Of a stretch of 41,919 bases of DNA, positions 1 to 41,919 are shown piece after piece (the first letter of the stretch is position 1; every line of letters starts with the position of its first letter). The notes beneath the pieces were generated by a model, which worked only from the letters and a program-made list of their open reading frames with translations, made no database searches and was not told the origin of the DNA. The stretch is from an uncultured bacterium. GTDB lineage: Bacteria; Verrucomicrobiota; Kiritimatiellia; RFP12; UBA1067. The translations under genes and the position numbers were made by a program. The stretch covers positions 1-41,919 of the forward strand of contig CACZCD010000033.1 in the NCBI GenBank assembly GCA_902779565.1. The letters run 5' to 3'.

Positions 1-94
1 GTCATACCCGTTCCCATTCCGAACACGGAAGTCAAGGGCCTCTTCGCCGAGGGTAGTGCGGGACCCGCCCGTGCGAGAGTAGGGCGCCGCCGGC
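1..94 (+). rRNA. rrf: 5S ribosomal RNA, 3' portion (5' end outside window)
   Basis: The conserved 5S loop B/C text CCGAACACGGAAGTCAAG lies near position 20, and the conserved 3' block GAGAGTAGGGCGCCGCCGG ends near 93. The first roughly 20 nt of the gene are missing because the window starts inside it. The closing stem's 3' strand (GCCGGC) runs directly into a T-rich tract. The 23S and 16S genes would be expected upstream, outside the window. Confidence 0.93.
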
Positions 95-110
95 TTTTTT
101 ATTTTTCTTT
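89..110 (+). terminator. Probable rRNA operon terminator (5S helix I followed by T-tract)
   Basis: Immediately after the 3' strand of the 5S closing helix comes a T-rich run (six T, A, five T, C, three T). The 5' arm of the stem lies outside the window, so only the T-tract can be seen. There is no separate hairpin between the 5S and the next gene. Confidence 0.45.
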
Positions 111-127
111 CACAAGGAGGGTGTACG

Positions 128-898
128 ATGAAGAAGTTGTCCGTGTTTGCTGCTGCAGCGCTTTCGGTCGTTGTCCTTGGTTGCGCAACGTCGTCCAAAA
201 CGGTGGCCCCCGATGTCTCGCCGCGGCTGAAGATCGTGGCGATTGCGGAGGCCTGCACCACGAACCGTTACGTGATGTCGGGCCGAAACGCGTCGAACGC
301 CATTGCAGCGGCCGGTTACCTGCCCATCATCCTTTCCGACATCTCGGATACGAACCTTCTCGCCCAGGCGATGGATCGCGTGGATGCGCTTGTCCTCACC
401 GGTAGCGTGAAAGGAGATGCCTACCGGCATCGTATCGCATTCGAACACATGCTCATCCGAATGGCGCTTGAACGCGGAAAGCCCGTTCTCGGGTTCTGCC
501 ACGGCCACCAGTGCATCAATCTGTTCTTCGGCGGGACGGTGACGCCTCTCGATCCCAAGCGAACGCCACCGCTCGTCCACCGTAGCAAGGAGGCACCCTC
601 GGTGCGGCACTGCTTCCACATGATCGATATCAAGCCCGGCTCGCGTCTGGCGGAGGGATACGGGGCTACTCGGTACAAGGTGAACTCCTCGCATGGCTAC
701 AGAGTCGAGCAGCCCGGAAAGGGGATTGTGGTGACGGCCCGTGCGGAGGATGGGACCGTTGAGGCGATCGAGCATGAGAGCTTGCCCGTGACGGGGTTCC
801 AGTTCCATCCCGAGGCGATCTTCGATCTTGACGAACGGCACCTGCGCGTGATCAAGGACGCGCTGGAGCATCCGGCGGCGGGGCGGAAGCTCCCGTAA
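128..898 (+). CDS. Class I glutamine amidotransferase-like lipoprotein (peptidase C26 / gamma-glutamyl hydrolase type)
   Basis: The 256-residue product begins with a type II signal peptide: a basic MKK, a hydrophobic stretch, and lipobox V16-L-G-C19. It should therefore be a lipid-anchored envelope protein. The rest matches the triad amidotransferase fold of peptidase C26 (PuuD, gamma-glutamyl hydrolase). The nucleophile elbow is G-F-C124-H-G-H-Q, and the catalytic His227-Pro-Glu229 sits in FQFHPE. Most relatives carry C-R-G at the elbow, and here it is C-H-G. PuuD-type enzymes are cytoplasmic, so a lipoprotein form suggests cleavage of gamma-glutamyl bonds in the envelope, for example from peptides or peptidoglycan fragments; that role is inference. 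A strong AAGGAGG lies 7 nt before the ATG. The gene follows the 5S gene with no recognised promoter and converges on the permease gene. Confidence 0.82.
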   Translation: MKKLSVFAAAALSVVVLGCATSSKTVAPDVSPRLKIVAIAEACTTNRYVMSGRNASNAIAAAGYLPIILSDISDTNLLAQAMDRVDALVLTGSVKGDAYRHRIAFEHMLIRMALERGKPVLGFCHGHQCINLFFGGTVTPLDPKRTPPLVHRSKEAPSVRHCFHMIDIKPGSRLAEGYGATRYKVNSSHGYRVEQPGKGIVVTARAEDGTVEAIEHESLPVTGFQFHPEAIFDLDERHLRVIKDALEHPAAGRKLP

Positions 899-984
899 AG
901 CCCCACGTTCTGTTTATGGAATAATCATTTTTTGGGTAATGATGCGCACATCTTTGCTGCCCGTATCGCAGGGGGCGGAGTGCC

Positions 985-2400
985 TCACATGAGTGCGAAC
1001 TTGGCGATGAAGATCGCCGTCAGCGCATACATGATCCAATGGATGCGCTTGAAGTTGCCGGCGAGCGCATTGATGATCGTGTAGGAGATCACGCCGAACA
1101 TGATGCTGTCCGAGATGGAGTAGGTGAACGGCATGGCCGTGATGGAGAGGAAGGCCGGCACGGCCTCCCCGGCGTCGTGCCATTCGATGTCGGCGCAGGA
1201 AGAGATCATCATGTAGCCGACGATGATGAGCGCGGGCGCCGTCGCGAAGCCCGGAATCGCGAGGAATACCGGGGCGAGGAGGATCGCGAGGGCGAAGAGC
1301 GCCGCCGCCGTGACCGCGGTGAGGCCCGTCTTGCCGCCCTGCGCGACGCCGGCGGCGGACTCCACGTAGGTTGTTGTGGTGGACGTTCCGAGCGCCGCGC
1401 CGACGGACGTCGCGATCGAATCGGCGCAGAGCGCCCCGGAGATGCGCGGAAGCTTGCCGTCCTTGTCGAGGAAACCGCCTTTCAGCGAAACGCCGATCAG
1501 CGTCCCGAGCGTGTCGAAGAGATCCATGAAGAAGAAGGAGAACATCACCACGAAGAAGTCGAGGGACGAAACGAGCGACCAGCCCGCCCCCACGACTTCG
1601 CCTTTCACGGTGTGCGTCCAGCTTCCGGAATGGAACACCGCTCCGACGGTTGCGCCGAACTCCTTGAACGAATGGACGACATCGCCGATCGCAAAGCTGG
1701 GGTAGGTTGAGAAGAACCCGTTCGGGGGATCGGGGACATAGATCCCCAGAGCCTGCGCGGCCATGCCCAGCGCCCACGTCGCGAGAATGCCGAGCAGGAT
1801 CGCGCCCTTCCACTTCTTGACCAGCATGACGCCGGTCAGGAGGGTGCCACCCAGCGCCAGAAGCGCCGTGATGCCATGCGTCTGGAAGTGGATGGTCTTG
1901 AAGTTCACAAGCGCGATGAACGTGGCCTCGTCCTTGACGATGATCTTCGCCGTCTGGAGCGCGATGAAGCAGATGAAGAGACCGATGCCGGCCGCGACGG
2001 CGCGCTTGAGGGACATCGGTATGGAATTGAAGATCCCCTCCCGGACGGGCGTGAGCGAGAGCGCGAGGAAGACGAGCCCCTCGACGAATACCGTCAAGAG
2101 CGCAAACTGCCAGCTGTATCCCATGCCTAAAACGACACCGAATGCGAGGAAGGCGTTGAGTCCCATCCCCGGCGCCAGCACGAACGGGTAGTTCGACAGG
2201 AACGCCATCAGGAGCGTGCCCACGATGGCCGCGATGGCCGTCGCCAGGAACACGCCGCCGCGCGGAATCCCCGCTGCGGAGAGGATGTTGGGGTTCACGG
2301 CGAGGATGTACGCCATCGTCATGAACGTGGTGATCCCCGCCACGACCTCCGTCTTGACGGACGTTCCGTGTTCCTCCAGACCGAACAGCTTCTTGATCAT
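985..2400 (-). CDS. NCS2-family purine (hypoxanthine/guanine/adenine-type) permease
   Basis: The 471-residue polytopic membrane protein belongs to the AzgA/PbuG branch of the nucleobase-cation symporters (COG2252 type). Family features include the N-terminal VAGITTFMTMAYIL segment, the PGMGLNAFLAF motif, the LFDTLGTLIGV segment and the STTTTYVESAAGVAQGG loop. It should import a purine base with protons. I start it at the ATG of MIKKLFGL because GGGAGG lies about 9 nt upstream. The frame stays open further upstream, but that extension crosses the gene's own promoter and has no homology character. The leader is only about 25-30 nt, so there is no room for a purine riboswitch. It is monocistronic and divergent from serA. 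Confidence 0.9.
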   Translation of the reverse strand: MIKKLFGLEEHGTSVKTEVVAGITTFMTMAYILAVNPNILSAAGIPRGGVFLATAIAAIVGTLLMAFLSNYPFVLAPGMGLNAFLAFGVVLGMGYSWQFALLTVFVEGLVFLALSLTPVREGIFNSIPMSLKRAVAAGIGLFICFIALQTAKIIVKDEATFIALVNFKTIHFQTHGITALLALGGTLLTGVMLVKKWKGAILLGILATWALGMAAQALGIYVPDPPNGFFSTYPSFAIGDVVHSFKEFGATVGAVFHSGSWTHTVKGEVVGAGWSLVSSLDFFVVMFSFFFMDLFDTLGTLIGVSLKGGFLDKDGKLPRISGALCADSIATSVGAALGTSTTTTYVESAAGVAQGGKTGLTAVTAAALFALAILLAPVFLAIPGFATAPALIIVGYMMISSCADIEWHDAGEAVPAFLSITAMPFTYSISDSIMFGVISYTIINALAGNFKRIHWIMYALTAIFIAKFALM

Positions 2401-2433
2401 CAGGTGCGCCCTCCCGTAAATCTGATGTGCCGC

Positions 2434-2462
2434 ATTATATAACAAGTCCGCGCGATGTGCAA
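2434..2462 (-). promoter_or_regulatory. Sigma70-type promoter of the purine permease
   Basis: Read on the minus strand this is TTGCAC, a 17-nt spacer, then TATAAT. The expected transcription start is near 2427, about 27 nt before the permease ATG. It lies back to back with the serA promoter. Confidence 0.8.
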
Positions 2463-2482
2463 CGCCCCGCCGGACGCAATTT

Positions 2483-2492
2483 GTGGTATAAT
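2483..2492 (+). promoter_or_regulatory. Extended -10 promoter of serA
   Basis: TGGTATAAT at 2484-2492 is a perfect extended -10 element. No good -35 is visible at 17 nt spacing. Transcription should start near 2499. A small palindrome (GGCTCA/TGAGCC, 2504-2517) lies just downstream and could be an operator. Confidence 0.7.
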
Positions 2493-2558
2493 TCGCGGCC
2501 AATGGCTCAAGTGAGCCAGCTTTCTACGATAAACTCTAAACAGAAAGAAAACAAGAAG

Positions 2559-3725
2559 ATGAACTACAAGTACATGTGCCTCAATCCGATTGCGGATGTG
2601 GGGCTTGACAACCTGACGGACAACTATGCGCGCACGGAGGACTTTGCGGCGGCGGACGCCGTGTTCGTGCGCAGCGCGAAGATGGACGAGCTGACGCCCG
2701 GCGAGAACCTTCTCGCGGTGGCGCGCGCCGGCGCGGGCGTAAACAACATCCCGCACGCGGAGTACGCCAAGAAGGGCATTGTGGTGTTCAACACCCCCGG
2801 CGCAAACGCGAACGGCGTGAAGGAGCTGGTGATCGCCGCCATGCTGCTCGCCTCGCGCGATATCGTGGGCGGCATCGAGTGGGTGAAGCAGAATGCCGCG
2901 GACGCCGCCATCAACAAGTCCGCCGAGAAGGCGAAGAAGGCGTTTGCCGGCACGGAGATCCAGGGCAAGAAGCTGGGCGTGATCGGTCTTGGCGCCATCG
3001 GGCAGAAGGTCGCCAACGCCGCCGTTGCGCTGGGCATGGAGGTGTTCGGCTACGACCCGTACCTTTCGGTTGACGCCGCGTGGAATCTAAGCCGCGCCGT
3101 CAAGCACTGCAAGAACGTCGAGGCGATCTACCGCGCCTGCGATTTCATCACGATCCATGTGCCGGCGCTCGACTCCACGAAGGGCATGATCAATGCCGAG
3201 GCGCTCGCCATGATGAAGAATGGCGTAATCATCGTGAACGCGGCGCGCGATGCGCTCGTGAACGAGACGGACATGCTTCAGGCGATCGAGGCCGGCAAGG
3301 TGCGCAAGTACGTTTCGGACTTCCCGAACGCCACGACCGCCGGCAAGAAGGGCTGCCTCGTGATCCCGCACCTCGGCGCTTCCACGGAGGAGGCCGAGGA
3401 CAACTGCGCGGTCATGGCCGTGAAGGAGATGCGCGACTATCTCGAGAACGGCAACATCGTCAATTCCGTCAACTACCCCGCCTGCTCTTTAGGCATCCCG
3501 AACAAGGCCGGCCGCGTGGCGATCTGCCACAAGAACGAGGCGAACATGATCGGGCAGTTCACGAGCATCCTCGGCCACGCCAAGGTCAACATCGACGCCA
3601 TCGCGAACAAGAGCCGCGGCGATTTCGCCTACACGCTCATCGATACCGACAGCGCCATCCCGGCGGCCGTGGTCGCGGAGCTGAAGGCGTCCCCCGCCGT
3701 CATCCGCGTGCGCGTCATTAAGTAG
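2559..3725 (+). CDS. serA: D-3-phosphoglycerate dehydrogenase with C-terminal ACT domain
   Basis: The 388-residue NAD-dependent enzyme catalyses the first committed step of serine synthesis, oxidising 3-phosphoglycerate to 3-phosphohydroxypyruvate. It has the D-isomer 2-hydroxyacid dehydrogenase fold: a dinucleotide-binding GLGAIG near residue 142, the N-A-A-R substrate motif, and catalytic His271 in PHLGAST. Residues 318-388 form an ACT domain, which usually gives serine feedback. This is the short class without the intervening domain. The start chosen, MNYKYMCLNPI, aligns with other short SerA proteins, although only a weak GAAAGAAAAC precedes it. An in-frame ATG at 2502, 9 nt after the -10 box, would add 19 poorly conserved residues and could be a leaderless start. 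Confidence 0.92.
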   Translation: MNYKYMCLNPIADVGLDNLTDNYARTEDFAAADAVFVRSAKMDELTPGENLLAVARAGAGVNNIPHAEYAKKGIVVFNTPGANANGVKELVIAAMLLASRDIVGGIEWVKQNAADAAINKSAEKAKKAFAGTEIQGKKLGVIGLGAIGQKVANAAVALGMEVFGYDPYLSVDAAWNLSRAVKHCKNVEAIYRACDFITIHVPALDSTKGMINAEALAMMKNGVIIVNAARDALVNETDMLQAIEAGKVRKYVSDFPNATTAGKKGCLVIPHLGASTEEAEDNCAVMAVKEMRDYLENGNIVNSVNYPACSLGIPNKAGRVAICHKNEANMIGQFTSILGHAKVNIDAIANKSRGDFAYTLIDTDSAIPAAVVAELKASPAVIRVRVIK

Positions 3726-3747
3726 GGATCTCCGCATAATACGGAGC

Positions 3748-4842
3748 ATGGCGCGAAACGCATCCAGAAGGGCCGCGAAGACGGCAAAGGCGGGCAAAGA
3801 GCCCGTGATGAAGGAGACCGACGTTCTGCTCTTCACGGGTGAGCTCGCCGACCTTCTGGAGGCGGGCATGACGCTCGGGCAGGCCCTCAGCGCCCTGGCC
3901 AACCAGGGTGACGAGGGTTCCCCGCAGCGTCTGGTGTGCAAGGACCTCACGGATCGCATCGTCAACGGCGAGGCGTTCTCCGAGGCGGTGAAGCACCATC
4001 CGAAGACGTTCCAGCCGCTCTACGGCAACATGATCAAGGCGGGCGAGTCGTCGGGCGCGATGGTGGAGGTGCTGCGCCGGCTCGTGGATCACTACGAGCG
4101 CAATGACTCGATCCGCAGCAAGGTGAAGGGCGCGCTCATCTATCCGTGCATCGTGCTGTCGCTCGGTGTGATCGGCGTGATCGGCGCGCTCGTGTGGATC
4201 ATCCCGTTGTTCGAGAAGGTGTTCGCGTCCATGGGCGGCTCGCTGCCGCTCCCCACGCGCATCCTGATCGGCATGAGCGACGCTGTGATCGGCTATGGCT
4301 GGCTGATGGCGGCGGGCGTGTTCGGTCTCGTGGTGTGGTTCCGCAAATGGGTGGCCACGCCAGCCGGCCGGCTGAAGTTCGACAGCCTCAAGCTCAAGAT
4401 GCCGCTCATCAAGAACATTGTGGCGAACGGCATCTACGCCTCGCTTGCGTTCACGCTGAAGACGTTGCTGGCAAACGGCGTGAATGTGCTGAACGCGCTC
4501 CGCATCGCGGAGGAGACGTGCGGCAATGCCGTGATCGGCGCCGCGCTCGCCAACGCCCGCAAGCGCGTGACGGACGGCACGTCGATCTCGGGTCCGCTCG
4601 CACAGTCGGGCGCGTTCCCGCGCATGATGACGGATATGCTCGCGGTGGGCGAGCGCGCCGGGAACATGACGGCTTCGCTCGAACATATCGGCATGCGCTA
4701 CGAGAAGGACATGAACCGCAGCATCTCGGCGTTCACCACGGCGCTGGAGCCGATCCTGATCGTGGGCGTGGCCGTCGTTCTTGGATTTGTGGTGCTCGCC
4801 ATTCTCATGGCCGTGTTCGGCATGGTCAACGCGATAGGGTAG
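3748..4842 (+). CDS. gspF: Type II secretion inner-membrane platform protein GspF
   Basis: The 364-residue product has two tandem T2SSF domains (about 25-150 and 220-350). Its three transmembrane segments lie near 130-155, 188-205 and 333-360, the last ending in a hydrophobic tail as in GspF/PilC. It anchors the assembly ATPase and drives pseudopilus growth. The first 20 residues are a basic Ala/Lys/Arg tail. A start at the later Met (3808) is possible, since the strongest preceding signal for 3748 is only CGGAG at 3 nt. A CATAAT box 7 nt upstream lies within a small hairpin (CTCCG/CGGAG). The gene heads the pseudopilin operon gspF-G-H-I-J-K. No gspD, E, L or M is present in this window. Confidence 0.9.
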   Translation: MARNASRRAAKTAKAGKEPVMKETDVLLFTGELADLLEAGMTLGQALSALANQGDEGSPQRLVCKDLTDRIVNGEAFSEAVKHHPKTFQPLYGNMIKAGESSGAMVEVLRRLVDHYERNDSIRSKVKGALIYPCIVLSLGVIGVIGALVWIIPLFEKVFASMGGSLPLPTRILIGMSDAVIGYGWLMAAGVFGLVVWFRKWVATPAGRLKFDSLKLKMPLIKNIVANGIYASLAFTLKTLLANGVNVLNALRIAEETCGNAVIGAALANARKRVTDGTSISGPLAQSGAFPRMMTDMLAVGERAGNMTASLEHIGMRYEKDMNRSISAFTTALEPILIVGVAVVLGFVVLAILMAVFGMVNAIG

Positions 4843-4880
4843 GTTAGTGGCTAGTTGTTAGTGGCTAGTGGTTAGTGATT
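4843..4880. repeat. Short-period TAGTGG-type repeat in the gspF-gspG spacer
   Basis: The spacer consists of degenerate tandem units such as TTAGTGGC, TAGTTG and TAGTGGT, directly after the gspF stop codon. A 21-nt stretch (4852-4872) recurs exactly, in reverse complement, at 16562-16582. Confidence 0.8.
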
Positions 4881-4905
4881 TAGAGTTAAATTGAAAGGAG
4901 AAAAG

Positions 4906-5322
4906 ATGAACAGGAATGAAGTGAAGAAGATCGTGCGCAAGGCCGAGCAGGGCTTCACGCTGATCGAAATCATGGTGGTGGTGGGCATCATCGGCCTTTT
5001 GGTCGCCGTGCTCATCCCGAACGTGACGGGCAAGATGAACGAGGCGCGCATCGCTTCGGCGCGCGTCCAGATCAAGAACGTGGAAGAGGCCCTTGTCGCC
5101 TACAGCATGAAGCATGGCGGCAAGTACCCCGATTCGCTTGAGGCGCTTACGCAGGAGACGGACGACGAGGACGCGCTCCTGCAGGGCGGCGTCGAGGATC
5201 CGTGGGGCACGCCCATCCAGTTCGAGAAGCGTGGCAAGAAGCGTCCGCTCATCACGTCGGCCGGACCGGACGGCGAGTTCGGCACCGAGGACGACCTCAC
5301 GAACGTCGAGAAGAAGAAGTGA
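4906..5322 (+). CDS. gspG: Major pseudopilin GspG
   Basis: The 138-residue prepilin has a leader ending in G16, cleaved before F17-TLIEIMVV. The class-defining Glu is at mature position 5 (E21), followed by a long hydrophobic helix. The C-terminal half shows the T2SG pattern: DPWGTP, then the acidic loop SAGPDGEFGTEDD, which corresponds to the calcium-binding loop of GspG. It forms the body of the pseudopilus. The ATG at 4906 has AAGGAG 5 nt upstream; an in-frame TTG at 4891 lacks this. The C-terminus ends in three lysines. Confidence 0.94.
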   Translation: MNRNEVKKIVRKAEQGFTLIEIMVVVGIIGLLVAVLIPNVTGKMNEARIASARVQIKNVEEALVAYSMKHGGKYPDSLEALTQETDDEDALLQGGVEDPWGTPIQFEKRGKKRPLITSAGPDGEFGTEDDLTNVEKKK

Positions 5323-5323
5323 C

Positions 5324-5428
5324 CGGTTGAGCTTGGCGCTTGGCGCTTGGGGTTTAGAGCTTGGAGCTTAAAGAGTAACCTCTAAACTTCCAAACTTCCA
5401 AACCTCCAAACTTCAACTTGCAAGGGCA
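5324..5428. repeat. Short-period repeat block (GCTTGG... and CTTCCAAA... types) between gspG and gspH
   Basis: The first half is built from units of GAGCTTGG / GGCGCTTGG type. The second half has CTCTAAACTTCC, AAACTTCC and AAACCTCC units. Both halves are variants of a 9-12 nt theme that also occurs before gpmI and inside mfd. The block leaves gspH without a clear Shine-Dalgarno. Confidence 0.75.
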
Positions 5429-5433
5429 ATGGC

Positions 5434-6273
5434 ATGAGGCGCGCCGGCTTTACGCTCATCGAGATCATGATCGTGGTGGGCATCATCGCGATCATGCTGG
5501 CGAGCGCCGTCATGAGTGTCGCCTCCGGGCGTGGCGCGGTGCAGACGAAGGAGGCGACGCGCGGCGTCATTCAGCTCTCGCGCTACGCCGCGGCGCTGGC
5601 GCTCCTCCGGCAGCGGCCCGTAGTCGTGACGTTTCACCATAACGGCAAGATCGAAGTGCGCATCTCGGGCGAGGCGACAGGATCGGGTGCGGCCGGTTCT
5701 CCATCCGATCCGATCTATCGCGAGGTGGACGGCAAGACGACGTTGACCGCCGCCGAGTATTCCGCCGAAGACGAAATCGAAGAGGTTGACGAGCCGTCCG
5801 CACAACGCAGTTCAAAGGACGCGACCGGGGCGGGGACCGGTGCGGCGCCGGCCGCGCCGGATGAGAAGAAGGGATACTTCTATTCGAAGCGGGTGCTGGA
5901 TCCCGAGGTGCTGGCGAAGGAGGATACGGAGGGCCAGTACGAGGGCGTCACGTTTACCGTCGAGGTTCTGGGCGAGGACGGCGAACCGCTTGACCGCGAT
6001 CTGGCGGCGGCGCGTTCACTTCGTCAGCCGAAGCGCGAACGGAAGGATGCGGATGGTGAGACTGTGGAGGAAGAGCCGGAAGAGGAGGACGAGCCGCCCG
6101 TCTCCGTGACCTACGAGACGAACGGGAACGTCAACCCGCACCGGGTCATCGTGCGGCTTGCGGGCGAGTCGGAGGCGGAGGAGGGCTTCACGATCAACAT
6201 CTCCCGCAGCGGCAAGGCGACCGTGGGCGACGACGAGGAGGAGGGGCAGAATGTCCGGCGTCGGCGTCGTTGA
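5434..6273 (+). CDS. gspH: GspH-type minor pseudopilin with large charged insert
   Basis: The 279-residue product has a very short leader, MRRAG, cleaved before F6-TLIEIMIVV with the pseudopilin Glu at E10. The following hydrophobic helix contains GIIAIMLASAV. Position between gspG and gspI supports GspH. It is much longer than typical GspH (about 150-200 residues). Residues about 100-150 and 195-215 are low-complexity, rich in Glu, Asp, Ala and Pro, and probably disordered, and the C-terminus ends in five arginines. It overlaps the gspI start by 23 nt. There is no clear ribosome site, because the upstream spacer is repeat sequence. Confidence 0.8.
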   Translation: MRRAGFTLIEIMIVVGIIAIMLASAVMSVASGRGAVQTKEATRGVIQLSRYAAALALLRQRPVVVTFHHNGKIEVRISGEATGSGAAGSPSDPIYREVDGKTTLTAAEYSAEDEIEEVDEPSAQRSSKDATGAGTGAAPAAPDEKKGYFYSKRVLDPEVLAKEDTEGQYEGVTFTVEVLGEDGEPLDRDLAAARSLRQPKRERKDADGETVEEEPEEEDEPPVSVTYETNGNVNPHRVIVRLAGESEAEEGFTINISRSGKATVGDDEEEGQNVRRRRR

Positions 6274-6693
6274 GCGTGCGCGCAGGGGCTTCACGCTCCT
6301 TGAGGTGATGTGCGCGACCATCATCCTGTCGCTGGGGCTCGTGGCGCTGCTGACGGCGTTCATGCAGTGCCAGCGGATCATTCGCGCCATCCGCTCCCGT
6401 CGCCCGATCTGGTCTCGGACGATCCGCTCGACAGCGAGCTGCTGAACATCGAAGAGACGCCGGCGCTGAAGCTGGCGCAGGACCTGGAGATCGACCGCGA
6501 CCTTTCGCGCGAACGCCGCGAAGAGCTGGAATACTACACGTTCGAGCGGACGGTCGATGAGGTGGACGACGAGGAGCTGGAGCGTAGCGGCTTCCTGTAC
6601 ACCGTGCGCACCGTGATCCGTTGGGGGCACACGCGGCGCAGCGATGACCGCAGCGAGACGACGGTGATCACCCTTTGGAGGAAGAAACGATGA
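6251..6693 (+). pseudogene. gspI: GspI minor pseudopilin, interrupted by an apparent 1-nt frameshift
   Basis: The N-terminus, MSGVGVVERARRG then F14-TLLEVM with Glu at mature position 5, is a clear prepilin start. This frame turns into Arg-rich nonsense after IIRAIR and stops at 6445. The -1 frame then reads a plausible GspI C-terminal part, from SDDPLDSELLNIEE to the stop at 6693, which overlaps the gspJ start. The shift lies between about 6390 and 6410, next to CCC runs, and fits one missing base. Joined, the product would be about 147 residues. No X-XXY-YYZ slippery heptamer is evident, so programmed shifting is unlikely. A sequencing or assembly error, or a recent mutation, is most likely. 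Confidence 0.72.
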
Positions 6694-7526
6694 GGCGGGC
6701 TTTCACGATCGTCGAGCTGATGTTGGCCGTGCTGATCCTTTCGATCCTCACGATCATCTCCACGTGGACGTTCCACACGATCATCCGGAACTGGAACCTC
6801 TCCACCGAGATGGCGGACAACGTCCAGCGCACGGACTACGCGCTCGCGCAGATCACGAGCGCGCTTCGCAGCGCCTACTTCCCGACGAGCGGGGAGGTGA
6901 CGGAAGCCGACGGTTTCCAGCTTGAGGACGGCAATCCGCGCAACGAGCCGGATGAGAGCGACATGATCGCCTGGACGAAGCTGGGCCCTGCGATCGTCGG
7001 GCGCAGTTCCCGCTTCGCGAAAGCCGCGCACCATATTTCAATGTATGTGGTGGAGCCGGGGAAGAGCGATGTGGAGGCCTACGCCAATGGCGGGCTTGTC
7101 TGTGATGTGATCGGCGAGAAGAAGTTCCGTCCGGATGATTTTGATGAAGAAGATCTCGACAACTGGGACCACTTCGTCCTCAGCGAGGACGTGCAGGGAT
7201 TCAACTGCCGCGTCCTCGACAAGGATCAGCCCTTCAAGGACGATCAGGCCAACTGGCAGGATACGTGGGACACCTCCAACATGATTCCGCGCCGCGTGCA
7301 GCTCACCTTCTGGATGAAGCCCGTTGACAAGGAGAAGGAGTCTTACCCGATCGTGCGTGTGATCGAAATTCCGCTTTGGGACGTTTCGCAGAACCCCGTC
7401 AAGACAGACTCTTCCGGTACGGAAGACAAGAAGCGCGAAGGGGCCCGTCGCAGCGTAGGCGGAAGGCCTGGTGGTGCGCCGCCGGGCGGCGGCATGCCAC
7501 CGCCGGGAGGAGGTGGGCCGCGATGA
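6690..7526 (+). CDS. gspJ: GspJ-type minor pseudopilin
   Basis: The 278-residue product begins MRRA then F5-TIVELMLAVLIL. It has the mature-position-5 Glu (E9) and a type IV pilin helix. Residue -1 at the processing site is Ala rather than the usual Gly, which is unusual for a pseudopilin. The body resembles GspJ by size and by position before GspK; GspI-J-K form the pseudopilus tip. The last 30 or so residues are a Gly/Pro-rich tail (PPGGGMPPPGGGG). The ATG has GGAGGAAG 5 nt upstream and overlaps the gspI stop; the gene ends overlapping the gspK start (ATGA). Confidence 0.82.
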   Translation: MRRAFTIVELMLAVLILSILTIISTWTFHTIIRNWNLSTEMADNVQRTDYALAQITSALRSAYFPTSGEVTEADGFQLEDGNPRNEPDESDMIAWTKLGPAIVGRSSRFAKAAHHISMYVVEPGKSDVEAYANGGLVCDVIGEKKFRPDDFDEEDLDNWDHFVLSEDVQGFNCRVLDKDQPFKDDQANWQDTWDTSNMIPRRVQLTFWMKPVDKEKESYPIVRVIEIPLWDVSQNPVKTDSSGTEDKKREGARRSVGGRPGGAPPGGGMPPPGGGGPR

Positions 7527-8788
7527 GATGGAAGAAAGGAAGTGCGATCGTCGGTGCCATCTGGATGCTGGCGGTGCTGTCGATTCTGATTGCCACGTAT
7601 GCCGTGGACGCCCAGCTCCAGACGCGCATCAACCTGTATCTTCAGGAACGCGTGAAGGTGGATCATCTGACCGATGCGGGCATCGCCATCGCCGAGGTGA
7701 TCATGCTCGACTACCAGAACGTCTCGGTCCCTTCGTCCACCGGTAGCGACGGTAGCAGCACCACGGCCTCCCAGTCGGAGATCGACGAATATCTTGAGAA
7801 GGATCGCTGGTATTGGGAGAAGGTCGATCTCAAGGACAACCGTGAATGCTCGACGGGGGCCGTGCCGGTGGACGCGCTCAACCCCGAAGGCGGTACGGTG
7901 ACGGTGAAGATCAAGCCGATCGAGTCCCAATGGAACATCAACAACCTCTACCCGCAGGGCGATGCCAACTACGCGAAGATCTGGGAGGCGGTCCTGGCGG
8001 CCTCCGGCGTGCCGGAGGACTACTGGGACAGCATCGTCGACAGCTGGTGCGACTGGCGCGATACCGATGACGGCGACACCGGGGAATACGGAGCCGAGAC
8101 GGGTACGTTCTACAAGGAGGCGTATGACGACTACATCAATGGCCGTGACGTCGAGAAGAACAAGAACTATCTTCCCGCGTCGCGCGACGGCGAGATTTCC
8201 GATCTTGACGATTTGATGCATATCAAGGGATTCAACGAGTATGAGGAAGAGCCGATCAGCGCGCAGGCGCTTCTGGACGGCGGGATCCTGAACCCTCTGG
8301 CGAAGAAGGAGGACCAGATCGAGGTGAAGGGGTTCCGCAAGTATTTCACCGTGTTCGGCTCCGGCAAGATCAATGCGAACATCGCCGAAAAGGATATTCT
8401 GGTCACCGTGCCGGGCATCTGGCAGCCGTCCGGCACCTCCAGCAACCATGCCTTCAACGAGAATGACGTCTCCAACGCCACCGATATCGCCGATGCCATC
8501 GTCGAGATCCGTGCGACCGGCAACCAGCGCGACAACGCCGGCCAGTCGATGGAGGATGATGTGGGCACCTTCAAAAACTGGAATGACCTCCAGAACCGAG
8601 TGCAGGAGGCGGTGGGGGGCGGCAACTACATCCAGCAGGAGGCCGAGCAGTTCCTTTCGTACGCGCCGGACAAGTTTTTCGAAGTGTCGATCACGGGGGA
8701 GTCGTTGGGGATCACCCATACCGTGAAGGCCATCGCGATCGTGCAGGATTCCAAGATCCGCTACATCCGGTGGCAGGAGGATCCGTAG
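7523..8788 (+). CDS. gspK: GspK-type minor pseudopilin (tip protein)
   Basis: The 421-residue product begins MRWKKG followed by a hydrophobic helix (SAIVGAIWMLAVLSILI). As is usual for GspK it lacks Glu at mature position 5. The large body contains the GspK features: a helix-hairpin-like segment with a WDSIVDSWCDWRDTDD acidic stretch, a PLAKK/GSGKINAN region, and a C-terminal strand TVKAIAIVQDSKIRYIRW. It should cap the pseudopilus with GspI and GspJ. The start overlaps the gspJ stop by ATGA, so the two are translationally coupled. The next gene follows after 14 nt. Confidence 0.85.
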   Translation: MRWKKGSAIVGAIWMLAVLSILIATYAVDAQLQTRINLYLQERVKVDHLTDAGIAIAEVIMLDYQNVSVPSSTGSDGSSTTASQSEIDEYLEKDRWYWEKVDLKDNRECSTGAVPVDALNPEGGTVTVKIKPIESQWNINNLYPQGDANYAKIWEAVLAASGVPEDYWDSIVDSWCDWRDTDDGDTGEYGAETGTFYKEAYDDYINGRDVEKNKNYLPASRDGEISDLDDLMHIKGFNEYEEEPISAQALLDGGILNPLAKKEDQIEVKGFRKYFTVFGSGKINANIAEKDILVTVPGIWQPSGTSSNHAFNENDVSNATDIADAIVEIRATGNQRDNAGQSMEDDVGTFKNWNDLQNRVQEAVGGGNYIQQEAEQFLSYAPDKFFEVSITGESLGITHTVKAIAIVQDSKIRYIRWQEDP

Positions 8789-8802
8789 GGAGCGAATCAG
8801 AA

Positions 8803-10569
8803 ATGAGGATCGGAATGAAAATACGATTCGGAACAGTTCTTGCGGCGGTGTGCTTGACGGTCTCGCTTGAGAGTGTGGCCGACGTTGTCGATCCACGCGT
8901 GCGGACGTATATCGATCCCGTGCGGATCGTGTGGCAGACGCCAAAGGCGAACAACGGCGGCGAACGCTTCAAGATCAAGGACGCGGCATCGCTTCTGGCG
9001 AAGCGGCGCGGCCAGGTGCCGGAGGGCGGCTGGGGCAGAGGCAACGTCGGCTGCGTTCTCGTCAATGGCGGCGAAACGCCAGGCGTTCTTCTGGACTTCG
9101 GTCGCGAATTGCATGGTGGCGTGCAGATTGGCGTAGGGCGCGGTCAGAAGGGAATGCGCGTGCGGTTCCGATTCGGCGAGTCGGTCGCGGAGGCGATGAG
9201 CGATATCGGTGAGAAGGGCGCGACCAATGACCATGCGATCCGTGACGACATCATCTGCATCCCGTCGTTCGGCACGCGCGAAGTCGGAAACACCGGCTTC
9301 CGGTTCCTGCGACTCGATCTCGTGTCGGCCGGGTCCGTCCGTCTTGAGTTCGTGCGGGCGGTGGAGCTGATGCGGCCGATGAAGAGGATCGGAGCCTTCC
9401 GGTGTTCCGACGAACGGCTGAACCGCATCTGGGAGACGGCGGTCCGCACGGTGCATCTCTGCTGTCAGGATTACCTGTGGGACGGCATCAAGCGCGACCG
9501 GCTCGTGTGGATGGGCGATACGCATCCCGAGACGATGGCGATCCTGGCCGTGTTCGGCGCGCAGGCGATCCTGCCCGACTCGCTGGATTTCATGGCGGCG
9601 ACCACGTGCCCCGACGAATGGATGAATACCATGGGACCGTATACGCTCTGGTGGATCCGCAACGTCGCGGAATGGTACCGCTTCACGGGTGACAGGTCGT
9701 ATCTCGAAAAGCACCACGACTACCTCAAGGCGACGTTCGCCAACCTGGAGCGATACATTACGCCGTCCAACACGCTCGAAGGCATCCGCCGTCCGTTTCT
9801 CGACTGGCCCACGGAGCACAACCGCCCGGCGGTCCATGCGGGGGTGCAGGCGCTTGCGCTCATCACATGGCGTGAAGGGGCGTTTCTGGCTGACGCGGTC
9901 GGCGATTCGGAGCTGGCCGCCCGGTGTCGCCGGACGGCGGCGCGGTTTGAGACGCATCGCGGGAAGCTGGAGCCGCATGGCTCGAAGCAGGCGGCGGCGA
10001 TGCTGGCGCTTTCCGGTCTGCGTGATCCCCAGGAGATGTTTGCGGCGGTCGTCGGCCGGAACGGCGTGCACGGTATGTCCACGTTCTACGGCTATTATAT
10101 GCTTGAGGCGATGAGCGCGGCCCACGAAAGCCAGTTTGCGCTGGACGCCGTGCGCGATTACTGGGGGGCTATGCTGGATGTCGGGGCGACAAGCTTCTGG
10201 GAAGATTTCAATGTGGACTGGACGAACAACTGCTTCCGCATCGATGAGCTGCCGATCGCGGGGCGGAAGGATGTCCATGGCGATTACGGCGAGTTTTGCT
10301 ACAAGGGGTTCCGCCATTCGCTCTGCCACGGGTGGAGTTGCGGACCCGCGCAATGGTGCATCAACAACATTCTCGGCATTCGTCCGCTCGATGTCGGCTG
10401 TCGCCGCGTGGCGGTGAAGCCGTTCCTCGGCGACCTCGAATGGGCGGAGGGCGCGATGGCGCTGCCGACCGGCGAGGCCGTCAAGGTGAGAGTGGAGAAG
10501 ACCGGAGGGACGCTGCGCGTGAAGGTCGATGCGCCACCCCCTGTCATCGTTGTGCAAGAGAACGAGTGA
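8803..10569 (+). CDS. GH78-type alpha-L-rhamnosidase-like secreted glycosidase
   Basis: The product is 588 residues from this start; an ATG at 8815 (GAGGA 5 nt upstream) is equally possible. A signal peptide ends around ESVADVVD, and a beta-sandwich N-terminal region follows. The (alpha/alpha)6 barrel carries the GH78 signature W-D-G-I-K-R-D-R-L-V-W-M-G-D near residue 226. A second conserved block, SFWEDFN near 466, contributes the other catalytic acid in this family. It should release terminal rhamnose or a related sugar from plant or microbial glycans outside the cytoplasm. It is shorter than many GH78 enzymes because the extra N-terminal carbohydrate-binding domains are missing. It sits 14 nt after gspK, so it may be co-transcribed and could be a T2SS substrate (inference). 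Confidence 0.82.
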   Translation: MRIGMKIRFGTVLAAVCLTVSLESVADVVDPRVRTYIDPVRIVWQTPKANNGGERFKIKDAASLLAKRRGQVPEGGWGRGNVGCVLVNGGETPGVLLDFGRELHGGVQIGVGRGQKGMRVRFRFGESVAEAMSDIGEKGATNDHAIRDDIICIPSFGTREVGNTGFRFLRLDLVSAGSVRLEFVRAVELMRPMKRIGAFRCSDERLNRIWETAVRTVHLCCQDYLWDGIKRDRLVWMGDTHPETMAILAVFGAQAILPDSLDFMAATTCPDEWMNTMGPYTLWWIRNVAEWYRFTGDRSYLEKHHDYLKATFANLERYITPSNTLEGIRRPFLDWPTEHNRPAVHAGVQALALITWREGAFLADAVGDSELAARCRRTAARFETHRGKLEPHGSKQAAAMLALSGLRDPQEMFAAVVGRNGVHGMSTFYGYYMLEAMSAAHESQFALDAVRDYWGAMLDVGATSFWEDFNVDWTNNCFRIDELPIAGRKDVHGDYGEFCYKGFRHSLCHGWSCGPAQWCINNILGIRPLDVGCRRVAVKPFLGDLEWAEGAMALPTGEAVKVRVEKTGGTLRVKVDAPPPVIVVQENE

Positions 10570-10609
10570 ACGATCCGTCCTCCGCGCTTTCCACACGAGC
10601 GGACAGATT

Positions 10610-10618
10610 TGATATAAT
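10610..10618 (+). promoter_or_regulatory. Extended -10 promoter of recN
   Basis: TGATATAAT ends only 7 nt before the recN ATG at 10626. Transcription would start on or next to the A of the start codon, with no room for a Shine-Dalgarno. No -35 match is present at 17 nt. Confidence 0.65.
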
Positions 10619-10625
10619 CCACACC

Positions 10626-12308
10626 ATGCTTAAACGGCTGAAAGTCGATAACCTGGCGATCGTCGAACATGCGGAGGCGGAGTTCGGCGAAGGGTTGACC
10701 GTCATCACGGGCGAGACGGGCGCGGGCAAAAGCGTGTTCATGGGCGCGCTCACGCTGGCGCTCGGTGCGCGGGCGGACGCGAGCGCTGTCCGTGACGGCT
10801 GCCGCGAGGCGCGCATCGAGGCGGAGTTCGATGCCGACGGCACGGCGGCGTTTCTGGAAGAACAGGGGCTACCGCCCGGCGAAGAGGGTCTGCTACTTGT
10901 GCGGCGCGTCATTTCCGCGTCCGGCGGCAGCCGCGTGTGGATCAACGATTCTGCGACGTCGGTGCAGACGCTCCGTGCGCTGGGAGAACGGCTGGTGGAT
11001 ATCCATGGCCCGAACGACCGGCGTTCGTTGGTGGACGAGGATTTCCAGCGTGAGACGCTCGACCGGTACGGACGGGTCGATTTGTCGGGCTATGGCAAGG
11101 CGTGGCGGGAGCTTTCGGACCTGAAGGCGCGCCGGGCCGCGCTGGAGGGGGCGGTGGATGTGGCCGATGAGATCGAGCGGCTGCGCAACTCCCTTGAGGA
11201 GATCGATGCGGCAAAGCTGACCGAGGACGACGAGGAGGTGTTGACCGCCCGCCACGCGGCGGCGGCGCATGCGGCGGAGATCGTGGAGGCGGCGAACGCC
11301 GCCACGGCCGCGCTGGCCGGCGACGGCGGCGAGGCGGCCTACGGGGGTGGAGAGGGGAGCGTGTCCGCTGCGGATCTGCTCATTGCGTCCGGCGGAAACC
11401 TCCGCGAGATGGCGAAGTATCACGAGGCGGCGAACGAGTGGGACGATGAACTGGAGCGGATCATCACGTCTGTTCAGGAACTTTCCCGCACGATCGCCGA
11501 TTCCGTGAGCCGCATCGATGCCGATCCCGAGACCCTGCAGGCGCTCGATGACCGGATTTCGCTCGTGCGCCGCCTCAAGCGGAAGTATTCCTGTCAGACG
11601 GTCGCGGACCTCCTCGAACTGCGGGAGAAGCGCGCGCAGAAGCTTTCCGACCTTGAGGACCGGGACGAGAAGATCCGGGAGCTGGAGGTGCAGATCGCCG
11701 CCGCCGAGAAGAAGGTGGAGAAGGAGGGCGCGGCGCTTTCCGCCGCCCGGCGAAAGGCGGGGACGAAACTGGGGGCGGCCGTGACGGCGGAGCTGCGCGG
11801 GTTGGGGTTCCTCAAGGCCGGGTTCGCAGTCGCGCGGGAGGCGCAGCCGCCGGACGCGACCGGGTGCGACCGCATCGTATACCGTTTTGAGCCGAATCCG
11901 GGCGAGTCGGCGCGCCCGTTGGCGCAGATCGCCTCCACGGGCGAGATTGCGCGGGTGATGCTGGCGGTGAAGGCGGTGATTGCGGAGCATGATGCGATCC
12001 CCGTGCTGGTGTTTGACGAGATTGACGCCAACATCGGCGGTGAAACGGGCCGGGCTGTCGGCGAGAAGCTGCGCACCGTGGCGCGGCACCATCAGGTCGT
12101 GGCCATCACGCATCTGCCGCAGTCCGCCGTGTACGGAAACCGCCATTTTGTGGTGGCGAAGTCCGTCTCCGGCGGTCGTACCCGCAGCGCGATCCGTCCG
12201 GTGTCGGGCGAGGACCGCGTGCATGAGATCGCGCGGATGCTGGGCGGCGAAAAGGCGTCCTCGGTGGTGGTGCGCCACGCCCGCGAGCTCCTGGCACTTG
12301 CGCAATAG
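10626..12308 (+). CDS. recN: DNA repair protein RecN (SMC-like ATPase)
   Basis: The 560-residue product is normal RecN length. It starts MLKRLKVDNLAIVEHAEAEF, typical of RecN. The Walker A motif GETGAGKS lies near residue 29, a long charged coiled coil spans about 150-400, and the signature/Walker B block VFDEIDANIGGETG lies near 462, followed by ITHLPQ. RecN acts early in double-strand break repair, tethering DNA ends for RecA. The frame is open well upstream into the GH78 gene, but homology and the promoter fix the start at 10626. The transcript is probably leaderless. Confidence 0.95.
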   Translation: MLKRLKVDNLAIVEHAEAEFGEGLTVITGETGAGKSVFMGALTLALGARADASAVRDGCREARIEAEFDADGTAAFLEEQGLPPGEEGLLLVRRVISASGGSRVWINDSATSVQTLRALGERLVDIHGPNDRRSLVDEDFQRETLDRYGRVDLSGYGKAWRELSDLKARRAALEGAVDVADEIERLRNSLEEIDAAKLTEDDEEVLTARHAAAAHAAEIVEAANAATAALAGDGGEAAYGGGEGSVSAADLLIASGGNLREMAKYHEAANEWDDELERIITSVQELSRTIADSVSRIDADPETLQALDDRISLVRRLKRKYSCQTVADLLELREKRAQKLSDLEDRDEKIRELEVQIAAAEKKVEKEGAALSAARRKAGTKLGAAVTAELRGLGFLKAGFAVAREAQPPDATGCDRIVYRFEPNPGESARPLAQIASTGEIARVMLAVKAVIAEHDAIPVLVFDEIDANIGGETGRAVGEKLRTVARHHQVVAITHLPQSAVYGNRHFVVAKSVSGGRTRSAIRPVSGEDRVHEIARMLGGEKASSVVVRHARELLALAQ

Positions 12309-12317
12309 GGCCGGTTT

Positions 12318-12326
12318 TGGTATCAT
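12318..12326 (+). promoter_or_regulatory. Extended -10 promoter of rplU-rpmA
   Basis: TGGTATCAT lies just after the recN stop. Transcription should start near 12333, giving a leader of about 63 nt that contains a perfect hairpin. Confidence 0.6.
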
Positions 12327-12342
12327 ACGCGCCCTTCTTTTC

Positions 12343-12361
12343 GAGGAAAACCGTTTTCCTC
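12343..12361 (+). promoter_or_regulatory. Hairpin in the rplU leader (candidate ribosomal-protein autoregulatory element)
   Basis: GAGGAAAA, loop CCG, TTTTCCTC form a perfect 8-bp stem 34 nt upstream of the rplU start. There is no T-run after it, so it is not an obvious terminator. Leaders of L21 operons are autoregulated in some bacteria, but no known family can be assigned by eye. Confidence 0.45.
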
Positions 12362-12395
12362 ACGGAAAGAGGACGTAAAATCCAAGGAAAAAGCA

Positions 12396-12710
12396 ATGGA
12401 AGCATACGCAGTACTCGAAACCGGCGGCAAGCAGGTGCTTGTCAAGGTCGGTGATACGGTCGAGATTGAAAAGATCGAGGCCGAGGAGGGCAAGGAGATT
12501 GCCCTCGAGACCGTCTGCGCCGTCTCAGACGGCACGACGCTCAAGGTGGGGACGCCCTACGTGGAAGGCGCCAAGGTGACCCTCGCGGTCGTTGGCGTGA
12601 AGCGCGGCGTCAAAACGATCAACTTCAAGGCGAAGCGCCGGAAGGGCGCGCGCCGCACGGTCGGTCATCGTCAGCAGTACACGGTCGCCACCGTCAAGGC
12701 GATTGCCTAA
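12396..12710 (+). CDS. rplU: Large ribosomal subunit protein bL21
   Basis: The 104-residue product matches bL21 over its full length: the start MEAYAVLETGGKQ, then VKVGDTVEIEK, and a C-terminal basic region KAKRRKGARRTVGHRQQYT. It binds 23S rRNA domain VI with bL20. The ribosome site CAAGGAAAAAGC precedes the ATG. It is the first gene of the conserved rplU-rpmA pair, 16 nt before rpmA. Confidence 0.97.
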   Translation: MEAYAVLETGGKQVLVKVGDTVEIEKIEAEEGKEIALETVCAVSDGTTLKVGTPYVEGAKVTLAVVGVKRGVKTINFKAKRRKGARRTVGHRQQYTVATVKAIA

Positions 12711-12726
12711 GAGGAGGTAACGGAAC

Positions 12727-12972
12727 ATGGCTTCTTCAGCATCAGCCCGTAACGGCCGCGACTCGAACCCGAAGTTTCTCGGCGTCAAGGCCTACGACGG
12801 CCAGACCCTCAAGGCCGGCTCGATAATCGTCCGCCAGCGCGGCACCAAGATCCATCCTGGCGCAAACGTCGGCTGTGGCCGCGACTTCACGCTTTTCGCC
12901 CTCAAGGACGGCAAGGTGAAGTTCATCAAGGACGGCAAGGTCGTGACGATTGTCCCCACAGACGCCCAGTAA
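12727..12972 (+). CDS. rpmA: Large ribosomal subunit protein bL27 with atypical N-terminal tail
   Basis: The 81-residue product matches bL27 from [13 protein letters not shown] onwards: [12 protein letters not shown], then the near-invariant [14 protein letters not shown]. bL27 binds the central protuberance and its N-terminal tail reaches the peptidyl-transferase centre. The usual start A-H-K-K-(G/A)-G-G-S is replaced by [12 protein letters not shown], so the tail is shorter and has lost the conserved His-Lys-Lys. GAGGAGG lies 9 nt upstream of the ATG, which supports the start, and no alternative start restores the HKK motif. There is no sign of a cleavable N-terminal extension as found in Firmicutes. 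Confidence 0.96.
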
Positions 12973-12997
12973 GGTGTAGGCGGAGATAGAAGAAAAG

Positions 12998-13027
12998 GAG
13001 GTCGCCCATTGGCGGCCTCTTTTTTTT
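12998..13027 (+). terminator. Rho-independent terminator of rplU-rpmA
   Basis: GAGGTCGCC, loop CATT, GGCGGCCTC (one T-G wobble) is followed by eight T residues. It cleanly separates the ribosomal pair from the surface-protein cassette. Confidence 0.9.
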
Positions 13028-13073
13028 GAGGTGCGAGGCCCCATAAAGAAATTAAAATTTCTAAAAATAGTGC

Positions 13074-13102
13074 TTGCGCTTGACGGCGTGATGTGGTATC
13101 TT
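13074..13102 (+). promoter_or_regulatory. Promoter of the secreted-protein cassette
   Basis: TTGCGC, 17-nt spacer, TATCTT, with TGG in front of the -10. The upstream 30 nt are A/T-rich, like an UP element. It should drive the four secreted-protein genes from 13134 to 16400. Confidence 0.6.
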
Positions 13103-13133
13103 ATGACCCATCTGAAAAAAGGAGTTTTTGTTT

Positions 13134-14261
13134 ATGACCATAAAAACCTGTAAAACAGCGGTTCGCGCGAGTACGCTTCTCGCCGCGATTGCGTTGTCTG
13201 GAGGAGCGTTCGCGGATGCTGCCGCTACCGATTCCTATAACTTCGAGACTGAAGGCGCGCTGGGCACCAGCCCCTATCAGGCGCTGAACGGCAACGGCAC
13301 GGTTGTCGCTGACAACTACACCTACTCGGCGCGTGCGGGACGGCCGCTTACGTCCGATGCTCACACCAAAGTTCTGGAGATCGCCGGAACGGTCACGTAC
13401 ACGAATGCGGGTGAAACGTCAGCGAATAACTCTTCGCAGGTTGACTTTATGTTCAAGGTCGAGCCGACCGATGAGCTGGAGAATCCGGAAGGCAGTGACA
13501 TTCAGGTGGCTCTTGCCGTCGGCGTGACGAACGCGACGGGTACCACCGCGCCGCTCAAGCTCTGGTGCAAGACCTCGACCGATGCGGCGGCAGGGTGGGC
13601 GACCATCAAGGATTCCGTCGATACGGGCAGCTGGGTACGCGCGACGTTGGTTCTCGACTATAGCGAGACGGCGAAGAAGTGCAAGATCTCCCTTGATGGC
13701 GATCCCGTCTTGAATAACGGTTCCGAGTGGTTCTACTTCGCAGGTGTTGCCGCGCAGTCGTTCGTGAAGTCCATCTCGATGGTCGGTTCGACGCGCGTTG
13801 ACGATCTCAAGGTCTCCTACGATGCGGCTGGCAGCTATGCGTTGCCTGGCGGTGATACGACCATTGCGGCATCCGGTCAGGGCAGCAACGTCACATACGG
13901 GTACATCAACAAGTATGGCGTGACTGTCGCGCAAGCAACCGATAGCACCTACACGTGCGCCGATTCCGGTATGACGGTTGCTGAGAAGTTCGAGGCCGGT
14001 CTTGATCCGACGACCGACACGAAGTTTGAACTTCAGACGATGTCGACGACAAAGTCCTCCGCTACGGTGACGTTCCCGGGAGCGAATCCTGTCGGCAGCT
14101 ACAAGGTCAGCGCCAAGACTGCGGGTGGTACCGAGGTGGCGACTGGTACGATCTCGAAGGTCAGCACGGATGGCGAGAATGTCAACAGCGCTGCGATCAC
14201 GATTCCGTCGGCGAATCAGGATGAACTGCTCTACTTCACGGTTGAGACGGTTGCCCAGTAA
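13134..14261 (+). CDS. Secreted protein with a predicted jelly-roll (LamG-like) N-terminal domain, function unknown
   Basis: The 375-residue product has a Sec signal peptide of about 28 residues (basic start, ASTLLAAIALSGGAFA cleavage region). Residues about 30-230 have the alternating strand pattern of a concanavalin-like/LamG sandwich, with motifs such as SYNFETE, VDFMFKVEP and SISMVGSTRVDDLKV. The C-terminal part (about 300-375) resembles a fibronectin-like domain ending in LLYFTVETVAQ. No catalytic motif or cell-wall anchor is seen. The ATG has AAAAAAGGAG 9 nt upstream; the in-frame TTG 6 nt earlier is less likely. It is the first of four adjacent secreted proteins. Family assignment is by pattern only. 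Confidence 0.75.
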   Translation: MTIKTCKTAVRASTLLAAIALSGGAFADAAATDSYNFETEGALGTSPYQALNGNGTVVADNYTYSARAGRPLTSDAHTKVLEIAGTVTYTNAGETSANNSSQVDFMFKVEPTDELENPEGSDIQVALAVGVTNATGTTAPLKLWCKTSTDAAAGWATIKDSVDTGSWVRATLVLDYSETAKKCKISLDGDPVLNNGSEWFYFAGVAAQSFVKSISMVGSTRVDDLKVSYDAAGSYALPGGDTTIAASGQGSNVTYGYINKYGVTVAQATDSTYTCADSGMTVAEKFEAGLDPTTDTKFELQTMSTTKSSATVTFPGANPVGSYKVSAKTAGGTEVATGTISKVSTDGENVNSAAITIPSANQDELLYFTVETVAQ

Positions 14262-14282
14262 GGCAGGAAAGGAAATACGACA

Positions 14283-15014
14283 ATGAAAAAGACAGCTCTT
14301 TTCTGTGCGGTTGCGGCGGCGGCGTTTGGCGTCTTCGCCGAGGACCTGATGTTCGAGTTCTCCTCGACTGGCGATACCTACGCCGACGGCAAGGCCGTTG
14401 AGAACGGTGAGGTGTACGCGCTCGTGTGGTCTGCCGACGGTGCGTTTGGCGGCATCAACAAGGACGGCACGCTCGTGCGTGCGGGCGATGAGATTGTCCG
14501 TACCTCGTTCGCGGAGAACGGCGGGTGCTTCCCGACGATTTTCGTGCTCGACTCCTCCAAGGTGAAGACGACGGGCGTCTATCAGATGTTCCTTCTCGAT
14601 ACGCGCGAGTTCGCCGCCGACGGTACGGCTGGCGCTCCGAAGGGACGCGCTGCGGACGGATCGTTCCCGGTTGTGAACGGCTATTCCGCCGTCACCTCCG
14701 CGACGTTCAAGAAGCAGGCACAGCTCACCGAGAACGCGGTGAAGGCCGAGGGCGCGGGCGGTTCCGCGATGGAATTTGCCGCTGATACGCCGAAACCGGA
14801 CATCACGGACATCACCCCGACGGCTGACGGCAAGGTTGTGATCACGGTCTCGAACGTGGTTCCGTACGTTCCGTACGCAATTACCTGCGGCGAGACGCCT
14901 AACGCGCTCACGCAGAAGGATGTCGCATCCGTCTTCTCGCTCTCCGATGGAGTCCTCACAATCACCGTGGCGAATCCCGGAGCCAACCGCTTCTTCAAGG
15001 TAACTTCAAAGTAA
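14283..15014 (+). CDS. Secreted protein of unknown function
   Basis: The 243-residue product has a clean signal peptide, MKKTALFCAVAAAAFGVFA, cleaved before EDL. The mature part is rich in Gly, Thr, Asp and Ala with beta-strand character. The C-terminal 75 residues (DITPTADGKVVITVSNVVP ... GANRFFKVTSK) look like a small beta-sandwich with an FFKV terminus. This resembles the ends of other PVC secreted proteins and the preceding gene's YFTV ending. It follows that gene after 21 nt with GGAAAGGAAA before the ATG, so it is probably co-transcribed. No enzymatic motif is recognised. Confidence 0.72.
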   Translation: MKKTALFCAVAAAAFGVFAEDLMFEFSSTGDTYADGKAVENGEVYALVWSADGAFGGINKDGTLVRAGDEIVRTSFAENGGCFPTIFVLDSSKVKTTGVYQMFLLDTREFAADGTAGAPKGRAADGSFPVVNGYSAVTSATFKKQAQLTENAVKAEGAGGSAMEFAADTPKPDITDITPTADGKVVITVSNVVPYVPYAITCGETPNALTQKDVASVFSLSDGVLTITVANPGANRFFKVTSK

Positions 15015-15027
15015 AGGGGCATTGAAA

Positions 15028-15807
15028 ATGAAACTCCGTTCAATAATCTGCGTCTCTGCGATTGCGGCTGCTGCATCGGCCTCCGCACTGACAGCGGGCA
15101 ACACGTTTGCGCGTTTGCCGGTGACGAGTACCTACGAGAACACGCTGATTGCCATTCCGTTCGCTGGCTGCGGCGAGACAGACGCTGTAATCTACGTCAC
15201 GAATCTCGTGATGACGGCCAACCTGAAGTCGGGCGACAAGCTCCTCTACAAGGATGGAAGCGCCTACTACGCATGGCAACTCACCACCGATGGTGGTACT
15301 TGGCAGAAGATGGCGACCTCGACTGACTTTGGTACTGAAGTCTCGCCTTCTGCGGCGCAGACGACTCTTCCGTGCGGCAAGGGGTGCTGGCTTGTTCGTT
15401 CCTCCGCTACGATTTCGGCTGATCCGAAGATTTATCTCTTCGGTCAGGTGAATACGGGTTCGCTCACCACGACGATTCCGGCTTCGTCTGATGGTACGAT
15501 TGTCTGCCGTCCTTACGAGACGGGTGCGATCGACCTCTCTTCGTGGAGGCCGACCGGCGTTGCTGCTGGTGACACGGTCTCGGTGCCCGATTCGGATCCC
15601 GCGAATCTGACCGGCAAGAAGACCTATACCTACAAGAACGACAACTGGACGGTTCAGACCTCGGAAACAAAGACGAACAAGCGCGGAATCGTTACGACAA
15701 CGGTTAGTTATACGCCCGTTTCCTCTGGCACGACCATCCCGGCTGGTGTCGCATTCATGTATGGTCGTCAGGGCACTACGGACTTGATAATCACTTGGAC
15801 TAAGTAA
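15028..15807 (+). CDS. Secreted protein of unknown function
   Basis: The 259-residue product has a signal peptide ending around ASASALTA. The mature protein is rich in Thr and Ser with many predicted strands. It has two Cys residues in CGKGC near 115, which might form a disulphide. It ends in TTDLIITWTK, again a short hydrophobic strand as in its two upstream neighbours. AAAGGGG lies 8 nt before the ATG; the TTG at 15022 is an alternative with no better support. It is third in the cassette, 13 nt after the previous stop. I recognise no family. Confidence 0.7.
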   Translation: MKLRSIICVSAIAAAASASALTAGNTFARLPVTSTYENTLIAIPFAGCGETDAVIYVTNLVMTANLKSGDKLLYKDGSAYYAWQLTTDGGTWQKMATSTDFGTEVSPSAAQTTLPCGKGCWLVRSSATISADPKIYLFGQVNTGSLTTTIPASSDGTIVCRPYETGAIDLSSWRPTGVAAGDTVSVPDSDPANLTGKKTYTYKNDNWTVQTSETKTNKRGIVTTTVSYTPVSSGTTIPAGVAFMYGRQGTTDLIITWTK

Positions 15808-15842
15808 ACGGACATTTCTCCGACAAGGAAGGAACTGATAAA

Positions 15843-16400
15843 ATGAACTCAAAGTTTTTGGCTCTTGCTGCTGTTGGCCTTATAGGTCTGACGGCTTCAG
15901 CGGATGTCCTTTACTGGCAGGTTGGCGATGGTGCCAATACGACTGGCTATGGTGAGGCCTACCTGATGGCTCGCGATGGAAGCGGTAATCTCTACTACGC
16001 TTCTGAAAACACGGGGTCAGGTGGTGCTGCTCTTGGTGCTGTTGGTGATGCTGCTCCTTCCGTGTTCGCCGATGGTGGCTCTGCTGCAGCTACGCTTGAA
16101 GCGGCGAAGTTCTTGAGCTGGGATAGCCCGCATTCCGCATATAGTGGAGAGCTGTCGGCTCTCTCGTTCTACGTCGAGCTGTACAATGCGGATGGAGACT
16201 GGATGGGGCGCACTACTGACGTTGCGTTTAACAACCTTGGTGATGCCGTATCCAGCGGCTTCAATCCGTCCTTCTCTGGCGTGAACAGCGCGATTGGCCA
16301 TTCGGGGGCGAGCTTCACTTCGGAGGTTCCGGAGCCGACGAGCGGTCTGTTGATGCTGGTTGGCTTGGGTGCGCTGGCACTCCGCCGCAGGCGCGCCTAA
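15843..16400 (+). CDS. PEP-CTERM sorting-signal surface protein
   Basis: The 185-residue product has a signal peptide (MNSKFLALAAVGLIGLTASA, cleaved before DVLYW). The mature domain is Gly/Ser/Ala-rich and low in Lys. The C-terminus is a complete PEP-CTERM signal: V-P-E-P-T, a hydrophobic helix (SGLLMLVGLGALAL), then an RRRRA tail. PEP-CTERM proteins are recognised by an exosortase and anchored or released with an exopolysaccharide matrix. No exosortase (EpsH/XrtA type) is present in this window, but an exopolysaccharide locus begins about 2.6 kb downstream. AAGGAAGG precedes the ATG. It is the last gene of the secreted cassette. Confidence 0.85.
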   Translation: MNSKFLALAAVGLIGLTASADVLYWQVGDGANTTGYGEAYLMARDGSGNLYYASENTGSGGAALGAVGDAAPSVFADGGSAAATLEAAKFLSWDSPHSAYSGELSALSFYVELYNADGDWMGRTTDVAFNNLGDAVSSGFNPSFSGVNSAIGHSGASFTSEVPEPTSGLLMLVGLGALALRRRRA

Positions 16401-16403
16401 TGG

Positions 16404-16588
16404 CGCGTAGTGGTTAGTGGATAGTGATTGGTGAAGCATGGCTAACAACTGAGAACTAGAGACTAACAACTGATGAAAGGCCCGTCCGCATGTGCGGGCG
16501 GGTTTTTGACTAACGGCCAACGACTAACCATAAATCACCGACGACTAGCCACTGACCACTGACCACTAGCCACTAACAACTAACGACT
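16404..16588. repeat. TAGTGG/CCACTA-type repeat region, partly inverted around a terminator
   Basis: From 16404 to about 16440 the units read TAGTGGTTAGTGGATAGTG on the plus strand. From 16442 to 16475 and from 16508 to 16588 the units are of the opposite sense (CTAACAACT, GACTAGCCACT, GACCACT). The block therefore forms an imperfect inverted repeat centred on the terminator at 16481-16507. It runs right up to the next start codon, leaving no Shine-Dalgarno there. Confidence 0.8.
16481..16507 (+). terminator. Rho-independent terminator after the PEP-CTERM gene
   Basis: CCCGTCCGC, loop ATGT, GCGGGCGGG (one T-G wobble) is followed by five T residues. It closes the secreted-protein cassette. 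Confidence 0.85.
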
Positions 16589-17953
16589 ATGAAACGCGAT
16601 CACTATTACGACGATGATGACGATCAGAACATGAATCCCTATTCGGCGGTTCGTCAGCCGATTGTGCTCCCTGACAAACTGGGGGGCGGTGATTTTGTCC
16701 TGGCGACGCTGTTGGCGGCTGGCACTTTCGCCTTTGCGTGGCTGTTGGCGCTTCCAGGGCTTTATCCCACGTCTTGGAGCGATCTTTCGATTGCAGCGGG
16801 TCTTCGTCCGGTCGAAGCGCTTTTCCCGGGGCTTTGGCGTCTCCTTGCGCGGGCGGTCTATGCGACGTGTGGTGTTTCCGTGGCGAACGTTGCGATGCCG
16901 ATTATCGGCAAGGCGTTTCTCGCGGTCAGCGCCTTTCTGGTGTACTATGTCCTGCGCGGCGCGTTGGCGGTTCTCGTGCGGCTCCGCAAGGACAACGTGG
17001 TGTGGTCGCACAACCTTGCGCGCCTTGTGAGCGCCATCGGGGTGGTGGCGTTCGTCTGTGCCGATCCTGTTTGGCGCGCCGTTCAGACGTTCGAGCCGAC
17101 GACGCTCCTTCTCTTCATGACGGTTCTGGCGGTCTATCTTCTCACGCGTTTTCTCCGTTCGGGGCATCTGCCGGCAGCCTATTTTGCGATGCTCATTCTG
17201 GGGCTTCTCTGCGCCGAGACGCCGTTTGGTTTCCTGCTTCTCGCGGGTTTCTGGGGGTGCTACTTTGTCCTTCTCACGAAGGGGCACCTTCAGTACATGG
17301 TGATGCTGCACCCGTTCGTGAACCAGATCTCGAAATGGTATCTCACGTTCATCTGGGCGTTCGGTCTGCTGTTGGGGATCGCCGCGAACGTGCTGGGCTA
17401 TCTGGGAATGAATGGACTTGAGGCGAATGCCGTCGCCGTCGGCGATTTGCCCGCTCTCTACATCACAGGACTTTGGAATTCGTTCATCAGCGCGGCGTCG
17501 GCGGGTGGCTGGATCATCGGTGCCGGCGTGGTGTTGATGCCGATGGTGCTGTGCTTCGTGATGATCCGTCGCGCGACGGACGAGGAGTACTTCCTCCCGT
17601 ACCACACGGGCGTGATCTTCTTCTTTGCGGGCGTGTTCGCGTATTCGCAGCTCGCGTCGCTCGCGCCGCTCTGGTTCTGGACGTGGATCAAGCGTCCGGA
17701 GATGGTGCCGAGCGTCTATCTTCAGTGCATCTTCTCGTTGGTCTGCGCCGTCACGCTTGTCTGCACGCTCGCGGTGCTCGCTGTCGATGCCTATTGCCGG
17801 AACCACCGCCGGCTTCGATTTCAGAACTTGGCAGCGCGAAGTTCACGAGCATGCTGCGGAAGGTGGGCATCGTCTTTATGCCGACGCTTTTGGTTGCGGG
17901 TCTTGTTCCCGGACGCATCCAGTTGCGTACGCACGCCATGCTGGAGATGGTGA
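16589..17953 (+). CDS. Polytopic membrane protein, N-terminal part of a frameshifted membrane/TPR gene
   Basis: About 410 credible residues start with an Asp-rich cytoplasmic tail (YYDDDDDQ). Around nine hydrophobic segments follow, for example near residues 37-58, 105-130, 150-165 and 185-235. After LAVDAYCRNHRR (about 17815) the frame becomes Cys/Arg/Trp-rich nonsense and stops at 17953. The -1 frame continues with a plausible transmembrane segment and TPR domain to 19017, so the two frames are probably one gene of about 809 residues. The layout (membrane N-terminus, then a FTDGSYDCAVELEA-like soluble segment) faintly resembles DUF2723/O-mannosyltransferase-like proteins; this is a weak guess. 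There is no Shine-Dalgarno; the sequence before the ATG is repeat. Confidence 0.68.
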   Translation: MKRDHYYDDDDDQNMNPYSAVRQPIVLPDKLGGGDFVLATLLAAGTFAFAWLLALPGLYPTSWSDLSIAAGLRPVEALFPGLWRLLARAVYATCGVSVANVAMPIIGKAFLAVSAFLVYYVLRGALAVLVRLRKDNVVWSHNLARLVSAIGVVAFVCADPVWRAVQTFEPTTLLLFMTVLAVYLLTRFLRSGHLPAAYFAMLILGLLCAETPFGFLLLAGFWGCYFVLLTKGHLQYMVMLHPFVNQISKWYLTFIWAFGLLLGIAANVLGYLGMNGLEANAVAVGDLPALYITGLWNSFISAASAGGWIIGAGVVLMPMVLCFVMIRRATDEEYFLPYHTGVIFFFAGVFAYSQLASLAPLWFWTWIKRPEMVPSVYLQCIFSLVCAVTLVCTLAVLAVDAYCRNHRRLRFQNLAARSSRACCGRWASSLCRRFWLRVLFPDASSCVRTPCWRW

Positions 17954-19017
17954 GGACCTACATCCGCGAGACGGTGCGCGAATGCGCGGGAGCCAAGTGG
18001 CTCTTCACGGATGGCTCCTACGATTGCGCGGTGGAGCTGGAAGCCGCCGCGCGCGGCATGGAGCTGCATTGCATGTCCATGATGGCCGGCAATTCGCCGC
18101 GCGAGACCTTTATCCGTCAGCAGTCACTTCACGACGAGGAAGACCGTCTCTCCGCCACGGTGGGAGCGCCAAACATCCTGCGCACCTGGCAGCGCGACAA
18201 GGCGGATCGCCTGCCGCTCGTCGCTGCGCAGCTGGGTCTTGAACTCTGGAAGCGTGCCGGCAAGGAGATCCCGCCGGTGTCGGGTGTGGTGTCGCGTCCG
18301 GCGGGCGTTCCCGCCGAAGAGATCGAAAAGGGCGTCAACGAGGCGTACAAGCTTTCGGAACGTCTGCTCATGTTCTATACGGAGGGTCTGCCGCCCGTGA
18401 TCGCGGGGCCGCGCGTGAACGACCTGTTCCTCTTCATGCAGTGGCGACTGGCGCGTCTCGCGCGTTTACGCGCCGAACGCTACGACCATGAAGGCAAGAC
18501 GGATCGGTCGTTGGAGGAGATCCGCATCTCCGATACGCTCGATGAGAAGAACGCGTCGCTGAAGCGGATCCTTGAAGGCATGGCGCGACTCCGCGAGTTG
18601 ACGATGCGCCAGATGACGCCGCGCGAGGGCCTGCAGTTCGCGCTCGTGCGCGCGGACTTCACGCTCGCCCGCAAATATGCCGAGCCCATTCTGGATGCCG
18701 ATCCGGATGATCCCAACGCCAACTTCGGCATGGGCATGAGCTATTTCATGCAGGAGCAGTTCGGGCGTGCGGAGGAGTATCTGCAGCGTTGCCTCAAGAA
18801 GAACAGCAAGGAGCCGGCGGTCTGGAACAACATTGCGGTGCTTCAGCTTCGCACGGGGCGTCTTGACGAGGCGCTGAAGAATGCGCAGAAGGCGCTTTCG
18901 CTCATCCCCGACTCAGCCGAGGTGAAGGACACCATCCGGCAGATTGAAAAGGCGAAGCAAGCGGCACAGACGAATAAGACGGACAAAGCCACCGCCCCCA
19001 CAAAGACGGGGTCTTGA
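17851..19017 (+). CDS. TPR-domain protein, C-terminal part of the frameshifted membrane/TPR gene
   Basis: Read from the ATG at 17851 this is 388 residues. It opens with one transmembrane segment (KVGIVFMPTLLVAGLVP) followed by a soluble domain. Three tetratricopeptide-type repeats lie about 275-370 (DPDDPNANFGMGMSYFMQ, AVWNNIAVLQLRTGRLDEA, ALSLIPDSAEVKDTI), and the tail is Lys/Thr-rich. No ribosome site precedes 17851, and the same frame further upstream is Arg-rich shadow sequence. I therefore read it as the continuation of the 16589 gene after one lost base between about 17812 and 17830. An independent overlapping gene is less likely. It lies just before the exopolysaccharide promoter. Confidence 0.68.
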   Translation: MLRKVGIVFMPTLLVAGLVPGRIQLRTHAMLEMVRTYIRETVRECAGAKWLFTDGSYDCAVELEAAARGMELHCMSMMAGNSPRETFIRQQSLHDEEDRLSATVGAPNILRTWQRDKADRLPLVAAQLGLELWKRAGKEIPPVSGVVSRPAGVPAEEIEKGVNEAYKLSERLLMFYTEGLPPVIAGPRVNDLFLFMQWRLARLARLRAERYDHEGKTDRSLEEIRISDTLDEKNASLKRILEGMARLRELTMRQMTPREGLQFALVRADFTLARKYAEPILDADPDDPNANFGMGMSYFMQEQFGRAEEYLQRCLKKNSKEPAVWNNIAVLQLRTGRLDEALKNAQKALSLIPDSAEVKDTIRQIEKAKQAAQTNKTDKATAPTKTGS

Positions 19018-19035
19018 TACTCGTAAAAAATTCTG

Positions 19036-19064
19036 TTGCATTTGAATCCATGAAGTGGTATCAT
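19036..19064 (+). promoter_or_regulatory. Promoter of the exopolysaccharide locus
   Basis: TTGCAT, 17-nt spacer, TATCAT, with TGG before the -10. Transcription should begin around 19071, about 6 nt before the ATG at 19077. It should serve the run of six closely spaced genes ending at 26929. Confidence 0.7.
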
Positions 19065-19076
19065 TCATGGCTGTTT

Positions 19077-19745
19077 ATGGGGAAACTGTTTCTACATATA
19101 ATGATTCTTGGCCTGTCGCTCTTCGCGGGAGGCTGTTTTGGCATTGCCAATCTATTCTCGGGAGATTCCAAGAAGGACGTTGTGGACGCCGATTTGCTGG
19201 CGACTTACTTTGACGGACCGAAGGTTCGCCCTGGTGTTGCGTTGCAGATTTCCGTTACGGCATCGGGTCTGACGGGACAGGCTGCCAAGCAGTATTTCGT
19301 GGATGCCGACGGCTACATTACCATGGAGCTTGTGGGGCAGATCAAGTGTGATGGTCTTACGCTTGTCGGGCTTCAGCAGAAGATCGCCTCCGCCTACAAG
19401 GAGTATTTCCTTGATCCGCATGTGACCGCGACCTTCATCTATCAGGCGGGTGGCGGGATGGTGTCGCCGTGGGGTACGGTAACGGTGCTCGGCGAGGTCA
19501 ACAAGCCGGGACCTGTGGATGTTCCCTCCACCATGGATTTGCGTGTCACGCGCGCGTTGCAGCTTGCGGGTGGCGCGACTGGGCTTGCTGACAAGGCGAA
19601 CATAAGGGTAACGCACTGCGACAAGGATGGGAAACAAACGAAGACGGTTGTTGACTTGATCGAAATCGGCAAGGAGGGACGCCCCGACAAGGATGTCCTG
19701 CTTCAGGCAGGGGATGTTGTCTGGGTTCCCATGAGTTGGTACTGA
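19077..19745 (+). CDS. Polysaccharide export lipoprotein (Wza-like, Poly_export + SLBB)
   Basis: The 222-residue product starts MGKLFLHIMILGLSLF with lipobox A17-G-G-C20. Residues about 50-125 match the polysaccharide export N-terminal domain (RPGVALQISVTASG ... VDADGYITMELVGQIKCDGLTLVGLQQKI). Residues about 135-215 form an SLBB domain (VTVLGEVNKPGPVDVPSTMDLRVTRALQLAGGAT ... LLQAGDVVWVP). It should form the outer-membrane export channel for the polymer. It is shorter than Wza and has only one SLBB, as in many EpsE-type partners that use a separate beta-barrel; the 20744 gene could be that barrel. The longer frame from 19014 crosses the promoter, so I start at 19077. There is no Shine-Dalgarno. 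Confidence 0.87.
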   Translation: MGKLFLHIMILGLSLFAGGCFGIANLFSGDSKKDVVDADLLATYFDGPKVRPGVALQISVTASGLTGQAAKQYFVDADGYITMELVGQIKCDGLTLVGLQQKIASAYKEYFLDPHVTATFIYQAGGGMVSPWGTVTVLGEVNKPGPVDVPSTMDLRVTRALQLAGGATGLADKANIRVTHCDKDGKQTKTVVDLIEIGKEGRPDKDVLLQAGDVVWVPMSWY

Positions 19746-19770
19746 TGACACTTCAAAACGGAGAAACAAA

Positions 19771-20721
19771 ATGAAAAAAATACTGATGGCGATGGTTGCG
19801 GCTGCAGGGGCGTTTCTGCTCTCTGCCGAGATGCCGCGTAGTGAATGGCATGCCAAGGTCGGCGACTGCGCTCAAGACCCGAACATGCTGAAGGAAACGA
19901 TTTCGCAGCTTTCGTCTGCGGATAAAACGGCATTCCTTGCTGAGGTCAATGCGGCCATCGACAAGATGCCGGGCAGCACAGACGTGAAAACGGCCAAGTT
20001 CCTGGCGGCCAACCGTGCGGCGGTCGCCGGTGCGGGCGCCGCGGATCGCGCGGACGTGTTGGCTGAGGTCTATGCCACGGTTCCGCCGGAGGCGCTCACC
20101 GTCATCAACGAGGAGTTTGCCAAGAACGAGTTCGCGCGTCCGGCGACCATGACGGATGACGAGTACACCAACATTGTGGCGCAGACGATGACGAAAATCA
20201 CTCAGCGCACGGCTTCCGCCGAATCGGGTGCGGTTCGTGCCGGATTCGCGGGACTGATGTTCATCCGTGCCGCCGGATCCGCTACGGATGCCACGACGGA
20301 TGCGGTTGTTTCCTCCTTGCCGTCCGATGCGCAGGGCGATGCCAAGAATTCTTGGTTCCCGTCAGCGCTTTCGGAGTCGCCGTCGTATGATCCCATCCTT
20401 GCCCCGGCACAGGCTGGTGACGAGCCGAATCCGCAGGTTGTCTTGGATATTGCGCCTTCGCAGCAGGTTGACTCCATGTTGGGCGATCTTCAGTCGGGGA
20501 ACACTGATCCCGGCGAGACGGCTGGCCAGGGTACTGGCGTTCCGGGTTCAACCGATCCCGCATCTGCGTCGGATCCCCAGAACAACAGTCTGTCGGGCGC
20601 TCCGCGCGACCGTGTTGAGGATACCCAAAGCCCCTACTACAAGGGGAAGAATCGCGGCGACGAAACGCCGATTGAACCTACAACGCCCGAGCCGGAGACG
20701 TATCGGGGTCAAAGAATCTAA
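19771..20721 (+). CDS. Secreted protein of unknown function within the exopolysaccharide locus
   Basis: The 316-residue product has a signal peptide (MKKILMAMVAAAGAFLLSA). Residues about 30-170 are predicted helical, with Ala-rich amphipathic stretches (SSADKTAFLAEVNAAIDKMPG, DRADVLAEVYATVPPEA). Residues about 180-316 are disordered, rich in Pro, Ser, Asp, Gly and Gln, ending in TPEPETYRGQRI. I recognise no family. The fixed place between the export lipoprotein (25 nt gap) and the beta-barrel (22 nt gap) suggests a periplasmic partner of polymer export. CGGAGAAAC precedes the ATG. Confidence 0.75.
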   Translation: MKKILMAMVAAAGAFLLSAEMPRSEWHAKVGDCAQDPNMLKETISQLSSADKTAFLAEVNAAIDKMPGSTDVKTAKFLAANRAAVAGAGAADRADVLAEVYATVPPEALTVINEEFAKNEFARPATMTDDEYTNIVAQTMTKITQRTASAESGAVRAGFAGLMFIRAAGSATDATTDAVVSSLPSDAQGDAKNSWFPSALSESPSYDPILAPAQAGDEPNPQVVLDIAPSQQVDSMLGDLQSGNTDPGETAGQGTGVPGSTDPASASDPQNNSLSGAPRDRVEDTQSPYYKGKNRGDETPIEPTTPEPETYRGQRI

Positions 20722-20743
20722 TTGTCAGTAGGAGGAGAAACCA

Positions 20744-22006
20744 ATGAAAGTCAAATCTTCCCTGTTTTGTGGTCTTGCGCTTGTGGCCTCCGTTTCATTC
20801 GCGCAGCAAGGCGTCACCACGCCGCAGAAGGAGTCTCGCCCCACGGGTTTCCGCTTCTTCAACAACCACCTCACAATCAAGCCGTACGTTTCGCTCACCT
20901 ATACATACGACTCGAATATTGACACCTCGCATCATGCCGAGGACGATTCGATCTTTGCGGTTTCGCCGGGTGCCGAATTTGTGTGGCGCGGTGAGAAGTG
21001 GGCGTTGACAGGTTCCCTCTGGTATCGTTACCGCTACTACTGCGAGTACAACCATGACATGGGCGAAAACAGCTATGGGGAAAATCTGGCCTACACCTAT
21101 AGCTCTTCTGAGAAGAACGAAAAGGGCTGGACGCTTATGTTGGCGGAACGGTATGGGTTCTACAACCAGTCCGATGACCTGACCTCCCGCAACGGGCGTG
21201 GCGTGTGGCGCGACCGTGAGACGTTTGATGCGCAGGCCGTCCTTGAGCGTCGTTTCACGGAACGTTGGCATGCGGACGTTCAGGGGCAGTACACCTGGCT
21301 CGATTACAAGAACAAGACGGGACACTATGTGCCGCTCAATGGATGGAGCCAGTATGGTGGCGGCGTTCAGGCGGGTTACGCCGCGTCTCGTTGGACGGAT
21401 CTTCTTGTTGCGGCGGGTTACTCGCGCTATACCCAAAAGACGGGCGATCAGGCGGGGCTCTCCCGTCACTACAGCAGCAATTCTGACGCCTATTCGGTGA
21501 TGGCAGGTCTCGGCTCTCACATGACGGAGCTTATTACCTACCGTGCTTTGATGGGTGCTTCATGGTTTGACTATGGTAACGCGGGCGATACTGATTGCGG
21601 CTGGACCTATACGCTTTCCGCCAACTGGCGCATCCACCGTCAGGTTCAGTTGTCGGTTATGGGTTCGAGCTTCTATCAGCCCTCGGAACGCTATGTCGGC
21701 CAGGCTGTCAAGGTCTACACCCTCGGCGGCGGCGTCTCCTATCTCACCCTCGGCGATCGCCTCAACCTGACGGCGAACGTGTCGTGGCGCTATGAGGAGA
21801 ATGTCTATTCCGATGACGCCTATACGCGCCGTCAGAACTATGACGAATCGTGGCTTTCCGCTCGACTTGGCGCGGACTATCTCGTCAATCGCTGGATGAG
21901 TGTGTTTGCGAATATCATGTGGGAGCAGGAATGGTGTGGAAACGGAAACAAGGACTACGACTACGACCGTTTCCGCGGAACGCTCGGCGTTCGTTTCCAC
22001 TACTGA
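20744..22006 (+). CDS. Outer-membrane beta-barrel protein of the exopolysaccharide locus
   Basis: The 420-residue product has a signal peptide ending at SVSFAQQG. From about residue 45 there are repeated amphipathic strands with aromatic ends (KPYVSLTYTYDSNID, WALTGSLWYRYRYYCEY, LNLTANVSWRYEENVYSD). It ends in GTLGVRFHY, with the terminal aromatic residue typical of BAM-inserted barrels. It resembles the barrel proteins found in PEP-CTERM/Eps loci, which are thought to complete the export channel where Wza is short. AGGAGGAG lies just upstream of the ATG. The following gene starts 6 nt after the stop. Confidence 0.82.
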   Translation: MKVKSSLFCGLALVASVSFAQQGVTTPQKESRPTGFRFFNNHLTIKPYVSLTYTYDSNIDTSHHAEDDSIFAVSPGAEFVWRGEKWALTGSLWYRYRYYCEYNHDMGENSYGENLAYTYSSSEKNEKGWTLMLAERYGFYNQSDDLTSRNGRGVWRDRETFDAQAVLERRFTERWHADVQGQYTWLDYKNKTGHYVPLNGWSQYGGGVQAGYAASRWTDLLVAAGYSRYTQKTGDQAGLSRHYSSNSDAYSVMAGLGSHMTELITYRALMGASWFDYGNAGDTDCGWTYTLSANWRIHRQVQLSVMGSSFYQPSERYVGQAVKVYTLGGGVSYLTLGDRLNLTANVSWRYEENVYSDDAYTRRQNYDESWLSARLGADYLVNRWMSVFANIMWEQEWCGNGNKDYDYDRFRGTLGVRFHY

Positions 22007-22012
22007 TAAGGC

Positions 22013-23455
22013 ATGCTGAATCAGGATGTTTCGAAATATGGGTTAGCGACCCATCTAGCGCTCGCCGCCGCTTTGCCGGCGGCGTTGGCGCTATTTGTAT
22101 CAGCCAATACGCTTGCCTGTACGGTTCTCTGGCTTTCCGGCCTATCACTTGTGTGGCTCTTGATGGAGCCATCCGTCTATTCGGGTGAGACCGTTTCGGC
22201 GGCCCGCTGGCGCGTGATTCATGGTGTGTTGCGGGATCCTCTTGCCTGGTTTCTTGTTTTCGTGGTTCTTTTTGCTGGTTGCCGATGGTTGAATAATGGG
22301 GTAAAGCTTGCGTTTGACCCAGAGGCCGCGGCATGGTCGGTGAAGGATCCTGCACTGACATTCTTTCCGGCTTCTGCGGGAGAGTCGGGGTTCCTGCCTT
22401 TCGCGCTTGTCTGCTCCTCGCTGCCGGTCATTCTGGGCGTCAAGCATGCATTGGGACGGAATGCGCGGCTTTGGTTTGGCATCTTTTTAGGTGCGGTTTC
22501 GGCGACGGGGGCTTTTGCGGCTGCGATCTACGCTGGAATCGGTGATGCCGAGTTCAAGGCGATGGCAGTGCGGTCGTTTGGCGCCTCGTTCTTCTTGGGG
22601 TCAATGTATGCGCTGTTTCTTCCGTTGGCGGTGGCCTGTGGAATTGAAGCGGAAGAACGCGGCATGAAGAAGTCTCGTCTTGTCTTTGCCTGGTCCGTTG
22701 CCGGCAATGTCCTGGGTGCCTATGTGTTCCTGCCCATGTTCCTTTCGCTTTCCTATTTTCTGATTTCGGCGCTTTTGGCGGTGGTCGCAGTGGTGCTTGC
22801 AGCACGGCGTGCCAATGCTGCCGTGGCGGCGCGTGCGTCTTCCATGCTGTTTTTCGGCATAATCATCGCCGCGTTTACTTTCATGGTCCTGCCGGATGCC
22901 GACATACAGGGACGCAAGATGGAGGGGCTTGAGATTGAGAAGTCATTCCCGCCGGCCTTGGCGGATCGGAACGAGGCGCTCCGCCGTATTTCCAAGATGA
23001 TGTGGTTGGAACATCCCTGGTCGGGCGTGGGTGTGGGGGCTTTCGGGCTTCACGCGCCTTTCTGCGCCACGAAAGAGGACTGGACCGTCCTTCCGCCCGA
23101 GCCGAAAGATGGCTCAAATGGCTACTTTACGCTGATCGCTGAACGCGGCATCGTGGGTGGCCTCATTTGGTTGGCCGGTATCGGCTTTCTCCTTTGGTTT
23201 TGGGGCCGGAGGCTGTGTGGCGCGTTCGTCTGGCAGAAGGAGCAGGACGAAGGTCGTTCGTTCCTGCAGAATTTGCCGGCTGTTGTCTGGGCGGGTCCGC
23301 TTGTGTTGATTGCCTGTGCCGCGGATGGTTGGTTTTCCTCAGGCTTTCCGCTTACGCCGCTTGCCACATGTGCGATGGCCGCCCTGTCGCTATCCGCGGC
23401 GGCGTTCCCGAAGGCCAAGCGAAAGACGACTGACGAAGAAGAGAAGAAGGGGTAA
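22013..23455 (+). CDS. O-antigen ligase / Wzy-type polymerase-like membrane protein
   Basis: The 480-residue product has about 11 hydrophobic segments and a large loop around residues 300-375. The loop contains the Wzy_C-type motif H-P-W-S-G-V-G-V-G-A-F followed by NGYFTLIAERGIVGG, a hallmark of O-antigen ligase/polymerase proteins. In this locus it most likely polymerises or transfers lipid-linked repeat units in the periplasm. The C-terminus is charged (KRKTTDEEEKKG). The start lies just after the barrel gene and only a weak GATAAGG precedes it, so translation is probably coupled. The kinase gene begins 3 nt after its stop. Confidence 0.82.
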   Translation: MLNQDVSKYGLATHLALAAALPAALALFVSANTLACTVLWLSGLSLVWLLMEPSVYSGETVSAARWRVIHGVLRDPLAWFLVFVVLFAGCRWLNNGVKLAFDPEAAAWSVKDPALTFFPASAGESGFLPFALVCSSLPVILGVKHALGRNARLWFGIFLGAVSATGAFAAAIYAGIGDAEFKAMAVRSFGASFFLGSMYALFLPLAVACGIEAEERGMKKSRLVFAWSVAGNVLGAYVFLPMFLSLSYFLISALLAVVAVVLAARRANAAVAARASSMLFFGIIIAAFTFMVLPDADIQGRKMEGLEIEKSFPPALADRNEALRRISKMMWLEHPWSGVGVGAFGLHAPFCATKEDWTVLPPEPKDGSNGYFTLIAERGIVGGLIWLAGIGFLLWFWGRRLCGAFVWQKEQDEGRSFLQNLPAVVWAGPLVLIACAADGWFSSGFPLTPLATCAMAALSLSAAAFPKAKRKTTDEEEKKG

Positions 23456-23458
23456 AGT

Positions 23459-25795
23459 ATGGCTTCAGAGAGCCCTAAATACGGTGGAAAGCCGATCTAC
23501 TACGGCACATCCAATAAATCGCCGATCTACTATGGTTCGGCGCAGGCGCCTTACTATTATGGTGGAGGTGGCGGACATTACGGCCAGGCGCCCTACTACT
23601 ATGGCGGTTCGGCGCAGGATCCGGATTCGTTGGTGGGGACGATCACGCCTGCGCGTATCTTGCGCGTGATCTCTCAAAGGTGGATCTCGGTACTCGTGTT
23701 CCTGCTCGTCGGTCTTGTCGCGTCGTTCGCCGTCTATCGAATCTCACCGACGATCTATGAGGCGAAATCCGAGTTCACGGTTCAGATGCGCAGTTCGCAG
23801 TCCAATTCAGGAACGCTTGGGCAGATGACGGAGATTGACTACGGCAACACGTACGAGGAGGTGTTCAACACGCGCCTGTCCGACTGGCGGTCCGAAAAGA
23901 TCGTCACGAAGATCATGCAGCAGTACCGCGCAAACTTTCCGGCCTCCACCGTGTCGGACCAGGAGCTTGTGGAGTCGCTTGTGGAGTCTCAGCTCGAGCT
24001 CATCCGCCACTCCCGCCTGATTACGATTGCCGTCCGTTCGGGCAACCCTCAGCTCGCCGCCGCCCTGGCGAACGCGTATGCTGAGGCGATTGAGAACTTC
24101 ACGGACGAGGAGAACAAGCTTCGCTGCGACAAGGCGGTCGCCCAGATCCATGAACAGGTGGAAAAGCAGCGCCGCATGGACGAGAAGGTCGCGGCGGAAC
24201 TGCTGAATTTCCGCAAGACGCACAAGATCGACAATCTGCGCAGCGAGCGCGAAATTCTGCAGCAGTCGCTCCAGAAGGTCACCACAGATGTCTTGGCCCT
24301 TGAGACGGAAGTGACGAGTGCGGCGGAATGGGAGAAGGTACTGGAGGCCGCTCAGGAGACCCCTGAGGACTTTGGCGCGTTGCCGTCCGCTGTCCCGCGC
24401 TCTTCGGAAATCGGACAGGCCTACACGGATCTTCAGAAGTGCCAGATGGAACTCAATTCGCTGCTGACCTCCTACACGAAAAACCATCCCGAGGTCCGCA
24501 TCAAGCAGAAGAACCTCGACGTTCTCAAGCAGCAGTTCACGGAGTCCGTCTCACGTGCACTTGCCACGGCGCACGGCAACCTTGCGGCTTTCCGCAACCA
24601 GCTTGCCGTCCACAAGAAGAACCGCGACAAGCTGACCGCTTCCCTCGCCGAAATCGACCAGAAGATCATCTCGGCGGAGTCCGGGTTGATGCAGATCGAG
24701 AGCGAGAAGGAAATTTCCTCGCAGCTCCTCAAACAGCTGCAGCAGGACGAGAACACGGCACGCATCGCCGCCGAGGCGAACAATGAGATCGTCCGCGTGG
24801 GACGTCCCGCGAACGTACCCTCCAAGCCCGTGCTGCCGAATCCGATCATCATCTTTGCAATCGGCGTGGCGGCTTCGTTGATATTGGGGCTCTTGTTCGT
24901 GCTGGTGCTGGACCATCTTGAGGATACGATCGTGTCGCTCGCCGATATCGAGACGCGTCTTGCGCTCAAGGTCCTCGCGGTTCTGCCCCACGTCCGCCGC
25001 AAGAAACGTGAGGAAGTTGCGCGGTTCATCTCCGAAAACAAGTATTCCCAGTTCGCGGAAGCCGTTGCGGGGCTGCGTAACCTTCTGGACTCTCCGCGCT
25101 ATGCTGACATCAACAAGGTGATACTCGTCATGTCCACGCAGCCGGGCGAAGGGAAGTCCATCACCAGCTGCTCGCTCGCTATCTCGAACGCCCAGGCGCG
25201 CCGCAAGACGCTGCTGGTGGATTTCGACCTCCGCCGTCCGCGTCTCGCAAGAGTTTGGGGGCTCAAGGATCTCGACAAGGAGCATTCGTTCTCGCACAAC
25301 CTGCAGAAGGGCTCCGCCTGCGATTTCGCGTCGCTTGTGAATAATTCGGGAGTTGAGAATCTGGACGTGATCGCCTCCCTTCAGCCGGAGGGCGTGGATC
25401 CCGCTTCGATCATGGGCTCCAGCATCGTTTCGGAGTTTTTCGCCTGGGCGCGCGAGCACTATGATCGCATTGTCATCGACTCGCCGCCGTTCGGCATCGT
25501 GGGGGATGTGATGACGCTTGCGGCGATGGTGGATGGTGTGCTGATCATGTGCTGTCCGGACCGTACGCACTTCCGTCCCATCCAGTCGGCCGCACGCAAT
25601 CTTGCGGAGGCCGGCGCGACCGTGCTGGGCATTATCGTCAACGATGTGGAGACAGGTGCGATGAACAGCGCCTTCTCGCAGCATGGGTACTATGGCTACC
25701 GCAAGTATGGCTATGGCTATGGCTACGGTTATCGGCCGAATGCGAAGGCGCAAAAAACGGCAGAGGCCGCCAAGACGGTCACGGACGAAGAGTGA
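23459..25795 (+). CDS. Wzz-type chain-length determinant fused to BY-family tyrosine autokinase
   Basis: The 778-residue product opens with a Tyr/Gly-rich segment, residues 12-55, with repeated YYG units (PIYYG, PIYYGS, APYYYGG). The first transmembrane helix (about 77-96), a long periplasmic coiled-coil Wzz domain (about 100-455), and a second helix (about 460-485) follow. The cytoplasmic BY-kinase has Walker A QPGEGKS (K566), Walker A' LLVDFDLRRPRL, and Walker B VIDSPPFG. The C-terminus carries a Tyr cluster (GYYGYRKYGYGYGYGY), the usual autophosphorylation site. The protein controls polymer length and assembly through phosphorylation cycles. The Tyr-rich N-terminal repeat is an extra feature not expected of this family. 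Confidence 0.9.
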   Translation: MASESPKYGGKPIYYGTSNKSPIYYGSAQAPYYYGGGGGHYGQAPYYYGGSAQDPDSLVGTITPARILRVISQRWISVLVFLLVGLVASFAVYRISPTIYEAKSEFTVQMRSSQSNSGTLGQMTEIDYGNTYEEVFNTRLSDWRSEKIVTKIMQQYRANFPASTVSDQELVESLVESQLELIRHSRLITIAVRSGNPQLAAALANAYAEAIENFTDEENKLRCDKAVAQIHEQVEKQRRMDEKVAAELLNFRKTHKIDNLRSEREILQQSLQKVTTDVLALETEVTSAAEWEKVLEAAQETPEDFGALPSAVPRSSEIGQAYTDLQKCQMELNSLLTSYTKNHPEVRIKQKNLDVLKQQFTESVSRALATAHGNLAAFRNQLAVHKKNRDKLTASLAEIDQKIISAESGLMQIESEKEISSQLLKQLQQDENTARIAAEANNEIVRVGRPANVPSKPVLPNPIIIFAIGVAASLILGLLFVLVLDHLEDTIVSLADIETRLALKVLAVLPHVRRKKREEVARFISENKYSQFAEAVAGLRNLLDSPRYADINKVILVMSTQPGEGKSITSCSLAISNAQARRKTLLVDFDLRRPRLARVWGLKDLDKEHSFSHNLQKGSACDFASLVNNSGVENLDVIASLQPEGVDPASIMGSSIVSEFFAWAREHYDRIVIDSPPFGIVGDVMTLAAMVDGVLIMCCPDRTHFRPIQSAARNLAEAGATVLGIIVNDVETGAMNSAFSQHGYYGYRKYGYGYGYGYRPNAKAQKTAEAAKTVTDEE

Positions 25796-25807
25796 GGATT
25801 TAGCGCG

Positions 25808-26929
25808 ATGGCCTATGCGAAACGCTGTATCGTGACGGGTGGCGCAGGGTTCATCGGATCTGCGCTTGTCCGCCACCTCGTTCGCGACACGGCTGCGACG
25901 GTGCTTGTCGTGGACAAGCTCACCTACGCCGGTTGTCTGGAATCGTTGAAGGAGGCGTCAGTTCAGCCGTGGTCTGCGCCCGATGCCCCGTGCGACGCGG
26001 TGGGCGGCACGCCCCCCGAACCGGCTTCTCGGTGCCAATTCTTCCAGGCGGACATCTGCGATGCGGATGCGATGGCGGCGGCGTTTGATGTGTTCCAGCC
26101 CGACACCATCTTCCATCTGGCCGCCGAATCTCATGTGGATCGCTCCATTGACGGTCCAGGTGAATTCATCCGCACGAACGTCGTTGGCACGGCCACACTT
26201 CTCCAGGCGGCTCTCGCCTACTGGAAATCTCTTTCCGATGAGGCGAAGACCGCGTTTCGCTTCCAGCACATCTCGACGGACGAGGTCTACGGGTCTTTGG
26301 GCGAGACGGGGTTCTTCACCGAGCTTACGCCCTATTCGCCGCACTCGCCCTACTCCGCCTCCAAGGCGGCTTCCGACCATCTGGTGCGCGCCTGGCATGA
26401 TACCTACGGGCTCCCCACGCTGATCACGAACTGTTCCAACAACTACGGACCCTACCATTTCCCGGAAAAGCTTATTCCGCTCATCATCCTCAACTGTCTG
26501 GACGGAAAGCCGCTTCCGGTTTACGGCAAGGGTGCGAACGTGCGGGATTGGCTGTACGTGGATGACCATGTGGCCGCCCTGCGGCTTGTGAACGAGAAGG
26601 GCGTTCCCGGCGAGACGTACAACGTGGGCGGACACAATGAGCGCACGAACCTTGAGGTCGTGAAGACGGTGTGTGCCATCCTCGACGAGCTGAAGCCCCG
26701 CGAATCAGGGCGTTACGAGGATCTCATCACCTACGTTGCTGACCGCCCCGGACATGATCTGCGCTATGCCATTGATCCGACGAAGCTGATGGAGAAGCTT
26801 GGATGGCGTCCGCAGGAGAATTTCGATACCGGCATCCGCAAGACGGTTGAATGGTATCTCGCCAACGATTGGTGGTGGAAACCGATCCGCGAAAAGAAGT
26901 ACGCCGGCGACCGCCTCGGTCGCGCCTGA
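25808..26929 (+). CDS. rfbB: dTDP-glucose 4,6-dehydratase
   Basis: The 373-residue short-chain dehydrogenase/reductase enzyme converts dTDP-glucose to dTDP-4-keto-6-deoxyglucose, the second step to dTDP-rhamnose and other deoxysugars. It shows the NAD-binding [15 protein letters not shown] at the N-terminus, [11 protein letters not shown] at 156-166, catalytic Tyr182 in YSASK, and [13 protein letters not shown]. An insertion of about 20 residues (about 50-70, rich in Ala, Pro, Cys) separates the first strands. It lies 12 nt after the kinase, so it supplies precursors within the exopolysaccharide locus; rfbA, C and D are not nearby. GAGTGAGGA precedes the ATG. Confidence 0.92.
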
Positions 26930-26934
26930 AAAAC

Positions 26935-26985
26935 TCCAACCTGGAAACTTTAAACTCTAAACTGGAAACTCCAAACTGGAAACTA
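26935..26985. repeat. AAACTCC/AAACTGG-type short-period repeat before gpmI
   Basis: Tandem variants of GGAAACT, TTAAACTCT, AAACTGGAAACTCC fill the rfbB-gpmI spacer and end 2 nt before the gpmI ATG. It is the same family as the blocks at 5324-5428 and 29229-29284. Confidence 0.8.
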
Positions 26986-26987
26986 CC

Positions 26988-28541
26988 ATGAGACCTGTTG
27001 CACTAATTATCCGTGATGGCTGGGGCGTGAACGACCGCAAGGATGGGAACGCCGCTGCCGCCGCCAAAACACCCAACATCGACCGCATCCGCGCCGAGTA
27101 TCCGCATTGCCTTTTGGACTGTTGCGGCGAGGCCGTCGGCCTGCCGGACGGCTACCAGGGCTCGTCCGAGGTGGGGCACCTCAACATGGGCGCGGGACGC
27201 GTCGTCGTTCAGGAGCTGAAGCGCATCGATGACGGTCTTTCGTCCGGTGAGCTTTTTAAGAGCCCGAAATGGGCCGCGCTCGTCTCGAACTGGAAGACGA
27301 ACAATTCCACGCTTCACTTTCTCGGGCTTCTTCAGGATGAAGGCGTGCATGCGCATCAGGAGCATCTCTTCAAGCTCATGCGCCAGGCGCGCAAGGAGTT
27401 CCCGGAGGGGAAGATCGTCGTGCATCCGTTCCTCGACGGACGCGATACGCCGCCGCGCTCGACGCTCGAATATATCGCCCGTCTCAATCAGGAGCTGGAG
27501 GCCGTCGGCAACGCCACCATCGGCACGGTGATGGGCCGCTACTACGGCATGGACCGCTCCAAGAACTGGACGCTGACCTCGGAGGCCTACGAGTGTCTCG
27601 TGGCGGCGCAGGGCAAGCATGCCGCGTCGGCCGAGGAGGCGGTGAAGGCCGAGTACGCTTCGGGCAAGACGCCCGACGGCACGGAAATGACGGACGAATA
27701 CATCCCCTGCTATGTGATCGGCGGCTTCGCCGGCGTGAAGGACGGCGATTCGGTGATGCACACGAACTACCGGCAGGATCGCGCCATTCAGCTGACGCAG
27801 GCGTTCGTCTGTGACGACTATCAGGGCACCCGCAGCGTCCGCCCGAAGATCGTCTATCTCGGCTTCACCCGCTACTGGGATGAGTTCGCCGACTATCTGC
27901 TCGGCGCAATGGGCGCCGGCGGCGGAATGGATAACCTACTGGGCGAGGTCGTCTCCCGCGCCGGCATCCGTCAGCTGCGTCTCGCGGAGACGCAGAAGTT
28001 CCGTCATGTCACGAGCTTCTTCAACGGCAAATCGACGAAGCCCTCGCCAGGCGAGGATCAGGTGGAGGTGAAGAGCCGCTTCGACCCCGCCACATTCGCC
28101 TCGCATCCGGAGATGGATGCCTACAACGTGACGGACGAGTTGCTGCGGCGACTGGAGAACAATCCCTATGGCCTCATCGTGGTGAACTACGCGAACTGCG
28201 ACATGGTCGGGCACACCGGCGACATGGCGGCCGCCACGAAGGCCGTTGAGGTGGTGGACGACTGCATCGGCAAGATCATGCCCCGCCTGATGGAGCTGGA
28301 TGCCCAGGTGCTGATTTTTGCCGACCACGGCAATGCCGAGCAGATGGTGGACTACAAGACCGGTCTTACGAAGACGTCCCACACGCTCAATCTCGTGGAT
28401 TGCTTCTATGTCGCTTCGGATGCCAAAGGCCGGAAGCTAACGCCGCTGGCCAAGCTCTCGGCCGTCGCCCCGACCGCCCTGCAGCTCCTCGGGCTTCCGA
28501 TTCCGGCGGAGATGACCACACCCTCGTTGCTGGAGGGATAA
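26988..28541 (+). CDS. gpmI: 2,3-bisphosphoglycerate-independent phosphoglycerate mutase
   Basis: The 517-residue product matches GpmI throughout. It has the metal site ALIIRDGWG at the N-terminus, catalytic Ser60 in GSSEVGHLNMGAGR (usually G-N-S-E-V-G-H), HPFLDGRDTPP, NYRQDRAIQL, NYANCDMVGHTG and FADHGNAEQM. It interconverts 3- and 2-phosphoglycerate with two Mn ions. The initiator ATG follows directly on repeat sequence, with no Shine-Dalgarno visible. mfd starts 4 nt after the stop. Confidence 0.95.
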   Translation: MRPVALIIRDGWGVNDRKDGNAAAAAKTPNIDRIRAEYPHCLLDCCGEAVGLPDGYQGSSEVGHLNMGAGRVVVQELKRIDDGLSSGELFKSPKWAALVSNWKTNNSTLHFLGLLQDEGVHAHQEHLFKLMRQARKEFPEGKIVVHPFLDGRDTPPRSTLEYIARLNQELEAVGNATIGTVMGRYYGMDRSKNWTLTSEAYECLVAAQGKHAASAEEAVKAEYASGKTPDGTEMTDEYIPCYVIGGFAGVKDGDSVMHTNYRQDRAIQLTQAFVCDDYQGTRSVRPKIVYLGFTRYWDEFADYLLGAMGAGGGMDNLLGEVVSRAGIRQLRLAETQKFRHVTSFFNGKSTKPSPGEDQVEVKSRFDPATFASHPEMDAYNVTDELLRRLENNPYGLIVVNYANCDMVGHTGDMAAATKAVEVVDDCIGKIMPRLMELDAQVLIFADHGNAEQMVDYKTGLTKTSHTLNLVDCFYVASDAKGRKLTPLAKLSAVAPTALQLLGLPIPAEMTTPSLLEG

Positions 28542-28545
28542 ATCG

Positions 28546-31500
28546 TTGTCGAAGAAATTCGACATCTTTGCAAAAGCATTCGGCGCGGGCGTTCCGGAAG
28601 GGGCGCCCGCCGTTGCCTACTCGTCCCTCACCGGGAGCGCGGCGGCGTTTGCGGCGGCGACGCTGGCCGTCAAGAGCGGACGCGTGGTGTTGGCGGTGAC
28701 GGCGGGCCTCCCGGAGGCCGATACGCTCTCTGCCGATCTCGAGACGATGGCGGATGAAGTCGGCGTTCGCGTGCTGGAGTTTCCTCCGTCCATTGAAGAT
28801 GACCGAAGTACGGTTGCCGCCCGGCTGAAGGTGTCGGCAGCGCTAGGCGCTTACGCGATACGTCCCTATCCGTTCGTGATTGTGGCCCCCGTCATGGCGC
28901 TACGCGAAGGCGTCGCAGCCTCGGAGCGTGTGCGTCGCGCCGAGATTTCGCTCTCGACAGAAGGAGCGGATGCGGAAGCCGTGGGTTTTGCGGCGCTCCA
29001 GACGCGCCTGCTGTCGGCAGGATACGAACGGGTCGTGGAAGTCTCGTCGCCCGGCGAGTTCTCCGTGCGCGGCGGTGTGTTGGATGTCTGGAGCCCCGAT
29101 GCCGAAAGTCCCGTGCGTGCGGAGTTTTTCGGTGATGAGATCGAAAGTCTGCGTGTGTTCGATGCCGCAACGCAGATATCCGTCCGGAAGATTCATTCAA
29201 CCGTCCTGTCTCCCGTCTCCCTCGCCCCGAAACTCGAAACTCAAAGCGCAGCAGACGAAGCTCAAAACTCAAAACTTTCAACCCTCCTCTCCCTCCTGCC
29301 GCAAGGGAGTACGATTCTCCAGTTGGACTATAGCGACTATGCGGGCGAGATGGCGGGGCTTCTGGCGGATGATTCGAAATCGTCGAAATTCCGGATGGTC
29401 TTCACGGGGGATCCGGCGCCGCGGGAGGTGCCGACCTGTCCGTTCATGACTTCCCCACTGCCGGGGTTCGCGGAACAGCGGGTGACGGATGCCGTTCTTG
29501 TGGATCGCGTACGGGAGGCGCTTCGCAAGTATCTGGCAGCCGAAAAACGCAAGGGCGCGCTCATCGTTGAGGACGAGGCGCTGAGTGGGGGCTTCGCCTG
29601 CGAAGGATTGGTGGTGGTGGCCAAAAGCGACCGTGTGCCGGGCGCGCGCGGGCGCAATGCGTATGGCGGGGCGCGGGCGACGGTCCGCGCCGGCGAGCGT
29701 CTTTCCGAGACCATGGACATCGAGCCGGGCGAATTGGTCGTCCACCTCGATTATGGCATTGGACGCTTCATGGGTTCGACGGAGGTTGTGGTCGGCGATA
29801 CGCGTAGCGAGGTGTTCACCGTCGAATATGCAGACGGCGCCAAGTTGCATGTGCCCGTGGCCCATGCGCATCTGCTTTCCCGCTATGTGGGGGTGAAGGG
29901 TGAGAAGGTCAAGCTGCACCGGCTTGATGGTCGCCGCTGGAACCGTGAGAAATCCGATGCCCAGAAGGCCGTCGCCGACCTCGCGGCCGCACTTCTTGAA
30001 ACGCAGGCCAAGCGCGCCGTCGTCCCCGGTTTCGCCTATGACGTGGAGGCGGAGGGGATGGCCGAGTTCGAGGCGGCGTTCCCGTATGAGGAAACGCCCG
30101 ATCAGGCGCGTGCGATCGCGGACGTCAAGCGCGATCTCGCCTCGCAGAAGCCCATGGACCGTCTCATCTGCGGTGACGCCGGCTACGGCAAGACGGAAGT
30201 CGCCATGCGCGCGGCGTTCATCGCCGCGATGAATGGAAAACAGACCGCGCTGCTCGCCCCCACTACCGTCCTGGCGCAGCAACATTACGAAACCTTTCTG
30301 GCGCGTTTTGAGGGAACCCCCATCCGTATCGAGGCGATGAGCCGGTTCCAGACCGATGACGAGAAGAAGGGGGCGCGCCTGCGGCTCGCGAACGGTGCCG
30401 CCGACATTGTGATCGGCACCCACGCGCTCCTGTCCGCGAAGGTCCACTTCCACGATCTCGGTCTCATTGTGGTCGATGAGGAGCAGCGCTTCGGCGTGCG
30501 GCACAAGGAATACCTGAAGCGGCTGCGCGCCACGGCGGACGTGCTCACGATGAGCGCCACGCCGATTCCGCGCACGCTTTACCTTTCGATGACGGGGGCG
30601 CGGGATCTCTCCGTTCTCCGAACGCCGCCGCGCGAACGCGTCGCCACGGAGACGAAGATCGTCCGCGACACCGATGCGACGGTGAAATCCGCCATCAGTC
30701 GCGAACTGGCGCGTGGCGGTCAGGTCTACTTCCTGCACAACCGCGTCATCACGATCTCTCGGGCTGAGAAGCGCCTGCGGGCGCTTTGCCCCGATGCCAA
30801 GATCGATGTCGCCCATGGGCAGATGCCGACCACGATGCTCGCCGAGAAGATGCGCCGGTTCGCCGAGGGGCGCACGGATGTGCTCATCTGCACGACGATT
30901 GTGGAATCGGGACTCGACATCACGCGTGCCAACACCATTCTCGTGGATCGTGCCGATTGCTTCGGTATTGCTGAGCTCTACCAACTTCGGGGACGCGTGG
31001 GACGCGGGTCGCGTCAGGGCTACGCCTATTTCCTGCTGCCGGCGGAAGGGCTTGTCGATTCCGATGCGCGGGAGCGTCTGGAGGCACTCCGCAAGCATTC
31101 CGGACAGGGTAGCGGCTACAACCTGTCGCTGCGCGACCTTGAGATCCGCGGCGCGGGCAACCTGCTGGGCAGCGAACAGTCGGGACATATCGCCGCCGTC
31201 GGATTCTCGCTCTACTGCCAGCTTCTGCAGCGTACGATCGCCAAGATGAAAGGCGAGACCGTGCCGGATCTGGTGGAGGTCTCGGTCAATCTCGATTTCA
31301 TCGATTTTTCGCCAGGCACCGCCGATCCGGATGCCGGCGCGTCGCTCCCTTACGACTACGTGGAGGAGGAGGCGCAACGCATGGATTTCCATCGCCGTCT
31401 GGCCGAGGCCGTCACCGTCAAGGACGTGCAGCGTCTGCGGCGGGAGCTGGCCGACCGCTATGGACGCTTGCCGCCGGCCGCCATGCGGCTGGTGCGTCTG

Positions 31501-31677
31501 GCGGAGTTCCGGGTGCGGTGCGCCGCGAAGCGCGTGGCGCGTCTCGATGTGAAAGGGACACGCGCTGTCTTCTACCTGCAGGGGAGCCGTGATCCGTCCT
31601 TCGTGGAGCGCGTGCAGGGCAATACGGCCGACCGGAAGATCTCTTCGCTGTTCAAGATGCTCGAAGGTGACTGGTAG
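28546..31677 (+). CDS. mfd: Transcription-repair coupling factor Mfd
   Basis: The 1043-residue product is slightly short for Mfd (about 1150). Residues 1-350 form the UvrB-like module. An RNA polymerase-interacting CarD-like domain lies about 390-460 (GELVVHLDYGIGRFMG). The RecG-like translocase has Walker A GDAGYGKTE near 543, DEEQRFG near 644, and SATPIPRTLY. The C-terminal TRCF domain follows. It removes stalled RNA polymerase and recruits UvrA. The start is TTG with GGAGGG about 9 nt upstream inside gpmI's end; no ATG sits nearer. Residues about 228-247 are encoded by the AAACTC-type repeat, an in-frame insertion in a variable part of the first module. Confidence 0.94.
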   Translation: MSKKFDIFAKAFGAGVPEGAPAVAYSSLTGSAAAFAAATLAVKSGRVVLAVTAGLPEADTLSADLETMADEVGVRVLEFPPSIEDDRSTVAARLKVSAALGAYAIRPYPFVIVAPVMALREGVAASERVRRAEISLSTEGADAEAVGFAALQTRLLSAGYERVVEVSSPGEFSVRGGVLDVWSPDAESPVRAEFFGDEIESLRVFDAATQISVRKIHSTVLSPVSLAPKLETQSAADEAQNSKLSTLLSLLPQGSTILQLDYSDYAGEMAGLLADDSKSSKFRMVFTGDPAPREVPTCPFMTSPLPGFAEQRVTDAVLVDRVREALRKYLAAEKRKGALIVEDEALSGGFACEGLVVVAKSDRVPGARGRNAYGGARATVRAGERLSETMDIEPGELVVHLDYGIGRFMGSTEVVVGDTRSEVFTVEYADGAKLHVPVAHAHLLSRYVGVKGEKVKLHRLDGRRWNREKSDAQKAVADLAAALLETQAKRAVVPGFAYDVEAEGMAEFEAAFPYEETPDQARAIADVKRDLASQKPMDRLICGDAGYGKTEVAMRAAFIAAMNGKQTALLAPTTVLAQQHYETFLARFEGTPIRIEAMSRFQTDDEKKGARLRLANGAADIVIGTHALLSAKVHFHDLGLIVVDEEQRFGVRHKEYLKRLRATADVLTMSATPIPRTLYLSMTGARDLSVLRTPPRERVATETKIVRDTDATVKSAISRELARGGQVYFLHNRVITISRAEKRLRALCPDAKIDVAHGQMPTTMLAEKMRRFAEGRTDVLICTTIVESGLDITRANTILVDRADCFGIAELYQLRGRVGRGSRQGYAYFLLPAEGLVDSDARERLEALRKHSGQGSGYNLSLRDLEIRGAGNLLGSEQSGHIAAVGFSLYCQLLQRTIAKMKGETVPDLVEVSVNLDFIDFSPGTADPDAGASLPYDYVEEEAQRMDFHRRLAEAVTVKDVQRLRRELADRYGRLPPAAMRLVRLAEFRVRCAAKRVARLDVKGTRAVFYLQGSRDPSFVERVQGNTADRKISSLFKMLEGDW
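29229..29284. repeat. AAACTC-type short-period repeat inside mfd
   Basis: Units such as CGAAACTC, GAAACTCAAAG, CTCAAAACTCAAAACTTTC lie in frame within mfd and encode KLETQSAADEAQNSKLSTL. The spelling matches the intergenic blocks before gpmI and gspH, so this is the same repeat class carried within a coding sequence. Confidence 0.7.
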
Positions 31678-31686
31678 CCGAAAAAT

Positions 31687-31760
31687 AAAAAGCCGCGGGA
31701 AAAGCGGCTTCCAAATGGTTGCCTCATAAGAATTCGAACCTTAACAAGCAAATTCAGAAT
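31687..31760 (-). repeat. Degenerate copy of tRNA-Gln 3' half plus terminator (attachment-site-like direct repeat)
   Basis: This 74-nt segment matches 33214-33287 with six differences, all transitions. It contains the terminator hairpin (AAGCCGC/GCGGCTT, 31690-31710) and, at 31716-31760, the CCA end, acceptor 3' strand, T arm, variable loop and 3' side of the anticodon arm of tRNA-Gln. The similarity stops in the anticodon arm. No 5' half is present, so it cannot be a functional tRNA. The form is that of the distal att site left by integration into a tRNA gene. Confidence 0.85.
31690..31710 (-). terminator. Terminator hairpin of the duplicated tRNA end (may also stop mfd)
   Basis: A 7-bp stem AAGCCGC/GCGGCTT with a 7-nt loop is followed, on the minus strand, by TTTTTATTTTT. 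In the plus direction it lies 12 nt after the mfd stop codon but lacks a T-run there. Confidence 0.7.
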
Positions 31761-31811
31761 GTTCTTATGGGGTGATGGATGGTGAGGAAATAGGCGTTTT
31801 TAGGGTGTTTC

Positions 31812-31827
31812 GTTTCCGTGTGTTTCC
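31812..31827. repeat. GTTTCC repeat at the left end of the islet
   Basis: GTTTCCGTGTGTTTCC occurs here and, in the same orientation, at 33102-33117 near the other end of the islet. Apart from this, 31761-31892 holds AT-rich sequence with no gene that I can support. Confidence 0.7.
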
Positions 31828-31892
31828 ATGTATAGGGGCGCATTACCACATTAAAAGATGTCAGAAAGATGTCATGGTTTTGGGGGTGGTTT

Positions 31893-32138
31893 TTAGGTTT
31901 GTGTGAGCCCGTTGATGAGCGTTGTAAGGTTGCGGTTGGCCTTAATGCTTTCCTCAAGGATGCGCTTGAGGCAGGCTTCCGTCATCTTGTTTGCCCTAAT
32001 CTGTTCGTCGAGAAGTTTCTTGGAATAAACCTGAATGTAATAGATGAAGATCGGAACCAGAAACGCCAGTACGGCGTAAATGATTATGAAAATGCCGACG
32101 ATGATGCCAACCACGGGGCCGAGTGATTCAAGATTCAT
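31893..32138 (-). CDS. Small single-pass membrane protein, function unknown
   Basis: The 81-residue product has one long hydrophobic segment (residues about 8-35, VVGIIVGIFIIIYAVLAFLVPIFIYYI) after a short acidic N-terminus. A basic, helical cytoplasmic tail rich in Lys, Arg, Glu and Asn follows, with heptad-like spacing (LDEQIRANKMTEACLKRILEESIK). AAGGAG lies 7 nt before the ATG, which strongly supports translation. It is the second gene in the tRNA-bounded islet, 49 nt after its upstream neighbour and probably co-transcribed. Base composition is AT-richer than the flanking genes. No family is recognised. Confidence 0.72.
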   Translation of the reverse strand: MNLESLGPVVGIIVGIFIIIYAVLAFLVPIFIYYIQVYSKKLLDEQIRANKMTEACLKRILEESIKANRNLTTLINGLTQT

Positions 32139-32187
32139 TGTGTTTCTCCTTTTGGTGTTTACGGTTGCGTTTGTTTAGGGCGAAGTG

Positions 32188-32940
32188 TTATTGTCTGCCG
32201 TAGCAGTTTGCACATGGGGCTGATTGCTTGGTGTACCCTTTGCGGCCAGAGGTGCGGCATTTTTGGCATGGCGCGCCGCCGGTGGTGCCAGAGCCGTAGC
32301 ATCGGCCGCACCGTTTCCATGTGACGACCTCACCCGTGCCGCCGCACTTGGCGCATTTGGGTGGTTTGGGTGCCGGTGGTGGATTTGATTCTTGTGTTTT
32401 GATGAATTTGGTTCCGCGTGGATATTTGGCCGCGAGATTGTTTTTCAGCTCAAGGAGTTTTTGTTTCAGACCTGACACGTTAAAATGAAGTGTGCGAATG
32501 GATCCGAGAGTTGTTTCAAATCTGATGATTAGATTCGTTGCCGATGATAGGCGTCCGATTGGGTCACGGGCTTTGGGGAAGAATGCAGAGCGGCGATCTG
32601 TGGAAGTTTCGCATAGCCATTCTTCAGGAGGGTTTTTGTCAAAGCGAACTGTTGCGATGATGCCGTGTCGGTTCATGCCGTCTGACTTGACCTGAAAGTA
32701 TGACTCAAATTTGTATTTCAGCGCGCCGGTGTCAGTGATTTCGGCCGGGGTGATTTTTAGGATGATGTACGGCGATTCATTGAGGAAGTCAGAGACTTGA
32801 TATTTGTCACCTTTGGAAACGATGTAGTAAGAGAGTTGGTCTGTAATTTCGTCCGTGTCCTCGTCGATTATCCAATCAGCGGCGGCGGTGATTGAGAATG
32901 CGGCGCAGAGGACGCATATCATGGTGTTGGAGTGTTTCAT
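32188..32940 (-). CDS. Secreted protein with C-terminal DnaJ-type zinc-ribbon, islet cargo
   Basis: The 250-residue product has a signal peptide (MKHSNTMICVLCAAFSITAAA, cleaved before DW). Residues about 40-170 form a beta-rich domain. Its end (PIGRLSSATNLIIRFETT ... FNVSGLKQKLLELKNNL) resembles the TagO/VasI-type domain, but only by eye. After a Pro-rich linker (NPPPAPKPPK), residues about 196-249 carry four C-x-x-C pairs, two with G-x-G (CAKCGGTGE, CGRCYGSGT, CQKCRTSG, CANCYGRQ). This is the pattern of the DnaJ cysteine-rich domain that binds two zinc ions. No J domain is present. A zinc ribbon on a secreted protein is unusual. The start codon lies 7 nt after a -10 box with no Shine-Dalgarno; Met7 is an alternative start. 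Confidence 0.75.
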   Translation of the reverse strand: MKHSNTMICVLCAAFSITAAADWIIDEDTDEITDQLSYYIVSKGDKYQVSDFLNESPYIILKITPAEITDTGALKYKFESYFQVKSDGMNRHGIIATVRFDKNPPEEWLCETSTDRRSAFFPKARDPIGRLSSATNLIIRFETTLGSIRTLHFNVSGLKQKLLELKNNLAAKYPRGTKFIKTQESNPPPAPKPPKCAKCGGTGEVVTWKRCGRCYGSGTTGGAPCQKCRTSGRKGYTKQSAPCANCYGRQ

Positions 32941-32947
32941 GGCGGGT

Positions 32948-32956
32948 ATTATACCA
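32948..32956 (-). promoter_or_regulatory. Extended -10 promoter of the islet genes
   Basis: On the minus strand TGGTATAAT ends 7 nt before the ATG at 32940, implying a leaderless transcript. No convincing -35 is present. The rest of 32957-33213 holds no supported gene: it contains the GTTTCC repeat and AT-rich sequence. Confidence 0.65.
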
Positions 32957-33093
32957 TGTGTTCAATGGCGCATAATATACGGGCATGAAAAAATAATAAA
33001 ATAATTGTTGCAAGTGTGCGCACACTATGAACGACCGCTTTTTACAAGAGTTCCGCTGCCCGCCGGTGCGCATGTGCGTTTTTGCGGTTGTGT

Positions 33094-33117
33094 TTCCGTT
33101 TGTTTCCGTGTGTTTCC
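33094..33117. repeat. GTTTCCGT tandem and right-end copy of the islet repeat
   Basis: Three GTTTCC units in series end with GTTTCCGTGTGTTTCC (33102-33117), identical to 31812-31827 and in the same orientation, about 100 nt inside the right boundary. Confidence 0.7.
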
Positions 33118-33214
33118 TTTTTCATTGGAAAGGCCTCTTTTGCTGTTTGATTATGGTCAGACTATGGTCGCTCAAAATGACGACGGCGCGTATTATAGAA
33201 CACATTAAAACAAA

Positions 33215-33239
33215 AAAAGCCGCAGAAAAAGCGGCTTTT
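33215..33239 (-). terminator. Terminator of tRNA-Gln
   Basis: AAAAGCCGC/GCGGCTTTT stem with a 7-nt loop, followed on the minus strand by TTTTTTT and GTTTT. It lies directly after the tRNA CCA end and forms part of the 74-bp direct repeat. Confidence 0.85.
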
Positions 33240-33242
33240 AAA

Positions 33243-33317
33243 TGGTTGCCTCATAAGGATTCGAACCTTAACAAGCAGATTCAGAATCTGCGGTGCTACC
33301 ATTACACCATGAGGCAA
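33243..33317 (-). tRNA. tRNA-Gln (anticodon CUG), CCA encoded
   Basis: The minus strand folds as a full cloverleaf. The acceptor stem is TTGCCTC/GAGGCAA with encoded CCA and the U1-A72 pair typical of tRNA-Gln. The D arm contains TAATGGTAG, the anticodon stem GCAGA/TCTGC holds loop TTCTGAA (anticodon CTG, reading CAG), and the T arm is TAAGG-TTCGAAT-CCTTA. It has its own promoter and terminator. Its 3' half is repeated at 31716-31760, so it is the probable integration target of the islet. Confidence 0.95.
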
Positions 33318-33337
33318 TGGATCGAAAAACGGCGCGA

Positions 33338-33366
33338 ATTATAGCACATCGCCTATTTCGGTGCAA
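33338..33366 (-). promoter_or_regulatory. Promoter of tRNA-Gln
   Basis: On the minus strand: TTGCAC, 17-nt spacer, TATAAT with TGC before the -10. It ends about 20 nt before the tRNA 5' end. Confidence 0.85.
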
Positions 33367-33389
33367 GCCCAAAGAATCTGCGCCACGGA

Positions 33390-33404
33390 ATTTTCGGCGA
33401 AAAT
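33390..33404. promoter_or_regulatory. Palindrome between the tRNA and htpG promoters
   Basis: ATTTTC-GGC-GAAAAT is a perfect 6-3-6 inverted repeat about 45 nt upstream of the htpG -10 box. It does not match the CIRCE consensus. An operator role is a guess. Confidence 0.3.
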
Positions 33405-33446
33405 CTCCGCTTGCGTGGTTTCCGTGCGTCCACTGCGGATGGATTG

Positions 33447-33455
33447 TGGTATAAT
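33447..33455 (+). promoter_or_regulatory. Extended -10 promoter of htpG
   Basis: TGGTATAAT ends 10 nt before the htpG ATG. No -35 match and no Shine-Dalgarno are visible. Confidence 0.65.
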
Positions 33456-33465
33456 TCGACTCATT

Positions 33466-35358
33466 ATGAAAACGGAAACAAAACAGTTCAAGGCCGAGAT
33501 CGGGCGGATGCTGGATCTCGTGGTCAATTCACTCTATTCGAAGAAAGAGATATTCCTTCGCGAGCTTCTCTCCAACGCGTCCGACGCCATCGACCGCGCC
33601 AAATATCTGGGTCTGGTGGACAAGGAGATCCTCGCCGATTCCCCGGACTGGAAGATCCAGATTTCCGCCGACCGGGAGAAGAAAACACTCACCATTTCGG
33701 ATAACGGCTACGGTATGGACGCCGAGGATCTCGAAAACAATCTCGGTACTATCGCCTCCTCCGGCACGAAGAAGTTCATGGAGGCCGCCGCCGCCAAGGA
33801 CGGCTCCAACCTGCCGGAGCTGATCGGCAAGTTCGGCGTGGGGTTCTACGCCGCGTTCATGGTCGCCGACAAGGTGACGGTCGTCTCGAAGAAGCGCGGC
33901 GAGGAGGCGGCTTTTTCGTGGGAATCGGATGGTATCGGCTCCTACACCGTCTCCGACGCGACGCGCGACGGCTTCGGCACCTCGATCACGCTCCATCTCC
34001 GGGACGGACAGGACGACTACCTCAACGAATGGCGCATCCGCGATCTCGTGAAGAGCTACTCCGACTTCATCGCCTATCCGATCTTCTTTGAAGAGGTCGG
34101 GAAGAAGGAAGAGCCGAAGAAGGACGAGAAGGAAGGGGAGAAGAAGGAACCGGAGCCGCCGAAGCCGCTCAACACGATGGTGGCGCTCTGGAAGCGTCCG
34201 AAGAAGGATGTGAAGAAGGAGGAGTACGACGAGTTCTACAAGCACCTGACGCACGACTTCGACGAGCCGTTGGAGACGATTCCGTTCTCGGGCGAGGGGC
34301 AGGTGGAGTTCAAGGCGCTTCTCTTCATCCCGAAGGCGGCGGGGATGGAGCTGTACATGCCGCAGACGAAGCACGGGCTTTCGCTCTATGTGCGCAATGT
34401 GTTCATCGGCAACGACTTCGATCTGCTGCTGCCCGACTATCTGCGCTTCGTGAAAGGCGTGGTCGATTCCTCCGACCTGCCGCTCAACATCTCGCGCGAG
34501 ATGCTGCAGGACGATCAGGTGATCTCCAAGATCAAGAGCGCCGTCACGTCGAAGATCCTCTCCACGCTTGAGGACATGAAGAAGAAGGAGAGCTACGACA
34601 CCTTCTACAAGGTGTTCGGGCGCATCCTGAAGGAAGGCGTGCATACGGACTACGTGAACGCCGACCGCATCAAGAAACTTCTGAAGTATCCGAGCGCGCA
34701 GTCCGCCGCCGGGAAGATGATCTTCCTCGAGGACTATGTGAAGAAGATGCCGCAGGACCAGAAGGACATCTACTACCTCTGCGCCGAAAAGGAGGAGGAT
34801 GCACGCCGTGCGCCGCAGCTTGAGCAGGCGGAGAAGCATGGATTGGACGTGCTCTTCTTCGTGGATCCGGTCGATGAGTGGCTGGTCGATTCCTTCCGCG
34901 AGTTCGAGGGGAAGAAGCTCGTCGATATCGCGCGCGGGGATGTGCAGTTCGGCAGCGAGACGGAGCAGAAGGCGGAGAAGGAGGCGAACGAAAAGGCCGC
35001 CGCTGATCTGAAGCCGTTCTTGGAGAAGGTCAAGGAGCAGCTGAAGGAGCATGTGGCGGACGTGCGCGTCTCAACACGTCTGGCGGAGAGCCCGTGCTGT
35101 CTCGTCGCGAGCGAGAACGCGCTTTCGCCGGCGATGATCCGCATGATGCGCGCGATGAAGCAGAACGTTCCGGAGGAGAAGCGCATCCTTGAGGTGAACG
35201 CCACGCATCCGCTCGTTGAGAAGGCGAAAGGGCTTGATGGGCAGGCGTTTACGGACGCCGTGGAGCTGCTCTTTGATCAGGCGCTCGTCGCCGAGGGAAG
35301 CCCGGTGCCCGATCCGGCGCGATTCTCGAAGCTACTCACCGCTTTGATGATGAAGTGA
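33466..35358 (+). CDS. htpG: Hsp90-family chaperone HtpG
   Basis: The 630-residue product has the GHKL ATPase domain at residues 1-205 (LLSNASDAIDRAKYL, DNGYGM, GTIASSGTKKF, IGKFGVGFYAAFM), then the middle and C-terminal dimerisation domains. The middle domain contains the usual LPLNISREMLQDD. Residues 210-234 are a run of Lys, Glu and Pro (GKKEEPKKDEKEGEKK) joining the N-terminal and middle domains. It looks like the charged linker of eukaryotic Hsp90 and is longer than the short linker of E. coli HtpG. The ATG is fixed by the family start (ETKQFKAEIGRMLDLVVNSLYSKKEIFLREL) and lies just downstream of the promoter. Confidence 0.96.
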   Translation: MKTETKQFKAEIGRMLDLVVNSLYSKKEIFLRELLSNASDAIDRAKYLGLVDKEILADSPDWKIQISADREKKTLTISDNGYGMDAEDLENNLGTIASSGTKKFMEAAAAKDGSNLPELIGKFGVGFYAAFMVADKVTVVSKKRGEEAAFSWESDGIGSYTVSDATRDGFGTSITLHLRDGQDDYLNEWRIRDLVKSYSDFIAYPIFFEEVGKKEEPKKDEKEGEKKEPEPPKPLNTMVALWKRPKKDVKKEEYDEFYKHLTHDFDEPLETIPFSGEGQVEFKALLFIPKAAGMELYMPQTKHGLSLYVRNVFIGNDFDLLLPDYLRFVKGVVDSSDLPLNISREMLQDDQVISKIKSAVTSKILSTLEDMKKKESYDTFYKVFGRILKEGVHTDYVNADRIKKLLKYPSAQSAAGKMIFLEDYVKKMPQDQKDIYYLCAEKEEDARRAPQLEQAEKHGLDVLFFVDPVDEWLVDSFREFEGKKLVDIARGDVQFGSETEQKAEKEANEKAAADLKPFLEKVKEQLKEHVADVRVSTRLAESPCCLVASENALSPAMIRMMRAMKQNVPEEKRILEVNATHPLVEKAKGLDGQAFTDAVELLFDQALVAEGSPVPDPARFSKLLTALMMK

Positions 35359-35387
35359 TAGAAGAACCACTAAAGGAGATCGGTAAC

Positions 35388-37829
35388 ATGTCGGTAAGAT
35401 GGGCAACGGCCGTGTCGTGGGCCGCACTTCTCGTTGTCGCGTTTGCGCGGCCGGGGGTTGCGGCGGATCTTGTTCTGGAGGGGGAATGGACGGTCGTCCG
35501 CTCTGACCAACCGAAGGGGAGGAATGGTCTGACGAAAGGGTTCGCCGGAGTAGCCGACGTGCTTTGCGAGGTGCTGGGCGAGTCGGTCGGCGTAAAGGCG
35601 CGGTCAGTCGTGGAGGGACAGCAGCCGCCGGGACCCGGCCATCGCATCTTCATCGGAGCCCCGTTCGCCGAGGCGGCGGGTCTCATGCCGGCGGATTTCA
35701 AGGGGTACGACTGGGGCATCGCCGAAAAGGATGGCGACCTGTACTTCTTCGGGCGCGACAGGTTGGGCGCGCGCCCTTACTCGGAGGGCGGCTGCGTGCT
35801 TCCGAGCGCCCTGGCGGCGATCAAGTTCATGCGGGAGCGCATCGGCGTGCTCTTCCTCATGCCCGGACGGATTGGGCGCGAGATTCCGAAGCTTGACCGG
35901 TTGACCGTACCTAAGGGCTACTTCCGGCGCGGTACGGTGAAGGCGGACTTCCAGTGCGGGCGCGGCTACGACTTCGCCTACAACATGGCGAACAACATCT
36001 ACGGGAGCGGCGTGGCCTTTTCATACGGTGGACACACCTATCCGTCCGCCTGCCCTCGCGATAAGTACGGCGAGACGCACCCTGAATATTTCGCGCGGGA
36101 CAAGCAGGGCAAGCCGATCTGGTCGGATCCCGGCCATCAGGCGTGCTGCGTCTCCAACCCAGGTTTCCGCCGTCTCCTCTATGAGGAGCTGCTGCGCCGC
36201 TACGATGCCGGCGCAGAGATCTGCCAGCTCGGGCAGAATGACGGCCCTGCGGACCGGTGCTGCTGCGAGAACTGCTACAACCTGTACGGCACGGGCGACG
36301 ACTGGTGCGAGAAGCTCTGGCTCCTCCACACGGACATCGCCAAGCAACTCCTGAAGGATCGCCCCGGCAAAATCGTCCATATCATGTGCTACGGCGCCAC
36401 GGCGAACCCGCCGAAGACGTTCAAGGTGTTCCCGTCGAACGTGATGATCGAGGTGTGCCGGTACGGCGTGGACGACATGAAGAAGTGGGATGGCTACACT
36501 GTTCCGCACGGCTTTACCTTCTACATCTACAATTGGGGCTGGTACCCCATTCTTGGTTTCACGCCGAAGCGCTCGGTCGCTGGGCTGGTCGATCAGGTCC
36601 AGCGCTTTCACCATTATGGCATGAAGGGCATCTACCGCTGTGGCTATGGCGAGATGTTCGGCATGGAGGGTCCCACCTACTGGGCGTTCAACCATCTTGT
36701 GGAGGATCCGAACGTCAACATCCCCGCCACGCTCGCAACCTACTACCGCGGCGCGTTCGGTCCGGCGGCGGGGGCGATGCGCCGGTTCTACGAGGATCTG
36801 GAGGCGCCGCTCGCCGAGGTGGAGAAGCTCAACTCGACGAAGGCGTCGGATCTCGTGGAGAGCACGATCAAGCGCACGAAGCGGCGCGATCCGATCGATT
36901 CGTTGGCCACCGTCTATACGCCGGCGCGCGTCGCACGGATGGACGCGGCGCTCAAGGAGGCGGAAGAGACGAAGGGACTCTCCGCGAAGCAGATTCGCCG
37001 CCTTGAGCTCGTTAGGACGGAATGGAACTACGTCCGCAACGTGGGCTCGATCGCCTACATGTACCGGAACTTCCGCGAGAACTCCTCGCGGGAGCTTTGC
37101 TTCAGGATCTTCGACGCGCTGCGCACGCGCAACGCGATGATCGAAGAACTGTTCCCGAACGGAAAGATGCGCAAGGTCAAGGGCTGGCCCGAGATCGCCC
37201 TCTTCGGCAATCCGCCGAAAGAGCATTTCCAGCAGAACGGGCGCCTCTCCGCGCCCATTCGGGTGCCGCTCTGCTGGAACGTCGAACGCATGGCGAAGTA
37301 CCGCATCGTCCCGAACGAACGCATGACGCCGGAGGAGCGCGCCGCCGAACTCAAGGCCGCCGGGCTCAAGCCGATCACGACGTTCTCGCTCTTCAAGGGG
37401 GACAAGATTCCGGGCGTCTTCTTCGAGCCGTATCCTGACGGCACCGGTTTCCGGTTCGGGCAGGGGACGAACAAGCATGTGCGCGTGATTGCGTATGTCG
37501 GCGAGAAGCAGGGTCTCCTGCCCGGGCGGACGTACCGCATCTCCTGGCTCGCGCGCTGGGAGAACGTGAACGCGCTCAAGTCCTGGCACGGGTTCTACTT
37601 CAGCGCCAGCTACGGCAAGCGGACGAAGGAAAGCAAGCATATCGTGGAGGAGCCGGACGGCACGCCGCACTATGGCACGTCGCCGGGCTGGACGCGTGAA
37701 TCGGTCGTGATGACGATCCATGACATTCCTCGCTTCACGAGTGAATTCACGTTCCGCTTCTGGGGCGGGACCGATGGCGTCGCCGAAGTGCGCGATGTCG
37801 CGATCGAGGAAGTCGAACCCGACAAATGA
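35388..37829 (+). CDS. Secreted DUF4838-type protein (alpha-glucuronidase-like N-terminal domain)
   Basis: The 813-residue product has a signal peptide ending near RPGVAADLV. A GH67/GH20-type N-terminal beta-alpha domain follows (IFIGAPF, GYDWGIAEKDGDLYFFGRD, AAIKFMRERIGVLFLMPG). A TIM-barrel-like core resembling DUF4838 comes next, with the family's Cys cluster (CCCENCYN near residue 290) and NWGWYP. The C-terminal 160 residues look like a carbohydrate-binding sandwich. Proteins of this kind are common in polysaccharide-degrading PVC and Bacteroidota bacteria; the substrate is unknown. AAGGAG lies 8 nt upstream of the ATG. The stop overlaps the comF start (ATGA), which is an odd coupling. 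Confidence 0.8.
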   Translation: MSVRWATAVSWAALLVVAFARPGVAADLVLEGEWTVVRSDQPKGRNGLTKGFAGVADVLCEVLGESVGVKARSVVEGQQPPGPGHRIFIGAPFAEAAGLMPADFKGYDWGIAEKDGDLYFFGRDRLGARPYSEGGCVLPSALAAIKFMRERIGVLFLMPGRIGREIPKLDRLTVPKGYFRRGTVKADFQCGRGYDFAYNMANNIYGSGVAFSYGGHTYPSACPRDKYGETHPEYFARDKQGKPIWSDPGHQACCVSNPGFRRLLYEELLRRYDAGAEICQLGQNDGPADRCCCENCYNLYGTGDDWCEKLWLLHTDIAKQLLKDRPGKIVHIMCYGATANPPKTFKVFPSNVMIEVCRYGVDDMKKWDGYTVPHGFTFYIYNWGWYPILGFTPKRSVAGLVDQVQRFHHYGMKGIYRCGYGEMFGMEGPTYWAFNHLVEDPNVNIPATLATYYRGAFGPAAGAMRRFYEDLEAPLAEVEKLNSTKASDLVESTIKRTKRRDPIDSLATVYTPARVARMDAALKEAEETKGLSAKQIRRLELVRTEWNYVRNVGSIAYMYRNFRENSSRELCFRIFDALRTRNAMIEELFPNGKMRKVKGWPEIALFGNPPKEHFQQNGRLSAPIRVPLCWNVERMAKYRIVPNERMTPEERAAELKAAGLKPITTFSLFKGDKIPGVFFEPYPDGTGFRFGQGTNKHVRVIAYVGEKQGLLPGRTYRISWLARWENVNALKSWHGFYFSASYGKRTKESKHIVEEPDGTPHYGTSPGWTRESVVMTIHDIPRFTSEFTFRFWGGTDGVAEVRDVAIEEVEPDK

Positions 37830-38542
37830 GCGACGGCGGGGCAGCGACGGGCGGGGGCGGCAACCTGGCGGAACGGTTGAAGGATCTCCTGTGGCCGCGT
37901 GCATGCGCCGTGCGCGACTGCGGCGTTCCCGTGGATCGTCCGTCCGGCTATCTCTGCTCGCGCTGCTACGCCACGTTGCCTTGGTACGACGAGTTCGCCC
38001 AGAGCGCGTTCGCCTATCTGTCGCCCATTGCCGAACTCATAAACCGGTACAAGTTCAACGGGGCGACCTATCTCACCGACGACTTCGCCGACGCGCTTGA
38101 GCATTCCTTCCGCCGCAAGCACGCGGCGGCGGCGGTTGACGTGGTCGTGCCCGTGCCGCTCCACCCCAACCGGTTGCGGACGCGCGGCTACAACCAGTCG
38201 GGTCTTTTGGCCGCCGCGTTTGCCGCGCGGCTCGGGCGGCGATGCGACGAGACGTCCTTCGCGCGCATTCGCGATACGGAACACCAGAGCCGCTCCTCCG
38301 GCGATGAGCGCCGCGAGAACCTGAAGGGTGCGTTCCGTGTGGTCAATCCAGTTTTTATCCGCGGTCGCACGGTGGTGCTGGTGGACGACGTGATGACGAC
38401 GGGCGCGACGATCGAAGAATGTACGGAGGCGCTCCTCGCGGGCGGTGCCTACCGTGTGATCCCGTTTACGCTCGCCAAGGCGCTGATGGATGAAGATCTT
38501 GGCGAGGCCTACGTCAATCCGTGCTATAATACGCAGAAATAA
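37826..38542 (+). CDS. comF: ComF-family phosphoribosyltransferase-like protein
   Basis: The 238-residue product has an N-terminal zinc-finger region (CAVRDCGVPVDRPSGYLCSRC). A type I phosphoribosyltransferase domain follows, with VVPVPLHPNRLRTRGYNQSGLLA and the PRPP-binding VVLVDDVMTTGATIEEC. ComF proteins support DNA uptake during transformation, acting with the ComFA helicase, and some are not tied to competence. With the T2SS/type IV pilin-like genes elsewhere in the window a competence role is possible but unproven. The start overlaps the preceding stop. The rnhC promoter lies inside its 3' end. Confidence 0.9.
   Translation: MSDGGAATGGGGNLAERLKDLLWPRACAVRDCGVPVDRPSGYLCSRCYATLPWYDEFAQSAFAYLSPIAELINRYKFNGATYLTDDFADALEHSFRRKHAAAAVDVVVPVPLHPNRLRTRGYNQSGLLAAAFAARLGRRCDETSFARIRDTEHQSRSSGDERRENLKGAFRVVNPVFIRGRTVVLVDDVMTTGATIEECTEALLAGGAYRVIPFTLAKALMDEDLGEAYVNPCYNTQK
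38522..38530 (+). promoter_or_regulatory. Extended -10 promoter of rnhC within the comF 3' end
   Basis: TGCTATAAT; transcription should start near 38537, about 31 nt before the rnhC ATG, leaving room for its AAGGTGA ribosome site. Confidence 0.6.
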
Positions 38543-38567
38543 ACGACAAGAGCAAAAGGTGAAGTTG

Positions 38568-39629
38568 ATGGCGCAAAGCACATACACCTACGAGTTGACG
38601 GAGGATCAGCAAAACGTTCTGCTGATGATCATGGAAGGTGGCAACTACCGCAAGCGTACCGTTCCCTATTCGTTGATGTCGATCGAGGGGGACGGCTTCA
38701 ACTGCACGCTCTACGCCAAGGAGAAGCATGGCCGGCGCAAATGCTGCATTCAGGGGGGCAAGGCCGAAGACTTCGTGCTGTTCGTGCTGGAGCCGCAGGT
38801 GCTTGGCGCGGCGACGCTCGGTTATGAGAATGTAATTGATCCGGACCGCGACAAACCGCACGGCGGCAGCGACGAATCGGGGAAGGGCGACTACTTCGGT
38901 CCGCTCGTGGTCGCCTGCTGCTACGTGGACGAGACGCTGGCGACGGCGCTGCGCGAGATGGGCGTGAAGGACTGCAAGCAGATGGCCGACAAATCCGTAT
39001 TGGCCGTTGGGGCGAAGATTCGTCATCTGCTTGGACCGCAGCGGTGGGCGTTTGTGAAGATTGGCCCCGCCGCCTACAACCGGCTCTACGCAAAGATTCG
39101 GAACATCAACCGTTTGCTCGCCTGGGCGCATGGCACCTGCATCGAGTCGCTTCTGGAGAAGCAGCCGTCGTGTCCGAAAGTGGTGGTGGACCAGTTCGCG
39201 CCGACGGAGACGGTGATCAAGCGAGCGCTGAAGGAGCGAGGGCGGCGGATCGTGGTGGACCAACACCACAAGGCGGAGAGCGACATTGCGGTGGCGGCGG
39301 CGTCTGTGGTGGCGCGTGAGCTGTTCTTGCGGGATCTTGTGGCGGCGTTGCCCGATTATGGACTCGCGGCGGCCACGGAGGAGAATCCCGTCGGTGCGAT
39401 TCCGAAGGGATCGAGCGACCCGCGCATCCGCGAGCTGGCGGAGGCGTGTGTCCGGCGGAACGGTCCGGACTGGATCCTGAACCATTGCAAGGCGCATTTC
39501 CAGACGACCGACAAGGTGCTGGCGGCATGCGGGAAGTCCCGCGCCGATCTGCCGCCGGAAGGTCAGGTGACATCTGCCGCGAAGTCGGAGGACTTCAAGG
39601 CAAGAAAAAAGAAAGGGAGTGGAGAATGA
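38568..39629 (+). CDS. rnhC: Ribonuclease HIII
   Basis: The 353-residue product has a TBP-like N-terminal substrate-binding domain (about 5-90; TVPYSLMSIEGDGFNCTLYAKEKHG). An RNase H domain follows, opening with GGSDESGKGDYFGPLVVA near 103, the HIII signature. Other acidic active-site residues lie in KDCKQMADK and VVDQFAP, and HHKAESDIAVAAASVVAR is typical of HII/HIII. It cuts RNA in RNA-DNA hybrids. The C-terminal 30 residues are a charged extra tail. AAGGTGA lies 5 nt before the ATG. The stop overlaps the next start (ATGA). Confidence 0.94.
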   Translation: MAQSTYTYELTEDQQNVLLMIMEGGNYRKRTVPYSLMSIEGDGFNCTLYAKEKHGRRKCCIQGGKAEDFVLFVLEPQVLGAATLGYENVIDPDRDKPHGGSDESGKGDYFGPLVVACCYVDETLATALREMGVKDCKQMADKSVLAVGAKIRHLLGPQRWAFVKIGPAAYNRLYAKIRNINRLLAWAHGTCIESLLEKQPSCPKVVVDQFAPTETVIKRALKERGRRIVVDQHHKAESDIAVAAASVVARELFLRDLVAALPDYGLAAATEENPVGAIPKGSSDPRIRELAEACVRRNGPDWILNHCKAHFQTTDKVLAACGKSRADLPPEGQVTSAAKSEDFKARKKKGSGE

Positions 39630-41335
39630 AAGCAGGAAGCGGAAGAGGATTTGCGGCGGGTGCGCTTGCGGGCGCGATTCTCGCGGCAACGTACGGTGCG
39701 GCGGCGGGCAACGCCCTCGCATCCGCGTCGTGGAAATTCAAGAACTACGAAAACAAGCTGACGTTCGAGACGAACAGCGTCGACGGATGCGACGGGTTCT
39801 TTGTGGTGCATGGTTCGTCGAACAAGTGCGACACGGCGTGGAGTGCGGAGACGGGGAGCATTGCGATCCCTGCGGACGCACGGGAGTTCCTGCTCTCGGT
39901 GGAGGTGAAGAGCCCTAATCTTATCCTCGACCAGGGGCGTTGCGGCGATGGATGGAATAATGCCATCAAATGGTTCGGCGCAAACGGCAAGAAGATATCC
40001 GCCCAGCCGATCCCGCGGTTCGTGGTGCCTGGCGGCGTGATGTTCCGAACGGTGCGCGAATGGGGCGAGATTCCGCCCGGCGCGACGTCCTGCAAGGTGA
40101 TGTTCGGGTTCGACGATCCGAACGTGGCGCCAGGCGAGGAGGTGTGCTTCCGCAACTTCTCCTTCGAGACGTTCACGGCGGGGCAGTCGCGGCGTGCAGA
40201 GTTCGAGAAGGCGCAGAAGGACAGTTCGTGGCTCGTGGACGTTCTGTACCCGCCGCCGGACGCAAGCCGGCAGAAGGTGACGCTGCGCGATGATGGTTTC
40301 ACGCTCATAGACGGAAAGCCGTTCTTCCCGATCGGTATCTACTCCGTGTGCAAGCGCGAGTTCAACGACAACGACTTCGACAAGGCCTTCGCGGGTCTCA
40401 AGGGAGCCGGCTTCAACTTCGCCCACACCTACGGAAACTCCTACAATCCGGAGTTCCTTGCCGCCGCGCGCAAGTACGGCTTCAAGCTGTGGGTGTATGC
40501 GCGCATGCCCGACAGGAAGCTGCTCGATGAAGGCCGCCACAACCCGTCCATCATCGCATGGTACCTCGGCGACGACACGTCTGGGCACCAGTCTCCGCAG
40601 GAGCTCGGCGACAACAACGCGGCGGTCAAGGCCGTCGATCCGTACAGGCTGACCTGCCAGGCCGACCCGATCGGTTCAGACCGCATGGTGTCGCGCTATG
40701 CGGCCTACGTGCGCGGCACCGACGTGTTCATGCCGGAGATCTATCCGGTGCGGGGGGCTGTTGGGCACAAGACGGACGCGACGTGCGTGGCCGAGACGGT
40801 CTGTGACATGCAGCGGGTGGCGTCCGACGTCCGCATGTTCGGCGATGGGCGTCCGCGTGGATGCTGGCCGATCATCCAGTACTTCAAGGGCTGGGGCGGA
40901 TGGGACCACTTCCCCACCCGCGAGCAGCTCTATGCGATGACGTGGGCGGCGGTCATTCATGGCGCGCATGGCATCACCTGGTACACCTACGGCGGATTCA
41001 AGAGCAAGAAGACGGGCAAGAATAACGAAGGCATCACCTCTACCCCGGAACGTTGGCAGGCGATCTCCGAACTCGCGTGCAAGCTGCGCGATCTGTCGCC
41101 CGTCCTGCTGGAGCGCACGCCGCGCGATCAGCCCACGGTTGAGATCGTCAGCGGCCCGGTCCAGGATCCCCTCGGCAAGAATCCTTCCGTGACGGCGTTG
41201 CTGAAACGGCATGCGGGGAAGGCGTATCTCTTTGCCGTCAACGCCAGCCCCGAACCCGTCACCGCGCGCATCACTTGGGCGGGCGGCGGAACGTTGACCC
41301 ATATGTTCCCGCCGTTTGGCGTGTATGTTCCTTAG
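39626..41335 (+). CDS. Secreted TIM-barrel glycoside hydrolase-like protein with N-terminal carbohydrate-binding domain
   Basis: The 569-residue product has a signal peptide ending near NALASA. Residues about 30-185 form a beta-sandwich, probably carbohydrate-binding. A TIM barrel follows from about residue 220 (DGFTLIDGKPFFPIGIYSVCKREFNDNDF), as in GH2/GH5/GH42-related proteins. In such barrels the general acid usually sits in a W-Y-x-x-D-E-P motif; here the text is WYLGDDTSG, with Asp in place of Glu. Activity is therefore uncertain. The block IHGAHGITWYTYGG is typical of PVC relatives. The start overlaps the rnhC stop, with GGGAGTGGAG upstream. Confidence 0.75.
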   Translation: MKAGSGRGFAAGALAGAILAATYGAAAGNALASASWKFKNYENKLTFETNSVDGCDGFFVVHGSSNKCDTAWSAETGSIAIPADAREFLLSVEVKSPNLILDQGRCGDGWNNAIKWFGANGKKISAQPIPRFVVPGGVMFRTVREWGEIPPGATSCKVMFGFDDPNVAPGEEVCFRNFSFETFTAGQSRRAEFEKAQKDSSWLVDVLYPPPDASRQKVTLRDDGFTLIDGKPFFPIGIYSVCKREFNDNDFDKAFAGLKGAGFNFAHTYGNSYNPEFLAAARKYGFKLWVYARMPDRKLLDEGRHNPSIIAWYLGDDTSGHQSPQELGDNNAAVKAVDPYRLTCQADPIGSDRMVSRYAAYVRGTDVFMPEIYPVRGAVGHKTDATCVAETVCDMQRVASDVRMFGDGRPRGCWPIIQYFKGWGGWDHFPTREQLYAMTWAAVIHGAHGITWYTYGGFKSKKTGKNNEGITSTPERWQAISELACKLRDLSPVLLERTPRDQPTVEIVSGPVQDPLGKNPSVTALLKRHAGKAYLFAVNASPEPVTARITWAGGGTLTHMFPPFGVYVP

Positions 41336-41375
41336 GCGATTTGCCGGCCTTGCGAGCTTTTGTTCGCGGGTAGGC

Positions 41376-41404
41376 TTGAAATTTCCGCAGAGGTGACGTA
41401 AAAT
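41376..41404 (+). promoter_or_regulatory. Promoter of thrS
   Basis: TTGAAA, 17-nt spacer, TAAAAT. Transcription should start near 41411, giving a leader of about 27 nt with an AAGGAG site at 41421-41426. The leader is too short for a T-box. Confidence 0.75.
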
Positions 41405-41437
41405 ACACGTTTTCTTGCTGAAGGAGAAATAGATTCA

Positions 41438-41919
41438 ATGGCTATTACCGACGAGATGCGGCGGCATTCCGCCGCGCATTTGACCGCGCGTGCGGTCATG
41501 AACCTTTTTGACAACGTGCAGGTGGATATCGGACCTGCCACGGACGAGGGGTTCTACTACGATTTTGATCTGGAGCATCGTCTTTCCCCCGAAGACTTCC
41601 CGAAGATCGAGGCGGAGGTCGCGCGCCTGATCGCGCTTGACGAACCCTTCGTGCAGAAGGATGTCTCGGCGGAGGAGGCGAAGAAGATGCTGGCCGGTCA
41701 GAAGTACAAGCTGGAGCGTCTGGCGGACGTGGAGGCTTCCGGCGAGGCAATCTCCACCTACACCGTGGGCGACTACGCCGAGATGTGCCGTGGCCCGCAC
41801 GTGGAGCATTCCGCGCAGATCGGCGCGGTGAAGCTCATGAAGGTGGCGGGCAGCTACTACCGCGGCGATGAGAACAACAAGATGCTCCAGCGTCTGTATG
41901 GCATCGTCGGCAAGGATCA
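41438..41919 (+). CDS. thrS: Threonyl-tRNA synthetase, N-terminal part (runs off the window)
   Basis: The 160 visible residues match the ThrRS editing (N2/SAD) domain: H-S-A-A-H in RRHSAAHLTARAV, VDIGPATDEGFYYDFD, MCRGPHV with the editing Cys, and SYYRGDENNKMLQRLYG. The protein starts right at this domain, MAITDEMRRHS, so the roughly 60-residue N-terminal TGS domain found in E. coli ThrRS is absent. Promoter and ribosome site fix this start; AAGGAG lies 11 nt upstream. The catalytic core lies beyond the window. Confidence 0.93.
   Translation, partial: MAITDEMRRHSAAHLTARAVMNLFDNVQVDIGPATDEGFYYDFDLEHRLSPEDFPKIEAEVARLIALDEPFVQKDVSAEEAKKMLAGQKYKLERLADVEASGEAISTYTVGDYAEMCRGPHVEHSAQIGAVKLMKVAGSYYRGDENNKMLQRLYGIVGKD

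Follow-up and report, generated by a model that had tools for sequence, protein, structure and literature searches.

A 1.5-kb islet at a tRNA-Gln gene, probably the remnant of a larger tRNA-targeting element

An islet of about 1.5 kb, with two cargo genes inside, lies between mfd and htpG in the window (the whole 41,919-nucleotide stretch that was analysed), and it was almost certainly formed by a tyrosine integrase inserting DNA at the anticodon loop of tRNA-Gln(CTG). Both of its ends are hybrid, and it holds no integrase. The islet is probably an integrated tRNA-targeting element, a temperate phage or a satellite, that has shrunk to its present size and now looks like a CIME-like remnant. 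The assembly examined is a 4.09-Mb draft in 322 contigs, and the features of the islet are listed in the table.

The original prediction described a 74-bp direct repeat with six transitions at a spacing of 1527 bp, an intact tRNA-Gln(CUG), an islet between mfd and htpG that is AT-richer than its surroundings, and no integrase within it, and each of these was borne out. The direct repeat spans 80 bp at 90% match (31681-31760 against 33208-33287, 1527 bp from start to start), and the 74 bp at 31687-31760 differ from the tRNA-side copy at six positions, all six of them transitions. The intact tRNA was recognised by both ARAGORN and Rfam RF00005, and the GC content is 48% in the islet and 61% in the remaining DNA of the window. 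The terminator, the CCA end and the rest of the tRNA 3' half are all present in the copy, which breaks off at the 5' edge of the anticodon loop; read along the tRNA strand, it opens at ATTCTGAAT, the edge of that loop. The 7-bp overlap in the anticodon loop has the same sequence in both copies. When the whole genome was searched with the tRNA region, the fragment copy (E = 1e-24) ranked second to the gene itself.

Table. Features of the islet and its ends, with positions in the window
Feature	Position	Strand	Basis or remark
tRNA-Gln(CTG), intact	33243..33316	-	ARAGORN; Rfam RF00005, 64.1 bits
Intrinsic terminator presently behind the intact tRNA-Gln	33215..33239	-	Unlike the native flank of congener G005
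Three tandem 10-bp repeats, GGAAACACAC / GGAAACAAAC / GGAAACACAA	33088..33117	-	Putative integrase arm-type sites, tRNA side
Cargo gene 1, 250 aa	32188..32940	-	phrog_1848 domain at residues 18-167
Cargo gene 2, 81 aa	31893..32138	-	One hydrophobic helix; weak phage membrane-protein match
11-bp tandem repeat, AAAGATGTCAG/AAAGATGTCAT	31854..31875	.	Possible excisionase-type or second arm site, fragment side
Two tandem 10-bp repeats, GGAAACACAC / GGAAACGAAA	31808..31827	-	Putative integrase arm-type sites, fragment side
Displaced tRNA-Gln 3' half, anticodon loop to CCA	31714..31760	-	Repeat and alignment of relatives
Displaced original tRNA-Gln terminator	31688..31712	-	Downstream of the cargo operon, ahead of mfd
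Promoter-like string, ~TATAATANGCGCCG	33178-33200, 33325-33352, 32957; also L110, L005		

The congener G005 has the same four upstream genes, with mfd last, followed directly by a terminator and tRNA-Gln, and the islet is absent. This is the empty junction that the original prediction proposed looking for in relatives. When the islet was removed in a script and the flanks were joined at the crossover, the result was an uninterrupted tRNA-Gln, and the joined flanks aligned to the G005 site (188/225 bases aligned) with a score above that of either occupied flank. The empty site and its alignment with the rebuilt one support the claim of a tyrosine-recombinase insertion with an anticodon-loop crossover, which leaves a restored tRNA at one end and a 3' fragment at the other.

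The two copies differ in what they share with relatives. At both differences within the tRNA, all aligned relatives side with the intact gene and against the fragment, so the fragment has drifted. Around the terminator it is the fragment, and not the intact tRNA, that shares with G005 the G after ATTT and the sequence past the T-run, and the native tRNA flank of G005 resembles the DNA past the fragment rather than the DNA past the intact tRNA. The fragment is therefore the original 3' end, and the 3' half and terminator of the intact tRNA would have been supplied by the element. The attP of the element would have borne a tRNA-Gln 3' half and terminator, and a tyrosine integrase would have joined it to the tRNA gene at the anticodon loop. 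The element's copy would then have restored the tRNA and the original 3' half and terminator would have moved to the far side, which would make the intact tRNA-Gln both a hybrid att site and a restored target. The displaced terminator now lies between the cargo operon and mfd, where it could end transcription of the operon.

Two other histories bear on the same locus. If part of the tRNA region had been duplicated in tandem and had then decayed, a same-orientation direct repeat beside the tRNA would also result, but this history is disfavoured and highly improbable: the copy ends exactly at the anticodon loop, the 1.45 kb between the copies is AT-rich, carries phage-family cargo and is missing in the syntenic congener, and a duplication leaves the repeats within both ends unexplained. 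A second intact tRNA-Gln ancestor, which would have spoken for duplication, did not appear at the roughly 30 tRNA-Gln(CTG) loci of relatives, none of which has a second 3' half near the tRNA; the matches there were weak, and some fell on adjoining tRNAs. There is likewise a very slight chance that the two genes are native to the intergenic region and that a tRNA fragment was transposed or gene-converted to a place near mfd. The absence of an integrase fits this history and nothing more does, whereas the G005 locus has neither gene and the order and orientation of the parts fit a tRNA insertion; the islet genes were not found at an mfd locus without the tRNA fragment. The original prediction would have been weakened by relatives that all carry the same genes and fragment, which was not the case, and neither gene has a full-length relative in plasmids, phages, viral contigs or 84,980 species genomes.

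The tandem repeats inside both islet ends are a new point that goes beyond the original prediction. The 10-bp repeats have the consensus GGAAACAMAC and lie just within each end, and the fragment-side set is oriented the same way as the tRNA-side set. The 4.09-Mb assembly contains three copies of their 15-bp core, TTTCCGTNTGTTTCC, all of them within the islet, with both ends represented. For the 11-bp tandem pair, 1 of 300 shuffles was equally good. Short direct repeats around att sites are typical arm sites or excisionase sites of tyrosine integrases, and the islet repeats are, judging by their sequence, putative integrase-binding sites. Elsewhere, in relatives and viral contigs, the repeat pattern was found mostly within ordinary coding genes such as those for ATP synthase and MurJ; the one intergenic match in viral contigs was in an unrelated phage contig.

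The protein of cargo gene 1 has a signal-peptide-like stretch at its N terminus, which predicts export, and DnaJ-type CXXCXGXG cysteine motifs at residues 191-218. It matches phrog_1848 at 3e-13, and the domain is weakly VasI/TagO-like; two relatives of the 250-aa protein have weak Pfam VasI matches that are under the family cut-off. Cargo gene 2 starts 49 bp past cargo gene 1 on the same strand and has a GGAG ribosome site. The cargo would thus consist of a small membrane protein and an exported protein whose domain is of phage type, as far as function can be read from sequence. A defence-system library gave no match to the islet genes. TATAAT lies only about 7 bp ahead of the ATG of an islet cargo gene, which suggests a leaderless transcript.

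The phrog_1848 family is present in 4 of 162 genomes of the order, and two of its other loci resemble the islet. One is a phage contig of genome G067 (L104), whose attP is the same as the end of the host tRNA-Arg at 26 of 27 bases and has GTGCGTGGTTT twice on each side. An integrase lies on one side of this attP, and on the other a phrog_1848 gene is directed toward it, so that the contig shares with the islet a gene of this family pointing at the att site and tandem repeats there. The contig differs from the islet in having an integrase and phage genes, another tRNA, another repeat sequence, and a shorter att identity that begins at the T arm. The attP is mid-contig, within positions 5626-7968 of contig C4, together with the host tRNA-Arg(CCT) end, a 369-aa integrase and the exported phrog_1848 protein, and the tRNA-Arg at the host site (contig C192) is intact.

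The other locus is in the congener G002 (L099), which is in the same genus as the islet's host. Its phrog_1848-family gene is directed toward a tRNA-Ala(GGC) 3' half that starts at the anticodon loop, as in the islet, and 10-bp tandem repeats separate the two. This element differs in having extra small genes, and its contig stops before the far side, with no integrase visible. A palindrome, GGTGTGNACCACC, occurs three times before small genes of the G002 element (L099, 185-275 and 685-705) and may mark operator sites. A phrog_1848 gene in genome G165 was dropped as support, as no adjoining tRNA fragment was found. In viral contigs, neither a profile search for the four phrog_1848 proteins nor a search for the exact tRNA-Gln 3' half gave a match. 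The three loci suggest that phrog_1848-type proteins are cargo beside attachment sites in the islet's bacterial family.

Further loci of one integrase clade in this bacterial family were gathered by a search with the G067 integrase. At least nine have an intact tRNA immediately upstream of the integrase gene, and the targets at L110-L122 are tRNAs for Arg, Ala, His, Asp, Ser and Leu. Most have their own 10-12-bp tandem repeats between the tRNA and the integrase gene, with a sequence that varies per element; compared with shuffles, support for these repeats ranges from strong to none, and those of L112 and L111 are no better than shuffles. The islet, with its intact tRNA, terminator, tandem repeats and cargo toward the fragment, has the order of the clade minus the integrase. 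Taken with the G067 arrangement, the clade loci therefore indicate that the islet consists of the two ends of an element of this kind, with the integrase missing. The original prediction had also suggested looking for larger integrase-bearing islands at the same tRNA-Gln site; none were found there, and the complete elements are at other tRNA genes.

The islet's own genome has two recombinases that are Xer-like, judged by size and score, and one long-frame recombinase; no phage-type integrase is evident. Neither this genome nor 143 relatives yielded an integrase accompanied by GGAAACAMAC repeats, and the islet repeat sequence differs from the repeats of every complete element seen. A long tyrosine-recombinase-like frame (G000:C6:13510-14367) has similar frames of 560-620 aa in relatives across the family; it could be a conserved host gene whose catalytic domain carries an insertion.

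The lack of an integrase can be explained in two ways. It may be, though this is rather unlikely, that the islet is a still mobile mini-element which naturally has no integrase. Like a MITE for a tyrosine integrase, it would have a cargo operon between two complete arms and would use the integrase of a co-resident phage for excision and insertion in trans. Both repeat sets, the 7-bp overlap and both ORFs are intact, decayed genes are not visible, and the islet was found in its own genome only, among the relatives compared, all of which would suit a mini-element. Against it, this genome has neither a second copy nor a cognate integrase, a circle junction is not known, and the displaced tRNA half has gathered changes at conserved positions, so the islet has not moved very recently. 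It is about as unlikely that the islet is a minimal tyrosine-recombinase element of about 1.5 kb which never carries an integrase and spreads in trans with only two full arms and a two-gene operon. A shrunken larger element is favoured, since the searches gave neither another copy nor a helper and since the fragment has drifted; an internal deletion would have removed the integrase and the rest and retained the cargo operon. We infer this deletion only from absence, since no debris of an integrase gene is visible.

CIMEs are decayed ICEs or IMEs in which the integration and transfer genes are gone and both att ends are kept (PMC5704250). The islet fits this class for the most part: attL and attR are retained, and integration and transfer genes are absent. 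It differs in that the relatives of its arrangement include a phage and a conjugative parent was not seen; no ICE or IME from which it could derive by deletion was found, and the phrog_1848 relatives point toward phage-type elements. The parent was likely phage-type rather than an ICE. PICI-like phage satellites have their own integrase, replication and packaging-interference genes, and the islet has two small ORFs only.

Compared with the anticodon-loop class of Islander (PMC4383910), the islet has the restored tRNA, a displaced 3' fragment downstream in the same orientation, the right order, an anticodon-centred crossover and an empty site in a relative (G005). It differs from Islander islands in having no integrase-like ORF and in being 1.5 kb long. 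The Islander filters require an integrase and a length of at least 2 kb (PMC4383910), so the islet would be rejected on both counts. Islets of this type are overlooked because standard island finders drop candidates that lack an integrase or are shorter than 2 kb, even though such islets bring in cargo genes and restore tRNA genes. A tRNA fragment with matching tandem repeats at both ends could serve as a search rule for integrase-less elements.

A promoter-like string recurs before tRNA-Gln, before integrase genes and at one spot in the islet (see the table).
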